A stretch of DNA of 64,000 nt. It comes from Solobacterium sp. (GTDB lineage: Bacteria > Bacillota_I > Bacilli_A > Erysipelotrichales > Erysipelotrichaceae). The stretch covers positions 1 to 64,000 of the forward strand of contig JAFRJJ010000077.1 of NCBI GenBank assembly GCA_017432325.1. Reading direction: 5' to 3'. The notes under the pieces are model-generated. The model did no database searches and was not told the DNA's origin. It saw nothing but the letters and a program-made list of their open reading frames with translations. Shown piece after piece: positions 1 through 64,000 of the stretch. Every line of letters begins with the position of its first letter. Positions within the stretch are counted from its first letter, which is position 1. The translations under genes and the position numbers were made by a program.

Positions 1-137
1 CGGTCTATGTGCTTCTCTGTCTACGCTTAAACCTCGTCTCACGACTTCGGCTCCAAGACTGAGTACCGGCTGCCCGCTGCGGCTTTGCCGGACAGGGAGT
101 TTCACCCTGCTATATTACTGACGCCGAACTGGCGCAC
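1..137 (-). mobile_element. 5' end of a group II intron (runs off the window)
   Basis: Read on the minus strand, the segment begins GTGCGCC at 137, matching the GUGYG 5' consensus of group II introns. It continues with a short GC hairpin and then a CAGGGTGAAACTCCCTG hairpin, a pattern typical of domain I of bacterial group II introns (usual form GGGTGAAAGTCCC). The boundary lies 15 bases after the stop codon of the upstream minus-strand gene. The reverse transcriptase ORF, domain V and the 3' end would lie beyond position 1 and cannot be seen, so intactness is unknown. The assignment is pattern recognition from memory; another structured RNA is possible. Confidence 0.55.
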
Positions 138-152
138 TCTGCATTTATTGTA

Positions 153-560
153 TCATTGCAGAACATCTTTTTCTTTCAGGATATCTTCAACGATGCCGAT
201 CACTTCATATACCAGACCGTCACAGAACGGTTTCCTGGGAATATCATTTTCAATATAGTCTTTCAGAAGCTCACTGCAGTTCAGCATATTGTGATGCGAC
301 TGATTCAGTTTTTCATAATATCTGCCGATCGTTTCATCATCTGTGATCCCGAACATTCCAAGAACCATGATCCCGCCGCACATTGCACCGCATCTTCCGC
401 CGTTTCTCATACCGCCGCGGAAGTTCATTGTGATGCGCATGAGCGTTTCTTCCGGAATACCCGCTTTCCGGGCAAACGGTATGACGACGGATGCGCAGCA
501 GTTATAATGCGGTTCGATCGTTGCTCTGAGCTGTACTGCACGTTCATAAAATTCACTCAT
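153..560 (-). CDS. C_GCAxxG_C_C family redox-type protein
   Basis: A 135-residue protein with the pattern of the C-GCAxxG-C-C family (putative redox-active or metal-binding small proteins): a CC pair near residue 21, RCGAMCGG near residues 56-63, and two later Cys in LNCSEL and PFCDG. The core shows RCGAMCG instead of the canonical GCAxxG. No signal peptide or membrane segment is visible, so it is probably cytoplasmic. Its start overlaps the end of the upstream peptidase gene by 8 bases, which suggests translational coupling. It is the last gene before the putative group II intron. The family has no firmly established reaction; the redox role is inferred from the cysteine pattern. Confidence 0.75.
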   Translation of the reverse strand: MSEFYERAVQLRATIEPHYNCCASVVIPFARKAGIPEETLMRITMNFRGGMRNGGRCGAMCGGIMVLGMFGITDDETIGRYYEKLNQSHHNMLNCSELLKDYIENDIPRKPFCDGLVYEVIGIVEDILKEKDVLQ

Positions 561-1515
561 GTCCTGCTCCTCTTAAACCATATGCACTTTCAGCTGTCAG
601 TGCTGCACGCTTGATGGCTTCTGCCATGACTTTCGCGGCGATCGCACCGACAACATTGATATCTGCTTTGACTGAGCCTTTGCTCATGGCATATACGGAG
701 TCACCATCATACATCGTATGGACCGGACGGATCGCGCGGGCAAGACCATCATGTGCCATGCCGGCGATCTTGCACAGTTCTGACTTGCTGAATGATCCGT
801 TCGTCAGGATCGCACCGATCGTCGTGTTGTCCGTAAACGCGTTATATTTTCCGGCTATGGAGAACAAAACATCTTCACTGTCGATGAACCGGCCTTCATG
901 ATCCATGATCCCGGCAACAGGTCTGCCGGTTTCGTGATCATAGATCGTTCCGAACGGATTTGCGGCTACAACAGCGCCTACCTTTAATTCTCCGACCTGT
1001 ACGGCATAAATACCGAGTCCGGATTTCATCGCATATTCCATACCCATTGCCTTGCCGCAGGATGCGCCTGTTCCGGCACCGTGGTTTCCTTCTTCAAAAT
1101 GTCCCGCATTCACACATGCCTGATATCCCAGTTCAGCATCCGGACGGACATCCGCTCTTCCTACGGGAAGGTCAAACAGGCATGATGCGCAGACGATCGG
1201 TACGACCCCGTACGCTGTCGGGAACCCCGCATTGCGTTCCTCCAGATATTTCATGACGCCTGCTGCGGCGTCGAGCCCGAATGCACTGCCGCCTGAGAGC
1301 AGGACCGCATTGACGCTGTCGTTGGCAGCCAGCGGGTCAAGCAGCGCAGACTCTCTGGAAGCAGGACCTCCGCCCCTGACATCCAGACCGGTTACCGCGC
1401 CTCCTTCTGCCAGGATCACGGTACAGCCTGTTCCTGCCTCAGTTATTTCCGCGTTTCCGATCGAAAAACCTTCTATTTCTTTGATGCTGATCTCTTTCAA
1501 TACCTGACTGTTCAT
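553..1515 (-). CDS. P1 family peptidase (DmpA-like aminopeptidase)
   Basis: A 320-residue member of the P1/DmpA family, N-terminal-nucleophile aminopeptidases that self-cleave ahead of a catalytic Ser/Thr. Family signatures are the N-terminal GGGPASRE stretch, the central GNHGAGTGASCGKA block, the ILTNGSFSK region around the expected cleavage site, and the C-terminal RPVHTMYDGDSVYAMS block. The start MNSQVL is chosen because AAAAGGCGG lies just upstream and the frame further upstream is low-complexity and non-conserved; the open frame itself extends to 1731. It is followed with overlap by the C_GCAxxG gene. Substrates in the family range from D- and beta-amino acid amides to unknown peptides, so none is assigned here. 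Confidence 0.85.
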   Translation of the reverse strand: MNSQVLKEISIKEIEGFSIGNAEITEAGTGCTVILAEGGAVTGLDVRGGGPASRESALLDPLAANDSVNAVLLSGGSAFGLDAAAGVMKYLEERNAGFPTAYGVVPIVCASCLFDLPVGRADVRPDAELGYQACVNAGHFEEGNHGAGTGASCGKAMGMEYAMKSGLGIYAVQVGELKVGAVVAANPFGTIYDHETGRPVAGIMDHEGRFIDSEDVLFSIAGKYNAFTDNTTIGAILTNGSFSKSELCKIAGMAHDGLARAIRPVHTMYDGDSVYAMSKGSVKADINVVGAIAAKVMAEAIKRAALTAESAYGLRGAGHE

Positions 1516-1623
1516 AATCAACCGCCTTTTCTCTTCATCCCTATTATATAATGATATAGACAGTAATTCTTTTACAGAGATCGCTCTTTCATCAGTATAA
1601 CTGATCGTGCATTCATGTATTTC

Positions 1624-1652
1624 TTGTGAATCACGGAGCCGCATTCTATAAT
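1624..1652 (+). promoter_or_regulatory. Sigma-A type promoter for the 5'-nucleotidase/HAD pair
   Basis: TTGTGA (1624-1629), 17-base spacer, TATAAT (1647-1652). It lies about 30 bases before the start at 1682, which has the ribosome site ACGGAGG. Read directly from sequence. Confidence 0.7.
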
Positions 1653-1681
1653 ATTGACACTCAACAGAAACGGAGGTTTCT

Positions 1682-3202
1682 ATGGCAAACAGAATCAGGA
1701 TCCTCGCTACCAGCGACATACATGGACACATTTTTCCGCATAATTATGCTGACGGTATTCCCAGGGAACTGGGACTGGCACGGCTGAATACACTGATCCA
1801 GGCATTGAAAGACCAGAATACGCTCGTGATCGACAACGGCGATGTTCTGGAAGGCTCCGCACTTTTATATCATCACAGCCGTTATCATTGCGATGATATT
1901 TCACCTGCATCGATCGTGATGAAAAAGATCGGATATGACTATGTCAATCTCGGAAACCATGACTTTGATCATGGAATGAAAGCACTGGAAAAGCATCTGG
2001 AATATGTGGATGTTCCCTGCATCACTTCCAACATGGATTACCGGAATAAACATTTCGGTCCGACATATGTGATCAGACAGTTCGGCAATATCAAAGTCGC
2101 GATCTTCGGACTTACGACACAGAACATTCCCAGATGGGTGAATGCTTCAGCGATCAAAGGATGCAGGTTCAGGAGCGCGTTCGACACCGCAAAACGGACT
2201 GTTGAGCTTCTGAAGGACATGGAACGCCCGGATTATATTATCTGTGTTTATCACGGAGGCTTTGAAAGGGATCTTGCCGGGGGATACCCGACAGAAACAC
2301 TGAACGGCGAAAATGAAGGATACCGTATCCTGAAGGAGATCAATGGCATTGATGTCCTGATCACCGGTCATCAGCACAGATCGATGTGCGGGACAAAATT
2401 CAATACCGTATATATACAGACAGCAGGCTGCGGCAAAGAGCTGGCATGCATTGATATCTATACCGATACACATACGATCGAGCCGAGGCTGCTGAAAGCA
2501 GATGTTGACGCAGATGAAGAGCTCCTGGACCTGATCCGGAAACAGGAAGAAGAATGTCAGAACTGGCTGGATGAACCGCTCGGTACATGTGACGGCGACT
2601 TCCTGATCACCGATCCTCTGGATGCCAGGGTCCATAAATCCCAGGTCGTTACCTTTATTAATAATGTACAGATGGAAATGACCGGAGCACAGCTGTCAAT
2701 GACAGCACTCCATCCAAGTGCGGTTGGATTCCATCATCAGATCAGTATGCGGGATCTCGTCAACACATATCTCTTCCCGAACACACTGATCGTAAAGAAG
2801 ATCAACGGCAGGATCCTGAGACAGCTGCTTGAAAACAGCGCTGCCTTCTGGAGCATCCGCAATGATGCCGTAGTGGTATCTCCCGCCTTTGATAAGCCGG
2901 CCCCGAAATACTATAACTACGATATGATCGACGGCGTTGAATATACGATCAAAGTATCGAATGATATTGGTGAGCGGGTCGTTGATCTGACTTATCAGAA
3001 TCAGCCGGTCACGGACGACATGGAATTCACGCTTGCCATCAACAGCTACCGCGCTGCCGGAAAGGGCGGATATGACTTCATTTCCAGATGTCCGATGGTA
3101 AACGATATCCGGAAATCCATTATCGATATCCTGGCGGATTATATCCGTGAACACCAGCATATTTCATTTGAACCGGTCAACAACATCCATATAATCCGGT
3201 GA
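1682..3202 (+). CDS. 5'-nucleotidase/2',3'-cyclic phosphodiesterase-like metallophosphatase
   Basis: A 506-residue protein of the UshA/5'-nucleotidase superfamily, which hydrolyses phosphate esters of nucleotides. The calcineurin-like metallophosphatase domain (about 1-270) shows the ordered metal-binding motifs TSDIHGH, DNGD, GNHDFDHG, VYHGG and TGHQHRS; the C-terminal nucleotidase domain follows (about 300-500, with AAGKGGYDF near the end). Unlike classical UshA enzymes it has no signal peptide or lipobox (it begins MANRIRILATSD), so it should act in the cytoplasm. ACGGAGG precedes the start. A HAD phosphatase gene follows 8 bases later, suggesting a two-gene phosphate-ester unit. The exact substrate is not predictable. 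Confidence 0.85.
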   Translation: MANRIRILATSDIHGHIFPHNYADGIPRELGLARLNTLIQALKDQNTLVIDNGDVLEGSALLYHHSRYHCDDISPASIVMKKIGYDYVNLGNHDFDHGMKALEKHLEYVDVPCITSNMDYRNKHFGPTYVIRQFGNIKVAIFGLTTQNIPRWVNASAIKGCRFRSAFDTAKRTVELLKDMERPDYIICVYHGGFERDLAGGYPTETLNGENEGYRILKEINGIDVLITGHQHRSMCGTKFNTVYIQTAGCGKELACIDIYTDTHTIEPRLLKADVDADEELLDLIRKQEEECQNWLDEPLGTCDGDFLITDPLDARVHKSQVVTFINNVQMEMTGAQLSMTALHPSAVGFHHQISMRDLVNTYLFPNTLIVKKINGRILRQLLENSAAFWSIRNDAVVVSPAFDKPAPKYYNYDMIDGVEYTIKVSNDIGERVVDLTYQNQPVTDDMEFTLAINSYRAAGKGGYDFISRCPMVNDIRKSIIDILADYIREHQHISFEPVNNIHIIR

Positions 3203-3209
3203 GGTCCCT

Positions 3210-4007
3210 ATGATAAAAGCGATATTCTTTGATATTGACGGCACATTGATCTCTTTCAAAACAAGAAAGATCACGGACGCTGTCATTGAAGCACTGCACA
3301 AGGCACAGAAAAACGGGATCAGACTGTTCATTTGTTCCGGGAGACCGCCTATGCATCTGTCACTTCTGGATGATGCATTCAATGCTTTTCCCTGGGACGG
3401 CTATGTCATGTTCAACGGTCAGTGCTGCATGGGCTCTGACAGGGTGCCGTTTTATGAAAAGACAATGCCTGCTGAGGCATTGGAATGCCTGGTTCCCTGG
3501 CTGAAGGAACATGCAGATTTCTGCTGTACATTCCATGAGAAGACATACAGTTATGATCTGAAATTCAATCAGCGTACATATAATTATCTTTCTTCCATCG
3601 GGAAGCTTGACCGGATGACGCCGGTCGACGATCCTGTCCGCGCACTGACACATCCGACTTATATGATCTGTCCCTATATTCCGGAGGAAATGGATGCAGA
3701 GTTCATCTCACATGCCCCGGGTCTGAAGAGTGCCAGATGGACACCCGATTTTGCGGATGTGATCCCTATCGACGGAGGAAAAGATGTCGGTCTTCAGAAA
3801 ATGCTTGACCGCTTCGGCATCAGCAGGGATGAATCAATGGCGTTCGGTGACGGAGGAAACGATATCTCCATGCTCGACTATGTCTCTCTTGGCGTAGCCA
3901 TGGGCAACGCGAACGATACGGTCAAAAGTCATGCAGACTATATTACGGATGAATGCGACCAGGACGGCGTCGTATCGGCGCTGAAGCATTTCAAACTGAT
4001 CGATTGA
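3210..4007 (+). CDS. Cof-type HAD-IIB family hydrolase
   Basis: A 265-residue HAD-superfamily phosphatase of the Cof (IIB cap) type. Motif I is FFDIDGTL (nucleophile Asp8, acid/base Asp10), motif II CSGRPP, motif III Lys in GGKDVGL, and motif IV FGDGGNDISML. The capping domain lies between motifs II and III. Family members dephosphorylate sugar phosphates, nucleotides or pyridoxal phosphate, so no substrate is claimed. It starts 8 bases after the nucleotidase stop and is followed by a strong terminator, so the two probably share a transcript. Confidence 0.88.
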   Translation: MIKAIFFDIDGTLISFKTRKITDAVIEALHKAQKNGIRLFICSGRPPMHLSLLDDAFNAFPWDGYVMFNGQCCMGSDRVPFYEKTMPAEALECLVPWLKEHADFCCTFHEKTYSYDLKFNQRTYNYLSSIGKLDRMTPVDDPVRALTHPTYMICPYIPEEMDAEFISHAPGLKSARWTPDFADVIPIDGGKDVGLQKMLDRFGISRDESMAFGDGGNDISMLDYVSLGVAMGNANDTVKSHADYITDECDQDGVVSALKHFKLID

Positions 4008-4082
4008 TCAGAAACAAAGAGATGCACACCCCGCCAATACTGATAAATTGTGACAGTTGGCAACTCGATCAAATGAGATGAG

Positions 4083-4111
4083 GTTCTCACCAATCAGGTG
4101 GGAACTTTTTT
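4083..4111 (+). terminator. Intrinsic terminator after the HAD gene
   Basis: Stem GTTCTCACC / GGTGGGAAC (one G-U pair) with a 5-base loop, followed by TTTTTT. Confidence 0.85.
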
Positions 4112-4169
4112 CTTTGAAATCATGTCCGGGGAACCGGGAGGCCTCACCTGATGAACAGCATCTGAACGT

Positions 4170-4191
4170 AAAAAGGGCAGCTGTGCCGCCC
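4170..4191 (-). terminator. Probable terminator of the LysR gene
   Basis: Read on the minus strand, a GGGC...GCCC stem with one internal mismatch is followed by TTTTT. It sits about 30 bases past the LysR stop. Confidence 0.6.
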
Positions 4192-4219
4192 TGTTATCAC
4201 TCTCACACAAAGCATGACT

Positions 4220-5134
4220 TTATCTGCGGTAAACCGTCTTATTGACCGTGCGGGCTGAATGAAGAAATTTACGGATATAAGAAATACGCAGTGACGTATC
4301 TTTCCAGTACAGCCGGATCTGCGGGAAGGCAAATTCCTGCAGTTCTTTGCACTGCAGGATATGCAGTTTCCTGTTTTCGGAAGATGAAGCAGGAAGGAAG
4401 CCTGCGCCTGTTCCAATTGCGATCATCTGTTCCGCGGTATAGATCTGGGATGTGCGCAGGATAATATGAAGGGTAAGACCTCTACGGGCAAACAGATCTT
4501 CAATGGCCTTGGCAATATAGAATGAACTGTCCAGCATGATCAGAGGTTCCTGGCTGATCTCTTCCGGAGTGACATGATCCCGGGCGGCAAGCGGGTGTCC
4601 GGCAGGCACAAAGAAAGACAGTCCAGCATTGACTGTGGAGATCGATTCGAACTTGTTTTTCCATTCATGTTCACCATGGGTTCCGCCGGTAAGGATAATG
4701 TCCAGCTGGTCCTGTTCCAGCTGATGAAGCAGATTCGGACCATGGTCTTCCGTTGTCTGCAGATGGATTTCCGGGAAGTCTTTCATAAACTGACGGATCA
4801 GTTCCGGCGCATTGACAGAACCCAGGATGGAAGAAAAGCCAAAGCGCAGGACAGGCTGATGAAATACTTCGGAACGCAGCAGGCTGTTTACCTGTTCATA
4901 ATGACGGAGAAGCGGCTCAACCTCCAGCATGAGATGTTCTCCTGCTTCCGTGAGCTGCAGTCTGTTTCCCTGTCTGGCAAACAGCTGTACGCCTAAATCC
5001 CTTTCCATGTCTTTCAGGGAAAGGGAAAGCGCCGGCTGGGAAATATAAAGTTCTTCAGCCGCCTTTGTTATATTCTTGGTTCTGCATACTGCAGAAAAAT
5101 AAAGCATCTGTTTCAGAGTAATCATCATAACCAT
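4220..5134 (-). CDS. LysR family transcriptional regulator
   Basis: A 304-residue LysR-type regulator. The N-terminal winged helix-turn-helix spans about residues 4-63, with AAEELYISQPALSLSLK as the recognition region. The periplasmic-binding-protein-like effector domain follows (about 90-300). It is divergent from the first permease-dehydratase pair with a 187-base AT-rich gap, the usual LysR layout, so it probably controls 5322-7794 in response to a small organic acid. MITLKQ three codons inside is an alternative start; no strong ribosome site separates the two. Confidence 0.9.
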   Translation of the reverse strand: MVMMITLKQMLYFSAVCRTKNITKAAEELYISQPALSLSLKDMERDLGVQLFARQGNRLQLTEAGEHLMLEVEPLLRHYEQVNSLLRSEVFHQPVLRFGFSSILGSVNAPELIRQFMKDFPEIHLQTTEDHGPNLLHQLEQDQLDIILTGGTHGEHEWKNKFESISTVNAGLSFFVPAGHPLAARDHVTPEEISQEPLIMLDSSFYIAKAIEDLFARRGLTLHIILRTSQIYTAEQMIAIGTGAGFLPASSSENRKLHILQCKELQEFAFPQIRLYWKDTSLRISYIRKFLHSARTVNKTVYRR

Positions 5135-5321
5135 TATACGATCCGGAGACCGTTAAAGCATAAATAAAACAAAACTAATTTGCCGAAAGCGATTTGTTTT
5201 TCTTATAGACCATTTGTTATAGATATTTCACTTAAACTCCTGCAGAAACTATATTGAAATCAGCAACAAAGCATTTGTACATAATAGCACAGTGATTCAG
5301 CACGTGCGGAAAGGGGAAAAA

Positions 5322-6617
5322 ATGACTGTTCAAATGTACATCTGTCTGGGATTGTTCGCATTTCTGATCCTTGGTTATGTTTTTTCAGGGAAACTCGGTA
5401 CAACCAACGGCGTTATTGCGCTGACAGCGACAGTTCTGACATCTTTCACGGGAATCATTCCCGCTGCTAAGGTACTGGCAAACTTTGCGAATGCCAATGT
5501 TCTTCTGATTACCGGAATGTTTATTGTCTCAGCTGGTTTCAATCGTACACAGGCGGTTAAAAAGCTTTCAGGAGCTGTATACAAGATCGCCGGCGGAAAC
5601 TTCACGGTAATGCTTGGCGGTTATCTTCTCGTGACATTCCTGCTCTCCAATCTGATTCCGAGCCCGGTAGCGGTCTTCACGATCGTATCACCGCTGCTGG
5701 CAGCCAGCTGCGTTGAAGCCGGAGTCAGTCCGTCTAAAGTTATGTTTCCGATGGGTCTGGTCGTTGTCGGCACCTGCGGAGTGCTGCCGATGGGAACAGG
5801 TGCCGTCATGTTTGCACAGCAGAACGCATATCTGGAAAGTTATGAGTATACCGAATATGCGATGACATTGCTCGATCCTTTCAAAGGACGTATTCTTTCA
5901 GCCGTCCTGATCATACTGTTTGCGATCTTTATCGCTCCGAAATTCTGCCCGGACCATGAGACAAATGCCGTAACAGCAGTCAAAAAAGCAGCGGAAAGAG
6001 AACCGCTTGATCCGTTCCATGAATTCCTCGGATATGCGATCTTCATCGTTACGACACTCGGCCTTGTCTTCTCCAGCAAACTCGGCGTTGCGAACTGGCA
6101 GGTTGCAATGTGCGGTGCAGTTCTCGAACTCGTTCTCGGAGTATTGAAACCGAAAGAAGCAACCGCAGCAGTTCCTTACCAGGTTGTATTACTGCTGATA
6201 GCAGCTCTGTCTGTTGGCGGTGCTATGGTTGAATGCGGACTCGGCGATCTGATCGGTGATGCACTGGCAAGTGCTCTCGGCGGTACAAGAAACGGCTATA
6301 TCATCGGTGCGGCGTTCTTCCTGATTCCGTTTGTCCTGACACAGTTCATGCAGAACCAGAGCGTCATGAATATCTTTATTCCAATCGTAATCCTGACCTG
6401 CAAATCACTCGGCTGCAATCCGGTCGGACCGCTGATTCTTCTGAACGCGGCCTGCCTTACAGCATTCCTGACACCTTCTGCTACCGCAACGGTTCCGCTG
6501 ATGATGGAAGCAGGAAACTACTCACAAGGTGATCTGCTGAAGATGGGATGGCTGCCCAGCCTTCTTATCTGCATCGCCTCTGTCGTTGTTACTATGACAA
6601 TCTTCCCGGCATTCTGA
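5322..6617 (+). CDS. SLC13/anion-permease family membrane transporter (copy 1)
   Basis: A roughly 431-residue, very hydrophobic protein of the SLC13/ArsB-NhaD-type anion permease group (ion-transporter superfamily), predicted to import a carboxylate. Two similar halves each carry a conserved polar break: NLIPSPVAVFTI in the first and FLTPSATATVPLM in the second, the re-entrant loops typical of these carriers. The start MTVQMYIC is chosen because AAGGGG precedes it and the paralogue at 9415 begins MTSQMFIC. It lies 19 bases before an enolase-superfamily dehydratase, so the likely cargo is that enzyme's sugar-acid substrate (inference). Confidence 0.82.
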   Translation: MTVQMYICLGLFAFLILGYVFSGKLGTTNGVIALTATVLTSFTGIIPAAKVLANFANANVLLITGMFIVSAGFNRTQAVKKLSGAVYKIAGGNFTVMLGGYLLVTFLLSNLIPSPVAVFTIVSPLLAASCVEAGVSPSKVMFPMGLVVVGTCGVLPMGTGAVMFAQQNAYLESYEYTEYAMTLLDPFKGRILSAVLIILFAIFIAPKFCPDHETNAVTAVKKAAEREPLDPFHEFLGYAIFIVTTLGLVFSSKLGVANWQVAMCGAVLELVLGVLKPKEATAAVPYQVVLLLIAALSVGGAMVECGLGDLIGDALASALGGTRNGYIIGAAFFLIPFVLTQFMQNQSVMNIFIPIVILTCKSLGCNPVGPLILLNAACLTAFLTPSATATVPLMMEAGNYSQGDLLKMGWLPSLLICIASVVVTMTIFPAF

Positions 6618-6636
6618 AAAAAAGGAATTATCTCAC

Positions 6637-7794
6637 ATGAAAATTGAAAAAGTTGAAGCCATACGTACAGACCGTTACTGCTATGCAAGAGTCACAACGG
6701 ATACAGGACTTACCGGTATCGGAGAAAGCGGATCATTCGGTGCTTTAGAAGCATCGGCTGCCCAGATTGAAAACTTCGGTACTTTCCTTGTCGGCAAAGA
6801 TCCTCTCGATATTGAACACCTGTGGCAGGCTATGTTCCGCGGCATGTTCTTCCGCGGCGCAGCAGTTATGGGCGCAATCTCAGCGATCGATGTCGCGCTC
6901 TGGGACATCGCCGGAAAGTTCTACGGCGTACCGATTTACAAACTGCTCGGCGGCAAATGCCGTGACAAAGTACGTGTGTACTCACATGTCTTTGCGAAAA
7001 CCGATGAAGAACTGGTTAAGAATTGTCACCTGAGACGTGATCAGGGATATAACGCTGTCGGACATCTTTCTCCGTTCCTGGACGAACCGATGACAATGCC
7101 GTATGAGAAAACACATGTGAAAAACATGGAAGAATCCATCAAGCGTGTGCATCTGATGCGTGAAGCAGTAGGTGATGACATTGATCTCTGTATTGAACTG
7201 CACAGAAGATCACTGCCCGGGGAAGCGGTAGTCCTGATTAATGAAATCGAGGATGTTCATCCGCTGTTTGTCGAAGACCCGATTCCTCCGGGAAACAATG
7301 AAGCCATGGCATATGTTACGGCAAAGAGCAGAATTCCGATTGCGACAGGCGAACGTCTTCATACGATCTACGAATTCCAGGACCTGCTGGATAAGAAAGC
7401 TACCGACTATGTACGTGTCAGCCTGACAACGGTAGGCGGTATTACCGGGGCAAGAAAGATCGCTGCACTGGCAGAGACAAAGATGTGTCCGATCATCCCG
7501 CACAATCCTCTGAGTCCTGTCTGCACAGCTGCAGAGATGCAGTTCTGCATGAGCATCGACAATCTGCTGATATGTGAATATCCGGATCCTGACGGTTCGC
7601 TGATGGGTGACCGGACACATAAAAAGAGTGATCTTGTGACAGATTACTTTAAAGCGGAAAACGGCTATGTCAAAGTACCGGATGTACCGGGTCTCGGCAT
7701 TGACCTGGTTGAAGATGTTGAAAAGAAATTCCCGCCGGTTCCGTTCCCTGTCTGGTATCGTCTGAACGGCGACGGATCCATCCGTGACCAGTAA
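6637..7794 (+). CDS. Mandelate racemase/muconate lactonizing enzyme family protein (sugar-acid dehydratase-like, copy 1)
   Basis: A 385-residue enolase-superfamily enzyme of the MR/galactonate-dehydratase branch, expected to abstract an alpha proton from a sugar acid and lose water. The N-terminal capping domain (1-115) ends in VPIYKLLGGKCRDKVRVY. The barrel carries putative Mg ligands Glu187 (in CIELHRR), Glu213 (FVEDP) and Glu239 (TGER), plus His189 and His289 (HNPLSPV). Position 187 is Glu where E. coli DgoD and ManD carry Asp. It is cotranscribed with the permease 19 bases upstream. The substrate is unknown. Confidence 0.85.
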   Translation: MKIEKVEAIRTDRYCYARVTTDTGLTGIGESGSFGALEASAAQIENFGTFLVGKDPLDIEHLWQAMFRGMFFRGAAVMGAISAIDVALWDIAGKFYGVPIYKLLGGKCRDKVRVYSHVFAKTDEELVKNCHLRRDQGYNAVGHLSPFLDEPMTMPYEKTHVKNMEESIKRVHLMREAVGDDIDLCIELHRRSLPGEAVVLINEIEDVHPLFVEDPIPPGNNEAMAYVTAKSRIPIATGERLHTIYEFQDLLDKKATDYVRVSLTTVGGITGARKIAALAETKMCPIIPHNPLSPVCTAAEMQFCMSIDNLLICEYPDPDGSLMGDRTHKKSDLVTDYFKAENGYVKVPDVPGLGIDLVEDVEKKFPPVPFPVWYRLNGDGSIRDQ

Positions 7795-7910
7795 GACTCC
7801 GCAGAAACAGCACAGTATTGAAAAACAGGAAAATCTACAGTATCAGGCTATGAAACCAGCCTGGTATTCAAAAATCAGCCGGAGCAGGGACAGGCCTGCT
7901 CAACCACACA

Positions 7911-7937
7911 GGGTCGGTTATCCGGCCCTTTTCTTTT
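7911..7937 (+). terminator. Terminator of the first permease-dehydratase operon
   Basis: Stem GGGTCGG / CCGGCCC, loop TTAT, then TTTTCTTTT. It lies about 115 bases after the dehydratase stop. Confidence 0.85.
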
Positions 7938-8042
7938 AACCACAGGTCATACTCCTGATTTATTCAGGGAAGTATCAAAAACAAAAACCCCGATGTATGT
8001 TTATTAAGGACTTACTTAACAAGGAGGTGACGCATTGCCTTT

Positions 8043-8090
8043 AAAAAAAACTGATCATGCGGTATATTGCCGCACAATCAGATTTTCTTT
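8043..8090. terminator. Bidirectional terminator 3' of the AraC gene
   Basis: CTGAT-CA-TGCGG / CCGCA-CA-ATCAG interrupted stem, with A8 on the left (a T tract for minus-strand transcripts) and ATTTTCTTTT on the right. The 347-base gap 7795-8141 also holds the first operon's terminator and a near-perfect Shine-Dalgarno at 8021-8030 with no convincing gene. Confidence 0.75.
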
Positions 8091-8141
8091 TCAGTCAGCC
8101 GCCTCAATTTCCCGGCATTGGCATCCTCGATGCATCCTTTT

Positions 8142-9068
8142 TCACATTCTCATATATTCTTCCAGTTTTTCCATGATCAGAGACTCTGAAGCAGGGATCG
8201 ACTGTATTTCATAATACTCCGGAGAAACAAGGCTCTGGTCCATATTCGCCCTGTATTCCGAAGGCAGTACCTTCAGCATCTCACGGAACCTGGAGTTGAA
8301 TGATTTCAGATCGCAAAACCCGTTGTACAGAGCGATCTCCGTCAGCGGTTTGTCGGTCGTGACAAGTTCCCGGATCGCTTTCTGCAGGCGCAGACGCATC
8401 AGATAGTCATAGAACCGGATACCGAGTGTCTGGTGAAACAGTGTGGAGATATAAGTACGGTTATATCCGGTCATGCCGGCGATCTCTTCAAGGGTGATCT
8501 TCTCCGGATAATGAGCGTCCAGATATTTTAGAACAGTCTTCATGATCTCCTGTGTGTCTTCATCCACTTCCTGTCCGGACCTGTCTTCCCGTGTATCAAA
8601 CATCGTGCATAATGTCGCCATCAGCATCTCCATACTTGCCTTGGCTGCGTACATTGAGAAAGGATCTCCCCGGTACAGATAATACTGGATCTGAGCTGTA
8701 TACATCCGGATCCGTTTATAGGACAGCTCATTCCGGGTATCCTGATTTGAATGGCAGTTCAGAAAACGGAGTTTCTGGCCGTTCTTCATGACGTTTTTCA
8801 ATGAATCGGAAGAAAAATGCAGGATCAGCGCGATCGTTCCTTCAGGATCACAGTATGATGCATGTCCGACATTGGGATTGATGAGTACGACATCGTTCTC
8901 TTCCAGGTCATAGATGTCCGTACCCTCATAAAAATGCTGTTTTCCGTGCAGAAGAATATTCAGTTCAAAATCATCCTGATGCCAGTGATAGCGGAAATTA
9001 GTGACCTGATGCGCATAGCATTCAACGCTGATGTTATCTTTTGACCATGTCAACTGATATTTTGTCAT
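8142..9068 (-). CDS. AraC family transcriptional regulator with cupin sensor domain
   Basis: A 308-residue AraC-type regulator. The N-terminal cupin-like ligand-binding domain (about 10-110) contains YHWHQDDFELNILLHG. Two C-terminal helix-turn-helix units occupy about 200-300, ITLEEIAGMTGYNRTYIS and LTEIALYNGFCDLKSFNS. The start MTKYQL is chosen over an upstream ATG because GGGAG lies 8 bases before it. It is divergent from the second permease-hydrolase-dehydratase operon across a gap with repeated operator-like sequences, so it probably activates that operon on sensing a sugar acid or derivative (inference). Confidence 0.88.
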   Translation of the reverse strand: MTKYQLTWSKDNISVECYAHQVTNFRYHWHQDDFELNILLHGKQHFYEGTDIYDLEENDVVLINPNVGHASYCDPEGTIALILHFSSDSLKNVMKNGQKLRFLNCHSNQDTRNELSYKRIRMYTAQIQYYLYRGDPFSMYAAKASMEMLMATLCTMFDTREDRSGQEVDEDTQEIMKTVLKYLDAHYPEKITLEEIAGMTGYNRTYISTLFHQTLGIRFYDYLMRLRLQKAIRELVTTDKPLTEIALYNGFCDLKSFNSRFREMLKVLPSEYRANMDQSLVSPEYYEIQSIPASESLIMEKLEEYMRM

Positions 9069-9081
9069 CTTTTTTTCTCCC

Positions 9082-9253
9082 AAAATCCAAATATTTTCCA
9101 CCTGTAAAATATTCGGATATTTATAAGGTTTCTGAACTGCATCATCACTCTGAAATTCTTCCCGAAGATCAGAGGATCCTCCCCAGATTTGCAGAAACTT
9201 CTGTAAATCATTTATAGCATACCATAACCGACATGGGAAAATATTTGGATATT
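9082..9253. promoter_or_regulatory. Cluster of repeated operator-like elements
   Basis: The 16-base element AAAATATT(C/T)GGATATT occurs at 9106-9121 and 9238-9253 with one difference, and inverted with one mismatch at 9082-9097. A shorter partial copy, AATATTCGG, lies on the minus strand near 9323-9331. All sit between the AraC regulator and the operon it faces; the inverted copy overlaps the regulator's own leader. A candidate -35 box TTGACA is at 9303-9308. Binding by the AraC protein is inference. Confidence 0.55.
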
Positions 9254-9414
9254 CCGGTTATTCAGACATACAGGAAACTGGTATCAGGCCTGTTTTCAGC
9301 CATTGACAACGCTTTCATTTCCCGAATATTCAAATTTCGCACCATCTGTCTGTTCTGCTATATTGCAGATGTAAACAGATAAGGTCTCATGAAAGACTGA
9401 AAGGGGTAAATCAC

Positions 9415-10722
9415 ATGACATCTCAAATGTTCATCTGCCTTGGCTTATTCGTCTTCCTGATCGGCGGATATGTCTTCGCAAAACAGCTCAAAACAACAAA
9501 CGGCGTCGTCGCTCTGTGTGCGATCATCCTGACAGCCTGGTCCGGATTGGTTGATCCCAAACAGGTTCTCGGCAACTTCGCCAATGCCAACGTTCTGCTT
9601 ATTACCGGCATGTTCATCGTTTCGGCAGGCTTCAACAGAACCCAGGCGGTCAAGAAATTATCTAACCTCGTTCTTAAGATTGCCGGCGGCAACTTCACCG
9701 TTATGATGGCAGGTTACCTGCTTGTAACCTTCCTGCTCTCCAACCTGATTCCCAGCCCGGTAGCGGTCTTCACGATCCTCTCACCGATGCTTGCCGCAAG
9801 CTGTGAAGCTGCAGGTGTATCTCCTTCCAAGGCAATGTTCGCCATGGGTCTGGTCGTTGTCGGTACCTGCGGTGTTCTTCCTGTCGGAAGCGGCGCTGTT
9901 ATGTTCGCAACTCAGAACGGTTATCTGGAATCCTATGCATATACGGATTACACAATGCAGCTGCTGGATCCGTTCAAAGGCCGTATCCTTTCTGCGATCA
10001 TTATCATTCTCTATGCGATCTTCATCGCTCCGAAAACATCGCCGGACCAGCCTACAAATCCGATCGAAGGCTCCACAGCCAAAGGCAGAGGCGCAGCGGA
10101 AAAAGAAGCACTTCCTCCGACACAGGAATTCCTTGGTTACTTCCTGTTCGCTCTGACAACACTTGGACTTGTCTTCGCATCCAAACTTGGTCTTGCGAAC
10201 TGGCAGGTTGCCATGACCGGTGCTGTTCTTGAACTCGTCCTTGGTGTCCTGACACCGAAAGAAGCTACACAGGCTGTTCCTTTCCAGATCGTATTAATGC
10301 TTATCGCTGCTTTGTCTGTCGGCGGCGCAATGGTTGCCTGCGGACTTGGTGATCTGATCGGTAATGGACTTGCGTCAGCACTTGGCGGAACCAGAAACGG
10401 TTATGTCATCGGCGCAGCATTCTTCATCATCCCGTTCGTTCTGACACAGTTCATGCAGAACCAGTCTGTACAGAACATCTTTATCCCGATCGTTATCCTG
10501 ACCTGCAAGTCTCTCGGCTGCAACCCTGTTGGACCGCTGGTACTTCTCCAGGCTGCCTGCCTGACAGCCTTCCTGACACCGTCTGCGACAGCTACCGTAC
10601 CTCTGATGATGGGAGCCGGCGGATACGATCAGAAAGACCTGCTCAAGATGGGCTGGCTGCCTTCTCTGATCATCTGTGTCGTCTCTGTTATCTGCACGAT
10701 GACACTGATTCCTGCATTCTGA
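9415..10722 (+). CDS. SLC13/anion-permease family membrane transporter (copy 2)
   Basis: A 435-residue paralogue of the permease at 5322, colinear over its full length with long identical blocks (NFANANVLLITGMFIVSAGF, QFMQNQSV, FLTPSATATVPLMM). The hydrophilic loop around residues 215-235 differs most. Same predicted fold: two membrane half-domains with polar re-entrant breaks. AAAGGGG precedes the start. It heads an operon with an alpha/beta hydrolase one base later and a second enolase-superfamily dehydratase, so it probably imports a related sugar acid, perhaps as an ester or lactone, given the hydrolase (inference). Confidence 0.82.
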   Translation: MTSQMFICLGLFVFLIGGYVFAKQLKTTNGVVALCAIILTAWSGLVDPKQVLGNFANANVLLITGMFIVSAGFNRTQAVKKLSNLVLKIAGGNFTVMMAGYLLVTFLLSNLIPSPVAVFTILSPMLAASCEAAGVSPSKAMFAMGLVVVGTCGVLPVGSGAVMFATQNGYLESYAYTDYTMQLLDPFKGRILSAIIIILYAIFIAPKTSPDQPTNPIEGSTAKGRGAAEKEALPPTQEFLGYFLFALTTLGLVFASKLGLANWQVAMTGAVLELVLGVLTPKEATQAVPFQIVLMLIAALSVGGAMVACGLGDLIGNGLASALGGTRNGYVIGAAFFIIPFVLTQFMQNQSVQNIFIPIVILTCKSLGCNPVGPLVLLQAACLTAFLTPSATATVPLMMGAGGYDQKDLLKMGWLPSLIICVVSVICTMTLIPAF

Positions 10723-10723
10723 T

Positions 10724-11614
10724 ATGAATCAGGAAGATAAACTTGCACTTGCCGAACGCTGCCGTAAAGCGGGAGCGTTCGGTTCCATCGCACCGGAGAT
10801 CCTGGAAAACCTTCCGGTACAGTCTGTCAATCAGCTGATACCAGCAGGGGAAAGACCCAGTGATGTCAATATACTGGATGGTACAAAAGGAAAACAGGGA
10901 CAGCCTTTGTTCATCAACCTGCACGGCGGCGGATTCATCAAGGCAAGAGCTGACCGTGATACGGTATACTGCAGTGAACTGGCAGATAAGTTTCAGGCTA
11001 TGGTGTGGGATGTTGACTATGTTCTGGCTCCGGAATATCCGTATCCGGCAGCTGTCAACGAAACATATGATATTGCAAAGTACGCATATAAACATGCAGC
11101 AGAATATGGATATGATCCGGAAAAGATCTTCCTTCTCGGCCACAGCGCCGGCTCCAATCTTGCCTGTGCTGCCCTGATCAGGAATTACCGGGAACCTGCA
11201 TTCCATATTAAGGGAATGGTCCTGGATTACATTCCTGTCGATCAGAGGATCAATCCGTTTTCCAAACTGAGTCCGGCAGAATACAGCGATCCGAAAAGGG
11301 TTTCCAGAGCATTGATGGAGTATAATTACCTTGAGCTGTATATGGAACCGGAACAGTGCATAGAAGATCTTGCATCTCCGGCAGCCGCTTCTGACGAAAT
11401 ACTTGCATCATTCCCGGATACGCTGGTCGTTACAGCAGGATATGATACGCTCCTGAAAGAAGGAGAAGACTTTGCCTGCCGTCTGGCAAAACTCGGTGTA
11501 CCGGTAACCTGGAAAAGATTTACCAATTCCCGTCATGGTTTTACGATCAACCGTGTTGACGAATGGGAAGAAGCTCTCTCCCTCCACTATCGTTTTCTGA
11601 AAGGTCTTATTTAG
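10724..11614 (+). CDS. Alpha/beta hydrolase fold esterase (HSL type)
   Basis: A 296-residue hydrolase of the hormone-sensitive-lipase/esterase group. It has the oxyanion-hole motif LHGGGF (about 66-71), the nucleophile elbow GHSAGSN (Ser about 140), a catalytic Asp in TAGYDTLL and a catalytic His in NSRHGF. There is no signal peptide, so it acts in the cytoplasm. It starts one base after the permease stop and is followed 13 bases later by the dehydratase, so the three are one unit. A role in cleaving an ester, acetyl group or lactone from the imported substrate before dehydration fits the context but is inferred. Confidence 0.87.
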   Translation: MNQEDKLALAERCRKAGAFGSIAPEILENLPVQSVNQLIPAGERPSDVNILDGTKGKQGQPLFINLHGGGFIKARADRDTVYCSELADKFQAMVWDVDYVLAPEYPYPAAVNETYDIAKYAYKHAAEYGYDPEKIFLLGHSAGSNLACAALIRNYREPAFHIKGMVLDYIPVDQRINPFSKLSPAEYSDPKRVSRALMEYNYLELYMEPEQCIEDLASPAAASDEILASFPDTLVVTAGYDTLLKEGEDFACRLAKLGVPVTWKRFTNSRHGFTINRVDEWEEALSLHYRFLKGLI

Positions 11615-11627
11615 AAAGGAACTATAT

Positions 11628-12773
11628 ATGAAAATCACAGATCTGAAGCTTCGCTTTGCAAAGCATTACCTGTTTGTGGAACTCTATACAGATGCCGGGA
11701 TCACCGGTCTCGGTGAGGCAGGAAACTGGGGTTTCCTCTCATCCACAGCTGACGCCATCATGAAGTTCAAGCCTTATCTGATCGGCAAAGATCCGTTCAA
11801 TGCGGAAGATATCATGCAGAACCTCTACCGTGCCGTATATTTCCGCGGTTCGGTCATCATGAGCGCGATCTCCGCGATCGATATCGCCTGCTGGGATATC
11901 AAGGGTAAGGCATTAGGTGTACCTGTCTACCAGCTGCTCGGCGGCAAAACACGTGACAAGATCCGTGTCTACGCATCCGTTATGAAAAAGTCCGAAGACC
12001 TGGACGAACTGGCTGAAGGCTATAAAGAACTCCAGGCTCAGGGATTCAACGCTGCGAAGATCTTCGTCAACGGTCCGATCAAGTCCAAGGACGGATTCGA
12101 TGAGTTCTATTCCGGAAGAGTCGAATCAGAACTGGAAAAAGTACGTGTGATCCGTGAGGCGGTAGGTCCGAACTTCGACTTCGTCCTGGAAGCGCACAGA
12201 GGCATGGATACACCGACAGCTGTTACATTCGGCAGGGAAGTCGAAAAATACAGACCGATGGTATTTGAAGATCCTGTTACACCGGACAATATCGACACCA
12301 TGGCACAGGTAGCCGATAAGATCAACATCCCGATCGCTACCGGTGAACGCTTCACCAACATCAGGGAATTCGAGATGCTGATGGACAGAACAGCTGTCCG
12401 CTATGTCAGACCTGATGTCTGCGCTGTCGGCGGTATTACAGCCACAAAGAAGATCGCCGGCATGGCAGAAGCACACGATGTGCTGCTGATCCCGCACAAT
12501 CCGCTCGGACCTGTCTCCACGGCAGCCTGCCTGCAGATCTGCGCATGCATTCCGAACCTCGGCATCCAGGAACTCCCCGGCTTCTGCCTGAACGGCGCGG
12601 AAGACGCAATGGTCAAGGAACCTCTGAAGTTCAAGGACGGCTTCATGGTCATTCCGGAAGCACCCGGTATCGGTGTTGAACTCGCTGACAACGCCGAAGA
12701 ACTCTATCCTGCAAATGAAAGAGGCTCCAACGTCGCCAAGAGAAGCTTCGACGGATCCGTCAAAGACTGGTAA
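11628..12773 (+). CDS. Mandelate racemase/muconate lactonizing enzyme family protein (sugar-acid dehydratase-like, copy 2)
   Basis: A 381-residue enolase-superfamily enzyme related to the one at 6637. The capping domain ends in VPVYQLLGGKTRDKIRVY. Barrel ligands are Glu188 (VLEAHRG), Glu214 (VFEDP) and Glu240 (ATGER), with His190 and His290 (HNPLGPVS). As in the first copy, the first ligand is Glu, not the Asp of DgoD/ManD, and this copy has HRG where the first has HRR. AAAGGA precedes the start. The divergence from copy 1 is much larger than between the two permeases, suggesting different substrates. Confidence 0.85.
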   Translation: MKITDLKLRFAKHYLFVELYTDAGITGLGEAGNWGFLSSTADAIMKFKPYLIGKDPFNAEDIMQNLYRAVYFRGSVIMSAISAIDIACWDIKGKALGVPVYQLLGGKTRDKIRVYASVMKKSEDLDELAEGYKELQAQGFNAAKIFVNGPIKSKDGFDEFYSGRVESELEKVRVIREAVGPNFDFVLEAHRGMDTPTAVTFGREVEKYRPMVFEDPVTPDNIDTMAQVADKINIPIATGERFTNIREFEMLMDRTAVRYVRPDVCAVGGITATKKIAGMAEAHDVLLIPHNPLGPVSTAACLQICACIPNLGIQELPGFCLNGAEDAMVKEPLKFKDGFMVIPEAPGIGVELADNAEELYPANERGSNVAKRSFDGSVKDW

Positions 12774-12787
12774 TCGATCCATACAGA

Positions 12788-12818
12788 GCTGCAGCTGATA
12801 AAAAGCTGCGGCTTTTTT
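12788..12818 (+). terminator. Terminator of the second permease-dehydratase operon
   Basis: Stem GCTGCAGCT / AGCTGCGGC (one wobble), loop GATAAAA, then TTTTTT. Confidence 0.88.
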
Positions 12819-12827
12819 CATCCATTC

Positions 12828-12852
12828 AAAAAGGATGCTGTTTCCGGCATCC
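12828..12852 (-). terminator. Terminator of the glycosyltransferase gene
   Basis: Minus-strand stem GGATGC / GCATCC with an 8-base loop followed by TTTTT, just past the stop at 12861. Confidence 0.8.
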
Positions 12853-12860
12853 TTATATCA

Positions 12861-14177
12861 TTACAGATATCTGTCGATGATCGAACGTACCTTCTCACGG
12901 TGTTTCAGGTATTGGGTCATTGCATGTTCCCGGATGCCCTGATGCATTTCATCCACATCATGGAAGAACTTCAGGAAATCATCGGCAGTGATCTGTTTAT
13001 CAGGATATTCATTCCGTTCCCCTTTTTCCATGACGATCTCATACCGTCTTACCGCATTTGCGACAGCATCCTGCCAGGAAAGATAGATCTCCTGCATGGC
13101 ATGTTCACCGATCTCATGCATTTTATCCGTTGTCAGGGAATCATCCATCAGCACTTCAGCCAGTGCCTCTGCATTTTCTTCGATCAGGATCCCGTTTCTG
13201 CCGTCTGTTATACCTTCTGCCGCACAGCTTCCTTTGATCAGGACTGCGCCAAGGGAACATGCGGATGCTTCCCTGACGACCAGACCGTTTGTATCAAAAG
13301 AAGAAGGAAACAGCATCAGATCTCCCAGACAATACCATGCACAGATCTCTTCACGCTCATATACAGGACCGATAAAGCGGCATACATCGGACAATCCGTG
13401 TGATTCCGCGTATTCTTTGATCTCTCCGTTCTCCATCCCGGAGCCGACAAAGACCATACAGAAGGGCTTCTGCTTTTCTTTCAGGATCTGCAGGGCGTCC
13501 AGTATGATCCGTATGCCCTTGTACCACATCATGCGGCCGACAAACAGGTATACAGGAACTCCCTCCGGAATATCATTTGCCTCCTTTAAAGCATGTATGC
13601 TTTCTTCCGGAACCCTTCCTCTTTCCAGATCCACACCGTTGGGCATGACGATATAGTCACCCTGATAACCAAGTGCCTTGAGGTTTTCTCCCGCGCCGCG
13701 GCTGACAGCCCAGACTTCATCACAAGCGCTGATGTTGTTTACAAGCAGGTCTGCCGCAGCCTTCTGGAGCAGATCGTTCTGAACAGCACGTTTGATCTCA
13801 ACGTCATATTTCGTGTGATAAGTGAATATGACAGGTTTGCGGATCATGCCCCGCAGCTCTCTGGACAGTACCATGGACGCAAAAGGGCAGTGCGTATGGA
13901 TCAGGTCAAAGTTATTTCTAGACAGGTCCAGCAGCACATCCGGTCTCAGGGGATTGCCTAGACGGTATCCGATCAGTCCTGTCGTATCATAACTGTCAAA
14001 TCTGACGACCGGGAAGGGATATTCATCCTTTACACCCGGATAATACGGCACCGCTACGGTACAGGAATTGCCGCCGGCATATATTTCCTGCGCATAGTTC
14101 ATCACAGCATTCGCTACGCCGTCGATCGTCGGCGGGAATGTATCATTTGTCAAACATATATTCATGCAGAATATCAT
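12861..14177 (-). CDS. Glycosyltransferase family 4 protein
   Basis: A 438-residue GT-B fold glycosyltransferase of the GT4 type. The N-terminal acceptor domain starts NICLTNDTFPPTIDGVAN and includes THCPFASM. The C-terminal nucleotide-sugar domain has LFVGRMMWYKG and the family-4 motif SSFDTNGLVVREASACSLG (the EX7E-like region). The last roughly 60 residues are an extra charged tail. The family includes diacylglycerol and polyprenyl glycosyltransferases; the acceptor is not predictable. A second possible start, MNICLTND at 14165, fits homologues better, but the upstream ATG lies nearer the AAAGG ribosome site. Its own hairpins isolate it from both neighbours. Confidence 0.85.
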   Translation of the reverse strand: MIFCMNICLTNDTFPPTIDGVANAVMNYAQEIYAGGNSCTVAVPYYPGVKDEYPFPVVRFDSYDTTGLIGYRLGNPLRPDVLLDLSRNNFDLIHTHCPFASMVLSRELRGMIRKPVIFTYHTKYDVEIKRAVQNDLLQKAAADLLVNNISACDEVWAVSRGAGENLKALGYQGDYIVMPNGVDLERGRVPEESIHALKEANDIPEGVPVYLFVGRMMWYKGIRIILDALQILKEKQKPFCMVFVGSGMENGEIKEYAESHGLSDVCRFIGPVYEREEICAWYCLGDLMLFPSSFDTNGLVVREASACSLGAVLIKGSCAAEGITDGRNGILIEENAEALAEVLMDDSLTTDKMHEIGEHAMQEIYLSWQDAVANAVRRYEIVMEKGERNEYPDKQITADDFLKFFHDVDEMHQGIREHAMTQYLKHREKVRSIIDRYL

Positions 14178-14250
14178 ACACCTTTGCCAAAGCGTTGAAC
14201 CTTACATTTTATTTAAGTTTGTCAAAAGGTTTCCTTCTATATCCTGCTCA

Positions 14251-14290
14251 CAAAAATATCCGGGCAGTCTGTTCAGTCCGTCCGGATATT
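14251..14290 (-). terminator. Terminator of the SDR/flavoprotein/PheRS-like operon
   Basis: Minus-strand stem AATATCCGG / CCGGATATT with an 18-base loop and a following TTT(TG) run. It lies directly after the stop at 14301 and separates this operon from the glycosyltransferase. Confidence 0.7.
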
Positions 14291-14300
14291 ACGTTATGAT

Positions 14301-15674
14301 TCAGTTTTCCCTTAGTTCCGGGGCGATATAGCCGTACTCTTCCGCAGCCTTGTTTTTCAGCGGAAGGATCTCGAGGTTTGCCATATAGGCATGTGTGCCG
14401 ATGTTGAAGTTCTGTTCAGCTTTTTCACTGATCCCGCCGAAGTTTCCGCCAAGATAGCTCATCTTCTCATCCAGGATCAGACGGCATTCGCCTGTTTTAT
14501 AGGCGATCGCCATGTTTGTCGGGATATAGAAATGATTGCTGTTTCCGATCTTTGTCAGGAAATCTCCGACATCCTTTGTAAAGGAAGCCTGGTCAGTATC
14601 TTCCCCGTACGCCGCGAAAGATACTGCGAGTTTTTCGATCGGTGAACTGTTCTGACGGGGGATAAAGATATGCGAGATCTCGAATGCCTTTGCCCGGGTC
14701 TCACCGGCGGCCCATTTCCTGCTGATGATATCTTCGATCGCCGGTGTCAGAACGGTCGGAAGTCCGGTGCTCTCACCCAGCGGTTCTTTGAGAAGAACAC
14801 CTCTGTTGTTCAGATCCCATTCATCCTGGATCATGTTCATCTTTTTATAGATCCCGTCCGGGTACAGTTTCATGCCGAAGCCTTCATCATAGCCCAGCGC
14901 GCGCAGGATATCACGGCATCTGTCTTCAAAGCTTTCGGTGACAGATGATGAATCGTCTGTAAAGCGGGAAAGGAAGGCATCCGTGTTGTCAAACAATTCG
15001 TTTCTGCTGTTCAGACTGAACTTACAGCAGGCTGCCTTATCAATGTCGATCGTGAACGCATAGCTGGCTGCCGGTTCTTTCCCGAGCAGCACACCGCCGA
15101 GCCAGGTCAATGTACCGGTATGTCCGAGTGTGAATGTCCCACCCTCAGGATCTTTGACCGATACTGCCCAGACATCCGTTTCCGTCAGTGTCGTATCTGT
15201 CAGTTTGTCAGCACCCCAACTTGCAAGGTCAGCAGGTTTCTGAGCCGAGCTGACTTTGACCAGTTCAGCCTCATAAGCTGTACCAAGGGCAAGCTTTACG
15301 ATCTTCTTCCACAGAACATTGAGGTCATATACATTCAGACCGCAGGCAATGATGCCCTGAGCCATCATATGCGCGGGATATTCCGGATCTTCTCCGTCAA
15401 ACACTTTGCCGAAAGCAGCTGCTTTGACAGGTCCTTCCTGCTTCATTTTCGGAAGCGCAAAGGGAAGCAGCTGTCTTCTGAGGGCATATTCACCGTTCTG
15501 AAGCAGGACAGGTTTTCTGAACATGTCCGGATCTTCAAATACAGTCAGATTCAGTTCGGTCTTTTCCAGTTCCGGGTATTCACCGTTATCGTAAAGGGTG
15601 AAACCGGAGAGGATCAGCGCTGTCCTGAATGCGTCAGCGGTGATCCTGATAGGGTGTTTTGTGATCTTTTTCAT
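14301..15674 (-). CDS. Phenylalanyl-tRNA synthetase-like protein: degenerate PheS-PheT fusion
   Basis: A 457-residue protein I read as two class II synthetase-like halves. Residues about 1-240 follow the PheS catalytic core: the motif 2 region (VKAAAFGKVFDGEDPEYPAH, 83-102) lines up with the GRVYR...TH block of E. coli PheS, and 184-238 (GHTGTL to DAFLSRF) lines up with the motif 3 GMVHP to FLKQF block. The motif 2 Arg is Asp93 and the motif 3 ERL is DKA (212-214). Residues about 245-457 resemble the B6-B7 core of PheT (ILRALGYDEGF, FEISHIFIP, GDFLTKIG). No B3/B4 editing, B8 or coiled-coil tRNA-binding module is seen. It is the last gene of the SDR-flavoprotein operon, 8 bases after the flavoprotein stop. 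It is probably not a working PheRS; the function is unknown. Confidence 0.7.
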   Translation of the reverse strand: MKKITKHPIRITADAFRTALILSGFTLYDNGEYPELEKTELNLTVFEDPDMFRKPVLLQNGEYALRRQLLPFALPKMKQEGPVKAAAFGKVFDGEDPEYPAHMMAQGIIACGLNVYDLNVLWKKIVKLALGTAYEAELVKVSSAQKPADLASWGADKLTDTTLTETDVWAVSVKDPEGGTFTLGHTGTLTWLGGVLLGKEPAASYAFTIDIDKAACCKFSLNSRNELFDNTDAFLSRFTDDSSSVTESFEDRCRDILRALGYDEGFGMKLYPDGIYKKMNMIQDEWDLNNRGVLLKEPLGESTGLPTVLTPAIEDIISRKWAAGETRAKAFEISHIFIPRQNSSPIEKLAVSFAAYGEDTDQASFTKDVGDFLTKIGNSNHFYIPTNMAIAYKTGECRLILDEKMSYLGGNFGGISEKAEQNFNIGTHAYMANLEILPLKNKAAEEYGYIAPELREN

Positions 15675-15682
15675 GTTCCACC

Positions 15683-17674
15683 TCAGATACGATTCGCGAT
15701 CTGCCAGCCCTCAAGGATGGCATTGCCGATATTCCGTTTATCATTGCAGCGAAGTGTCATTGTGCAGTCACCGATCTTATGGATCTCTTTGACTTTTCCT
15801 AAAAGCTCATCATAGATCTTCGGCGTGCCTGTATAGCCGCGGCAGACTAGTATACTGTCGCACTTTACAGTCTCTTCCTGTTTGGAACGGAGGTCTTTCA
15901 GTACGATCCCTTCATCCGTAAAGCGGGCAATGTCCTTGCCGGTCTTATATGTGACGCCTTTCTGGGCATTGAGGATCATCAGGCGCTGCTGCTGGGGCGA
16001 GGAGTTGTCGTCTCCGAGTTCCATGATCCCCATCATGCCGCTGCCTCTTCTGGAGGTGACGATCACTTTCCTGCCTGCCCGGGCCAATGACTGGGCGACT
16101 TCCAGGTTCATGAAGCATCCGCCGGCAATGACGACAGTGTCTCCTAATTGGATGCTCTGCGGATCTTTGCAGTAATCATATACTGTGTGAACATTCAGAA
16201 GATCCATGCCGCTGATCTTTGCTGTGATAGGTACTGCACCTGTCGCGACGATGACCGCGTCGTATCCGCCCTGCAGTACTTTTTCCGCTGTGGCTTCTTC
16301 TTCGATCACGGTGATGCCGGGTTTCTGCATTTGTCTGACATAGTAATCAATGAGGTGATCGATATCGCCTTTCAGTTCTTTGTCGAAAGCTGCCTCATGC
16401 ATGGTTCCGCCGAGCTTCCGCTTTTCATAGAGTGTAACTTCATGGCCTCTTTCCGCTGCCAGTCTGGCTGCCTCCATGCCTGCGGGACCGCCGCCGATGA
16501 CGCAGATCTTTTTCTTTGTCCTGGCCGGTTCTGTTTTCCGGAAATTGGAGGTGTTGCAGAGAGGGTTGACGGAACATCTCAGACCAATCGCCGCATTGAA
16601 GCCTTCGATCGTTCCGACACAGCCCATCGTGCAGCGGATGCAGGGAACGATATCTCCCGCTCTGCCTTCTCTCAGTTTGACTGCCCATGCCGGGTCTGCC
16701 AGGGAAGGTCTTCCGATGCCGATGAAATCCGCTGTTCCTTCTTCCAGTACCTCTTCAGCAAGTTCAGGTGTGGTAAAGCCGCCGTCCAGGATGATCGGGA
16801 CTTTGATTCCTGCCTCCTTCATTGCTTTCGCGATGGGAATATAGTCGCCGCGTCTGTCATACTGCGCATTGATGACACGGACATTGTTTGAATCACCGCC
16901 GACCAGATGAAGGGCAACGATACCGGTCTTTTCCAGTGCTTTTGCATGAATGATGCCTTCTTCCAGTGAGATATCCTTCGGATCGAAGGAGTCTCCGCAG
17001 ATCCTGCCGATAATGGGGAATGTTTTCCCGCACTTTTTCCGGCACGCCTCAATGATCTCGACCATAAAGCGGATCCGGTTTTCCGGTGAACCGCCGTACT
17101 GATCGGTGCGGTGGTTGTACTGCGGAGAGCAGAACATGTTGATCAGGTGTCCGATCGCACCATGGATCTCGATCCCGTCAAAACCTGCCATTTTTGCGCG
17201 CCAGGCTGCCTGGGCGAAGTCGTCTATGATCTGATTGATCTCTTTGACCGTCAGGCCGCGGATCGGGAACGGTCTGATGCCGCCCTGCATTTCATACATT
17301 GTTGAAGGTCCGAGTGATTCCTTTTTGTCTGCCAGGGAAAGCTGGTGTCCGATATGGCAGAGCTGCAGGACTGCTTTGACACCCTGGTCATGTATCGCTG
17401 AAGCCAGACGTGCCATTCCTGTGATCTGACCGTTTTCATAAAGACACATGACATTGTCTTCACCGCGGGAAAGATCATTATCAGTCGCTGTGCATTCCAC
17501 GATGATCATGCCCATTTCACCTTTTGCCTGGGATGAATAGAACGCCAGCGCATTGTCGGTAATATATCCGTTGGAGTCGCAGTTCAGGGAACCCATCGGT
17601 GCCATAACGATCCTGTTGTTGATTTTGATGGATCCCATTCTTGCGGGCTCAAGCAGTTTTGGAAAAGAATTCAT
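15683..17674 (-). CDS. NADH:flavin oxidoreductase, 2,4-dienoyl-CoA reductase/BaiCD-like
   Basis: A 663-residue three-cofactor reductase of the old-yellow-enzyme family. The FMN TIM barrel covers about 1-335. A 4Fe-4S cluster is likely held by Cys345, 348, 352 and 367 (PCIRCTMGC...LRC). FAD-binding GGGPAGMEAA (about 390-400) and an NAD-binding segment VVIAGGCFMNLEVA follow. Relatives reduce activated C=C bonds of enoates, cinnamates, bile acids or steroids. The usual HGAHGY active-site block reads HGAIGH (171-176), so the first His is Ile174 and the proton-donor Tyr is His176. It follows the SDR gene by 88 bases and directly precedes the PheRS-like gene. Confidence 0.88.
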   Translation of the reverse strand: MNSFPKLLEPARMGSIKINNRIVMAPMGSLNCDSNGYITDNALAFYSSQAKGEMGMIIVECTATDNDLSRGEDNVMCLYENGQITGMARLASAIHDQGVKAVLQLCHIGHQLSLADKKESLGPSTMYEMQGGIRPFPIRGLTVKEINQIIDDFAQAAWRAKMAGFDGIEIHGAIGHLINMFCSPQYNHRTDQYGGSPENRIRFMVEIIEACRKKCGKTFPIIGRICGDSFDPKDISLEEGIIHAKALEKTGIVALHLVGGDSNNVRVINAQYDRRGDYIPIAKAMKEAGIKVPIILDGGFTTPELAEEVLEEGTADFIGIGRPSLADPAWAVKLREGRAGDIVPCIRCTMGCVGTIEGFNAAIGLRCSVNPLCNTSNFRKTEPARTKKKICVIGGGPAGMEAARLAAERGHEVTLYEKRKLGGTMHEAAFDKELKGDIDHLIDYYVRQMQKPGITVIEEEATAEKVLQGGYDAVIVATGAVPITAKISGMDLLNVHTVYDYCKDPQSIQLGDTVVIAGGCFMNLEVAQSLARAGRKVIVTSRRGSGMMGIMELGDDNSSPQQQRLMILNAQKGVTYKTGKDIARFTDEGIVLKDLRSKQEETVKCDSILVCRGYTGTPKIYDELLGKVKEIHKIGDCTMTLRCNDKRNIGNAILEGWQIANRI

Positions 17675-17762
17675 AACGTATTCTCCTTATTATGCGTCCA
17701 AGAGGGTATATGAAAGGACATTCCCGCAGGGAAATGCAGGAATGTACCTTTTCTTGTTGTGT

Positions 17763-18749
17763 TTATTTCCAGCCGTAGTCTTTGCCGGGTGCCTTGTAGT
17801 CAGGGCCGAGCATTTCTTCTTTTACTGCTTTGCGGAGCTCTTCTACATCCCAAAGAGGTCCCTTGTCTCCGTTTGTGATCATTTTGCCCAAAGCAGGCTG
17901 TGAGTAAGCCTGGAATCTGCCGGAAGACTTGATGGAGAATACGGAACCGTTGATGTAATCGTCAAGGCAGAGTACTGCGCAGAACGGCGCCAGGTTGACC
18001 GGGTCACCATGGTCTGCTTCAACAACTGCCAGGATCTTGGGGTCAGGTGCGTGTCCGGCTGCTGTGATCTGTCTGATCAGCGCATTGTATTCAACAGCGT
18101 GTGCAGGTGATTCGCCCTGCGGGCAGACACAGTTGACAGTAATGCCGAACTTATCGAGTTCTTTTGCGGCAGCCCAGGTCAGACCGACCATAGCTGCTGT
18201 GGAAGCGCTGTAGCCGTCATTGTTGGCAAGGCCGAGCCATGCGTCACTGGAGACATTGATGATACGTCCGTAGCCCTGTTCCTTCATATAAGGAAGCGCA
18301 TAATGCATCAGGGCGATCGCGCCGTGGTTTCTGCTGTCCATGAACAGCCGGAAATTCTTCTCGTCCATTGTTGCGATGTCGCCTGTTCCCATACCTGCAG
18401 CGTTGTTTACGATGATGTCGATCCTTCCCCAGGTATCGACTGCTGTCTTGACCATCTTTTCAGCAGTTTCCCAGTTGGAGCAGTCTCCGAAGAACGGGAT
18501 TGCTTCTCCGCCTTCCGCATTGATCGTATCCGCAGCTACCTGGGCGTCACCCTTCAGTCTGCAGAACTCATTCCAGTCTTCTTCCGGCATATCTTCTTTA
18601 TGATACTGCTGGGCGCTGTAGCCGTTCGGTTTACGGTTGTTGGTGATGACTTTCGCACCGAGTCTTGCAAGTCCGATTGCGATGCCTTTGCCGATACCCT
18701 GACCGGATCCGGTCACGATCGCGACTTTTCCTTCTAAGCATTTTTCCAT
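17763..18749 (-). CDS. SDR family oxidoreductase lacking the canonical catalytic Lys
   Basis: A 328-residue short-chain dehydrogenase/reductase resembling the dehydrogenase domain of multifunctional enzyme 2. It shows the cofactor loop TGSGQGIG (13-20), NNAAG (115-119), catalytic Ser in INVSSDA (about 167) and Tyr180 in GYSAST. The YxxxK signature reads Y180-S-A-S-T184, so the Lys that lowers the Tyr pKa is Thr (ACA codon). An insertion of about 25 residues follows the second strand (41-66). GGAG lies before the start. First gene of the operon and divergent from an AraC regulator. Either activity is altered or the protein binds ligand without turnover (inference). Confidence 0.85.
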   Translation of the reverse strand: MEKCLEGKVAIVTGSGQGIGKGIAIGLARLGAKVITNNRKPNGYSAQQYHKEDMPEEDWNEFCRLKGDAQVAADTINAEGGEAIPFFGDCSNWETAEKMVKTAVDTWGRIDIIVNNAAGMGTGDIATMDEKNFRLFMDSRNHGAIALMHYALPYMKEQGYGRIINVSSDAWLGLANNDGYSASTAAMVGLTWAAAKELDKFGITVNCVCPQGESPAHAVEYNALIRQITAAGHAPDPKILAVVEADHGDPVNLAPFCAVLCLDDYINGSVFSIKSSGRFQAYSQPALGKMITNGDKGPLWDVEELRKAVKEEMLGPDYKAPGKDYGWK

Positions 18750-18830
18750 GATTGTATTTACTCCTTTATCCTTATATATAATGTAACCGGTTCCAAATCG
18801 TTGTACTTTAACATATCTGTCATTATTAGC

Positions 18831-18853
18831 ATGATCATGTCAAAAATGATCAT
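18831..18853. promoter_or_regulatory. Paired ATGATCAT palindromes in the divergent SDR/AraC gap
   Basis: ATGATCAT occurs at 18831-18838 and 18846-18853, start-to-start 15 bases, midway between the divergent genes. TATAAT at 18873-18878 lies just before the AraC start. Two spaced half-sites are usual for AraC dimers; binding is inference. Confidence 0.45.
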
Positions 18854-18889
18854 TATCAAAACACAGCTGTACTATAATGAAGGTACAGT

Positions 18890-19993
18890 ATGAAACAGCA
18901 CACAATAGCAGAATTTTGCGATATCTTTTATGAAGCCCACAGGATCCCGGCGGGTATTTTCAGTGCGGACAATGTACTGATCAGGCTGTTTTCCGATTTC
19001 GGGGAAAACCGGCTCCAGATGTACCTGAATGACTGTGCCGGGATCCTTGACCGGAAGGAAGAATGTCCCGTGTTGATGTATGATGCCGGTGCGTCATGCT
19101 GGTGCTGTATTCCGGAAGAGGGAATGAAGATTCTGCTCGGACCGGTACAGACGGGCCGCAACCCGTCTTTCCGTTATGAAGGGATCCGGGAATATACGCC
19201 TGAACGGTTCAGGGACATATCCCTGTGCCTGATCCGCCTTCTGCAGGGCAAAGATGCTGTACTGAAGGATGATACCGGTACTTTTGCTGAAAGAAGACAG
19301 GCGGAACACATGTTTGAGGCTCGTGAAGAGACGATCAACCTGAACAGTTATGACGAGATATTTGAGTGTGTCAGAACCGGGGACCTGGGTGAGCTGGAAT
19401 CGCTGCTGGAGACAGGAAGCTACACAGAATATCTGAACCGTGTCATCAGAGAATGGGATGAGGCATATACTGTTTATCATTTTAATCTTGCTAAAACATA
19501 TCATGCGGCTTTGGGGGCCGGTGTTCCGATCACCGAGCTTGCCCAGCTGGTGGAACTGTATCTGAGAGACCTGAAACAGGATACTTCGATCGCAGCAGTC
19601 AGATCCGGCATGCGGCGTATGCTGTATGACTTTACCAGATATGTCAACCAGTACAGCGACACAAGATATTCTCCTATGGTCAATATGGCGTTGATGTATA
19701 TCAAAGAACATATCTATGAAACGATCGAAGTGAAAGATATTGCTGCTATCTGTTCAGCCGGTGTCTCCACGCTCCAGCACCGTTTCAGACAGGAAACAGG
19801 TCTGTCCCTTACAGAAAGCATCCGGAAACGGAAAGCCGAGAAAGCCTGTTACTATCTGCGCTATACCGCCATTCCGTGCGGTGACATCGCTTACCGGATG
19901 GATTACTGTTCACAAAGTTATTTCATCCGTCAGTTCAAGCTGGCAATGGGTATGACACCTGCCGAATATCGCAGCCGGGAGGGAAGAATATAA
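18890..19993 (+). CDS. AraC family transcriptional regulator
   Basis: A 367-residue regulator whose last roughly 100 residues form the two AraC helix-turn-helix units (IEVKDIAAICSAGVSTLQHR and GDIAYRMDYCSQSYFIRQFK), ending with the typical GMTPAEYRS. The N-terminal 260 residues are a sensor of the kind seen in large Bacillota AraC proteins: a PocR/GAF-like start with the Cys-rich stretch GASCWCC, then a helical middle. GAAGG precedes the start. It is divergent from the SDR-flavoprotein-PheRS-like operon, so control of that operon is likely. The ligand is unknown. Confidence 0.85.
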   Translation: MKQHTIAEFCDIFYEAHRIPAGIFSADNVLIRLFSDFGENRLQMYLNDCAGILDRKEECPVLMYDAGASCWCCIPEEGMKILLGPVQTGRNPSFRYEGIREYTPERFRDISLCLIRLLQGKDAVLKDDTGTFAERRQAEHMFEAREETINLNSYDEIFECVRTGDLGELESLLETGSYTEYLNRVIREWDEAYTVYHFNLAKTYHAALGAGVPITELAQLVELYLRDLKQDTSIAAVRSGMRRMLYDFTRYVNQYSDTRYSPMVNMALMYIKEHIYETIEVKDIAAICSAGVSTLQHRFRQETGLSLTESIRKRKAEKACYYLRYTAIPCGDIAYRMDYCSQSYFIRQFKLAMGMTPAEYRSREGRI

Positions 19994-20077
19994 AAACAGA
20001 CAGGACCGCTCATTTGCCCGTCTGTCCTGTACAGCGGCTGCTGTATAATAACGATATACGATTCCGAGGTTCAGTAT

Positions 20078-21112
20078 ATGAAGAAAAAAACAATTATCGT
20101 CGGTACGCTTGCCGGTATCCTGCTGTCCGGCTGTAAAAGTGAATACATTGTCGGGAAAGACATCAAAGCCGATGATCTGACGGAGTTTTACTATACCTAT
20201 TCCAACATTAACTTCAATGCCTTCTACCAGCGCTATCACTTCTTCGTGGAAAACGGGAAACATATGTTTTTCCATGAAACAAGGGAACGTGAAAATGACT
20301 ACGGCCCGACGACAGAAAAAGACACAACTTTGACCGGGACATTTGAGTTAACGGATGAGGAATGGAATGCCTTCTTCGATTTTCTGAAAGACGGGACTGT
20401 GATCAAGCGGAAATCAGATACAGGCAGCGGTGATTCCGGGCCGTGGATGTATCTGTACTGGAAGAATGACAAGTCAGAGATGCAGGAGTTTGAATTCGCT
20501 TCCTATGGAATACAGCAGTCATTCAAATCATTCTGCGAGGATCTGGCACAACGTGACTATGTTCCTTCGGTGAATATCGATGCGGAAGGCTGGTATGTTT
20601 ATCCCGCCGTCACTGCTTCCAAAGAATGGGACAGTTACTCGGAAGAAGAAAAACTCAGAGCCTGCCGGATCAAACAGGATGTACTGGGCACACTTTCAGA
20701 CGACGCTCTGGTCAGAGCTGTAGCGGAATATCCGTTGCTGGAGGAACTGTATGAATACGACGATCCGGAATATGTCATGGAATTCTTCCCGGATGACTGC
20801 AGCGCATATTATGAGATCCTGAAACGTGATGATCCGGCGCATATCCTGCTGGAAGGGATCGGAAAACTGCCTTCTTATGGTGAACGGGACGGATTCATCC
20901 GGGATTCCCTTGGTCTGATCATCCTGTTTGATGAAAGACTGGACAAAGGCTTTACCAGGGAGGAACTAACCGGAATTGCCGATATGACATCTTCCGGAAT
21001 GATCGCTGATACGGAAGACGCGTATGATCTTGAATATGATTTCATCCGTGAAGTCACCTTCAAGGACAAAACAAAAGCCGCCGCGGTATGGTTCGCAGAC
21101 GGCAGACCGTAA
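20078..21112 (+). CDS. Hypothetical lipoprotein
   Basis: A 344-residue protein with a lipoprotein signal (MKKKTIIVGTLAGILLSGC, Cys19 as the lipidation site), so it is expected on the outer face of the membrane. The mature part is acidic and rich in aromatic residues, with no family I recognise. GAGG precedes the start and TATAAT lies at 20044-20049. It stands alone between the AraC regulator and a convergent peptidase. Confidence 0.75.
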   Translation: MKKKTIIVGTLAGILLSGCKSEYIVGKDIKADDLTEFYYTYSNINFNAFYQRYHFFVENGKHMFFHETRERENDYGPTTEKDTTLTGTFELTDEEWNAFFDFLKDGTVIKRKSDTGSGDSGPWMYLYWKNDKSEMQEFEFASYGIQQSFKSFCEDLAQRDYVPSVNIDAEGWYVYPAVTASKEWDSYSEEEKLRACRIKQDVLGTLSDDALVRAVAEYPLLEELYEYDDPEYVMEFFPDDCSAYYEILKRDDPAHILLEGIGKLPSYGERDGFIRDSLGLIILFDERLDKGFTREELTGIADMTSSGMIADTEDAYDLEYDFIREVTFKDKTKAAAVWFADGRP

Positions 21113-21137
21113 ATTACATCAGATACTGCTTTTCAAA

Positions 21138-21161
21138 GAGAGTCCGGACATCCGGACTCTC
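21138..21161. terminator. Shared hairpin between convergent genes
   Basis: Perfect stem GAGAGTCCGG / CCGGACTCTC with loop ACAT. T tracts are short on both sides, so efficiency is uncertain. Confidence 0.6.
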
Positions 21162-21169
21162 TTCATGTT

Positions 21170-23077
21170 TTATGATATTTTTCTGATCAGTCTGATCTTT
21201 TCCAGCAGTTCCAGATAGCGAAGCACTTCTTCCCTGACATCCTTGCGGTATTCCAGGGAGACTTCTTTGATGATCTCACCGGCTGTCCTTCTGCCATCGA
21301 TATAGTTCTGGACAATGTTGTCAAAGCCGTGTCCCATATCTTTCTTTCCTGCTTCATACGCATTCAGGGCTTCCCCGTATCCAAGCGCATAGTAATCGCT
21401 GAGCCTGTGATACGGACCCACAGCTGTACGCTGCCAGATGTCTGTCAGTTCACGGTCGGCAGAATAGCTGTCTGATACTCCGTACTGATCTTTCCAGGAC
21501 GCGAACATCTTACGGATATGATCCAGTTCACCCGATACATCATATCCTGGCACCAGTTTTCCGGCAGAGCAGGCAGTATCCAGATAATACTGTTCATATT
21601 TGCACAAGAGGGAACCGAACATATCCTGATCGATCTCTTTTCTGAGATATTCTCCTGCCAGTGCTGTCTTAGTCTCGACAATACTGTTATCCAGTTCTTC
21701 GTACAGGTACGGAATATCCGCTTCCGTCAGATTTGCCAGAGCGTAGGCGAAGTTGACCGCTGTCAGGCATGAGAATTTCAGGACCTGGGGATCGATGACG
21801 TCCAGTGTGTCAGTCGCTGTATGGTAATTCAGGTCAGGCCACTGTCCCAGCATACAGCAGGGAACGCCGATCGTCGGATCACAGTAAACGACATGGTCAG
21901 ATCCTCCGGTATACGGTGAAGTGCAGTGATTCGTCAGAGAGATGCTGCCGCCGGTGAGTGAATATGCTTCTTTGCCTGCTTCAGCCATGCTGTAAACAGA
22001 CAGTTCATTGATCAGGGAAGGAGTAGACAGAGGTGTCCTTGTCAGGGTGATCGGTCCATAGCGTCTGGTCTGCTTTCCGCCTACCATATCAAGGTTCATC
22101 GCGCCGATCATATTTCCGTAGTCATTATGATCGGACAGGTATGCAAATGTTCCGGTAAACTCCGGGATCAGGACGCATTTGATCGTATGCTGAGGAGGAG
22201 CGAGCCTGCTTTCACGGACAAGCGTATTGATCACGTTCATCGCTTCCAGAGTTGCAGATACGCCTGACGCGTTATCGTTGCAGGAACTTCTCGGATGGCA
22301 CAGATGCGCGCACAGGATCACCGTCTTATCATCTTTTCCCGGGATCGTGATCTCAACATCTTCAATATGACCGTTATAGAGTGATGAATCGATAAAAGGT
22401 CTTACCTTCAGATATGCTTTTTCTTCATTCCACTTTTTCCTGCACATTTCGGCGAGGATATCGCCGTTTTTCGGTGAAAGAACAAAGCCTCTCTTTTCAG
22501 GTTCATCCTCAAGATGTGAATGCCAGAAGGATGTATAGGTCAGTGATTCATACAGATCGGATCTCTTCCGGTTCGGTGTTTCCATGATGTAGTCCGTCAC
22601 CAGACCCAGAGCGCCTCTTTTGAATGCCCAGTCAAATGAATTGATGTGCTGACGGACAAAGACCCATTTTCCTTCCAGATCAAGGTCACCGTATTCTGCT
22701 TCATCACTGCCTTTGTCCAGCAGGACTAGGTCAACGGGATCGTTCCGTCTGTCGATCGGATAGCTTTTCTGGATCACCGAGATGTTCTCAGCCGAGAAAT
22801 CGCAAAGGCGCCATTCCGGATCCACAAGGTCCAGTGTGGCTTCTTTGATCGTCCATTCTTTGAACATCCTGCCCTGCAGATACCATACATCCGGATCCGC
22901 GTCATAGCTGAGTATCTCAGCCTGCAGTCCGTATTTATCACAGATGGCTTTGACATGTTCCGCAGCCTCCCGGAACATCGTCGATGCCTGGATCCTGTGG
23001 TAATTCGATACCTCTTTCACGACATTCAGCAGTCGTTTCTCCGAAACTGCATCCTTGAAGATCTTACTGTCATGCAT
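21170..23077 (-). CDS. M28-type aminopeptidase (DUF4910-like)
   Basis: A 635-residue zinc-peptidase-like protein. The co-catalytic metal region has LCAHLCHPRSSCNDNASG (His and Asp ligands), followed by IPEFTGT and MNLDMVGG, and a late His in SDHVVY, the order expected for the M28 fold. The long N-terminal section (about 1-240) is an insert-bearing domain and the C-terminal roughly 80 residues look helical, possibly a winged helix. There is no signal peptide. The start MHDSKIF is chosen because AAAGGAG lies 7 bases upstream. Family members remain poorly characterised; aminopeptidase activity is inferred from metal ligands. Confidence 0.8.
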   Translation of the reverse strand: MHDSKIFKDAVSEKRLLNVVKEVSNYHRIQASTMFREAAEHVKAICDKYGLQAEILSYDADPDVWYLQGRMFKEWTIKEATLDLVDPEWRLCDFSAENISVIQKSYPIDRRNDPVDLVLLDKGSDEAEYGDLDLEGKWVFVRQHINSFDWAFKRGALGLVTDYIMETPNRKRSDLYESLTYTSFWHSHLEDEPEKRGFVLSPKNGDILAEMCRKKWNEEKAYLKVRPFIDSSLYNGHIEDVEITIPGKDDKTVILCAHLCHPRSSCNDNASGVSATLEAMNVINTLVRESRLAPPQHTIKCVLIPEFTGTFAYLSDHNDYGNMIGAMNLDMVGGKQTRRYGPITLTRTPLSTPSLINELSVYSMAEAGKEAYSLTGGSISLTNHCTSPYTGGSDHVVYCDPTIGVPCCMLGQWPDLNYHTATDTLDVIDPQVLKFSCLTAVNFAYALANLTEADIPYLYEELDNSIVETKTALAGEYLRKEIDQDMFGSLLCKYEQYYLDTACSAGKLVPGYDVSGELDHIRKMFASWKDQYGVSDSYSADRELTDIWQRTAVGPYHRLSDYYALGYGEALNAYEAGKKDMGHGFDNIVQNYIDGRRTAGEIIKEVSLEYRKDVREEVLRYLELLEKIRLIRKIS

Positions 23078-23225
23078 AATGATTTCTCCTTTGTAATACG
23101 TTAGTCCTATTTTATCAGTGCAGCAGATAAGATACATTCGCAGTGCATATGTTTTTCAGAAAAATATGGGCCGTATGAAAAATATGGCAGTAAAAAAGGA
23201 GAATGTTTCATTCTCCTGCATTAAG

Positions 23226-23298
23226 TGGAGCTGACGAGACTCGAACTCGCTACCTCATCGCTGCCAGCGATGCGCTCTCCCAGGTGAGCTACAACCCC
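23226..23298 (-). tRNA. tRNA-Ala (GGC)
   Basis: A 73-base cloverleaf on the minus strand: acceptor GGGGTTG / CAGCTCC, D arm GCTC / GAGC, anticodon stem CATCG / CGATG with loop CTGGCAG (anticodon GGC), and T loop GTTCGAGTC. The discriminator is A and CCA is not encoded. G1 to C72 and the rest of the acceptor pair with one G-U. Confidence 0.93.
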
Positions 23299-23401
23299 AT
23301 GGTAATAGTATTCTAGCATAGTAATCGCCTCGTTGAAACTTTTTATGAAACATAAATCAAATTGTAGACACGTATGAAAAAAAGTAGTGTATAATGAAAA
23401 T

Positions 23402-23522
23402 AAGCAAGTACCCTGTTTTACAGGAAATGCTGAAATTGTATGTTTGCGCCGATTTCATTCTTCCGCTGATCAGAAACCGGCCGACATAAGGAGGGAGACT
23501 GCAAAGTCTCTTTTCTATTTTT
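23402..23522 (+). ncRNA. Candidate orphan small RNA or leader of the spermidine-synthase-like gene
   Basis: The 325-base gap 23299-23623 holds TATAAT at 23390-23395 and an intrinsic terminator (GAGACT / AGTCTC, loop GCAA, then TTTTCTATTTTT) ending at 23522. Between them lie a CCTGT-TTT-ACAGG hairpin (23412-23424), a TGAAAT...ATTTCA hairpin, and AAGGAGGGAGA just before the terminator. No coding start follows the Shine-Dalgarno-like stretch. It could be an independent small RNA or an attenuated 5' leader of the gene at 23624. It does not match any RNA class I recognise; the 5' end is inferred. Confidence 0.45.
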
Positions 23523-23623
23523 GACGGCTTCTTTCTTCTGATTTATCATAATTCCTGTAAGGACGCCGGCACTGCCCGTCCGGATCCCGTGCCGATCCAG
23601 ACAGTTTATAAGTTGAGTGTATT

Positions 23624-24418
23624 ATGAGTGACAATGATCATCTGCCCGCAGAAGTACTTCTGTATGAATCTGAATTTGTTGACGGGAAATCTGTCATGGT
23701 ATACGAGCATAATGAAGGATGGCATTCCGCAGCGTATACCGAAGAAGGCAGACATTTTGATCTTGTCTTCAATTATACGAAACGGTTCAATCTGATCTTC
23801 GAGCACCTGGATGAAAACGCGGAGATCCTGATGATCGGAGGCGGTGCTTATTCGTATCCGAAATATGTGATCTCACATTATCCGCAGGCAAGTATTTCTG
23901 TCGTTGAGATCGATCCGACTGCCGTGGATTCCGCGATGAGTTTCTTCTATCTGGATGAACTGATTGAACAGTATCATCCGGACGAGGATCATCGTCTGGA
24001 ATTTATTACGGATGACGGACGGCATTATATGGAACACAATACACATGCATATGACGCTGTCATATTTGACGCCTACGACGGTTTTTATCCGGTCTTTGAA
24101 TTACTGACACTGGAAGCCATGAAGCTCATGCATGCAGGTATAAAGGAGACCGGGATCTTTGCGGCCAACCTTCCCGGTTTCGTGGATCTTCAGAAATCAG
24201 ACTTCCTGCTGAATGTTCTTTATACCGCAAAGCAGGTATTCAGACATGTTCTGCTTGTTCCGGCCCCGACGGAAGGGAATGATGTGACCTGTAATTATGT
24301 CATGTTCGCTTCTGACTGCTATGACCGTATTACGGACATGATCGATTACAATACAGCATTCTCGCATGTATTGTATGATATTGATACAGAGGATCTCTGG
24401 AATGATTATGTCTATTGA
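23624..24418 (+). CDS. Spermidine synthase-like SAM-dependent protein
   Basis: A 264-residue Rossmann-fold protein of the spermidine synthase group. The nucleotide motif MIGGGAYSYPKYVISHYPQA is followed by VVEIDP (acidic residue binding the ribose), FITDDGRHY and VIFDAYDG, the expected ordered motifs. The N-terminal beta domain typical of SpeE is short. Aminopropyltransferase activity is not certain, because many such proteins act as methyltransferase-like enzymes or are uncharacterised. The ribosome site is weak. It lies 100 bases after the candidate RNA terminator and 18 bases before two small membrane protein genes. Confidence 0.75.
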   Translation: MSDNDHLPAEVLLYESEFVDGKSVMVYEHNEGWHSAAYTEEGRHFDLVFNYTKRFNLIFEHLDENAEILMIGGGAYSYPKYVISHYPQASISVVEIDPTAVDSAMSFFYLDELIEQYHPDEDHRLEFITDDGRHYMEHNTHAYDAVIFDAYDGFYPVFELLTLEAMKLMHAGIKETGIFAANLPGFVDLQKSDFLLNVLYTAKQVFRHVLLVPAPTEGNDVTCNYVMFASDCYDRITDMIDYNTAFSHVLYDIDTEDLWNDYVY

Positions 24419-24436
24419 TCAAGGAAGGGAAACACA

Positions 24437-24784
24437 ATGAAACGTCTGGCTGCTGTCCTCATTCCTGCGGCAGTGATCGTCATTCTGCTGTTCTCTCATA
24501 TATTCCGTCAGGATACATTGATCCTGCGGGAAAGCTCTGATGACGGCATGCACAGTGTACGGATCTTCATGACCGGGGATCCGGAATTCCCGTTCGGAAG
24601 TACATACTGCAGGGCGGTATTGTATACCGGACGGTCCAAAACAGATGAAACTGACATCGTTCTGCGCAACGACGGCAAAACAGCAGACGAACAGAACTTC
24701 CGGATCACCTGGATGCAGGACTGTGTCCTGATCATCGCATCTGCCGAAGAAATGGAAGATTCGCAATATACCTTATATTATTGA
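24437..24784 (+). CDS. Small membrane-anchored protein, DUF5412-like
   Basis: A 115-residue protein with one N-terminal hydrophobic segment (about 4-22), then an exported beta-rich domain. The shape ESSDDGMHSVRIFMTG...RAVLYTG...ITWMQDCVLIIAS resembles the DUF5412 pattern of small Bacillota proteins; this is a recollection, not a search. AAGGAAGGG precedes the start. It is in a run of three plus-strand genes. Confidence 0.6.
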   Translation: MKRLAAVLIPAAVIVILLFSHIFRQDTLILRESSDDGMHSVRIFMTGDPEFPFGSTYCRAVLYTGRSKTDETDIVLRNDGKTADEQNFRITWMQDCVLIIASAEEMEDSQYTLYY

Positions 24785-24799
24785 TTACAGGAGTGTCCT

Positions 24800-25114
24800 A
24801 TGAAGAAATTGATCCTTTCTGCCGCAGCGTCTCTGGTCCTGACCCTGACCGGTCTGTTTGTTAATTATATGTACTATCAGAACAACAAAAGCCTGCTGTT
24901 GGCTTACCGTGCGTTCGGCGGGGAGATCACAAGGGAAAGCGGCTTCGGTCTGACCGTCGTACATATATATGCCATGACTCCGGACAGCAGGGATTCAATA
25001 AGCTGCAGGTTTGATCCGTTTAGTTTTATTCTGACATTCCTGCTTCTGACACTGGTCATATGGCTTGTCTGGACAGTCATCGCAATGATCAGGAAGCCAA
25101 GATCCACTGTTTGA
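24800..25114 (+). CDS. Small membrane protein with two transmembrane segments
   Basis: A 104-residue protein with hydrophobic segments at about 4-26 and 76-97 and a short external loop between. No family recognised. ACAGGAG precedes the start. It follows the DUF5412-like gene by 15 bases and ends at a strong terminator, so the pair probably act together or are at least cotranscribed. Confidence 0.6.
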   Translation: MKKLILSAAASLVLTLTGLFVNYMYYQNNKSLLLAYRAFGGEITRESGFGLTVVHIYAMTPDSRDSISCRFDPFSFILTFLLLTLVIWLVWTVIAMIRKPRSTV

Positions 25115-25141
25115 CAATGAAAAAAGGAACCGAGATTCCCG

Positions 25142-25168
25142 ACCCGGATACATATTTCCGGGTTTTTT
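25142..25168 (+). terminator. Terminator after the small membrane genes
   Basis: Stem ACCCGG / CCGGGT with a 10-base loop and TTTTTT. It is nested in an outer AAAGGAAC / GTTCCTTT repeat that may also stop the convergent divIC transcript. Confidence 0.8.
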
Positions 25169-25176
25169 CAGTTCCT

Positions 25177-25509
25177 TTATTTGTTTTCGTTTTCCGGAAG
25201 GTAGAAGATCTGTTCTCCTTCTCTTGAAAGCATATAGTTGCCTCTGGCATAGCTCTGCACATAATCGGGATCTGTCAGCTTCTCACGTTCCTGAAGAAGG
25301 TATGCACTTTCATCCTGGACTTCCTGATATTTCTGCTGAACTTCAGCCAGCTGTTTCTTCAGTTCCACTGTCGTATAGATCTCTTTGGCAACTTCAACAA
25401 GCAGAAAGACCGATGCCGCAATGATCAGATAACAGATCAGGCGAAGAAACGGCGTCATCTTTCTTTTCTGCTTTTTCTTCTTTTTTACAGTCTTTTTCTG
25501 TTCAGACAT
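25177..25509 (-). CDS. divIC: Septum formation initiator DivIC/FtsB-like
   Basis: A 110-residue single-pass protein: a very basic cytoplasmic N-terminus (KKKKKQKRK), one membrane helix (about 22-42), then a coiled coil (about 48-85) and a short C-terminal tail. This is the layout of DivIC, which bridges FtsL and DivIB in the divisome. Position downstream of rqcP matches the rqcP-divIC order of Bacillota. The gap from rqcP is 111 bases. Confidence 0.88.
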   Translation of the reverse strand: MSEQKKTVKKKKKQKRKMTPFLRLICYLIIAASVFLLVEVAKEIYTTVELKKQLAEVQQKYQEVQDESAYLLQEREKLTDPDYVQSYARGNYMLSREGEQIFYLPENENK

Positions 25510-25620
25510 TTCATTCCTCTTTTCATAATTCTATATACCATTTTTTATGTCTGTCTTCAACAGCGTATCGCTGTCGGTTCTTTAATCTTTAGAAATGAAA
25601 GTTCCCTGAAGTCCGTTATC

Positions 25621-25908
25621 TTACTGCTGCGTGTCTGCTGAAAGAGGTTCTTCTTTGAGCCGTGATTCTTCAACGACTTCATAGAGGTCTGCCGCATCCT
25701 TTTTCCGCTTCACATCTTCGGTGGAAAGGACCCTGATCTTCAGCATTCTGTTTCCGAATGTGATCGTCACGATATCTCCGGCTTTGACATCCGTAGACGG
25801 TTTTGCGACACGCCCGTTGACTTCGACACGGTCATTCAGCGCAAGTTCTTTGGAAACCGTGCGCCGTTTCAGGATTCTGGATACTTTCAGGTATTTATCG
25901 ATCCGCAT
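25621..25908 (-). CDS. rqcP: S4-domain RNA-binding protein RqcP (YabO)
   Basis: A 95-residue protein with an N-terminal S4 domain (MRIDKYLKVSRILKRRT...VNGRV...GDIV, residues 1-60). In Bacillota, RqcP works with RqcH to add alanine tails to nascent chains on stalled 50S subunits. Its start lies inside the end of mfd (14-base overlap), so translation is likely coupled. The order mfd-rqcP-divIC agrees with Bacillus. Confidence 0.88.
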   Translation of the reverse strand: MRIDKYLKVSRILKRRTVSKELALNDRVEVNGRVAKPSTDVKAGDIVTITFGNRMLKIRVLSTEDVKRKKDAADLYEVVEESRLKEEPLSADTQQ

Positions 25909-28900
25909 TGCGAAGCGCCTCCTTTGCTTTCGTGATCATCAGAGAGCACATCTCAAGACTGTCCTTTCCGATCGGAACAGTCGCAATGATGCTCTGATTT
26001 TTATAACTCAGTGAAATATCTTTTGAGAGATCAGAGAAGATCTCAAACAGCTTCACACCGTCGATCTTCTGGGAGAAGGGGACAGAGAATGTGATCTCCG
26101 CATTGCCGCGGATCTCTCTGTAAGCTGCTACATCCGGGCTGCTGACCAGGATATCCAGTTTCCTCTTTTCAAACAGCGACTTTACTTCTTCCGGAAGCCT
26201 GCCGTACTGATCGACCACCTGATCCTTCAGATCATCCAGATCATCAAGATGGTAGATACTGTCGATATTCTGATACATACCGAGCTTGTCATAATCATCC
26301 GGAGCGAATTTCTTCGGAATATAACTGCTGCGGGAAACGTTTGTATGTACGATCTGCTGTTCCGGCTCTCTGACGATCCCTTTTTTCCGTTCGATCGCGC
26401 TGTTCAGCATTTCAATATACATATCGATACCGACGGTATCAATGAATCCGGACTGTTCCGGTCCGAGCAGGTCTCCCGCTCCGCGGATCGTCAGGTCTCT
26501 CATGGCGATGCGGTATCCGCTTCCGAGCTTCGCGAATTCTTTGACTGCCTGCAGTCTCTTTCCGGCAACTTCACTGAGCTGTCTGCGGGGCGGGACAAGC
26601 AGGTAGGCATATGCGACACGGTCGCTTCTTCCGACACGGCCTTTGATCTGATAGATCTGTGCCAGTCCGAAGTTATGCGCGTTGTCGATCAGGATCGTAT
26701 TGGCGTTGGGAATATCAATGCCGTTTTCAATGATCGTTGTACACACAAGAACATTCAGTTCATGATGAATAAACTGCATCATGACATCTTCGATGGATTC
26801 TCTGTCCATTTTTCCGTGGATAATGCCGATCCTTGCGTCGGGTATGGACATCTGCAGCGATCTTGCGACACCGTAGATCTCCGCAATACTGTTATACAGA
26901 TAGAACACCTGACCGTTTCTTGCCAGTTCTTTTTCGATCGCGTCGATCACAAGTCCCTTGTTTTTCTCCACCACGTATGTCTGTACGTTATACCGGTTGC
27001 CCGGCGGAGTCTCAAGCTGTGAAAGCTGACGGATGCCGATCAGCGACATCTGCAGTGTTCTTGGGATCGGCGTTGCGCTCAGGGTCAGGACATCGATATT
27101 GTTTTTCAGTTCCTTGATCCGTTCCTTATGTTCAACACCAAACCGCTGTTCTTCATCAACGACCAGCAGTCCGAGATCTTTGAACACAACATCCTTGCTG
27201 AGGATCCTGTGTGTTCCGATCAGGATATCGATGGTTCCGTCCTGCAGTTCTTTCAATGTTTCCTTCACTTTTGAAGGGACAACAAATCTGTCCAGTACTC
27301 TGATCGTAAAGGGGAAGCCTTCAAAACGATGGGAGAATGTTCGGAAGTGCTGTTCCGCCAGAATGGTCGTCGGGCACAGAACAGCTACCTGCTTGTTTTC
27401 CGCAGCTGCCTTGAACGCTGCCCTGACTGCGATCTCGGTCTTTCCGAAACCGACATCTCCGCATACAAGTCTGTCCATCGGTTTATCGCTTTCCATATCA
27501 CGCTTGACATCCTCAACAGCCTTCTGCTGGTCGGGTGTCAGTTCATATTCAAATGCATCTTCAAATTCCTTCTGGATCGGACTGTCCGGCTGAAACGCAT
27601 ATCCGATATGTTCTTCGCGGACTGCGTACAGGTTGACGAGGCGTTCGGCAATATCATTGACATTTTCTTCCAGACGCTTCTTTGTCTTATCCCATTCCGT
27701 ACTTCCGAGTTTATTCAGTTTCGGGACAACACCTTCCCTGGAAACAAATTTACGTACCAGGCGGAACTGTTCCAGAGGAACGAGCAGTTCGGCATTCCCG
27801 CGGTAAACGATCCGCAGGAAATCACGCATGACACCTCTGACTTCCCTGGTTTCTATGCCTATATACTGACCAACTCCATGCTGGGCATGGACGACATAGT
27901 CTCCCGCTTCCAGCTCATCATACCCGTGGATGACTTCCGCGCTGCTGAATTTCTTCTCATATCTTCCGGTATGTCTGTGGATTTCAAATAACTCTGCAGA
28001 AGTCACAACGGTCAGTCCGGACACAGCATATGTAAATCCTTCCGGTAAAGGACATACCGCAATCTGAAAGCCTTCCATGACCGGTTCATCATCTATGATC
28101 AACCGGTAGGGGATCTTTTCATTGACGCAGGCTTCCACGACTCTGCCTGTTTCTTTTTCATCCAGGCAGAATAATACTTTGGGATAAGCTCTTAATATCT
28201 GCAGCTTGATCTCAAGAGAATCATTCGGAAGATGCAGTTCATTGATATTTGCTATATTGTCCGCAAACGGATTTTCCTTTACAGAAGGACATCCTTTAGC
28301 GGCACGGGAAAGTTCATGCCACACAGAATATTTCCCGGGTAATTTTTTCTCCTGGACCTGTTCCTGGATATAGGAAACACTGTCTTCGATCAGGCGCTTT
28401 GTCTTCTCATGGATCTCATCAGGATCAGACCAGATCACGACCGGATGATCCATATAGTCCCAGATACCGGAGGGACTGCTCAGAAACGCCGTATAGGGAT
28501 ACAGCCTGGTTTCACGGACTCCTGAACTGATCAGATTCAGATCCGATTCTACATTGCTTGACAGGATCGGATCATTCTTTTCTTCCAGCAGACTCCTGCA
28601 GGCGGTTACGATCTCCTCGGTATCCTTATCTGAAAACAGCACTTCATTCGCCGGTACGATATGCACCTCATCTGTACTGCGGATCGTTTTCTGTGTCAGA
28701 ACATCAAAGAAACGGATCGATTCGATCACATCATCGAAAAACTCCACACGGATCGGCTGTTCATAGTTGATCGAATAGATATCGACGATACCGCCTCTCG
28801 CCGCGAAGCTCAGCGGCTGATCGATATGTGACGTCCGATAGTAGCCTCCTGCCTGGAGACGGCGCAGCAGATCATCCATATCCATCGTTTCATCTGTTTT

Positions 28901-29317
28901 CAGATCGATACAGCTGTTTCTGAAATGTTCCGGTGAAGGAAGGTGACGCAGCAGACCGGAAGGACATGAGATCACGACCTGTGCCGGATTTTTCAGCAGG
29001 GATGCCAGTGTTTCCACCTTGTTGGCGGTCATCTCTGGAGAAGCAGCGATCGCTTCTACACGAAGGGATTCGTCCGCGCCGAAAAGAGCGCACTCATCTT
29101 CAGATAAAAGAGACGATACTCTTTCATAAAGACGCTGCGCACTGTACAGGTTATTTTTGACTACAAGAACCGGCCTTGGATCTTTTCTGTAAGAAGCACT
29201 GATGACCAATGCTTCTTCGATCAGGGAAGACATGGGAAGTTCACCCCTGTTTCCGTCCAGTATCCTGACAGCCTCATTCTGATCAAATTCAGATAATAAT
29301 CTGTTTAATAAGTTCAC
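25895..29317 (-). CDS. mfd: Transcription-repair coupling factor Mfd
   Basis: A 1140-residue translocase that removes RNA polymerase stalled at DNA lesions and recruits UvrA. Domains in order: UvrB-like module (about 1-340), RNA polymerase interaction domain (DYVVHAQHGVGQY near 480), RecG-like helicase with Walker A VCGDVGFGKTE, DEEQRFGV and LTLSATPIPRTLQMS, then the TRG motif and C-terminal D7. It is full length. It overlaps pth by four bases upstream and rqcP by 14 downstream. It carries a near-match to the Noc site at 28330-28343. Confidence 0.96.
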   Translation of the reverse strand: MNLLNRLLSEFDQNEAVRILDGNRGELPMSSLIEEALVISASYRKDPRPVLVVKNNLYSAQRLYERVSSLLSEDECALFGADESLRVEAIAASPEMTANKVETLASLLKNPAQVVISCPSGLLRHLPSPEHFRNSCIDLKTDETMDMDDLLRRLQAGGYYRTSHIDQPLSFAARGGIVDIYSINYEQPIRVEFFDDVIESIRFFDVLTQKTIRSTDEVHIVPANEVLFSDKDTEEIVTACRSLLEEKNDPILSSNVESDLNLISSGVRETRLYPYTAFLSSPSGIWDYMDHPVVIWSDPDEIHEKTKRLIEDSVSYIQEQVQEKKLPGKYSVWHELSRAAKGCPSVKENPFADNIANINELHLPNDSLEIKLQILRAYPKVLFCLDEKETGRVVEACVNEKIPYRLIIDDEPVMEGFQIAVCPLPEGFTYAVSGLTVVTSAELFEIHRHTGRYEKKFSSAEVIHGYDELEAGDYVVHAQHGVGQYIGIETREVRGVMRDFLRIVYRGNAELLVPLEQFRLVRKFVSREGVVPKLNKLGSTEWDKTKKRLEENVNDIAERLVNLYAVREEHIGYAFQPDSPIQKEFEDAFEYELTPDQQKAVEDVKRDMESDKPMDRLVCGDVGFGKTEIAVRAAFKAAAENKQVAVLCPTTILAEQHFRTFSHRFEGFPFTIRVLDRFVVPSKVKETLKELQDGTIDILIGTHRILSKDVVFKDLGLLVVDEEQRFGVEHKERIKELKNNIDVLTLSATPIPRTLQMSLIGIRQLSQLETPPGNRYNVQTYVVEKNKGLVIDAIEKELARNGQVFYLYNSIAEIYGVARSLQMSIPDARIGIIHGKMDRESIEDVMMQFIHHELNVLVCTTIIENGIDIPNANTILIDNAHNFGLAQIYQIKGRVGRSDRVAYAYLLVPPRRQLSEVAGKRLQAVKEFAKLGSGYRIAMRDLTIRGAGDLLGPEQSGFIDTVGIDMYIEMLNSAIERKKGIVREPEQQIVHTNVSRSSYIPKKFAPDDYDKLGMYQNIDSIYHLDDLDDLKDQVVDQYGRLPEEVKSLFEKRKLDILVSSPDVAAYREIRGNAEITFSVPFSQKIDGVKLFEIFSDLSKDISLSYKNQSIIATVPIGKDSLEMCSLMITKAKEALRNADR

Positions 29318-29895
29318 TCTTCCTCTTTTTTCTTTTCTTTCCTGTTATATCTGTTCATAACAGTTTCCATAGGCAGATATGCCCATGCATATGCTGCTTC
29401 AGCAGCAGCCTCCAATGTTTCTCTGAACAGCTGCTGGTCCGCTTTGGCTACCGGTGAAAGAACATAGTCAGGAACATTTCCGCTTCTGTCATGTCCCACT
29501 CCGATCCTGATCCGGGATATCTGCTCCGTATGCATCGTCTGCTGAATGGATTTCATTCCTTTCTGTCCGCCCGAGCTTCCGTTTTTACGGATCCTCAGAG
29601 ACCCGACAGGCAGGTCCATATCATCATGCAGGATCAGAACATCCTCCGGTTCGATGTGATAGAAATTCACTGCCTGTATGACAGCACTTCCTGACATATT
29701 CATATATGTCAGCGGCTTCATCAGAAGGACTGGCTGTCCTTCGATCCTGACGATGGCAGTCAGTGCATTCCATTTTTCTGTCTGAATACTGACACCGCAT
29801 TTTTCAGCCAGCAGATCCATTGCCATAAATCCGCTGTTATGACGGGTATTCGCATATTCCTTCCCGGGGTTTCCCAATCCGGCGATCAGTTTCAT
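29314..29895 (-). CDS. pth: Peptidyl-tRNA hydrolase
   Basis: A 193-residue Pth, which frees tRNA from prematurely released peptidyl-tRNA. Visible motifs: LIAGLGNPGKEYANTRHN with the catalytic His, MKPLTYMN, LHDDMDLP and RIRIGVG. Length is normal. It overlaps mfd by ATGA-type coupling and starts four bases inside the end of the upstream 273-residue gene. Confidence 0.95.
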   Translation of the reverse strand: MKLIAGLGNPGKEYANTRHNSGFMAMDLLAEKCGVSIQTEKWNALTAIVRIEGQPVLLMKPLTYMNMSGSAVIQAVNFYHIEPEDVLILHDDMDLPVGSLRIRKNGSSGGQKGMKSIQQTMHTEQISRIRIGVGHDRSGNVPDYVLSPVAKADQQLFRETLEAAAEAAYAWAYLPMETVMNRYNRKEKKKEEE

Positions 29896-30713
29896 TTGCT
29901 GTCCTCTTTTTCCGTTTCTGCTTCCTCTTCAGCTGATTCTTCTTCATCTGATTCTTCATCAAATTCATCTTCTGCTTCTTCAGCTTCTTCAGGAAGTTCA
30001 ATACCCAGCTCTTTCAGCCATCTGGAACCAAGACCGCCTTTCGAAAAGCTCTTCAGATAAGGGATCTGCTCTTCATACAGTTCCATATCATTCTGCTGAA
30101 GGGCAATGCCTGCCATGAATGATGAAGCGATATTCTTATAGATACCGATCAGCTGTTTATTGTATCTGTATTCACCGTATTCACCCTCATCCAGCTTGAC
30201 ATACATTTCTCTGCCAAGATCATCTTCATTCAGATAGTACTTCTTTGCGGCCATACCCAGGCCATAAACCAGATAGCTTTTTAATGTTTCATGGTACGGT
30301 TCGAGTTTTTCATAGAACTTCTTCATCAGTTCAGGCTCTTCCGCATAGAACAGACGGTTCGGGATCGCAAGAAGCAGATAGAAGAATGAATCTTCGTAGT
30401 TTATGACCGTATTTTTCTTTCCGTCACTGATCAGCGGATCGATATCCAGTTCGTCCAGAACTTCCAGGAAGAGATCATTTTCATTATGATAGATCGAAGC
30501 CCAGAGTTTGATGACCTTGTATTTTGCGGTAAATGCCGGATCTGTTTCTTCGGCGATCATTTCATTCAGCTCCTGAAAGATCAGATCTTTATCAGGCATA
30601 TCCTGCAGGACAGCGTTCAGTTTTTTGCTTTTGACTGTTTTCTTTCCCATGCCGATGTTGCTGTAGATCATATAAAAGATCATAAAGATGATCATGATAG
30701 TAGTCAGTCTCAT
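29892..30713 (-). CDS. Hypothetical membrane-anchored protein with acidic tail
   Basis: A 273-residue protein with an N-terminal hydrophobic segment (about 2-19), a helical middle that looks repeat-like (TPR-type possible) and a tail of about 35 residues that is almost entirely Glu, Asp, Ser and Ala. No family recognised. AGGGAGGA precedes the start. It is the first gene of the pth-mfd-rqcP-divIC operon. An extended -10 (TGG-TATACT) lies on the minus strand at 30739-30747. Confidence 0.75.
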   Translation of the reverse strand: MRLTTIMIIFMIFYMIYSNIGMGKKTVKSKKLNAVLQDMPDKDLIFQELNEMIAEETDPAFTAKYKVIKLWASIYHNENDLFLEVLDELDIDPLISDGKKNTVINYEDSFFYLLLAIPNRLFYAEEPELMKKFYEKLEPYHETLKSYLVYGLGMAAKKYYLNEDDLGREMYVKLDEGEYGEYRYNKQLIGIYKNIASSFMAGIALQQNDMELYEEQIPYLKSFSKGGLGSRWLKELGIELPEEAEEAEDEFDEESDEEESAEEEAETEKEDSK

Positions 30714-30738
30714 AAATAGTTCCTCCCTATGCTAAACA

Positions 30739-30747
30739 AGTATACCA
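30739..30747 (-). promoter_or_regulatory. Extended -10 for the pth-mfd operon
   Basis: On the minus strand TGGTATACT (30747 to 30739) precedes AGGGAGGA and the start at 30713. TTGAAA lies upstream at non-standard spacing. The remainder of the 325-base gap 30714-31038 holds the rpmH promoter and nothing else I can support. Confidence 0.45.
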
Positions 30748-30967
30748 CAGGCGTGCGGTTTCAATTCATTACCTGAATGAAAAGCCTGTTGACAATTTAA
30801 TGAATACTGTTTTTTTTTCCATACAATATACAGAATCCCATCAGACCGGTACCGGATATGTTCCTCTGAAAAACAAACATATCAGTAAAAGCGTTGTAAA
30901 TGACCCGGAAATGGCAGAAATATGCATTTTTTCGTATCAATACAGCATTTCTTTTTTCAATAATTCG

Positions 30968-30996
30968 TTGACTTTTATATGCCGCTTTTGTATTAT
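30968..30996 (+). promoter_or_regulatory. rpmH promoter
   Basis: TTGACT (30968-30973), 17-base spacer, TATTAT (30991-30996), followed about 40 bases later by the rpmH start with ACGGAGG. Confidence 0.75.
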
Positions 30997-31038
30997 ATAT
31001 TAGCATTTGTTCTTATGTAAAAAACGGAGGTGGCATGA

Positions 31039-31173
31039 ATGAAAAGAACATACCAGCCGAGCAAGAGAAAAACTAAGTCCACTCACGGTTTCAGAGCCAG
31101 AATGGCAACCGTCGGCGGCCGCAAAGTTTTAGCTAGACGCAGAGCCAAGGGCAGAAAGGTATTATCTGCTTAA
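31039..31173 (+). CDS. rpmH: Ribosomal protein bL34
   Basis: A 44-residue, Arg/Lys-rich protein beginning [20 protein letters not shown] and ending VLSA, an almost textbook bL34 of the 50S subunit. ACGGAGG lies upstream; an out-of-frame ATG four bases earlier is ignored. It heads the rpmH-rnpA-yidC-jag cluster next to oriC. Confidence 0.97.
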
Positions 31174-31177
31174 AGAG

Positions 31178-31201
31178 AACCGCCGATTGGTGGTTTTTTT
31201 T
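31178..31201 (+). terminator. Terminator-like hairpin between rpmH and rnpA
   Basis: Stem AACCGCC / GGTGGTT, loop GATT, then a T run to 31201. It probably gives partial termination, lowering rnpA relative to rpmH. Confidence 0.75.
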
Positions 31202-31223
31202 ACCGGTATTGATGATAACTGAT

Positions 31224-31556
31224 ATGAAAAAGAAAAACAGAGTCAGAAAATCACAGGAGTTCCAGAAGCTGATCCACAGTGCTTCAAAAAAAGCCAATGC
31301 CAGCTTTGTACTTTATTATGCTCCGAAATCCGAAGAAGAAGCCCGTATCGGTGTTTCATTGTCACGCAAAATGGGAAAAGCTGTGGAAAGGAATCTCTAC
31401 AAACGTCAGATCCGTATGATGTGCCAGGAGATCATAGACTTCGAGACTTATCCCTATGACTGCATTGTGATAGCAAGATTCGGATATAAAGAGCGCAGTT
31501 ATGCGATTAATAAAAATAACTTGGAAAAACTGATGTTAAACGCTATAATACAGTAG
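31224..31556 (+). CDS. rnpA: Ribonuclease P protein component
   Basis: A 110-residue RnpA, the basic protein subunit of RNase P that matures tRNA 5' ends. Family features: KKKNRVRKSQEFQ near the start and the signature GKAVERNLYKRQIR (RNR-type motif). No clear Shine-Dalgarno is seen; ATGs at 31209 and 31212 are alternative starts, but homologues begin like MKKKNRV. A terminator-like hairpin directly precedes it. Confidence 0.92.
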   Translation: MKKKNRVRKSQEFQKLIHSASKKANASFVLYYAPKSEEEARIGVSLSRKMGKAVERNLYKRQIRMMCQEIIDFETYPYDCIVIARFGYKERSYAINKNNLEKLMLNAIIQ

Positions 31557-31582
31557 CGTTTTTATATTATAAAGGAGATTCT

Positions 31583-32473
31583 ATGAAGCTCAAGAACTCA
31601 ACGAAAAGATTACTGATGCTGAGTATGCTGCTGATATTCACCATCAGTGCTAGCGGATGCCGTATTCCAATGGATGAAAACGGACAGATCCTGCAGATCA
31701 CTACAGATACTACATTCAAAGAAATTATGAGCACAGAGAGCTGGTTCAGCGCGATCTTCGTATGGCCTCTCTCCCAGCTGCTGAATGTCGTAGCTCCGAA
31801 AATCGGCGTAGGCATGGGTATTGCGCTGGTTACGATCCTTGTTAACCTGGTACTGCTTGCTGTTACATTAAGATCAACGATCCAGATGCAGCAGATGCAG
31901 CTGATCCAGCCTCAGCTGGAACGTATTCAGAGAAAATATGAGGGCAGAGATGATGACGCTTCCAAGATGCGTCAGGCAAATGAAATGAACGCATTGTATA
32001 AGAAATACAATGTCAATCCGCTCTCATCGATCCTGATCACATTTATCCAGTTCCCGATCATCATCGCGATGTATCAGGCTGTGCAGCGTTCAGCAGCGGT
32101 CAAGACCGGTACATTCCTCGGTCTGTCACTTGCGCAGACACCGATGCAGGGAGTTAAAGAAGGTCAGTATCTCTACATCGTTATCTGGCTGGTAATGGGT
32201 ATCATCCAGTTCATCTCAATGATGCTTCCGCAGAAGATAGCTGAAAGAAAAGCAAAGGCTGAAGCAGAAAAGCATCACCGTCGTCCTGAAAAACCTAAGA
32301 ACAACAATATGATGATGAACATCTATATGATGGGCATGATCATGGTATTCGGTCTCATGTGGCCTACAGCTATGACTGTTTACTGGGCTATCAACTCATT
32401 AGTCAACATTGTTAAGACTCTGCTTGTTCAGAACATTATTGATAAGCAGAAGCAGGAAGGTGCTGCAAAATGA
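31583..32473 (+). CDS. yidC: Membrane protein insertase YidC (lipoprotein type)
   Basis: A 296-residue YidC/Oxa1 insertase with a lipoprotein signal (ISASGC). Five membrane segments are apparent: WFSAIFVWPLSQLL, VALVTILVNLVLLAV, SILITFIQFPIIIAM, the region after YLYIVIWLVMG, and GLMWPTAMTVYW. The cytoplasmic hairpin between the first two is charged and Gln-rich (QMQQMQLIQPQLERIQ). AAAGGAG precedes the start. It overlaps jag by four bases. Confidence 0.94.
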   Translation: MKLKNSTKRLLMLSMLLIFTISASGCRIPMDENGQILQITTDTTFKEIMSTESWFSAIFVWPLSQLLNVVAPKIGVGMGIALVTILVNLVLLAVTLRSTIQMQQMQLIQPQLERIQRKYEGRDDDASKMRQANEMNALYKKYNVNPLSSILITFIQFPIIIAMYQAVQRSAAVKTGTFLGLSLAQTPMQGVKEGQYLYIVIWLVMGIIQFISMMLPQKIAERKAKAEAEKHHRRPEKPKNNNMMMNIYMMGMIMVFGLMWPTAMTVYWAINSLVNIVKTLLVQNIIDKQKQEGAAK

Positions 32474-33099
32474 ATAACTACACAGCAAAAACGTTAGAAG
32501 AATTACTTGCAGCTGCAGCAGAGGAAAAAGGAGTTGCTGTTGAAGACCTGACATACTTCATTACTGAAGAAAAGAAAGGTCTCCTTGGAATCGGATCTTC
32601 CGTTTCCGCTGATGTATACTGTTCTGATGATGTAAAGGAATTCCTCTTTGACTATATCGGCAATTTCTTTACAGGCATTGATCAGGATATTGAAGTAGGC
32701 ATTGAAGAAAAAGACAACGGATATATCGTCAGACTGAATGCGGAAAACAATGCGGTTCTGATCGGTAAAATGGGCAAAACACTTGCAGCGCTGAACACAG
32801 TCGTCAGAGGCGCAGTCAACAATGAATTCAGAAAACGCATCGATATTCTCGTTGACGTCAATGATTACAAAGAAGACAGATATTCCAAACTGCGTTCCAT
32901 CGCAAAAAGAACAGCGAAACAGGTACAGCGTACACATGTAGATGCTGATCTGGATCCGATGCCCAATGACGAAAGAAAAGTTATCCACAAGTATCTCAGC
33001 AACTGGCACAATATCAAAACAGAGAGCGAAGGAGAAGGTTCCGAACGTCATCTCTGCATCAGATATGTACCGGATGAAGAACAGATCGAAGAAGCATAA
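32470..33099 (+). CDS. jag: RNA-binding protein Jag/KhpB (EloR)
   Basis: A 209-residue protein with a Jag N-terminal domain (1-50, KTLEELLAAAAEEKGV and KGLLGIGSS), a KH domain (about 75-150, LIGKMGKTLAALN) and an R3H domain (about 150-209, DPMPNDERKVIHKYLS). KhpB/EloR acts with KhpA in controlling cell elongation and small RNA binding in Bacillota. Coupled to yidC. A terminator follows. mnmE, often next, is absent here. Confidence 0.94.
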   Translation: MNNYTAKTLEELLAAAAEEKGVAVEDLTYFITEEKKGLLGIGSSVSADVYCSDDVKEFLFDYIGNFFTGIDQDIEVGIEEKDNGYIVRLNAENNAVLIGKMGKTLAALNTVVRGAVNNEFRKRIDILVDVNDYKEDRYSKLRSIAKRTAKQVQRTHVDADLDPMPNDERKVIHKYLSNWHNIKTESEGEGSERHLCIRYVPDEEQIEEA

Positions 33100-33106
33100 A
33101 CTGATC

Positions 33107-33137
33107 AGGTCGTGAATACAACGTTCACGACCTTTTT
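33107..33137 (+). terminator. Terminator after jag
   Basis: Stem AGGTCGTGAA / TTCACGACCT, loop of 7, then TTTTT. Confidence 0.9.
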
Positions 33138-33175
33138 GATCTGCAAAATGCCAATATCCTGCAGATAACCGGTAC

Positions 33176-33536
33176 TTTTCCACAAAAATTTAAGCATCAG
33201 TGATTAAATATAAAAATCAGCCTGTTTTTATACGCATTTTAACGAGTTTTCAACATACTTTTCACACCTTGGGAGTTATTATTTTCCACAATTGTGGAAA
33301 ATTGTTAATTATTCAAAAAATGCGATATTTATGCACTTTTTTGATGTTGATAACTTGTTGAATAATCATATTGATATTTGTTTTATCCACAATAATTTTA
33401 GTTTTCCACAGTGTGTGTATTTTTATCCACTATTTATTCACAATAAATTTTGTGGAAAAATGTGGAAAAACCTGTTTTTGCTGATATTTGTCAACATTTA
33501 TTAAAATATTGGTTGTGGATAAAAAAGTTTTCCACA
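33176..33536. other. oriC: oriC, upstream DnaA-box cluster (incA/B-like)
   Basis: AT-rich, gene-free segment between jag and dnaA with at least ten 9-mers matching TTWTCCACA or its complement. Two are perfect TTATCCACA: 33383-33391 (+) and 33514-33522 (-). TTTTCCACA types lie at 33176, 33282, 33402 and 33528 (+) and at 33293, 33451 and 33461 (-); TTATCCACT lies at 33423. The 33282/33293 pair forms an inverted repeat. Placement upstream of dnaA matches the bipartite origins of Bacillota. Confidence 0.9.
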
Positions 33537-33614
33537 TTTTTGATATAGATTTCTGATGATTACATGTTTAGAATAGTATTTGCACCTTAAAAATCATCAG
33601 GAGTATTGCATATT

Positions 33615-34982
33615 ATGAGCACCCGAGATCAGTATCTGGAAGATGCCTGGAAGCAGGCTTTGAAATATTTAATAGACAACAAGCAATTGGATCAGGATAT
33701 TGTTAATACTTTTTATAATGACTGTTATATTCATGAACTGAATACGGAAAAAGCAATCATTATTGCGCCGAATATCATTGCAAAACAGATCCTTGTTCCC
33801 GATCTGATCCAGACAGCTTTGATCGCTGTTCTGGAACTGGATCATCCGATCAATGTTGAAGTCATGCAGGATAAAGATCTGAAGACAAGACAGCTGATCC
33901 AGGAAGCACCGGCGCAGGTGATCGATGATGATGATTTCAGCAGTATGACGATCCAGCCTGACCGTACATTTGAAAACTTTGTAGTCGGTGACTGCAACCG
34001 TGAAAGCCAGGCAGCAGCTCTTGCATGCGCTTATAATCCAGGCAAATACTTTAATCCTTTATTTATATATGGTAATTCCGGACTCGGAAAAACGCATCTC
34101 CTGATGGCGATCGGTAATTATGTCAAGAAGGCATATCCTGATAAGAAAGTTTATTATATCGAGTCATTGAAATTTGTAGAAAAGGTCGTTAAAGCGATCC
34201 AGAATAATAAGATCGAATATTTCAAGCAGTTTATGTGTTCCATTGATCTGCTCCTGATCGATGATATCCAGTTCCTTGCAGGAAAAGAGAAATCACATGA
34301 AGTATTCTTCTCTATTTACAACGAGCTAGTAAACAACAGAAAACAGGTATGCATCGCATCTGACAGACAGCCGAAAGAGATCAAAGGACTGGAAGAACGT
34401 CTGATCAGCCGTTTTTCCAGCGGCTTATCCGTCGGTATCGATTCTCCTGAATTTGAAACATCTCTTGCGATCCTTCGTCTGAAGATCAAAAACAGCGGCA
34501 GCGATATCAATGATGTGGATGAACAGGGCCTTGCTTATATTGCAAGCAATTTCTCAGGCAATGTCAGAGACCTGGAAGGAGCCTGGAACCGTGTTCTGTT
34601 CTATGCGATCATGTTCCAGAAAGATAAATCCATTATTCATTTTGAAACTGTGGTCAATGCGTTGAGAAACCAGGCTGTTGTCTCGGATGTGACAGGTATT
34701 TCCCCGAATAAGATTATCCGATGCGTTGCGGATTATTACGGACTGACAAAACAGCAGATCACAGGCAAAACCAGGACAAAGAATATTTCCAATGCCAGAC
34801 ATATCTCGATCTATCTCTGCAGAAAACTTCTGGATCTTCCCTATATAAAAATAGGAGAAGAATTCGGCGGCAGGGATCACGCGACGGTCATCAGTGCATG
34901 TAAGAAAGTTGAAAAGCAGATCTCGAAAGATACCGCGTTTGCGACTGCTGTAAAAGACATTGAACGTCTTCTTACGATCTGA
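33615..34982 (+). CDS. dnaA: Chromosomal replication initiator DnaA
   Basis: A roughly 455-residue DnaA. Domain I covers the N-terminal 85 residues. The AAA+ domain III has Walker A GNSGLGKTH, Walker B LLLIDDIQFL and the arginine finger region LISRFSSG. DNA-binding domain IV carries the box-recognition signature GGRDHATVISACKKV. The start ATG at 33615 is preferred: AGGAG at 33599-33603 is too close to the TTG at 33606 that would add three residues. DnaA-box clusters lie on both sides. Confidence 0.97.
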   Translation: MSTRDQYLEDAWKQALKYLIDNKQLDQDIVNTFYNDCYIHELNTEKAIIIAPNIIAKQILVPDLIQTALIAVLELDHPINVEVMQDKDLKTRQLIQEAPAQVIDDDDFSSMTIQPDRTFENFVVGDCNRESQAAALACAYNPGKYFNPLFIYGNSGLGKTHLLMAIGNYVKKAYPDKKVYYIESLKFVEKVVKAIQNNKIEYFKQFMCSIDLLLIDDIQFLAGKEKSHEVFFSIYNELVNNRKQVCIASDRQPKEIKGLEERLISRFSSGLSVGIDSPEFETSLAILRLKIKNSGSDINDVDEQGLAYIASNFSGNVRDLEGAWNRVLFYAIMFQKDKSIIHFETVVNALRNQAVVSDVTGISPNKIIRCVADYYGLTKQQITGKTRTKNISNARHISIYLCRKLLDLPYIKIGEEFGGRDHATVISACKKVEKQISKDTAFATAVKDIERLLTI

Positions 34983-35112
34983 TTATCAACAGATTTATCA
35001 ACCTTTAATCAACATATTCAAAATGGTAAAATAGATGAGTGTTATGCGGAAAACAGGAGTTTTCCACAATATTAACACTGCTAATATTAATTATTTAATT
35101 AAAAAGAAATAT
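34983..35112. other. oriC: oriC, downstream segment with DnaA boxes and probable unwinding element
   Basis: Between dnaA and dnaN: box-like TTATCAACA at 34983-34991, TTATCAACC at about 34995-35003, TTTTCCACA at 35060-35068, then an almost pure A/T tract 35082-35103 preceded by GC (35080-35081). The order box, GC, TAATATTAA resembles the box, GC-rich spacer, DnaA-trio plan described in Bacillus subtilis; trio function is inference. Confidence 0.7.
35004..35032 (+). promoter_or_regulatory. Candidate dnaN promoter
   Basis: TTTAAT (35004-35009), 17-base spacer, TAAAAT (35027-35032). It overlaps the downstream DnaA boxes, so DnaA could modulate it. Confidence 0.45.
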
Positions 35113-35129
35113 ATACAGGAGGCTGCGCC

Positions 35130-36257
35130 ATGAATATCAGAATTTCAAAAAATAAGTTCTACGAAGCTTTACAGATCGTTTCCAGAGCAATCGCTCCCAA
35201 TTCACCTGTTCCGGCTCTTTCCGGAATCAAGATCGAAGCATATACAAATGAACTGGTCATTACCGGAAGCGATGCGGATATCTCAATTAAGATGGTTCTT
35301 TCAAATGAAACAGAACCTGAACTGAATCTGTCTGTGATCGAAGAAGGATCTGTTGTCATTGACTACAGATATCTGAATGAGATCGTCAGAAAGATCGATT
35401 CCGAAGAAGTCCAGATCGAGATCATTGATGGAACACTGACAAGATTCTCAGGCGGAAAAGCAGAATTCAAGATCAACGGATTCCGCGCATCCGATTATCC
35501 TACGATCGATTTCTCTGTTCCTTCCAATCACTTTACGATCAAATGCCAGAAATTATCAGAGATCATTGAAGAAACAGCATTCGCTGTCAATTCAAAAGAT
35601 ACCCGTGTGATCCTGACCGGTGTCAATATGAAGTGTGACGGCAATGTACTTATCTGCACAGCAACCGATTCCTACCGTCTTGCAAAGAAAACGATCAATA
35701 CGGAATGTGAACCGTTCGGTATTACAGTAGTAGCGAAAACACTGAATATGGCACGCAGCATCTTCGGTTCATCAGATTCCGATGTTGAGATCAGCCAGAA
35801 TGATAAGAAGATCGTATTCTCCGAAGGCGGGATCATTATGCAGAGCAGACTGCTTGACGGTACATTCCCTGAAACAGAAAGACTGATTCCTACCGAATTC
35901 AGCAGGGAGCTTGTCATCAACCGCAGATCACTGATCAGTGCTCTCGACAGATCTTCATTTATCAAGACAGACAATATGTCGATCATCAGATGCCAGATCA
36001 ACGGAAATGAAGTTCTTCTGACGAACAAGTCACAGGAGATCGGTGAAGCTCATGAAGAACTGGTTGCGGAAAGCTACACAGGCGAACCTCTTGATATCAG
36101 CTTCTCCGGTACTTATGTTGAAGACGCTGCGAAAGCTCTGAGTTCTGAAAATATCTGCATTAAATTTACCGGTGAAATGAAGCCGTTCATACTGGTAAAT
36201 GATGGTGAAGATACTTCACTTCTGCAGCTTGTTCTCCCTGTCAGAACATACAATTGA
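35130..36257 (+). CDS. dnaN: DNA polymerase III beta sliding clamp
   Basis: A 375-residue beta clamp, three repeats of the clamp fold of about 120 residues each (starts near 1, 127 and 250). It loads on DNA and tethers the polymerase. CAGGAGG precedes the start. The C-terminus ends LVLPVRTYN, the conserved clamp end that forms part of the peptide-binding pocket. Followed by a terminator, so later genes have their own promoter. Confidence 0.96.
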   Translation: MNIRISKNKFYEALQIVSRAIAPNSPVPALSGIKIEAYTNELVITGSDADISIKMVLSNETEPELNLSVIEEGSVVIDYRYLNEIVRKIDSEEVQIEIIDGTLTRFSGGKAEFKINGFRASDYPTIDFSVPSNHFTIKCQKLSEIIEETAFAVNSKDTRVILTGVNMKCDGNVLICTATDSYRLAKKTINTECEPFGITVVAKTLNMARSIFGSSDSDVEISQNDKKIVFSEGGIIMQSRLLDGTFPETERLIPTEFSRELVINRRSLISALDRSSFIKTDNMSIIRCQINGNEVLLTNKSQEIGEAHEELVAESYTGEPLDISFSGTYVEDAAKALSSENICIKFTGEMKPFILVNDGEDTSLLQLVLPVRTYN

Positions 36258-36267
36258 TCATCCTGAA

Positions 36268-36297
36268 AACAATCTGCTCAAACAGGTTGTTTTTTTT
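36268..36297 (+). terminator. Terminator after dnaN
   Basis: Stem AACAATCTG / CAGGTTGTT (one wobble), loop CTCAAA, long T run. Confidence 0.88.
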
Positions 36298-36349
36298 GCG
36301 CTGTAACGCAGTTTTAAAGGCATTATAAGCGGATTTTAGGGCTGTTTTA

Positions 36350-36358
36350 TGATATAAT
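36350..36358 (+). promoter_or_regulatory. Extended -10 promoter for yaaA-recF-gyrBA
   Basis: TGATATAAT, an extended -10 with perfect TATAAT at 36353-36358; no good -35. It lies 38 bases before the yaaA start and just after the dnaN terminator. Confidence 0.6.
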
Positions 36359-36395
36359 ATCTTAAGCCTGTAAAGGCGCTTAGAGAGGGCTGAAA

Positions 36396-36596
36396 ATGGC
36401 AGAAGCAAAATCACCGTATATTACCCTGACACAGTTTCTGAAACTGAACGGATTCGCTTCTACAGGCGGTCAGGCAAAGTATCTTGTGAAAGAACTTGAT
36501 ATTACCGTAAATGGTGTTAAAGAAGACAGACGCGGAAAGAAACTATACCCCGGCGACATTGTCATTGTGAATGGAAGAAAGTTTGTTATCGAATGA
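36396..36596 (+). CDS. yaaA: S4-domain protein YaaA (RlbA-like)
   Basis: A 66-residue S4-like RNA-binding protein (LTQFLKLNGFASTGGQAKYL, then GDIVIVNGRKF), the small protein conserved between dnaN and recF in Bacillota and linked to 50S assembly. It overlaps recF by four bases (ATGA), so it is translationally coupled. Confidence 0.9.
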   Translation: MAEAKSPYITLTQFLKLNGFASTGGQAKYLVKELDITVNGVKEDRRGKKLYPGDIVIVNGRKFVIE

Positions 36597-37687
36597 TTAT
36601 TAAAAATCTCAGACTTCATAATTTCAGAAATTATGAAAAAACAGAGATCGTACTGGATCCCGGAATGAATCTGATCACCGGTGACAATGCACAGGGAAAG
36701 ACAAATCTTCTTGAGAGTATGGTTTGTTTGTCTTTAACGAGATCGCATCGTCTTAATTCTGATCAGAGTCTGATCAGGAACGGTACAGATTATGCGGAAA
36801 TTGGTTGTATTTTTGAGGATGGCACTGATAAAAGGATCGATATTCTGATTCATCCGGAAGGAAAAACACTTCTGGTTAGAAAGCAGCCTGTCAAAAGAAA
36901 CAGTGAATTTATCGGTCTTCTGAACGTCATCCTTTTTTCTCCGGATGATATGGGAATATTTTCCGACGCACCCAAAGAACGCAGAAAGATCCTGAACCAG
37001 GAGATCACAAAAGTTTCCCCTCAATACCTTACGGCACTGTCAAAATACAATGCTCTCCTGAAAGACAGAAATATCCTTCTGAAACAGGAAGAACCGGACA
37101 TTCGTTATCTGGATGTACTAGATGAACAGATGATCGAAGCATCCCGGGTCATTATTGATGAACGGAGAAAATTCGTATCTGAGATCAACCTGCATATGCC
37201 GGATATATTCCGGAGACTGTCAGGAACCGATCTGAAAGGAACGATCCGGTACCATTCTGTAATTGATGATGAAAGCAGCGATATCGAAGACGGATTGAGA
37301 ATGCTGTACATGAATTTAAGACTTCGTGATCTTGAATATCATGTGACAGGAAACGGCATTCACAGAGAAGATATCGAATTTGATCTCAATGATCAGAATG
37401 TTATCTATACGGCCAGTCAGGGCCAGAAAAGAATGATATTGCTGGCTTTTAAATTGTCCCTGATGAAATTTGCGGAAAGCAAGTCCGGAAAGATCCCTGT
37501 TCTGCTGCTGGATGATGTGCTGTCAGAACTCGACATGACACGTCAGAAACGGCTGATCCGGGAGATCTACGGAAAATGTCAGAGCATTATCACTTCAACG
37601 GATTATCCTGAATTTCTGAAAGACTATCAGATCAGGGAATTCAGGATCACAAACGGAACTGTTACAGAATACAACGGAGGTAAATGA
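36593..37687 (+). CDS. recF: DNA replication and repair protein RecF
   Basis: A 364-residue SMC-like ATPase that helps load RecA at gaps with RecO and RecR. Walker A is [12 protein letters not shown], the signature motif is near TASQGQKRM, and Walker B is [12 protein letters not shown]. Its end overlaps the gyrB start region, and it begins inside yaaA. Confidence 0.95.
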
Positions 37688-39666
37688 TGAGCGAAGAAAA
37701 AGAAACATTCGAAAATGAAGCTGTAATCGGAGAAGAAATGGATATCAAAGTAACTCACGAATACAGTGATGATGATATTCAGGTTCTGGATGGTTTGGAA
37801 GCTGTCAGAAAACGTCCGGGTATGTATATTGCTTCAACATCTGAAAAAGGTCTTCATCACCTTGTCTGGGAAATCGTAGACAACGGTATTGATGAAGCGA
37901 TGGCAGGCTATGCAACAACGATCAAGGTTACTGTTGATAAGGATAATGTCGTAACTGTTGAAGATGACGGAAGAGGCATGCCGACAGGTGTCAATGCCAA
38001 GACCGGCAAATCAACGATCGAAACGATCTTTACGGTACTGCACGCAGGCGGAAAATTCGGCGGCGGAGCTTATAAAGTATCAGGCGGTCTCCATGGTGTA
38101 GGTGCATCCGTAGTAAATGCATTGTCAGAATGGCTGGAAGTACGGGTATTCCATGATGGAAGCGAATATTATGTACGCTTTGAAAACGGCGGTCACGCGG
38201 TCAAGCCTCTGGAAATGGTAGGAAGCTGTGATCCTGATAAACATGGTTCAACGATCTCATTCAAAGCTGATCCGACGATCTTTACAGAAACGACAGTTTA
38301 CAACCATGATACGTTAAGAGACAGGCTGAGACAGCTTGCTTTCCTGAACAAAGGGATCCGTCTCGTCTTCTGTGACGAAAGAGTAGAAGATGAACATAAA
38401 CGTGAATATGTTTATATGTTTGAAGGCGGACTGAAAGAATATGTCGCATATCTGAATAAAAACAGATCCGTTGTTCATCCCGATATCATTTACTGTGAAG
38501 GATATGAACAGAACATCCAGGTTGAAGTAGCTGTTCAGTATAATGACGGATATAATCCCAGTGTTTATACCTTCTGCAATAATATCAATACTGCTGAAGG
38601 CGGAACACATGAAGAAGGATTCCGTCTGGCATTGAACAGGATCATCAATAAATATGCCCGTGAGAATAACTTCCTGAAGGATAAAGATGATAATCTGACC
38701 AGTGATGACTGCAAAGAAGGCATTACTGCCGTGATCAGCGTCAAACATCCTGATCCTCAGTATGAAGGACAGACAAAGACCAAACTCGGCAATTCAGAAG
38801 TCAGAAAGATCGTTTCGGATATTTTCGGCTCGCAGCTTGAACGTTTCCTGATGGAAAATCCTGATGAAGCAAAGTCGATCATGGAAAAAGCGACTCTGGC
38901 TTCCCAGGCAAGAATGGCTGCGAAAAAGGCAAGAGAATTAACCAGAAGAAAGAGTGCTCTAGAGATCAGTTCACTTCCCGGAAAACTGGCTGACTGTTCA
39001 TCCAAAGATGCTTCGATCTGTGAGATCTATATCGTCGAGGGTGACTCCGCAGGCGGCTCTGCAAAGCAGGGAAGAGATTCACATTATCAGGCGATCCTTC
39101 CGTTAAGAGGAAAGATCCTGAACGTTGAAAAAGCACGTCAGCACAGGGCGTTTGAAAATTCAGAGATCCGTTCCATGATCACAGCATTCGGTTGCGGTGT
39201 CATGGATGAAGTCGATACATCCAAGCTTCGTTATCACAAGATCGTTATTATGACCGATGCCGATGTCGATGGTGCTCATATCAGAACACTTCTTCTGACA
39301 TTCTTCTACCGTTATCTGCGTCCGATCCTTGATGAAGGCTATGTATATATTGCCCAGCCGCCTCTTTATAAAGTCACAAAGGGAAATACTGTCAGATATG
39401 CTTATACCGACAGACAGCTGGAAGATGTAAAACGAGAGCTTGGCGACCGTCTGAGTATCCAGAGATACAAAGGTCTGGGTGAAATGGACCCGTCCCAGCT
39501 TTGGGAAACGACCATGGATCCGAAGAACCGTACATTGATCAGGGTCAATGTCGGTGATGCGGAAGCAGCAGACCAGGCATTCAGCATGCTGATGGGTGAA
39601 GAAGTAGAACCCCGCAAGAATTTCATTATTGAAAATGCGAACTTCGTAGAAAATCTTGATGTGTAA
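37684..39666 (+). CDS. gyrB: DNA gyrase subunit B
   Basis: A 660-residue GyrB of normal Gram-positive length. The GHKL ATPase domain ([36 protein letters not shown]) is followed by the transducer and the Toprim domain with [14 protein letters not shown] and [16 protein letters not shown] precedes two adjacent ATGs; the second, at 37687, has better spacing. Forms the A2B2 gyrase with the product of the next gene, 15 bases away. Confidence 0.97.
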
Positions 39667-39681
39667 TAACGGGAGGAAAAT

Positions 39682-42213
39682 ATGGCTAAAGAAGATGAAT
39701 TCATGGAATTTGATGAAGAAAATTTTGATCCCGGTAATATTACAGAAACAGAACTGACCAAGGAGATCAAAAGAGACTTTCTTGATTATTCCATGTCGGT
39801 TATTGTTGCGAGAGCGCTTCCTGATGTCAGAGACGGTCTGAAGCCTGTTCAGAGAAGAATTCTCTATGCAATGAATGAAATGAATAACGGTCCGGATAAA
39901 CCGTACCGTAAATGTGCCCGTATTGTTGGTGATACCATGGGTAAATATCATCCTCACGGAGATGTTTCCATTTATGGTTCCCTGGTATATCTTGCGCAGC
40001 CCTGGAATATGAGAGCTGTTCTTGTAGACGGTCATGGAAACTTCGGTTCCATGGACGGAGACGGTGCTGCCGCGATGCGTTACACCGAAGCACGTATGGC
40101 AAAGATCTCAGTGGAAATGCTGAGAGATCTTGATAAGAATACCGTTGATATGATCGATAACTATGACGGTGAAGAAAAAGAACCTTCAGTTCTTCCTTCC
40201 CGTTTCCCGAACCTGATCGTCAATGGTTCCAACGGTATTGCTGTAGGTATGGCAACAAACGTCGCGCCGCATAACCTTGGTGAAACGATTGACGGTGTCA
40301 TTGCCATTATGGAAAATCCTGATATGACAAGTACGGATCTGATGGAATATATCAAGGGTCCTGATTTCCCTACAGGCGCATTCATTATCGGCAGATCCGG
40401 TATCCGTCAGGCATTTGAGACCGGACGCGGATCCATTGTCATGCGCGGCAAGACAAAGATCGAAGATATGCCCAACGGAAAATCACGTATCGTGATCTAT
40501 GAGATCCCTTATATGGTCAATAAAGCATCCATGTTTGAAAGGATCGCCGGTCTTGCCCGTGATAAGGTGATCGAAGGTATTACGGATATGCGTGATGAAT
40601 CCAATATGAACGGTATCCGTATCGTTATGGAACTCCGCAAGGACGTACAGCCTGAAGTACTGCTGAACCAGCTGTACAGACTGACTCCGCTGCAGTCCAA
40701 TTTCAGCGTCAACAATGTCATTCTTGTCAATAATGTTCCCAGACAGCTTGGCATGAAGGATATGATCCTGGAATACATCAAATACCAGGAAGATGTCATT
40801 GCCAGAAGAACAAGGTTTGACCTGGAAAAAGCTCAGGCAAGAGCGCATATTCTGGAAGGTTTAAGGATCGCAGTTGATAATCTGGATGAGATCATTCATA
40901 CGATCAGAGCATCCAGAGATGCCAATGAAGCAATGCCGAGACTTATGGAAGGATTCGGACTTGATGAGATCCAGGCAAAGGCAATTCTGGATATGCAGTT
41001 CAGAAGACTGACAGGTCTGGAACGTGAAAAGATCGAAAATGAATATCAGGAACTGCTGATCAAGATCGCTGATCTGCAGGATATCCTTGCACACAAGGAA
41101 AGGATCGAGCAGATCATCAAAGACGAACTCCTGGAGATCAAGGCAAAATTCGCTGATCCCAGACGCAGTGAGATCATTGATGCAACAGCTGATATGGAAG
41201 ACGAGGACCTGATCCCGGTAGAAAACATCATCATCACTCTATCCAGCAACGGATATATTAAGAGAATTGCTGCAGATACATACAGGGTCCAGAACCGCGG
41301 CGGAAAAGGCATCAAGGGAATGGAACTGAATAAAGATGATGTGATCGATCAGTTTATCAACATGTCGACTCATGATCATCTGCTTGTATTCTCCAGTCTC
41401 GGACGTGTTTACAGGATCAAGGGCTATAACATTCCTGCTTACAGCCGTACTTCAAAGGGCATCCCTGTAATCAACCTTCTGAAATTCGATAAGAATGAGA
41501 GTGTCAAGGCTCTGGTTCCTTATGGAGCTGAAGACAGCGCCAAGTATCTCTTCTTTGCGACAAAGAACGGTCTGATCAAACGTACGACGATCGATGAATT
41601 TGAAAATATCAACCGGAACGGCAAGATAGCGATCGGTCTGAACGAAGATGATGAACTTGCATTTGTAAAAGGCACAAGCGGAGATGATGAAATCATTCTT
41701 GCATGTGCAAACGGCAAGGCAATCAGATTTAATGAAAAAGACGTCCGTCCCCTTGGCAGAACTGCCCGTGGTGTAAGAGGTGTCAATACAGACGGCAGCA
41801 GTGTCATCGGTATGGCTACAAACAAAGAAGGCGAATACATTCTGACAGTTACGGAGAAAGGATTCGGAAAGAAATCACTTCTTGAAGACTTCAGAATGAC
41901 GAACCGCGGCGCAAAGGGCGTCAAAGCATTGAATATTACCGAAAAAACTGGAAATATCGTCTGTATGAAAGCAGTGCATGGTGATGAAGACTGCATGATC
42001 ATGACAGATGACGGTATTCTGATCAGGATCTCGCTGAGCACAGTTTCCGTATACGGAAGAGGCGCACAGGGTGTAAAACTGATCAGAGTTGATGATACAA
42101 AGAAAGTATCCAATGTTGAGATCCTCGAAGCAGTCGCTCCGGATGAAACAGATACTGTAATCGAACAGGAAGAAGAACCTGCAGCTGACGACAGCAAACC
42201 TGAAGAGGCATAA
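39682..42213 (+). CDS. gyrA: DNA gyrase subunit A
   Basis: An 843-residue GyrA: winged-helix and tower domains (1-500) with catalytic Tyr134 in AAMRYTEARM, then the six-bladed C-terminal wrapping domain with the GyrA box QNRGGKG (about 540-546) that marks gyrase and not topoisomerase IV. The quinolone-determining stretch reads HGDVSIYGS: Val95 and Gly99 stand where E. coli has Ser83 and Asp87. ACGGGAGG precedes the start. A long acidic tail ends the protein. Followed by a strong terminator. Confidence 0.96.
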   Translation: MAKEDEFMEFDEENFDPGNITETELTKEIKRDFLDYSMSVIVARALPDVRDGLKPVQRRILYAMNEMNNGPDKPYRKCARIVGDTMGKYHPHGDVSIYGSLVYLAQPWNMRAVLVDGHGNFGSMDGDGAAAMRYTEARMAKISVEMLRDLDKNTVDMIDNYDGEEKEPSVLPSRFPNLIVNGSNGIAVGMATNVAPHNLGETIDGVIAIMENPDMTSTDLMEYIKGPDFPTGAFIIGRSGIRQAFETGRGSIVMRGKTKIEDMPNGKSRIVIYEIPYMVNKASMFERIAGLARDKVIEGITDMRDESNMNGIRIVMELRKDVQPEVLLNQLYRLTPLQSNFSVNNVILVNNVPRQLGMKDMILEYIKYQEDVIARRTRFDLEKAQARAHILEGLRIAVDNLDEIIHTIRASRDANEAMPRLMEGFGLDEIQAKAILDMQFRRLTGLEREKIENEYQELLIKIADLQDILAHKERIEQIIKDELLEIKAKFADPRRSEIIDATADMEDEDLIPVENIIITLSSNGYIKRIAADTYRVQNRGGKGIKGMELNKDDVIDQFINMSTHDHLLVFSSLGRVYRIKGYNIPAYSRTSKGIPVINLLKFDKNESVKALVPYGAEDSAKYLFFATKNGLIKRTTIDEFENINRNGKIAIGLNEDDELAFVKGTSGDDEIILACANGKAIRFNEKDVRPLGRTARGVRGVNTDGSSVIGMATNKEGEYILTVTEKGFGKKSLLEDFRMTNRGAKGVKALNITEKTGNIVCMKAVHGDEDCMIMTDDGILIRISLSTVSVYGRGAQGVKLIRVDDTKKVSNVEILEAVAPDETDTVIEQEEEPAADDSKPEEA

Positions 42214-42246
42214 TCCTTATATAATAAAGGGTACGTGAAATGAAGA

Positions 42247-42290
42247 AGCAGTTTATGATACGGCTGAGTCCTGTATCATAAACTGCTTTT
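42247..42290 (+). terminator. Terminator after gyrA
   Basis: Perfect 15-base-pair stem AGCAGTTTATGATAC / GTATCATAAACTGCT with an 11-base loop and TTTT. Confidence 0.9.
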
Positions 42291-42303
42291 CTGATGCAAT
42301 ACA

Positions 42304-42333
42304 GAAAAAATCCCGGAAGTATTATTTCCGGGA
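42304..42333 (-). terminator. Terminator of the Lys-rich small protein gene
   Basis: On the minus strand TCCCGGAA / TTCCGGGA, 7-base loop, followed by TTTTTT, immediately after the stop at 42342. Confidence 0.85.
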
Positions 42334-42341
42334 AGATCATA

Positions 42342-42605
42342 TTATTTGGACTTCTTCTTTTTCTTTTTATCTTTTTCTTTCTTTTCTTCTTTTTTCTTTG
42401 AAGGTTTTTCCTCTTTTGTCTTTTTCATATCTGACATGATCAGCTCAGTCAGGTACTTTTTAACGCCGGGCTGTTTTTCCAGCCATTTGATGATTTCATC
42501 TTCATTTTGAATATTGAATCGAATAGAAAAAGAACGGTATTTTTCACGATTATAAGCATTATTATATTCAAGTTTTTTTTCATAAGATGATTTCTTTTCA
42601 GACAT
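42342..42605 (-). CDS. Small ribbon-helix-helix-like protein with Lys-rich tail
   Basis: An 87-residue protein. A central stretch (YRSFSIRFNIQNEDEIIKWL then KKYLTELIMSDM) looks like an Arc/MetJ-type ribbon-helix-helix unit; the last roughly 25 residues are nearly all Lys and Glu. The start MSEKKSS is chosen because GGAG lies 8 bases upstream. It is read against the direction of replication between gyrA and serS. DNA binding is plausible but inferred; no partner gene is evident. Confidence 0.65.
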   Translation of the reverse strand: MSEKKSSYEKKLEYNNAYNREKYRSFSIRFNIQNEDEIIKWLEKQPGVKKYLTELIMSDMKKTKEEKPSKKKEEKKEKDKKKKKKSK

Positions 42606-42718
42606 TTTTACGATCTCCAAAGATGTTTTCTTATATTATGATATCTGCTAATTTCTGCATATTATTATATCAAATATAATAGCGATACTATCAATAATTA
42701 AAGTTAAAAAAGTATTTA

Positions 42719-43636
42719 TCATACTTCATCTGAAAGCAGGTATCCATTTGCCGTTCTGATCAGACTTAATTCATAGATCTTTGGCTGTACAGTATTTTCA
42801 ATTGAAGAAAGAATATTCAGTTTAACAACATCATCATTCTCTTCTGCAGCTATGATATATTCCGTTTCATATTCTATATAAGGAAGTGTATATAATTCTG
42901 TCAGAACACAGCACAGTTTACCATCGATCATTTTGTAAACGGAATTGAACGAATTGAAAACTGTCGGGTAATAATTGGTTTCCAGGAAATCTTTGGTAAA
43001 AACCTGTTCTGCCAGAGCCTTGATCTCTTCGATATTCTTAGGATGATTTGAGCCCAGAGAAAGAACTTCATAATAACCCGGAGACACTTCATCTCCCAGT
43101 TCCACGTTGATTCCGTACAGCCAGTTCAATACATCTGTTTTCTGTGCCAGAAGAGAATCAAGCGCGTTTTTATATTCCGCAAATGCCGGATTATTTGTTT
43201 CAACATCCGAGGGATCAATACAGAAATCAATTTTACCGTTCATCCAGAAACTTGCTTTTTTCGGATGGAAGACCGTGAATACTGCCTGATATGGTTCTTT
43301 CAGATCATATTTGCCGACGTAAGCAGTATTTGTGACATCAGAGTCATCCTTGATCTCCTGAAGATCATTTAACGAACTGATCTCAGGAAGTGATGTGATT
43401 CCGATCGGAAAGGGAGGTATCTTGATCTGGAAATATTCTTCCCGATCCGCTATTTTTCCTTCATTGTAATCTGAGATACAGGACTGGATCATATACAGTT
43501 CTTTTTCTTCATCTGTCATTTCTTCTTCCTGTACCAGAGGTCCGGAATAGACTTCCTGGGGCTTTTCTTCTTTTTTTGAAGTACAGCCTGTTAACAGTAG
43601 GAAAGCTAAGCATATCCTATATATTTTTTTTGTCAT
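42719..43636 (-). CDS. Hypothetical lipoprotein
   Basis: A 305-residue protein with lipoprotein signal (AFLLLTGC, lipidated Cys18), expected on the outer membrane face. The N-terminal part after the Cys is acidic (PLVQEEEMTDEEKELY). Two related-looking halves may each form a small beta domain; no family recognised. Together with the small gene at 42342 it forms a head-on minus-strand pair in an otherwise plus-strand region. Confidence 0.7.
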   Translation of the reverse strand: MTKKIYRICLAFLLLTGCTSKKEEKPQEVYSGPLVQEEEMTDEEKELYMIQSCISDYNEGKIADREEYFQIKIPPFPIGITSLPEISSLNDLQEIKDDSDVTNTAYVGKYDLKEPYQAVFTVFHPKKASFWMNGKIDFCIDPSDVETNNPAFAEYKNALDSLLAQKTDVLNWLYGINVELGDEVSPGYYEVLSLGSNHPKNIEEIKALAEQVFTKDFLETNYYPTVFNSFNSVYKMIDGKLCCVLTELYTLPYIEYETEYIIAAEENDDVVKLNILSSIENTVQPKIYELSLIRTANGYLLSDEV

Positions 43637-43693
43637 ATTGAACCTTCTTCTATTATTGGTGTTGTTTCTATTATTAGTATACTGTTATGAATC

Positions 43694-43722
43694 TTGACAA
43701 ACAACTTTCTCAATGCCAAAAT
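43694..43722 (+). promoter_or_regulatory. serS leader promoter
   Basis: TTGACA (43694-43699), 17-base spacer, CAAAAT (43717-43722), about 20-30 bases before the T-box stem I. Confidence 0.65.
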
Positions 43723-43739
43723 GGTTCAGTAAAACGTTG

Positions 43740-43951
43740 AAGAGAACAAGTAAACCTGCTGTCTGATGCAGAAAACCGGTGGTTGATGCGAACCGGTCTG
43801 ATTCAGGTTGAAATCCATCTCAGAGTGGGAGTAATGACCCCCGGATGCGGCCGTTATACGCATAATGAAGTGGTAATTGTTTCACGTGAAACAATTACAA
43901 ATAGGGTGGCACCGCGATCAACATCGTCCCTAATCAGGATGATGTTTTTTT
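43740..43951 (+). promoter_or_regulatory. T-box leader of serS (UCC specifier) with parS-derived hairpin
   Basis: Conserved T-box AGGGTGGCACCGCG at 43903-43916, followed by a terminator stem AACATCGTCC / GGATGATGTT and T run (43920-43951). Stem I spans about 43740-43830 and ends with the usual AGAGTGGGAG; a TCC serine codon at 43814-43816 (in GAAATCCATC) is the likely specifier. Uncharged tRNA-Ser would favour the antiterminator and serS expression. The stem just before the T-box sequence, the position of stem III, is a 26-base perfect palindrome (43873-43898) that contains a parS site. Confidence 0.92.
43878..43893. promoter_or_regulatory. parS: parS site 1 (ParB-binding centromere), inside the serS T-box
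   Basis: TGTTTCACGTGAAACA, an exact match to the Bacillus parS consensus TGTTNCACGTGAAACA. spo0J/parB and soj/parA are encoded at 55.6-57.3 kb. It lies about 10 kb from oriC. Confidence 0.92.
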
Positions 43952-43969
43952 GTTAATAGGGAGGCAGAA

Positions 43970-45274
43970 ATGATCGACATTAAACTGATTCGCGAAAATC
44001 CTGAACTGGTAAAAGAAAATATCAAAAAGAAGTTCCAGGATGAAAAAATTGCTCTTGTAGATGAGGTAGCAGAACTGGATAAAAAGTTCCGTGAATCCAA
44101 AACAAGAGCGGATGCATTAAGAGGAGACAGAAACAAGATTTCCAAATCTATCGGTATGCTGATGCGTGAAGGCAAAAAAGAAGCAGCTGAGGCCGCAAAA
44201 CAGCAGGTTAAAGATATGGAACAGGAACTTCTGAATCTTGAAAAAAAAGAAGAAGAATTCTCTGCAGTAATCAAAGAAAAGATGATGGTGATTCCGAACA
44301 TCATCGATCCGTCAGTTCCGATCGGAAAAGATGACTCAGAAAACGTTGAGATCGAAAGATTCGGTGAACCCGTTGTTCCGGATTACGAGATCCCTTATCA
44401 CACAGATATTCTGACTGCACTTGACGGTATTGATCTGGACAGCGCAAGAAACACATCAGGAAACGGATTCTATTATCTGCTTGGTGATGTTGCAAGACTG
44501 CATTCTTCCATTCTGTCATATGCGCGTGACTTCATGATCAACAGAGGCTTTACATACGTGATCCCTCCGTTCATGATCCACGGCGATGTCGTTAACGGAG
44601 TTATGAGCTTTGCAGAAATGCAGAACATGATGTATAAGATCGAAGGTGAAGATCTTTATTTGATCGGTACATCTGAACATTCAATGATCGGCCGCTTCAT
44701 GGGCAGAACAGTTCAGAAAGCAAATCTTCCTTATACACTGACAAGCTACAGCCCCTGCTTCAGAAAAGAAGTAGGTGCTCACGGTATTGAAGAGCGTGGT
44801 CTGTATCGTGTTCATCAGTTCGAAAAGCAGGAAATGATCGTAGTGTGTGAACCGGAAGATTCTCCTTACTGGTATGATCAGCTCTGGAAGAACAGCGTCG
44901 ATTTCTTCCGCAGCCTGGATATTCCCGTACGTACACTGGAATGCTGCTCAGGCGACCTGGCAGATCTGAAGGTCAAGAGCTGTGATGTTGAAGCATGGTC
45001 ACCTCGTCAGAAGAAATACTTCGAAGTAGGCAGCTGCTCCAACCTGGGTGATGCGCAGGCAAGAAGACTCGGAATCCGCATTAAGGGTGAAAAGGGCAAT
45101 TACTTTGCGCACACACTGAACAATACAGTTGTTGCACCTCCCAGAATGCTGATTGCATTCTTTGAAAACAATCTTCAGGCAGACGGAAGTGTCAGAATTC
45201 CTGAACCTCTTCGTCCTTATATGGGCGGTCAGGAAGTCATTCTGCCGAAAGAAGAAAAGAAAAACACACTGTAA
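43970..45274 (+). CDS. serS: Seryl-tRNA synthetase
   Basis: A 434-residue SerRS that charges tRNA-Ser. The N-terminal antiparallel coiled coil (about 28-100) binds the tRNA long variable arm. The class II core has motif 2 (SPCFRKEVGAHG, EERGLYRVHQFEKQE) and motif 3 (NNTVVAPPRMLIAFFE). AGGGAGG precedes the start. Controlled by the T-box leader and followed by its own terminator. Confidence 0.97.
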   Translation: MIDIKLIRENPELVKENIKKKFQDEKIALVDEVAELDKKFRESKTRADALRGDRNKISKSIGMLMREGKKEAAEAAKQQVKDMEQELLNLEKKEEEFSAVIKEKMMVIPNIIDPSVPIGKDDSENVEIERFGEPVVPDYEIPYHTDILTALDGIDLDSARNTSGNGFYYLLGDVARLHSSILSYARDFMINRGFTYVIPPFMIHGDVVNGVMSFAEMQNMMYKIEGEDLYLIGTSEHSMIGRFMGRTVQKANLPYTLTSYSPCFRKEVGAHGIEERGLYRVHQFEKQEMIVVCEPEDSPYWYDQLWKNSVDFFRSLDIPVRTLECCSGDLADLKVKSCDVEAWSPRQKKYFEVGSCSNLGDAQARRLGIRIKGEKGNYFAHTLNNTVVAPPRMLIAFFENNLQADGSVRIPEPLRPYMGGQEVILPKEEKKNTL

Positions 45275-45281
45275 GAATCAT

Positions 45282-45306
45282 GAGAGCTGTAAAAAGCTCT
45301 CTTTAT
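45282..45306 (+). terminator. serS terminator abutting parS site 2
   Basis: Stem GAGAGCT / AGCTCTC, loop GTAAAA, then TTTATT. It runs straight into the second parS palindrome. Confidence 0.75.
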
Positions 45307-45322
45307 TGTTTCACGTGAAACA
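45307..45322. promoter_or_regulatory. parS: parS site 2
   Basis: TGTTTCACGTGAAACA again, with flanking bases extending the palindrome to 20 (45305-45324). It lies between the serS terminator and the -35 of the SRP RNA promoter, 1.43 kb from site 1. Confidence 0.92.
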
Positions 45323-45343
45323 ATTTTGAAGATAACTTTGTTG

Positions 45344-45372
45344 TTGATGAAACTATAAAATACACATATAAT
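45344..45372 (+). promoter_or_regulatory. SRP RNA promoter
   Basis: TTGATG (45344-45349), 17-base spacer, TATAAT (45367-45372), 7 bases before the RNA's predicted 5' end. Confidence 0.75.
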
Positions 45373-45378
45373 ATCCGT

Positions 45379-45456
45379 GGTACAGCAAGCATGTATAGAA
45401 CCTGGTCAGGTCCGGAAGGAAGCAGCCATAAAAACCTCTGCTTGCGTGTACCATTT
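45379..45456 (+). ncRNA. ffs: Signal recognition particle RNA, small bacterial type (4.5S)
   Basis: The SRP core GGTCAGGTCCGGAAGGAAGC (with the GGAA tetraloop and the asymmetric loop that binds Ffh) sits in a hairpin closed by GGTACAGCAAGC / GCTTGCGTGTACC. The length, about 75-80 bases, shows helix 8 only, without the Alu domain of the long Bacillus RNA. A short T-rich tail follows. It lies just ahead of tadA. Confidence 0.93.
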
Positions 45457-45463
45457 TATATAT

Positions 45464-46009
45464 ATGAAAGAACAGATGATCAAAAATCATGAATACTATA
45501 TGCGCCTGGCTTTAAAAGAAGCAGAGAAGGCCCGTATGATTGATGAAGTACCGGTAGGGGCTGTAATCGTACAGGATGGAAAAGTGATTGCAAGAGCACA
45601 TAACCTGAAGGAAAAGAACAAGCAGGCATATGCACATGCGGAATTTCTTGCAATACAGAAGGCAACCAAAAAACTGGGCACATGGTGTCTGGATGACTGT
45701 GATCTGTATGTGACACTGGAACCATGTATGATGTGTACTGGCGCAATCATTCTTTCAAGAGTCAGGAATCTTTATTACGGAACAAAAGATCCGAAAGGCG
45801 GGGCAGTAGACAGTCTGATCCAGATCAAACAGATCTCACATCTGAATCATCATCCGGCAGTGGAATCTGATATTCTTCAGCCGGAATGCAGCAGGATCCT
45901 GACGGATTTCTTCCGTGAAAAAAGGAAACGGCCGAAGCGTGATCCGGCTTCATTCCGGAAATCCGCACTGCTGAAAGAAGCGCCTGAAAAAGAAAACAAA
46001 ACAGAATAA
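45464..46009 (+). CDS. tadA: tRNA adenosine(34) deaminase TadA
   Basis: A 181-residue deaminase making inosine-34 in tRNA-Arg. Zinc site: HAEF (His ligand and catalytic Glu) and EPCMMCTGAI (two Cys). The later GTKDPKGGAVDS block is typical of TadA. The C-terminus carries a basic tail of about 30 residues. The start is placed after the SRP RNA; ATGs at 45464 and 45476 are both possible and neither has a strong ribosome site. Confidence 0.92.
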   Translation: MKEQMIKNHEYYMRLALKEAEKARMIDEVPVGAVIVQDGKVIARAHNLKEKNKQAYAHAEFLAIQKATKKLGTWCLDDCDLYVTLEPCMMCTGAIILSRVRNLYYGTKDPKGGAVDSLIQIKQISHLNHHPAVESDILQPECSRILTDFFREKRKRPKRDPASFRKSALLKEAPEKENKTE

Positions 46010-46024
46010 AACATATGATAAATA

Positions 46025-46058
46025 AGCACTATTCCAAATGGCAGGTATAGTGCTTTTT
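46025..46058 (+). terminator. Terminator after tadA
   Basis: Stem AGCACTAT / ATAGTGCT with a 14-base loop and TTTTT. Its T run overlaps the extended -10 of dnaX. Confidence 0.75.
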
Positions 46059-46066
46059 GCTATAAT
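46058..46066 (+). promoter_or_regulatory. Extended -10 promoter of dnaX-ybaB-recR
   Basis: TGCTATAAT with perfect TATAAT at 46061-46066, 26 bases before the dnaX start; the -35 is poor. Confidence 0.6.
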
Positions 46067-46091
46067 AGTATAGTGCTGAAGGAGCAGTCAT

Positions 46092-47855
46092 ATGAGCAGA
46101 GTTGCGTTGTATCAAAAATATCGTTCGTCGGATTTTGATGAAGTGGTCGGCCAGGAATATGTGGTCAGATCTATTCGTAATGCGATCCGCGAAGGTAAAG
46201 TCGGTCATGCATATCTGTTCTGCGGTCCCAGAGGAACAGGAAAGACGACGATGGCAAGACTGCTTGCCAAATCAGTCAACTGTGAGAATCCTGCAGAAGC
46301 GCCATGCGGACACTGCCTGAACTGTGAGGCAGCTGCAGATGGAACACACCCGGATATTATTGAGATCAATGCGGCAAACGAGACTCATGTCGAGGATATC
46401 CGCGACCTTATTGACCGGGCAAGACTGGCTCCTATGGTTGGTCACCATAAGATATATATTGTGGACGAAGTTCACCAGCTTTCTTCCTCAGCAGCCAGCG
46501 CGCTTCTGAAAACACTGGAAGAACCGCCTTCACATGTTATTTTTATCCTTGCAACAACAGATCCGCAGAAATTGCTGCCGACGATCGTTTCAAGATGCCA
46601 GAGATTTGACTTTTCCAAAGTCGACCGCGAAAAGATCAAAAACCATCTGCTGAATATATCCGGTAAAGAAGGATTCCGTCTGGAACCGGCTGCTGCCGAA
46701 AAAATTGCTGAACTGGCAGACGGCGGTATGCGGGATGCGCTCAGTATTCTTGAACAGACAGTATCATATGCGCAGGGAAGCATCACGGAAGAAGATATCA
46801 ATCAGATCTACGGTCTGTCATCAACATCACAGAAGATCGATCTGCTGAAAAAGATACAGAGCGGAGATCTTGCTTCAGTGATCGAAATGATCCGTTCATG
46901 TGAACAGAGAGGCATCAATCTCGAAAGAATGAACTCTGAACTGATCGAGATATTAAGAGATACTGTTCTTTACAAAACAACAGCGAAAGCTTCTCTGCTG
47001 AGAGTATTATCGGAAGACCAGGCAGTCACAACAGGCGAAGGATCAACTGTAAAGAGTCTTTTGAAGATGATCGACGCATTGATGAAGGCACTGGACACAT
47101 ATAAGATCTCTCAGTCACAGGCATCATGCTTTGAAATCGCATGTATGAATATGATGACACTTCAGGAAACAGAACCGGAATATATTCCGCCGGTCAGGAC
47201 AGTACAGCCGGCAGCGAAACCGGAACCTGTTAAAGCAGTACCTGAAGTGAGACCGGAAGAAATAAAACCGGTACTGGCAGATGAACAGTCATATTCCGGT
47301 GCCGAGGATGATACAGCCGCACCATTGCCTGAAATGCCTGCACCTGTATCTGCTCCGGCAGAACCGGATGAGCATGAATTGAGTGTTGAAGAAGTTCTCA
47401 ATCTGCTGCTGCAGAGCGACAAGCAATCTAAAACCGAAGATCAGGCAAAACTGTCACCGCTGATCAACAGTATGCAGATGAACAGATATCTGAATAACCT
47501 CAGAAGCTGCACAGTCGCGGCCAGCGGAAAAAATACGATCCTGTTTACAAGCAGTATGCCTGCGATCGTAAATCGTATCAATGATGCTGTATATAACAGG
47601 GAACTGTATGAATATCTGAAAGACTTTATTCATATCGATAAAATGCCTTTCGCTGCAGAAGAACAGCTGTATTCAGAAGCGGTAAAGGAATTTATCAGCC
47701 GCAGAAAATCAGGTACATTGCCTGAGATCAGGCCGATTACGAAATATTCCGAAGAAGCGGAACAAAAAGAAGATGAGAAACCGGACCTCGAACAGCAGCT
47801 GATCCAGCTGTTTGGTTCAGATCTGGTACAGATTATTGATGAAGGAGGCAAATAG
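46092..47855 (+). CDS. dnaX: DNA polymerase III subunit gamma/tau
   Basis: A 587-residue clamp-loader ATPase. Walker A GPRGTGKTTMAR, zinc finger CENPAEAPCGHCLNC, DEVHQLS (Walker B region) and the SRC motif (IVSRCQRF) are present. A Pro/Glu-rich linker (about 370-440) precedes the tau C-terminal domain. AAGGAG precedes the start. First gene of the usual dnaX-ybaB-recR cluster. No frameshift signal for a separate gamma form was noticed. Confidence 0.95.
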   Translation: MSRVALYQKYRSSDFDEVVGQEYVVRSIRNAIREGKVGHAYLFCGPRGTGKTTMARLLAKSVNCENPAEAPCGHCLNCEAAADGTHPDIIEINAANETHVEDIRDLIDRARLAPMVGHHKIYIVDEVHQLSSSAASALLKTLEEPPSHVIFILATTDPQKLLPTIVSRCQRFDFSKVDREKIKNHLLNISGKEGFRLEPAAAEKIAELADGGMRDALSILEQTVSYAQGSITEEDINQIYGLSSTSQKIDLLKKIQSGDLASVIEMIRSCEQRGINLERMNSELIEILRDTVLYKTTAKASLLRVLSEDQAVTTGEGSTVKSLLKMIDALMKALDTYKISQSQASCFEIACMNMMTLQETEPEYIPPVRTVQPAAKPEPVKAVPEVRPEEIKPVLADEQSYSGAEDDTAAPLPEMPAPVSAPAEPDEHELSVEEVLNLLLQSDKQSKTEDQAKLSPLINSMQMNRYLNNLRSCTVAASGKNTILFTSSMPAIVNRINDAVYNRELYEYLKDFIHIDKMPFAAEEQLYSEAVKEFISRRKSGTLPEIRPITKYSEEAEQKEDEKPDLEQQLIQLFGSDLVQIIDEGGK

Positions 47856-47856
47856 G

Positions 47857-48165
47857 ATGGATTTTTCCAAATTAATGGAACAAGCTCAGATGATGCAGAA
47901 TCAGATGGGCAAACTTGAAGAACAGCTCAACAACACGATCTACGAAGGAAACAACGGCGGAAAGAACGGTGTCACCATTAAAATCAATGGTACATATGCA
48001 GTAGAAGAAGTAGAGATCGGAGAAGACCTTCTTGAAAAAGACAACAAGGAAATGCTCCAGGATATGATCATGATCGCAATGAATGCCGCAGTAACAAAGG
48101 CATCAGATGACAGAGAAAGAAAACTGGGATCCGTAACACAGGGACTGAAGATCCCGGGGATGTGA
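47857..48165 (+). CDS. YbaB/EbfC family nucleoid-associated protein
   Basis: A 102-residue YbaB/EbfC protein (YaaK in Bacillus): MDFSKLMEQAQMMQNQMGKL helix, then a beta sheet with GVTIKINGTY. It binds DNA as a dimer and is nearly always between dnaX and recR. The start is chosen after AGGAGG at the dnaX end, two bases past the dnaX stop. Confidence 0.93.
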   Translation: MDFSKLMEQAQMMQNQMGKLEEQLNNTIYEGNNGGKNGVTIKINGTYAVEEVEIGEDLLEKDNKEMLQDMIMIAMNAAVTKASDDRERKLGSVTQGLKIPGM

Positions 48166-48168
48166 TTG

Positions 48169-48765
48169 ATGTATCCAGCAAGTCTGCAGAGACTGATTGA
48201 AAGTTTCCGAATGCTGCCGGGTGTCGGCGAAAAAACTGCCGAACGCTATGCATTGATGATCTGTGAAGCAGATGAGATCGATGTACGCAACTTTGCCGGC
48301 GCAATGATCGATGTCAGGGAAAAACTGACACATTGCAGGATCTGCGGAAATCTTTCAGAATCACAGGAATGTGAGATCTGCAGTGATCACAGCCGGAATC
48401 ACCGTCAGATCCTTGTCGTACAGTCTGCGAAAGATGTGATCGCAGTTGAACGTACAGGAGAATTCCACGGTGTATATCATGTTCTGAACGGCTTGATCTC
48501 TACCAGCAAAGGTATTATGCCTGACGATCTGAATATTGATTCTCTGGTAGAGCGCAGTAAAGAATGTGATGAGATTATTCTGGCTACTAGTGCTACTATG
48601 GACGGTGAGACAACAGCGATGTATCTGGACAGACTGCTGAAGGACAGTAATCCGGGTCTGCTTGTCACAAGAATCGCGCATGGCCTCCCTTCCGGAGGAA
48701 TGCTGGACTATGCTGATGAAATTACATTGTCACATGCATTGTCTGACCGAAGAAAAATGGGATAA
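48169..48765 (+). CDS. recR: Recombination mediator RecR
   Basis: A 198-residue RecR with helix-hairpin-helix (LPGVGEKTAERYA), Cys4 zinc finger (CRICGNLSESQECEIC), Toprim domain (ILVVQSAKDVIAVE) and a C-terminal Walker-B-like region. Acts with RecF and RecO in gap repair. ATG at 48169 is preferred over TTG at 48166. It starts three bases past the ybaB stop. Confidence 0.95.
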   Translation: MYPASLQRLIESFRMLPGVGEKTAERYALMICEADEIDVRNFAGAMIDVREKLTHCRICGNLSESQECEICSDHSRNHRQILVVQSAKDVIAVERTGEFHGVYHVLNGLISTSKGIMPDDLNIDSLVERSKECDEIILATSATMDGETTAMYLDRLLKDSNPGLLVTRIAHGLPSGGMLDYADEITLSHALSDRRKMG

Positions 48766-48779
48766 GGAGTGATTTATTT

Positions 48780-50447
48780 ATGAACAACGATCTGCGTATC
48801 GCACAAGCATCAGAACTGAAAGACATTAGATTAATTGCAGAAAAAGCAGGAATCAAAGAAGAAGCACTTGAACCTTATGGAAAGAACAAGGCAAAAGTAG
48901 CTCTTACTGAAATGGATCGTCTCAAGGACCGTCCGAACGGAAAACTGATCCTCGTAACTGCGATTAACCCGACTCCTGCAGGAGAAGGAAAATCTACAAC
49001 AACGATCGGTCTGGCAGACGGACTCAGCAGGATCGGAAAGAACACGATGGCATGCCTTCGTGAACCTTCACTGGGACCTGTCTTCGGACTGAAGGGCGGA
49101 GCTACAGGCGGCGGATATGCTCAGGTCATCCCGATGGAAGAGATCAACCTTCATTTCACAGGTGACATGCATGCAATCACAACATGCAACAACCTGATCG
49201 CTGCAGTATTGGATAATTCACTTTATCAGGGCAACCTCCTGAACATTGACCCGGAGCGTGTCACATGGAAACGCTGTCTGGATATGAATGACCGTACCCT
49301 GCGAAACATCACGATTGCGCAGGAAAAGAAAGTAAACGGCATTGAACGTAAGGATGGATTTGTCATCACTGTCGCTACTGAAGTTATGGCAATTCTCTGT
49401 CTGTCCAAAGACCTGAAGGATTTCCAGGAAAGGATCGGCAGATGCATCGTTGCATATACATATGAAGGAAAGCCTGTTACAGTCAAAGATCTTGGTGTTG
49501 ACGGCGCAGCAGCAGTTGTTATGAAAGAAGCGATCAAGCCGAACCTTGTTCAGACACTGGAACATACACCAGTTCTGATCCATGGCGGACCGTTCGCTAA
49601 TATCGCACACGGATGCAATTCTGTCATTGCTACAAAAATGGCATTAAAACTTGCAGACTATGTTGTTACAGAAGCAGGCTTCGGCGCTGACCTCGGTGCT
49701 GAAAAGTTCCTGGATATCAAGTGCAGACTGGCCGAATTAAAGCCGGATACAGTCGTTATCGTTGCGACGATCCGCGCGCTGAAGATGCATGGCGGAGTTG
49801 AAAAGGAAAACCTCGCTGCTCCGAATGTTGAAGCAATGCTGAACGGCGCAGGCAACCTTGCGAAGCACATCGAATCGATCAAACAGTTCGGCGTACCTTA
49901 TGTTGTCGCAATCAACAAGTTCAGCTCTGACTCACCGGAAGAAGTTGCTGCTCTGATGAAATGGTGCAGTGACAACGGACACCCTGTTGAAGAGAGTGAC
50001 GGATGGGCAAAAGGCGGCGAAGGAACGATCGACCTCGCGAATACAGTCGTCAAGATGTGTGAAGCAGAAAACCACTATGCTCCGATCTATGATGTAAACG
50101 ATACGATCCAGAATAAGATCACTGCGATCTCCAAAAAGATCTACGGCGCAACAGATGTTGAATTCTCTGAAGAAGCTCTGGAAAAGATAAAGATCTATAT
50201 TACGAACGGCTGGGACAGAATGCCTGTCTGCATGGCCAAGACTCCGCTTTCCCTGACTGATGACGCAAAGATCAAGGGACGTCCGGCAGAATTCACGATC
50301 CATGTCAGAGATCTCAGCATCTCTGCAGGTGCAGGATTTGTTGTCGCATATACAGGCAGCGTCCTGACAATGCCCGGACTTCCGAAAGATCCTGCAGCCC
50401 TGCATATGGGTGTTGATGAAAACGGCGAAAGCTACGGTATCTTCTGA
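48780..50447 (+). CDS. fhs: Formate-tetrahydrofolate ligase
   Basis: A 555-residue enzyme joining formate to tetrahydrofolate with ATP, supplying formyl groups for purines and initiator tRNA. ATP-binding loop TPAGEGKSTTTIGLADGL, EPSLGPVFGLKGGATGGG and the C-terminal MPGLPKDPAA match the family. AAGGAG precedes the start. It lies 14 bases after recR. Confidence 0.96.
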   Translation: MNNDLRIAQASELKDIRLIAEKAGIKEEALEPYGKNKAKVALTEMDRLKDRPNGKLILVTAINPTPAGEGKSTTTIGLADGLSRIGKNTMACLREPSLGPVFGLKGGATGGGYAQVIPMEEINLHFTGDMHAITTCNNLIAAVLDNSLYQGNLLNIDPERVTWKRCLDMNDRTLRNITIAQEKKVNGIERKDGFVITVATEVMAILCLSKDLKDFQERIGRCIVAYTYEGKPVTVKDLGVDGAAAVVMKEAIKPNLVQTLEHTPVLIHGGPFANIAHGCNSVIATKMALKLADYVVTEAGFGADLGAEKFLDIKCRLAELKPDTVVIVATIRALKMHGGVEKENLAAPNVEAMLNGAGNLAKHIESIKQFGVPYVVAINKFSSDSPEEVAALMKWCSDNGHPVEESDGWAKGGEGTIDLANTVVKMCEAENHYAPIYDVNDTIQNKITAISKKIYGATDVEFSEEALEKIKIYITNGWDRMPVCMAKTPLSLTDDAKIKGRPAEFTIHVRDLSISAGAGFVVAYTGSVLTMPGLPKDPAALHMGVDENGESYGIF

Positions 50448-50466
50448 TCGATTGGAATAACAGTTT

Positions 50467-51378
50467 ATGAGTTCAATAGCTTATGTGACGGACACAAATA
50501 TGATCGAATATCATCGCCTTTGCGGTACAAGGGAGATGAATTTCTGGCGTCTTTCCAGCAAGAAAGACTTTAAGGACTTCCGGAAAGGGGACTTACTGTT
50601 TTTCTATGCGCGCGGAAAGCACAGAAGAAAGAAAGGATTTGTGGGCTACGCGCATTATGTGAGAACTCATAAACTGTCTATCAGACAGATGTGGAAACGG
50701 TACGGAACAAGCAACGGGTATGACAATATGAAAGCTTTGGAGGATGCGATCTTCAAGGCAGCCAAAGACCGTCCTGTACCGGAGAAAATGAACTGTCTTT
50801 ATCTGACAGACGCGGTATTCTTTCAGAGCCCTGTATATCCTGAAGAAGTCGGACTGCAGATCAGTGAAAATCTGGAAAGCTTCTGCTATCTGGATCAGGA
50901 TGATCCGCAGACAACTGTCCGGATCCTCCGGAAGGCGGAAGAAAACGGAATCGACCTCTGGAGCGCAAGCCAGTCATTCGAACCGGAAAACATATTCCGG
51001 CAGGATGAATTCCGTCATAATCTGGCTTTGATCTCAACAGTTATCGGAAAAGAAGGCTGGAATCAGAAAGAAACAATGAGGGCAGCGAAGCTTGCCCAGG
51101 CAAAGGTTTCCGAAGAGGGATGGGAGTACATCCGCAACAGCAGGACAGACTGTCTGAAGCTGACGAAAGACGGTGCAGTGATCGCAGTGCCGTTTATATC
51201 TCAGACAAAGAACCGACAGCTGAGGGTTGCCGAACTGATCGGAAAAATAGAATTATATCGACTCTATCTAAAAGCTGCGGGCGGTTTTGCGGAAAACATC
51301 ACATTTGAAATATTGTATGAAACCGAGCCGCGGGATGTACTGCAGCTTGTAGAAAGCTTAAACAATGAAAGATTATGA
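50467..51378 (+). CDS. PUA/EVE-like protein of unknown function upstream of mnmG
   Basis: A 303-residue protein. The first roughly 80 residues (NFWRLSSKKDFKDFRKGDLL, FFYARGKHRRKKGFVGYAHY) look like a PUA/EVE-type fold, which reads modified bases in RNA or DNA. The last roughly 90 residues (NRQLRVAELIGKIELYRLYL) form a separate alpha/beta unit with no family I know. There is no strong ribosome site. It overlaps the mnmG start by 14 bases, so a role linked to tRNA modification is possible (inference from context). Confidence 0.65.
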   Translation: MSSIAYVTDTNMIEYHRLCGTREMNFWRLSSKKDFKDFRKGDLLFFYARGKHRRKKGFVGYAHYVRTHKLSIRQMWKRYGTSNGYDNMKALEDAIFKAAKDRPVPEKMNCLYLTDAVFFQSPVYPEEVGLQISENLESFCYLDQDDPQTTVRILRKAEENGIDLWSASQSFEPENIFRQDEFRHNLALISTVIGKEGWNQKETMRAAKLAQAKVSEEGWEYIRNSRTDCLKLTKDGAVIAVPFISQTKNRQLRVAELIGKIELYRLYLKAAGGFAENITFEILYETEPRDVLQLVESLNNERL

Positions 51379-53239
51379 AATTATAGTCATCGGAGGAGGC
51401 CATGCCGGAATTGAAGCCGCGTTGGCCTCTGCCCGTTTAAAAAAGAAAACGCTTCTGCTGACGCTGAGCATTTCCAATATCGGCAAGATGCCATGCAATC
51501 CGTCTGTCGGCGGACCGGCAAAAGGGATCGTTGTCAGGGAAATAGATGCTCTGGGAGGGCAGATGCCGATCACTGCAGACCGTACAGCGCTGCAGTTTAA
51601 AATGCTGAACATTGCGAAAGGACCCGGTGTCCGTGCTTTAAGAGTTCAGTCGGATAAACTTGCTTATTCGGAAATGATGCAGGATGTCTGCCTGCATCAG
51701 GAAAACCTGACAGTTCTTGAAGCGATGGCAGTTCATCTCGATACCGAGAACAACAGAGTAACCGGGGTAACACTGTCTGACGGCAGCAGGATCACTTCTG
51801 AGATCGTCATACTGACAACAGGCACATACATGGCCGGCGTCAATATGATCTCTGATGAAGTGAAGGAAGGCGGACCGGATCTTGAAAAAACAACACCGGA
51901 CCTGTCTGCGTCTCTGAGAGAAGCAGGGCTGAGAACGTTCCGTCTGAAAACGGGAACACCTCCGCGTGTACTGACTTCAAGCATTGACTTCTCAAAGACA
52001 TCCCTGGAACCCGGAACAGACGCGTTTCTGAGATTTTCGGAAACGACAAAGTCGATCCTTCCCTTTGAAAAGCAGGTTCCCTGCTACATGACTCATACAA
52101 CAGCTGAAACGCATGAGATCATCATGAAGAACCTGAACCGTTCCAGCATGTATTCGGGAGTCGTGAAAGGTGTCGGACCGAGATACTGCCCGTCGATCGA
52201 AGATAAGCTTGTCAGGTTTGCTGATAAGCCGAGGCATCTTCTGTTCCTGGAACCGGAATCATTAAGGATGGATACGACATATGTTCAAGGCTTTTCAACA
52301 TCGCTTCCAAGAGATGTACAGGAAGCCATGACACATACACTTCCGGGATTTGAGCACTGCATCATCAAGAAGTATGCCTATGCGATCGAATATGATGCTG
52401 TTGATCCGATCCAGATGAAGCCTTCTCTGGAATCCAAGATCATTGAAAACCTGTTTACCGCAGGTCAGGTCAACGGAACATCCGGATATGAAGAGGCAGC
52501 CGGACAGGGCATCCTGGCAGGGATCAATGCCGCAAGAAAACTGGACGGGAAAGCTCCGCTCGTATTCCGCAGAGATGAATCTTATCTCGGTGTGCTGATC
52601 GATGATCTGACGACCAAAGGAACTGCAGAGCCGTACAGACTGCTGACCTCCAGAGCGGAATTCAGACTTCTGCTGAGACATGACAACGCACAGGAGCGTC
52701 TGATCGAATACGGATATGAGACAGGTCTTGTCAGTGAAGAGAGATTCAATGAATATCTTCAGAAGATGGAACAGCTGAACAACATCAAACAGAAACTGGA
52801 AGATACCGGTTTTCTGCTTGATGATCCGAAGACAAAAGAATACCTGGAATCTGTCGGTTACAGCAGTGATGAACACCGCGGCGTATCAGGGATCGATCTG
52901 CTGAAACGTCCGGGTGTTACATCAGAAGGTCTGCTTGACTGCATTGGCGAAGCAGCTGATCACGAGCTGCTCGAAAAGGTAGACATTGATATAAAATATA
53001 GTGGATATATCGCAAAGGCAAAGCGTGAAGCAAATAAACTTGCCCAGATGGAACAGCAGGTACTGGGAACAGACTTTGATTATGATCAGGTCGACAATCT
53101 GTCCCTGGAGGGCAGGCAGAAACTGATGAAGTTCAAGCCTGCAACAATGGGCCAAGCATCCAGAATATCCGGTGTCAATCCGGCTGATCTGGCAGTACTT
53201 GCGATCACAATCAGACAAGGCAAAGGAAAGAGGGCGTAA
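51365..53239 (+). CDS. mnmG: tRNA 5-carboxymethylaminomethyluridine synthase subunit MnmG
   Basis: A 624-residue FAD enzyme that, with MnmE, modifies U34 of certain tRNAs. FAD loop VIGGGHAGIEAALASARL, CNPSVGGPAKG (with the key Cys) and GTYMAGV are present, along with the C-terminal helical tRNA/MnmE-binding domain. It overlaps the EVE-like gene. mnmE itself is not in the window. Confidence 0.95.
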   Translation: MKDYEIIVIGGGHAGIEAALASARLKKKTLLLTLSISNIGKMPCNPSVGGPAKGIVVREIDALGGQMPITADRTALQFKMLNIAKGPGVRALRVQSDKLAYSEMMQDVCLHQENLTVLEAMAVHLDTENNRVTGVTLSDGSRITSEIVILTTGTYMAGVNMISDEVKEGGPDLEKTTPDLSASLREAGLRTFRLKTGTPPRVLTSSIDFSKTSLEPGTDAFLRFSETTKSILPFEKQVPCYMTHTTAETHEIIMKNLNRSSMYSGVVKGVGPRYCPSIEDKLVRFADKPRHLLFLEPESLRMDTTYVQGFSTSLPRDVQEAMTHTLPGFEHCIIKKYAYAIEYDAVDPIQMKPSLESKIIENLFTAGQVNGTSGYEEAAGQGILAGINAARKLDGKAPLVFRRDESYLGVLIDDLTTKGTAEPYRLLTSRAEFRLLLRHDNAQERLIEYGYETGLVSEERFNEYLQKMEQLNNIKQKLEDTGFLLDDPKTKEYLESVGYSSDEHRGVSGIDLLKRPGVTSEGLLDCIGEAADHELLEKVDIDIKYSGYIAKAKREANKLAQMEQQVLGTDFDYDQVDNLSLEGRQKLMKFKPATMGQASRISGVNPADLAVLAITIRQGKGKRA

Positions 53240-53241
53240 TT

Positions 53242-53874
53242 ATGAGATATGAAGAAGTAGTATCCAATGTATGTGTTTACGGATTTGATGAATCAGTACG
53301 CGGTTCAAAATATCCCATGGCAACAGATCTCAGCAAGGTCAGTGAAGAAGTTACAGAACGGACACTGAAACTCGCAAACGCTCCTGCAGGAAGCGGACAC
53401 GATAACTTCCTGAACGGTGTGATCGTACAGTTTGATCTGACATTTACAAACAAAGCATGGGTTGAAGCTGAACGGTATCATTTTCTGGATTTTGTCAGCT
53501 CACAGTCGACTATGCACAGGATCACGAAGTTTGATCTTGACCGGGCATATATTGAATATACGGATCCCAGGATCATTGAGATCATGAAAGAAAAAACCAA
53601 GGAATACAATGATCTGCAGAATGATATCAAGAGACTCCAGGAAGAAGGCAAAGACACCGGGACCCTGATGTCGGTAGCTGCGGAAAAATATCTTGAGATC
53701 CTCTATTCTAATCCTGCCGGGTTTAAACTGACAGCACGCATGACGACGAATTACCGTCAGCTGAAAACGATCTATGCGCAGAGAAAAAATCACCGCCTGC
53801 CTGAGTGGCGCGCATTCTGTGAATGGATCGAGACATTGCCGAATGCAGACTTTATTACAAAAACGATGCGATGA
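53242..53874 (+). CDS. Conserved protein of unknown function (possible ThyX-like fold)
   Basis: A 210-residue protein whose core (WVEAERYHFLDFVSSQSTMH, then ARMTTNYRQLKTIYAQRKNH) recalls the layout of flavin-dependent thymidylate synthase ThyX, but the strict RHRxxSxNxxSxRY motif is missing, so enzyme identity is not claimed. I remember close relatives in phages and Bacillota genomes, which is a recollection only. It starts two bases after the mnmG stop and is followed by a terminator, sitting between mnmG and rsmG, which are usually adjacent. Confidence 0.6.
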   Translation: MRYEEVVSNVCVYGFDESVRGSKYPMATDLSKVSEEVTERTLKLANAPAGSGHDNFLNGVIVQFDLTFTNKAWVEAERYHFLDFVSSQSTMHRITKFDLDRAYIEYTDPRIIEIMKEKTKEYNDLQNDIKRLQEEGKDTGTLMSVAAEKYLEILYSNPAGFKLTARMTTNYRQLKTIYAQRKNHRLPEWRAFCEWIETLPNADFITKTMR

Positions 53875-53882
53875 AGAGAAAT

Positions 53883-53916
53883 AAGGATATCAAAAGTGAT
53901 TTATGATATCCTTTTT
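53883..53916 (+). terminator. Terminator after the ThyX-like gene
   Basis: Stem AAGGATATCA / TGATATCCTT, 11-base loop, T run. A TTGTGGA...TCCACAA inverted pair of DnaA-box-like sequences (53936-53960) follows it, then a candidate -10 TAAAAT at about 54015-54020 for rsmG. Confidence 0.85.
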
Positions 53917-54038
53917 GATGCGCTTTTACGAAAAATTGTGGAAAACTTTTTTCTCCACAATAAATAAAAACACTGTGATCGGTATAACGTCTTTCAGGCG
54001 GTCTGATCTGATGGTAAAATAGACAACACGGAGCAATT

Positions 54039-54779
54039 ATGCAGATTGAAGAACTGGAAAAACACGCAGTGGACCTGGGTATTTCATGGGATGATACTAT
54101 GAAGAGCCGCCTGATCAGATATGCGGAGCTTTTAAAAGAGTGGAATCAGAAAATGAATCTGACTGCGGTCGATGAACCTGAAATGGTATATGAAAAACAT
54201 TTCCTTGATTGTATGCTTCCACTGCAGGTTCATTTCCCGGGAAATAAAATATGTGATGTTGGTTCCGGTGCCGGATTTCCGGGAATGGTATTTGCAATAG
54301 CCGATCCGGATCTGCAGGCAACGCTCGTAGAACCTACAGGAAAACGATGCCGTTTTCTGGAAGAAGTGATCAAAGAACTTGATCTGAAGAATGTAACGGT
54401 ACTGAATGAACGCGCTGAAGAACATGTCATGAAGTTCAGGGCGTATTATGATGTAGTATGTGCCAGGGCAGTTGCGGGTCTGCCGGTATTGGCAGAGCTC
54501 TGTATTCCTCTGGTCCGCAAAGACGGTATTTTCCTTGCAATGAAGGGCGATAAAGGCCTTGAAGAAGCAATCGAAGGTACATTTGCCGTCAAAACACTCG
54601 GATGCAGGGAAAGCGGAACGATCATGCAGAATCTGCCTGATGGTTCGGAAAGGGTGCTGCTGGTATACAGAAAAGAAAAGGATACGCCTGAACAGTATCC
54701 CAGACCTTATGCAAAGATTCGAAAAAACCACTTGGGAGCAGGAAGTAAAAATGAGAAACACAGGAAAGGGTTTATTTGA
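54039..54779 (+). CDS. rsmG: 16S rRNA (guanine-527 N7)-methyltransferase RsmG
   Basis: A 246-residue SAM-dependent methyltransferase for 16S rRNA. SAM loop VGSGAGFPG, then VEPTGKRCRFLEEV and VVCARAVAGL match RsmG/GidB. CGGAG precedes the start. It contains a perfect Noc-binding palindrome at 54232-54245 and its end overlaps the noc gene by 29 bases. Confidence 0.95.
   Translation: MQIEELEKHAVDLGISWDDTMKSRLIRYAELLKEWNQKMNLTAVDEPEMVYEKHFLDCMLPLQVHFPGNKICDVGSGAGFPGMVFAIADPDLQATLVEPTGKRCRFLEEVIKELDLKNVTVLNERAEEHVMKFRAYYDVVCARAVAGLPVLAELCIPLVRKDGIFLAMKGDKGLEEAIEGTFAVKTLGCRESGTIMQNLPDGSERVLLVYRKEKDTPEQYPRPYAKIRKNHLGAGSKNEKHRKGFI
54232..54245. promoter_or_regulatory. Noc-binding sequence (NBS) inside rsmG
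   Basis: ATTTCCCGGGAAAT, identical to the Bacillus subtilis Noc-site consensus. It lies about 500 bases upstream of the noc start. One near copy (13 of 14) is in mfd at 28330-28343. Confidence 0.8.
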
Positions 54780-55557
54780 TTTTCTGGACCGTGATAAGAC
54801 CGGACAGGTGATTAAAATAGACATCAATGAAATACAGCCATCCAGATATCAGCCGAGACTGAATTTTGATGAAAAAGCGCTGGATGAACTGACTGCTTCG
54901 ATCCGCGTCAACGGACTGATCCAGCCGATCGCTGTCCGTCAGGCGGAAAACGGATATGAGATCATTGCCGGAGAACGGCGTTATCGCGCATGCAAAAAAG
55001 CGGGCCTGAAAGAGGTTCCCTGCTACCTGCTTTCACCAAATGAAGGTCAGGCTGCGGAGATGGCTCTGATCGAGAACATCCAGCGTGAAGATCTGACTGC
55101 AGTGGAAGAGGCTAAGTCTTATGTAGAGATCATGCGTCAGACCGGCATGACACAGGAACAGGTTGCCGAGCGCGTCGGCAAATCACAGTCATCCGTAGCG
55201 AATAAGATCAGGCTTCTGAACCTTCCGGAACATATCCAGGATGCGGTTGCTGAGAAAAGGATCAGTGAGCGCCATGCAAGGGCATTGCTCGGCCTTCCGG
55301 AAGAAAAACAGGAAAAAGCATACGAACATATTATTGATAAGGGCCTGAACGTACGGCAGACAGAAAGCTATATTGAAAGTCTTACTGCGAAAAAACCGCC
55401 GCGCAGAAAAACAAAGGGATTTACCAGAAACGCCCGTATTGCGCTGAATTCCGTGAATCAGTGTATTCAGATGATCCGCAAGATGGGAATCGATGTCAGC
55501 ACTGATGTCGAAGAAACAGATCAGGATACACGGATTATTATCAAGATACCGAAATGA
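54751..55557 (+). CDS. noc: Nucleoid occlusion protein Noc (ParB family)
   Basis: A 268-residue ParB-family CTPase placed as in Bacillus between rsmG and soj. Noc spreads from its sites and blocks division over the nucleoid. CTP-binding GERRYR (74-79) and ENIQRED (108-114), then the helix-turn-helix GKSQSSVANKIRLLNLP. The N-terminus MRNTGKGLFDFLDR could form the short amphipathic membrane helix of Noc. Known Noc specificity residues Gln and Lys are present (Gln146, Lys152), but the third position is Asn157. The start follows GGGAGCAGG; the open frame extends upstream through rsmG. Confidence 0.85.
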   Translation: MRNTGKGLFDFLDRDKTGQVIKIDINEIQPSRYQPRLNFDEKALDELTASIRVNGLIQPIAVRQAENGYEIIAGERRYRACKKAGLKEVPCYLLSPNEGQAAEMALIENIQREDLTAVEEAKSYVEIMRQTGMTQEQVAERVGKSQSSVANKIRLLNLPEHIQDAVAEKRISERHARALLGLPEEKQEKAYEHIIDKGLNVRQTESYIESLTAKKPPRRKTKGFTRNARIALNSVNQCIQMIRKMGIDVSTDVEETDQDTRIIIKIPK

Positions 55558-55579
55558 CCTGGGGAGATAGAAATAGATT

Positions 55580-56371
55580 ATGGGAAAGATCATAGCAGTC
55601 GCCAACCAGAAAGGCGGCGTAGGAAAAACAACGACCAGTATTAACCTCTCTGCAGGTCTGGCATATGCAAACAGGAAAATACTGCTTGTGGACTTCGATC
55701 CGCAGGGCAACGCAACACACGGGATCGGAGCCAACAGAGTCGGCTTTGACCGCAATCACACCGTATATGATGTTCTTGTAGGGCCGGACAGTGTCAGGCA
55801 GAATGCAGTCAGGCTGGATATGCCGCCGCTGGATGTGCTTCCTGCAACGATAGACCTGTCAGGCGCAGATGTTGAGATGGCATCTTCCAACTATGCGGTA
55901 GGCAGGGAAAACCTTCTGAAGCAGAAGCTGGACGCAGTGAGGAACGATTACGATTACATCATTATCGATTGTCCGCCTTCCCTGGGTCTTCTGAATACCA
56001 ATGCACTGACTGCTGCAGACACCGTTATGATTCCTGTCCAGTGTGAGTATTTCGCGCTGGAAGGTCTGACACAGCTGCTCGGAACGATCCGTCTGGTGCA
56101 GAAATTATGGAATCCCAGACTTTCCATTGAGGGAGTTCTGCTGACGATGTTCGACGTCAGAACGAAACTGTCTGTTGAAGTCCAGCAGGAAGTTCGGAAA
56201 TATTTCAAGGAAAAAGTCTACAGATGCTATATTCCGAGAAATGTCAGATTATCGGAAGCACCTAGCCGTGAAGTATCGATCTTCGAATATGATACAAAAT
56301 CGGAAGGCGCAAAAGCATACGCAGCACTGGTCAGAGAAGTGATTTCTCATAATGAGAAAGGAGGACGTTAA
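55580..56371 (+). CDS. soj: Chromosome partitioning ATPase ParA/Soj
   Basis: A 263-residue ParA ATPase. Deviant Walker A KGGVGKTTT (11-19, with the signature Lys), DFDPQGNAT and IIDCPPSLG (Walker B) are present. It works with ParB at parS in segregation and regulates DnaA in Bacillus. The stop overlaps the spo0J start by one base (TAATG). Confidence 0.95.
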   Translation: MGKIIAVANQKGGVGKTTTSINLSAGLAYANRKILLVDFDPQGNATHGIGANRVGFDRNHTVYDVLVGPDSVRQNAVRLDMPPLDVLPATIDLSGADVEMASSNYAVGRENLLKQKLDAVRNDYDYIIIDCPPSLGLLNTNALTAADTVMIPVQCEYFALEGLTQLLGTIRLVQKLWNPRLSIEGVLLTMFDVRTKLSVEVQQEVRKYFKEKVYRCYIPRNVRLSEAPSREVSIFEYDTKSEGAKAYAALVREVISHNEKGGR

Positions 56372-57264
56372 TGGCTAAACGTGACACAGGCGGACTGGGC
56401 GGAAAAGGACTGGACAACATCTTCAATGTCGATGTTGAAAAGTTTCTGGATGACATTCAGAACAACGCGCAGGATGCTCCGGGAAGAAAGGAAGTAGAGA
56501 TTCCGATAAACGAGATCCGTCCGAACCCGTATCAGCCCAGAAAAGAATTTGAACCGCAGGCACTGAATGAACTGGCAGATTCGATCCGTCAGCACGGTAT
56601 CTTTACACCGCTGCTTGTCAGAAAATCAAAGATTTCAGGATTTGATCTGATCACCGGTGAACGCCGTTTAAGAGCCGCGAAGATCGCTGGCCTGGAGACA
56701 GTTCCGGCAATCTCAGTCGATTTCACTGACGATGAGATGATGGAGATCTCAGTCCTTGAAAACATTCAGAGAGAAGACCTGAACCCGATCGAAGAAGCAG
56801 CAGCGTATGAGAGTCTTGTAAAGAACCTGGGTTATACACAGGAAAAGCTTGCACAGCGTGTCGGCAAGAGCCGTGAATACTGTGCGAATATGCTGAGACT
56901 GCTGAAGCTTCCCCAGACAGTGCAGAAAATGGTAACGGACAAAAAACTGACCATGGGACATGTCAGACCGCTTCTTGCATTGAAAGATGATGACCAGATG
57001 TATGAAGCAGCTCGCACTGTTCTGGAAAAGAAAATGTCCGTTCGTGAAGTAGAAAAATATGTCAAGGAACTGGCCGAAAAACCGGTCACAAAAAAGCCTG
57101 TAAAAGAAAAAGATCCGATGATCACGGATCTTGAAAACAGACTGTCCGGAAAACTCGGCACAAAAGTCGGTGTCTCCGGCAAGTCGCTGACGATCCATTT
57201 TACAGATACGGATGATTTGAACAGGATTCTGGAAATTCTCGGCTGTATTGAAGATGAAAACTGA
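56371..57264 (+). CDS. spo0J: Chromosome partitioning protein ParB/Spo0J
   Basis: A 297-residue ParB CTPase clamp that loads on parS and recruits condensin. N-terminal basic tail, NPYQPRKEF, GERRLRA (96-102) and ENIQRED, then the helix-turn-helix GKSREYCANMLRLLKLP and a C-terminal dimer domain. The Arg of GKSR (168) is the parS-type specificity residue. Two perfect parS sites lie at 43.9 and 45.3 kb. Confidence 0.94.
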   Translation: MAKRDTGGLGGKGLDNIFNVDVEKFLDDIQNNAQDAPGRKEVEIPINEIRPNPYQPRKEFEPQALNELADSIRQHGIFTPLLVRKSKISGFDLITGERRLRAAKIAGLETVPAISVDFTDDEMMEISVLENIQREDLNPIEEAAAYESLVKNLGYTQEKLAQRVGKSREYCANMLRLLKLPQTVQKMVTDKKLTMGHVRPLLALKDDDQMYEAARTVLEKKMSVREVEKYVKELAEKPVTKKPVKEKDPMITDLENRLSGKLGTKVGVSGKSLTIHFTDTDDLNRILEILGCIEDEN

Positions 57265-57334
57265 CACAACTGAACATTTAACAATTGCTGTAAGTGAAAA
57301 AAGGATTGATAATTATAAGGAAAGGCAGTGACTG

Positions 57335-57685
57335 ATGAAAAAGAGATCATGGAAGATCTGTGCAGTCCTTGTAATTCTTGGTTCACTGACAGGATTGATT
57401 CATCCGAAATACGCTGCCGGATTTTTTGCAGGTGCTATGATCGGCATCCTGCTGTATTTCAGAAATGACAGTTATTGGAACAGTGTAGTTGACGGAGGCT
57501 ATGCGGAAAAGGGGACAGGGATTCTGCATTTTCTGATAAACTATGCATTGATGGCAGCAGTTATGATCATATCGGTCAAACTGCCGGAGTACATGAATAT
57601 ATTCGCAAGTGCTGCCGGTCTGCTGATCATCAAAATGACAATAACCGTAGAAGCATTATTACCGCGGAAGGAGAGTGATGAATAA
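57335..57685 (+). CDS. atpI: ATP synthase subunit I-like membrane protein
   Basis: A 116-residue protein with about four membrane segments, heading the ATP synthase operon where AtpI (an assembly factor for the c-ring, possibly a Mg carrier) is expected. The sequence is divergent, so the name rests mainly on position and size. AAGGAAAGG precedes the start. No clear promoter lies in the 70 bases after spo0J. Confidence 0.7.
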   Translation: MKKRSWKICAVLVILGSLTGLIHPKYAAGFFAGAMIGILLYFRNDSYWNSVVDGGYAEKGTGILHFLINYALMAAVMIISVKLPEYMNIFASAAGLLIIKMTITVEALLPRKESDE

Positions 57686-57688
57686 AAT

Positions 57689-58396
57689 ATGGAAGTTCAG
57701 ACAGATGTATTTACGATCATCCTGGTCACAGTGATCATCGGAATTCTGATTGTTGTTCTGTCGAAGAAAGTATCAAGCGCAGATCCGCTGGCTGAACCAA
57801 AAGGAGTAATTGTACCTGTCATCTGGGGTGTTGAAACAATATATAACATGGTCAAGGACAACTGCGGAGAACGATTCGCACAATCCTATGCCCCGTATGT
57901 TCTTTCGATCGCTGTATATATCTTTGTATGCAACATCATCAGTTTGTTCGGTATCTCCTCTCCGACAGCCAATCTCAGTGTTACATTGCTGCTGTCCATT
58001 ATTACATGGCTTGTAATACAGTATGTAGAACTGAAGTACGGAGGAATCGGAGGGTATCTTCACAGCTTCATTGAACCGATCGCGATCATGCTGCCGATGA
58101 ACATTTTCGGCAAATTCTCAACGATGGTATCAATGTCACTTCGTTTGTTCGGCAACATTCTGTGCGGCGGAATCATGATGCAGCTGATCTACTCATTCTG
58201 CCAGTTCCTGTCGAACACGATCGCAGGATTGTTCGGTGCATCGGGCACATTCAATTTCCTTGCCCCGATCATGACACCGATCCTGCATGCTTATTTCGAC
58301 CTGTTCTCAGGATTTATTCAGACACTTGTCTTTGTTACATTGACAGTTGTCCTTGTTGGTAACGATATTCCCGAAGAAGTTAAAAAAGAAGCTTAA
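57689..58396 (+). CDS. atpB: F0F1 ATP synthase subunit a
   Basis: A 235-residue membrane subunit forming the ion half-channels. The essential Arg lies in VSMSLRLFGNIL (helix 5), followed by LFSGFIQTLVF at the last helix. Starts three bases after atpI. Confidence 0.93.
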   Translation: MEVQTDVFTIILVTVIIGILIVVLSKKVSSADPLAEPKGVIVPVIWGVETIYNMVKDNCGERFAQSYAPYVLSIAVYIFVCNIISLFGISSPTANLSVTLLLSIITWLVIQYVELKYGGIGGYLHSFIEPIAIMLPMNIFGKFSTMVSMSLRLFGNILCGGIMMQLIYSFCQFLSNTIAGLFGASGTFNFLAPIMTPILHAYFDLFSGFIQTLVFVTLTVVLVGNDIPEEVKKEA

Positions 58397-58413
58397 AAAA
58401 GGAGGAGCTATTT

Positions 58414-58644
58414 ATGGATATCAATCATGGTTTAATCGCAATCGGTGCTGGTCTGGCAGTTATGACCGGTATGATGACCGGACGAGGCGAAGGTGAAGTC
58501 GCTGCGCACGCATGTGACGCAATCGGCAAAAACCCGGAAGCAGAATCAAAGATCCGTTCAACAATGATTCTTGGTATTGCGTTGTCCGAGACATGTGCAA
58601 TCTATGGACTGCTGGTTTCCATTCTTCTGATGTTTGTATATTAA
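58414..58644 (+). CDS. atpE: F0F1 ATP synthase subunit c
   Basis: A 76-residue hairpin protein of the c-ring. The ion-carrying carboxylate is Glu59 (ALSETCAIY), in a helix that aligns without gaps to the Na-type c subunit of Ilyobacter. Helix 1 (GRGEGEVAA) places Glu26 where Ilyobacter has Gln32, giving the two-carboxylate pattern reported for Fusobacterium. Thr60 and Tyr64 match the Na-coordinating Ser66 and Tyr70 positions. AAAGGAGG precedes the start. Confidence 0.94.
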   Translation: MDINHGLIAIGAGLAVMTGMMTGRGEGEVAAHACDAIGKNPEAESKIRSTMILGIALSETCAIYGLLVSILLMFVY

Positions 58645-58659
58645 TACAGGTGTTCTGCA

Positions 58660-59164
58660 ATGATAGATATTGACATTGTAGGACAGCTGCTGCCAAACCC
58701 TCTGACGATGATCGTGCAGTTATGCAGTACACTCGTTCTGTTTCTGCTGATGAAAACATTCCTGTGGGCTTCTGTACAGGATTTCCTCGCAAAGCGCGCA
58801 GAAAAAATGCAGGCAGATCTTGCTGAAAGCGAACAGGCAAAACAGGACGCTCTGAGTGACCGCAGAAAGGCATTGGAACAATTGAACGAAGCTTCAGATA
58901 GAGCGGAGGAAATTGTCAGTGCTGCTGTCCGTCAGGCAAAGGACGAAAAGGAAACGATTCTTACGCAGGCATCCAGGGAAGCTGATGCGGAACGTAAGAA
59001 GGCACGTGAACAGATACAGGCTGAACGTCAGGAAATGTACAGTTCCATGCGTCAGGAAATGATCGAAGTCGCTATGGCTGCGGCTGGAAAACTCATTTCC
59101 GAACAGAACAGTGCAGACCTTGACCGTCAGGCGGTTGATGCTTTTGTAAAGGAAGCAGCCGGCA

Positions 59165-59175
<11 letters not shown>
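58660..59175 (+). CDS. atpF: F0F1 ATP synthase subunit b
   Basis: A 171-residue stalk protein: one N-terminal membrane helix (about 12-36) then a long charged coiled coil ending in the delta-binding region. It overlaps atpH by 11 bases. Confidence 0.93.
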
Positions 59176-61233
<2,058 letters not shown>

Positions 61234-61234
61234 T

Positions 61235-62089
61235 ATGGCAGCTTCGAAGCAGGCACTTCGTACAAGAATCAAGTCAGTTAACAGCACGCGCAAGATCACC
61301 AAGGCAATGGAAATGATCGCCAACGCCAAACTGGTGAAACAGCGCAACGCTATGGAAGCCAACAGACAGTATGCTCAGAGGCTTCAGGATACAGTCGATG
61401 AGATCGTGGCAAACAACCCCGGTGTTGAATGTACGTATCTTGAACCCAAAACCTCTGAAGCAAAGGTGACGATCATCTTCTGTTCGGATCTTGGACTGTG
61501 CGGCGGCTACAATCAGAATGTTGTTAAGCTGGCAAGAGAAAAACTCGATAAAAAGGATCCTGTGATCCTGGTCGGAACATCACTCTTCCGTCAGTTGAGA
61601 GAAGAAGGGTTCAGCCTGGTCAATCAATATCCGATCAGCTCAGACCGTATGACATTCCTTGAACTGAAAGATCTGGTTGATGAAGGCATCAATATGTACA
61701 GGGATAACAAAGTCGGCACAGTCGAACTGCTGTACACGAGATTTGTGAACACGATGAGTTTCGTACCTGAGATCGATCAGCTTCTTCCCTGTAATCTGAC
61801 ATTAACAGACGTGCCGGAAAAAACAGGCGATTATGTGGAAACATTATTTGAACCGGATGCCCAGACGATCCTGGATCAGCTGATTCCGATGATGATCCAT
61901 GACGTTGTCTATGCAGACTGGATGGAATCCACAACTGCGGAACAGGGCAGCAGACGTGTCGCAATGAAGACAGCTACAGACAATGCTGATGAACTCAGCT
62001 CCAGTCTCAAGCTCGAATATAACAAAGCAAGACAGGCAGCGATTACGCAGGAGATCACCGAGATCGTCGGCGGCTCCGCGGCTGTCTAG
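61235..62089 (+). CDS. atpG: F0F1 ATP synthase subunit gamma
   Basis: A 284-residue rotor shaft: N-terminal helix (TRIKSVNSTRKITKAMEMIA) and C-terminal helix (YNKARQAAITQEITEIVGGS) form the coiled coil in the alpha-beta ring, with the SDLGLCGGYN core between. AAAGGAG lies before the start. Confidence 0.96.
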   Translation: MAASKQALRTRIKSVNSTRKITKAMEMIANAKLVKQRNAMEANRQYAQRLQDTVDEIVANNPGVECTYLEPKTSEAKVTIIFCSDLGLCGGYNQNVVKLAREKLDKKDPVILVGTSLFRQLREEGFSLVNQYPISSDRMTFLELKDLVDEGINMYRDNKVGTVELLYTRFVNTMSFVPEIDQLLPCNLTLTDVPEKTGDYVETLFEPDAQTILDQLIPMMIHDVVYADWMESTTAEQGSRRVAMKTATDNADELSSSLKLEYNKARQAAITQEITEIVGGSAAV

Positions 62090-62100
62090 AAAGAAGGTAG

Positions 62101-63896
<1,796 letters not shown>

Positions 63897-63925
63897 TATC
63901 AATAAAAAGGAATCATAACGATCGT

Positions 63926-63957
63926 AAACAGGTTCTCACAGCAGAACCTGTTTTATT
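63926..63957 (+). terminator. Terminator of the atp operon
   Basis: Stem AAACAGGTTCT / AGAACCTGTTT, loop CACAGC, short T run. Confidence 0.88.
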
Positions 63958-63959
63958 GA

Positions 63960-63987
63960 TTGGCTTTTACTGTATTTCCGATATAAT
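63960..63987 (+). promoter_or_regulatory. Promoter of a gene beyond the window
   Basis: TTGGCT (63960-63965), 16-base spacer, TATAAT (63982-63987); the gene would start past 64000. Confidence 0.6.
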
Positions 63988-64000
63988 GGATATCATGAGG

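Follow-up and report, generated by a model that had tools for sequence, protein, structure and literature searches.

A fused PheS-PheT core without conserved adenylation arginines, encoded in a flavoenzyme operon of Solobacterium

The cores of aminoacyl-tRNA synthetases have been put to other uses more than once, as in HisZ, AsnA, PoxA and the aa:CP ligases (PMC9437257), and HisZ in particular sets a precedent for an enzyme subunit that was derived from a synthetase and does not adenylate (PMC9437257). A 2022 review that treats such paralogues synthetase by synthetase contains neither the word PheRS nor the word phenylalanyl (PMC9437257). Searches of the literature for paralogues of PheRS, PheT or PheS returned nothing relevant, and none of the literature searched describes an operon of an SDR, an OYE and a PheRS-like gene or a fused PheS-PheT core that has lost adenylation and lies in a flavoenzyme operon. 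Equol clusters hold several reductases, and the portion of the source consulted notes no synthetase-like gene among them. I consider here a gene of this kind, found in a window of 64,000 nucleotides of Solobacterium sp. (contig JAFRJJ010000077.1, positions 1 to 64,000); it would be a repurposing derived from PheRS, in which the cores of both subunits are fused and adenylation is lost. The features of the locus are collected in Table 1.

Among the known systems close to the protein is bacterial PheRS (PheS plus PheT), with which it shares a PheS-like N-terminal half, a C-terminal half like PheT B6-B7, their order in the operon and the same folds. It differs from PheRS in being a single chain, in lacking the coiled coil, B1-B5, the editing and anticodon-binding domains and the catalytic arginines, and in being encoded with an SDR and an OYE rather than with translation genes. 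HisZ is likewise a class II synthetase core that does not adenylate and is tied to a metabolic enzyme, but it derives from HisRS and its partner is a phosphoribosyltransferase (HisG); moreover, the role of subunit has been shown for HisZ, whereas for the fusion protein it is proposed here. PylRS and SepRS have PheRS-like class II cores (VIA Z about 20 against the model described below) but are active synthetases, with the motif 2 and motif 3 arginines and a cognate tRNA. The aa:CP ligases, AsnA and PoxA/EpmA are, like the fusion protein, class II synthetase paralogues outside tRNA charging, but they keep the chemistry of adenylation and come from other class II synthetases.

Table 1. Features of the fusion gene and its surroundings (coordinates within the window)
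Feature	Coordinates	Strand	Basis
PheS-PheT core fusion protein, 457 aa + stop	14301..15674	-	ORF, Pfam, profile, fold, hhalign
PheS-like catalytic-core half, residues 1-241, motif 2/3 Arg lost	14952..15674	-	hhalign, residue comparison
PheT B6-B7-like half, residues 245-457, the more conserved half	14304..14942	-	Pfam, hhalign, VIA
Asp93, at or adjoining the motif 2 Arg position	15396..15398	-	alignments (Arg deleted in one)
Former motif 3, residues 207-213 (FTIDIDK); Asp212 invariant, 213 variable	15036..15056	-	alignments
Block YPDGIYKKMNMIQDEWDLNN, residues 271-290, invariant in nine homologues, unlike PheT	14805..14864	-	alignments, hhalign
Likely intrinsic terminator after last operon gene	14255..14290	-	hairpin -19.2 kcal/mol over 14244-14300, z -4.09, then U-run
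OYE/FadH-type flavoenzyme, 663 aa, Oxidored_FMN + pyridine-nucleotide/FAD domains	15683..17674	-	Pfam, NCBIfam
SDR-family protein, 328 aa, tetrad N-S-Y-K changed to R-S-Y-T	17763..18749	-	Pfam, alignment
Divergent intergenic region, presumed promoter/regulator site	18750..18889	.	position only
AraC-family regulator, divergent here, linked to operon in every locus	18890..19993	+	Pfam, neighbourhood

The C-terminal half is readily recognized: residues 245-435 match Pfam family PF17759 (tRNA_synthFbeta) with an E-value of 2e-12 and a score of 47.5 bits (cutoff 22.4), and there is a partial match to NCBIfam TIGR00472 (fusion 245-447 on PheT 492-699). The N-terminal half, taken as a single sequence, matches no Pfam family, the PheS family PF01409 included, and the single fusion protein found chance matches only when compared by phmmer to the PDB. 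A profile made from eight sequences of the fusion family, however, matches genuine PheS ORFs of Lachnospirales (residues 6-119, E 1.1e-7; residues 5-127, E 4.7e-6) and also PheT ORFs, the latter within residues 244-455. By hhalign, the N half aligns to PheS with a probability of 96.5 (E 8e-10, 215 columns) and to PheT with a probability of 0.3, and the C half aligns to PheT with a probability of 99.1 (E 1e-18) and to PheS with a probability of 0.1. Because the two halves separately match PheS and PheT, the protein is a PheS-PheT fusion in operon order; a duplicated domain is ruled out by the same comparison, the N half matching PheS only and the C half PheT only. The first-pass annotation had proposed such a fusion, with boundaries at 1-240 and 245-457. 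The two cores stand, and the joint is corrected to about 241-245, the PheS match covering residues 5-241 and the B6-B7 match residues 245-450.

The two cores fill the 457 residues and PF17759 is the only domain found, so the protein is, as had been annotated, without editing (B3/B4) and tRNA-binding modules, and equally without the PheS coiled coil, the rest of PheT B1-B5 and the anticodon-binding domain. A separate housekeeping pheST is present in the same genome. Descent from HisRS, as in the HisZ family, was considered and set aside: no HisRS family appears among the Pfam or NCBIfam matches, and both halves match PheRS subunits. Weak profile matches to Dps ferritin and vimentin disagree with hhalign and with structure comparison and were taken as chance. 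Judged by sequence, then, the fusion protein is a descendant of PheRS, a PheS catalytic core joined to a PheT B6-B7 core.

Its predicted structure depends on the alignment supplied. AlphaFold given the eight-row family alignment alone reached a pLDDT of 45, and a good model (pLDDT 80.9, pTM 0.83) was obtained only after PheS and PheT rows were added, giving a 41-row alignment of the family with the PheS/PheT cores of 20 Lachnospirales genomes and of the fusion's own genome. In some of these rows translation was carried past the pheS stop codon, solely to help the alignment. MAFFT misplaced PheS onto the C half when given separate PheS and PheT rows. The best Foldseek matches to the model are the alpha and beta chains of PheRS, and VIA gives a Z of 22 to the PheT core over residues 248-449 (187 residues, 2.4 A, against 4p71_A 493-693). 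Since PheRS rows were in the model's alignment, the match in fold is a sign of consistency and not independent proof. The pTM of 0.83 suggests that both class II folds of the single chain are probably packed like the alpha and beta cores of PheRS.

In the N half of every homologue the motif 2 arginine is lost, either replaced by an invariant Asp93, the substitution first remarked upon in the annotation, or deleted beside Asp93, and the adenine-stacking phenylalanine has become a histidine or arginine at position 102. Motif 3 was said to have changed from ERL to DKA. The ER is indeed lost, but DKA is specific to the sequence in the window: across the family the replacement is D(K/R/Q/H/E)A, the variation lying at residue 213, and what was a GLER context is now xDxDxA. 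The C half has no catalytic arginine, as is true of PheT, and offers no replacement for the losses in the N half. Many of the 91 near-invariant columns of PheS are changed as well. The changes extend to Thr-x-Ser in the amino acid site; HP, E37, LR, Gly and residues of the motif 1 type are retained.

An aminoacyl-adenylate is implausible as a product, since the motif 2 and motif 3 arginines are conserved in neither half, and the alignments make ordinary adenylation by the protein unlikely. One might still imagine a rearranged active site that activates a carboxylic acid as its adenylate, for ligation, carrier loading or the charging of tRNA, as the class II paralogues aa:CP ligases, AsnA and PoxA do (PMC9437257). 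I consider this very improbable, given the loss throughout the family of the motif 2 arginine and stacking phenylalanine, the unconserved position of the motif 3 arginine, the lack of a substitute in the C half and of a tRNA-binding domain, and the fact that no tRNA or carrier protein gene was seen nearby. The activation or carrier-loading role suggested at first is therefore disfavoured, both catalytic arginines having gone as conserved residues.

The amino acid pocket bears on a different possibility, that the protein is a sensor of phenylalanine or some related ligand and exerts allosteric control over the enzymes, or controls transcription, having a regulatory rather than a structural role. 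The pocket residues of PheS, Ser180, Gln183, Phe258 and Phe260 in Thermus numbering, appear lost, as judged by alignment, which is uncertain along the strand of the phenyl pocket (about residues 137-165). This apparent loss speaks against a sensor, as do the lesser conservation of the N half and the linkage to the operon of a dedicated AraC regulator. The amino-group end of the pocket is partly kept, Gln68 being invariant and residue 106 being Glu or Gln in most members, and HisZ again lends a precedent (PMC9437257), but on the whole a sensor seems to me improbable.

The fusion family was found in nine genomes of Erysipelotrichaceae and Lachnospiraceae, several of them from cattle or goat gut (MAGs from cattle duodenum and goat jejunum are included). 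Within its own genus it is carried by five of the 70 genomes searched, and it was found nowhere else among 316 Erysipelotrichales; two genera of Lachnospiraceae have it in 3 of 11 and 1 of 42 genomes, and a sample of Lachnospirales in 1 of 392, true PheS and PheT aside. Eight loci came from a pattern scan over 84,980 genomes, a method that reaches close relatives only. No plasmid match was found for the fusion, nor did PADLOC report anything for it. The distribution is thus patchy, and the diversity of sequence amounts to about four lineages only.

Patchiness of this sort, and the fact that all carriers with titles shown are MAGs, might raise the suspicion of a decaying pseudogene or an artefact of assembly. 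This is scarcely credible, however, for a gene that is intact in nine genomes of two families, in the same neighbourhood, with congruent trees and a dN/dS of about 0.07-0.15, indicative of strong purifying selection. The fusion gene is not decaying, and to call it degenerate, as was done at first, is misleading, the more so in that conservation of its PheT-like half comes close to that of the adjacent OYE.

Conservation is distributed unevenly over the two halves. Among nine sequences, 135 of 216 positions are invariant in the C half as against 73 of 241 in the N half (Fisher p 5e-12), and the invariant residues that depart from the PheT or PheS consensus number 53 in the C half and 23 in the N half. 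Polar residues invariant in the C half include H335, H381, H428, C397, E396 and Y392. The model is poor in the invariant block of this half, with a pLDDT of about 45 at 282-290. The pattern of conservation indicates, therefore, that selection is focused on a feature new to the PheT-like half, conservation having shifted to the half that plays no catalytic part in PheRS.

That new feature could be a catalytic site, making the protein a pathway enzyme (e.g., an isomerase, lyase, hydratase or hydrolase) that acts between the steps of the SDR and the OYE. The 53 departures from PheT, among them His, Cys, Glu, Tyr and Lys, would suit such a site, as would a wholly invariant stretch at 271-290 and a degree of conservation approaching that of OYE, but a subunit interface could yield the same conservation, and no class II synthetase core is known to carry out chemistry of these types. 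I regard a new catalytic site as a serious possibility and the chief rival of the reading preferred below, though less likely than it.

In the window, 8 nt separate the stop codon of OYE from the start codon of the fusion (8-22 nt across loci), a hairpin with a U-run follows the gene, and the order SDR, OYE, fusion, with the fusion last, is identical, in both families, wherever the locus is long enough to reveal it. The survey of neighbourhoods proposed with the annotation found its trio, and these observations support the claim of cotranscription with a redox operon rather than with pheST. A gene of the AraC family always adjoins the module, either divergent and upstream or, in two loci, downstream. 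A scan of the divergent region for promoters gave promoter-like matches at the level of chance. The trees of SDR, OYE, fusion and AraC agree on the main groups, and the module has therefore been inherited as a unit. A close orthologue of the SDR was found in only 1 of 295 sampled Lachnospirales genomes, the one that bears the fusion; a pair of SDR and OYE without the fusion was not found, the next relatives of the SDR (41% identity) lying in other contexts. Near the fusion gene there was no tRNA gene, known RNA family, T-box or other link to tRNA.

I lean, with somewhat less than even confidence, toward the view that the fusion protein serves a flavoenzyme pathway as an accessory or ligand-binding subunit and does not adenylate, following the logic of HisZ. 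A PheS core has fused to a PheT B6-B7 core in the order of pheS and pheT, with the coiled coil, B1-B5 and the anticodon-binding domain absent; the product cannot plausibly make aminoacyl-adenylate and is the constant partner of the co-encoded SDR and OYE; and it would bind OYE, a metabolite of the pathway, or both, through the surface of its PheT-like half that has become conserved, in a manner comparable to that of HisZ with HisG. An aromatic ligand, as was suggested at first, is possible. A C half so rich in invariant polar residues would suit an active site just as well, which tells against this reading. An old part of translation was probably taken over for metabolism, and the three genes make a compact and testable module in which to study the takeover of a synthetase fold.

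The two enzymes of the module are themselves unusual. In the SDR, Ser and Tyr remain, but in all seven sequences YxxxK is YSAST and the position of Asn is occupied by Arg. Two SDRs found elsewhere, 41% identical (L088 and L089), have Lys at the position of Asn and YCAAN (YxxxN), which suggests a shift of the basic residue and not its loss; the SDR of the module and its relatives may constitute a subfamily with a swapped lysine. The putative Fe-S cysteines of OYE are intact, but its substrate His motif is HGAIGH and not HxxH/N followed by Tyr. Its closest solved relatives are a chain labelled NCR, which I presume to be 2-naphthoyl-CoA reductase, and 2,4-dienoyl-CoA reductase. An OYE with an altered site, an SDR with a rearranged tetrad and a fused, non-adenylating core with a new catalytic site in its PheT half might together perform an undescribed anaerobic pathway of the gut, with the core responsible for one step, but this combination I regard as rather unlikely.

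At locus L010 a GltD/PreT-like flavoprotein and an NAD kinase are inserted between SDR and OYE (L010:1878-3985), which may point to a supply of NAD(P)H. Near the module at locus L006 is a PreA-like protein of the dihydroorotate dehydrogenase family with an Fe-S domain (L006:7479-8984, strand -), which not every locus conserves. Elsewhere in the window, two neighbouring sets of genes (5292-7794 and 9415-12773) have similar starts, and each contains a transporter-like and an enolase-superfamily-like ORF. In the second set, the transporter, an esterase and a galactonate dehydratase-like enzyme are backed by Pfam and NCBIfam, and the two sets look like duplicated operons for the catabolism of sugar acids.

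Follow-up and report, generated by a model that had tools for sequence, protein, structure and literature searches.

Noc and its DNA sites

Nucleoid occlusion by Noc has been worked out in two Bacilli. The palindrome to which Noc binds, the NBS, has a published 16-bp consensus, TATTTCCCGGGAAATA, and four specificity positions have been defined for Noc and ParB, with a single lysine at position 179 or 184 sufficing for NBS binding (PMC7383237, in excerpt). Noc slides as a CTP clamp (PMC8429893, in excerpt). In B. subtilis, an N-terminal amphipathic helix of Noc is required for membrane binding and for occlusion, and such a helix is predicted in all of the Noc homologues that the authors of that work examined (PMC4331003, in excerpt). 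The NBS of B. subtilis and S. aureus share one pattern, in that they are origin-enriched and terminus-poor (excerpts of PMC5540599 and PMC4331003).

The system encoded in the window (that is, the whole 64,000-nucleotide stretch of Solobacterium sp. DNA that was analyzed) is of this known kind. It shares with B. subtilis and S. aureus the NBS palindrome, residues Q173, K179 and R201, the ParB_N and HTH_ParB domains of the protein, and the enrichment of sites toward the origin and their scarcity toward the terminus. It differs in the number and spread of its sites: the source genome has about six strong ones, all in the two contigs that flank oriC, in contrast to ~70 in B. subtilis and 41 in S. 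aureus, spread over the origin half of the chromosome or more. Residue 184 is N in the window's Noc in place of the K of Bacillus Noc, and an NBS lies less than 1 kb upstream of noc, which is a feature of the window (the comparison with B. subtilis covers residues, domains, and the number and spread of sites). A search of the open-licence literature found no report of a noc-adjacent NBS or of a helix-less Noc, and these two look like new variants of the already known Noc-NBS system.

The ParB-parS system is comparable in its paralogous protein of the clamp family and in its oriC-clustered sites, two perfect examples of which occur in the window; it is unlike the system considered here in that specificity residues and site sequence are here Noc-type, and ParB is encoded by a separate gene. 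A further likeness is to the KorB-type ParB repressors and to parS-proximal repression in Pseudomonas, in which a site-specific protein of the ParB fold acts at promoters (PMC7022226, in excerpt). Noc is not KorB, however, and regulation by Noc is here putative.

The noc region of the window

The preliminary description had placed a perfect Noc site inside rsmG, just upstream of noc, and a 13/14 copy in mfd. Both are found (Table 1), and the gene that follows rsmG is Noc by the TIGR04285 model. The perfect copy matches 15 of the 16 positions of the published consensus palindrome and lies 506 nt ahead of the noc start, in a run of genes ordered mnmG, a 210-residue ORF without family match, rsmG, noc, parA and parB. 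Since dnaA and two perfect parS sites are present, the window spans oriC; the dnaA region aligns to the first bases of G125, a complete genome from the same genus. Counted at up to three mismatches, the window by itself holds eight NBS copies where 3.7 are expected, which is weak evidence, five of 100 shuffles being equally high.

Table 1. Coordinates of NBS copies, genes and origin markers in the window
Feature	Position	Strand	Basis and remarks
NBS, perfect 14-mer palindrome ATTTCCCGGGAAAT	54232-54245	.	14/14 match; codons 65-69 (HFPGN) of rsmG
Second NBS, ATTTCCCGGGTAAT	28330-28343	.	13/14 match; inside mfd
mfd	25895-29317	-	ORF identified as Mfd; contains the 13/14 NBS copy
dnaA, oriC marker	33606-34982	+	TIGR00362, 431.8 bits; ~20 kb from the perfect NBS
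Perfect parS TGTTTCACGTGAAACA	43878-43893	.	motif match
Second perfect parS	45307-45322	.	motif match
rsmG (gidB), holding the perfect NBS	54039-54779	+	TIGR00138, 163 bits (cut-off 99.5)
noc, 268 aa	54751-55557	+	TIGR04285, 317.5 bits (cut-off 315); 29-nt overlap with the 3' end of rsmG
Noc N-terminal extension MRNTGKGLFDFLDRD, amphipathic-helix-like (putative membrane-targeting sequence)	54751-54795	+	hydrophobic moment
parA (soj)-like ATPase	55580-56371	+	ParA-family models, all scoring below their cut-offs
parB (spo0J)	56371-57264	+	RMKG at specificity positions

An origin-proximal set of sites

The source genome (a draft of 3.335 Mb in 90 contigs) contains three perfect and six one-mismatch copies of the NBS, nine in all, and none of the reversed pattern. 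That control is too lenient, since GGGCCC is rarer than CCCGGG in this genome, and it was therefore replaced by palindromes of the same composition and by Markov models (of order 1, 3 and 4, for which the 177 kb of the two oriC contigs served as the sole training sequence). The Markov expectation for the whole genome is 0.02-0.06 perfect copies and 0.8-2.2 copies with at most one mismatch. The 14-mer is thus commoner than chance genome-wide; the preliminary description had named the contrary outcome as one that would speak against its reading.

The two contigs flanking oriC are C52, to which the window belongs, and C84, which protein matches to G125 place beside it, ~25-50 kb to the left of oriC. 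Together they amount to 177 kb, or 5.3% of the genome, and hold six of the nine copies at no more than one mismatch, against a Markov expectation of 0.04-0.11; when the reported site is set aside, five of the remaining eight are still found there (binomial 2e-5). The other three, on contigs C6, C45 and C76 (unplaced on the chromosome), are near chance level. About six strong NBS close to the origin make up the excess, and the NBS set of this draft genome is origin-enriched and terminus-poor, with C6, C45 and C76 unplaced. Seven of the nine copies lie inside long reading frames; those at C84:64023 and on C45 are intergenic. When all 12- and 14-base palindromes of the oriC stretches are ranked de novo, many unrelated words come up and the NBS does not stand out.

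Copies of the source genome with exactly two mismatches were discarded as NBS: their number is at chance level (25 observed, about 14-33 expected), and none of the 25 is in the oriC contigs. The one-mismatch copy on C45 is probably not an NBS; it belongs to a terminator-like TTCCCGGGAA array. This array (locus L004, G000:C45:47828-47873) has TTCCCGGGAA three times in tandem, lies between convergent frames and reads as an intrinsic terminator, with a stem, a GAAA loop and a T run.

Recognition residues of Noc

The window's Noc scores above the TIGR04285 cut-off, but only just; its paralogue, the window's ParB, stays below at 241.4 bits. The nearest solved structures are those of Noc (7ng0 and 7nfu), with KorB structures among the weaker matches. 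The ParB_N domain of the window's Noc (108 bits) has both GERRYRA and ENIQRED, which we take to be the CTP-binding motifs of this domain; CTP binding by the protein is a prediction.

At the specificity positions (Caulobacter numbering) the window's Noc has Q173, K179, N184 and R201, and the window's ParB has R-M-K-G. This mapping relies on what we take to be the recognition-helix motif, and it was checked by the clean separation of Noc and ParB rows. The family alignment comprises 101 Noc rows from 102 loci (one, in G017, gave none), which stand for 101 genes in 100 genomes, G064 contributing two. Every row has K179 and R201, and Q173 is universal by construction, the rows having been chosen for it. 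Position 184 is N in 50 rows, Q in 21, K in 13 and other residues in the remainder. The suggestion that Noc specificity is kept in this lineage finds support in the Q-K-N-R of the window's Noc, in the constancy of K179 and R201, and in the enrichment of the motif in the source genome and, across the family, in genomes that have Noc but not in those that lack it (see below), all of which point to a retained DNA code.

Family ParB proteins, that of the window included, mostly have K or R at position 184 (RxKG), and family Noc proteins are mostly without it (QKNR), so that the permissive lysine at 184 sits in the opposite paralogue by comparison with Bacillus Noc. The two Noc-type genes of G064 (L242 and L243) have QKKR and QKGR, respectively, at the specificity positions.

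Sites beside noc across the family

In 101 noc loci of the family (each of up to ~20 kb; 1.62 Mb from 42 genera) there are 17 NBS at no more than one mismatch, seven of them within the kilobase upstream of noc and two downstream. By this count the NBS ranks first, by a wide margin, of 140 palindromes of the same composition, the controls having no more than three copies in these loci and at most one each in the kilobase upstream of noc; its lead is repeated for the bin from -1000 to -500 at up to three mismatches. That bin is a single peak in the distribution relative to noc, with five of 39 genera at up to one mismatch and eight at up to two. Other 500-bp bins have no more than two and three genera, respectively, and the bins flanking the peak have none at up to one mismatch. 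(Genera are not fully independent, and p-values are to be read as guides only). The proposal that Noc may bind beside the gene encoding it gains from this one sharp peak, at the level of sequence statistics.

The position of the NBS varies among genera. The rsmG gene is found upstream of noc in 100 of the 101 loci, and the NBS is mostly upstream of rsmG, lying within it in the window and, with two mismatches, in G102. That the NBS recurs while its position is not conserved suggests that selection has repeatedly favored an NBS beside noc. Twenty noc loci from other families have no NBS at up to one mismatch within about 10 kb.

It is possible, if somewhat doubtful, that the noc-side NBS is a dedicated operator, serving mainly for feedback control of rsmG-noc-parA-parB and not for nucleoid occlusion. 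What recommends this reading, apart from the peak itself, is the placement of certain sites relative to promoters upstream of rsmG: in genus g50 the NBS fills the promoter spacer and ends 4 nt before TATAAT, and the corresponding distance to TATAAT is 12-13 nt in g19 and 14 nt in g16. Pseudomonas ParB at the intergenic parS3 and parS4 sites, moreover, represses neighboring promoters (PMC7022226, in excerpt). Promoter overlap is nevertheless modest (four of nine sites within 45 nt, against a background of 13%; p 0.015-0.02), 31 of the 39 genera are without an NBS at up to two mismatches in the -1000 to -500 bin, and the NBS of the window lies within rsmG with no recognizable promoter overlapping it, so that simple promoter occlusion is not favored there.

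A reading of the peak as a mere reflection of general NBS density around oriC starts from the origin bias of NBS, seen here and in PMC5540599 (in excerpt), but it is improbable, given that the peak is restricted to a single 500-bp bin with empty neighbors at up to one mismatch, and that just two of the 17 copies are downstream of noc. That the 14-mer is a chance by-product of coding (CAT TTC CCG GGA AAT, for HFPGN) in a genome rich in TTCCCGGGAA is very unlikely: the core alone is not rare, TTCCCGGGAA occurring 22 times genome-wide and CCCGGG being common, and the RsmG of the relative L071 retains F-P-G though its palindrome is broken, but three perfect copies are observed where 0.02-0.06 are expected per genome, the excess is around oriC, there are other genera whose NBS ahead of noc is not in the coding frame of rsmG, and FPG just before DVGSGAGFP is confined to the window's RsmG among the 101 family loci, so that the peptide is not a family constraint and is unsupported as the motif's cause.

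Distribution of sites in relatives

Only two records, whose Noc is 97% identical to that of the window (L069, from dairy cattle duodenum, and L070), conserve the window site exactly; the 71%-identical relative L071 has lost it, with three mismatches. No perfect NBS copy occurs in any of five other genomes of the window's genus that were examined, and G125 and G044 have zero copies at up to one mismatch, so that the genus does not adhere strictly to the published consensus. All 20 two-mismatch sites of G125 nonetheless fall in its origin half (KS 1e-7), the farthest no more than 48% of the half-chromosome away from oriC. Most of them deviate in the central steps of the palindrome, consistent with the rarity of CCGG in that genome. 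(Avoidance of CCCGGG in G125 was rejected: one copy is observed and the Markov expectation is 1.1; CCGG is simply rare). In G031, another complete genome of the genus, 11 of 12 copies at up to two mismatches are in the origin half. The 26 NBS at up to one mismatch in five complete genomes of the family tend to lie towards noc (KS 0.005); three of them are exceptions, close to the terminus.

Perfect NBS are found in 36 of 145 family genomes, and the reversed control in none. The 103 genomes scored as having Noc contain 65 perfect NBS against 353 W4CCCGGGW4 words, and the 29 scored as lacking it contain one against 49. Lack of Noc was here read from the hit table (a long-frame ParB-type best match, or a weak match in an unlisted row) and not from residues, eight ambiguous genomes were excluded, and G041, G094 and G017 were scored as having Noc by hit length. 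The contrast has a Fisher p-value of 0.003 without the window genome, and of 0.017 when two copy-rich g5 genomes are also left out. Among G140-G144, which are outside these tallies, perfect sites occur only in G140 (three). Genus g50 (G050 and G132) repeatedly shows ATTACCCGGGTAAT as well as palindromes that mix ATTT with ATTA; in that genus, as with the window's mfd copy, the half-site may be less constrained at position 4.

Proposed working of the site

The 14-mer is likely to be a true site of Noc nucleation, of which the genome keeps about six around oriC, in an overall explanation that extends to clamp loading, tethering and feedback. The analysis itself established the sequence, how it is enriched and clustered at the origin, the recognition residues, and that NBS recur upstream of noc; binding, clamp and tethering we infer from the Bacillus literature. 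By that analogy, dimeric Noc would bind the palindrome and close into a CTP clamp, which would slide onto the adjoining rsmG-noc-parA-parB DNA; the N-terminal amphipathic peptide would then tether the origin region to the membrane, and division would not be initiated over the origin. The NBS 0.5-1 kb before noc may have been retained for negative feedback, with the Noc complex lowering transcription of the operon that encodes Noc, a step that is less sure than those of clamp and tether. In the window species, with its NBS inside rsmG, the complex could act solely as a roadblock or through spreading. Noc autoregulation by way of the noc-side NBS is a plausible hypothesis, and the recurrence of that site makes it directly testable. 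The same DNA code is, by these statistics, kept in Erysipelotrichaceae; the preliminary description was correct about the site and largely correct about its meaning.

The N-terminal helix

The N-terminus of the window's Noc, MRNTGKGLFDFLDRD, is amphipathic-helix-like as judged by its sequence only (hydrophobic moment of 0.74 for the 9-mer KGLFDFLDR). In 96 of the 101 family Nocs (the start codons of which are predictions) the helix is absent: these proteins start 56-60 residues before GERR, directly at ParB_N (for example, L174 of G050 and L186 of G006), and thus have no room for it. Most of these short Nocs have a good ribosome-binding site just 5' of the start. The five helix-bearing Nocs, with 69-73 residues before GERR, are exactly those of the window's genus, and their N-termini are MRNTGKGLFDFLDRD, MKNNFFDRFMEN, MATIFDLFEKK (twice) and MPSILSIFDRK. 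The N-terminus of L071, which is closer by identity to the window than these are, is MKNKGIGIFDFFDRD (translated by eye). Among 20 Nocs of other families, ten have an N-terminus of helix length; the nine that come from the sister family within the order lack it, as does one other. A helix essential to occlusion in B. subtilis is thus missing in nearly the whole family, implying that the family Nocs use another anchor or do another job.

A tree of the Noc core recovers the window's genus as a clade, with support (SH-aLRT 95), amid helix-less rows. The history of the helix requires two changes, or 11 losses if it is never regained, and an arrangement that unites all helix-bearing Nocs in a single clade is not rejected (p-AU 0.375). 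One conceivable, though on balance unlikely, course of events is that Noc lost the helix in Erysipelotrichaceae and the sampled sister family, where it turned into a soluble NBS-binding clamp, marking the origin region and regulating the operon that encodes it. The window's genus would then have regained the helix, or would alone have kept it, together with true nucleoid occlusion. In that case the family would be a natural series separating the DNA-marking from the membrane-tethering function of Noc.

Noc-like domains also occur in longer frames (369-611 residues) in f11 genomes (G374, G386, G336, G406, G379, G333, G338, G305, G203 and G215); these proteins are possibly Noc with an added domain.
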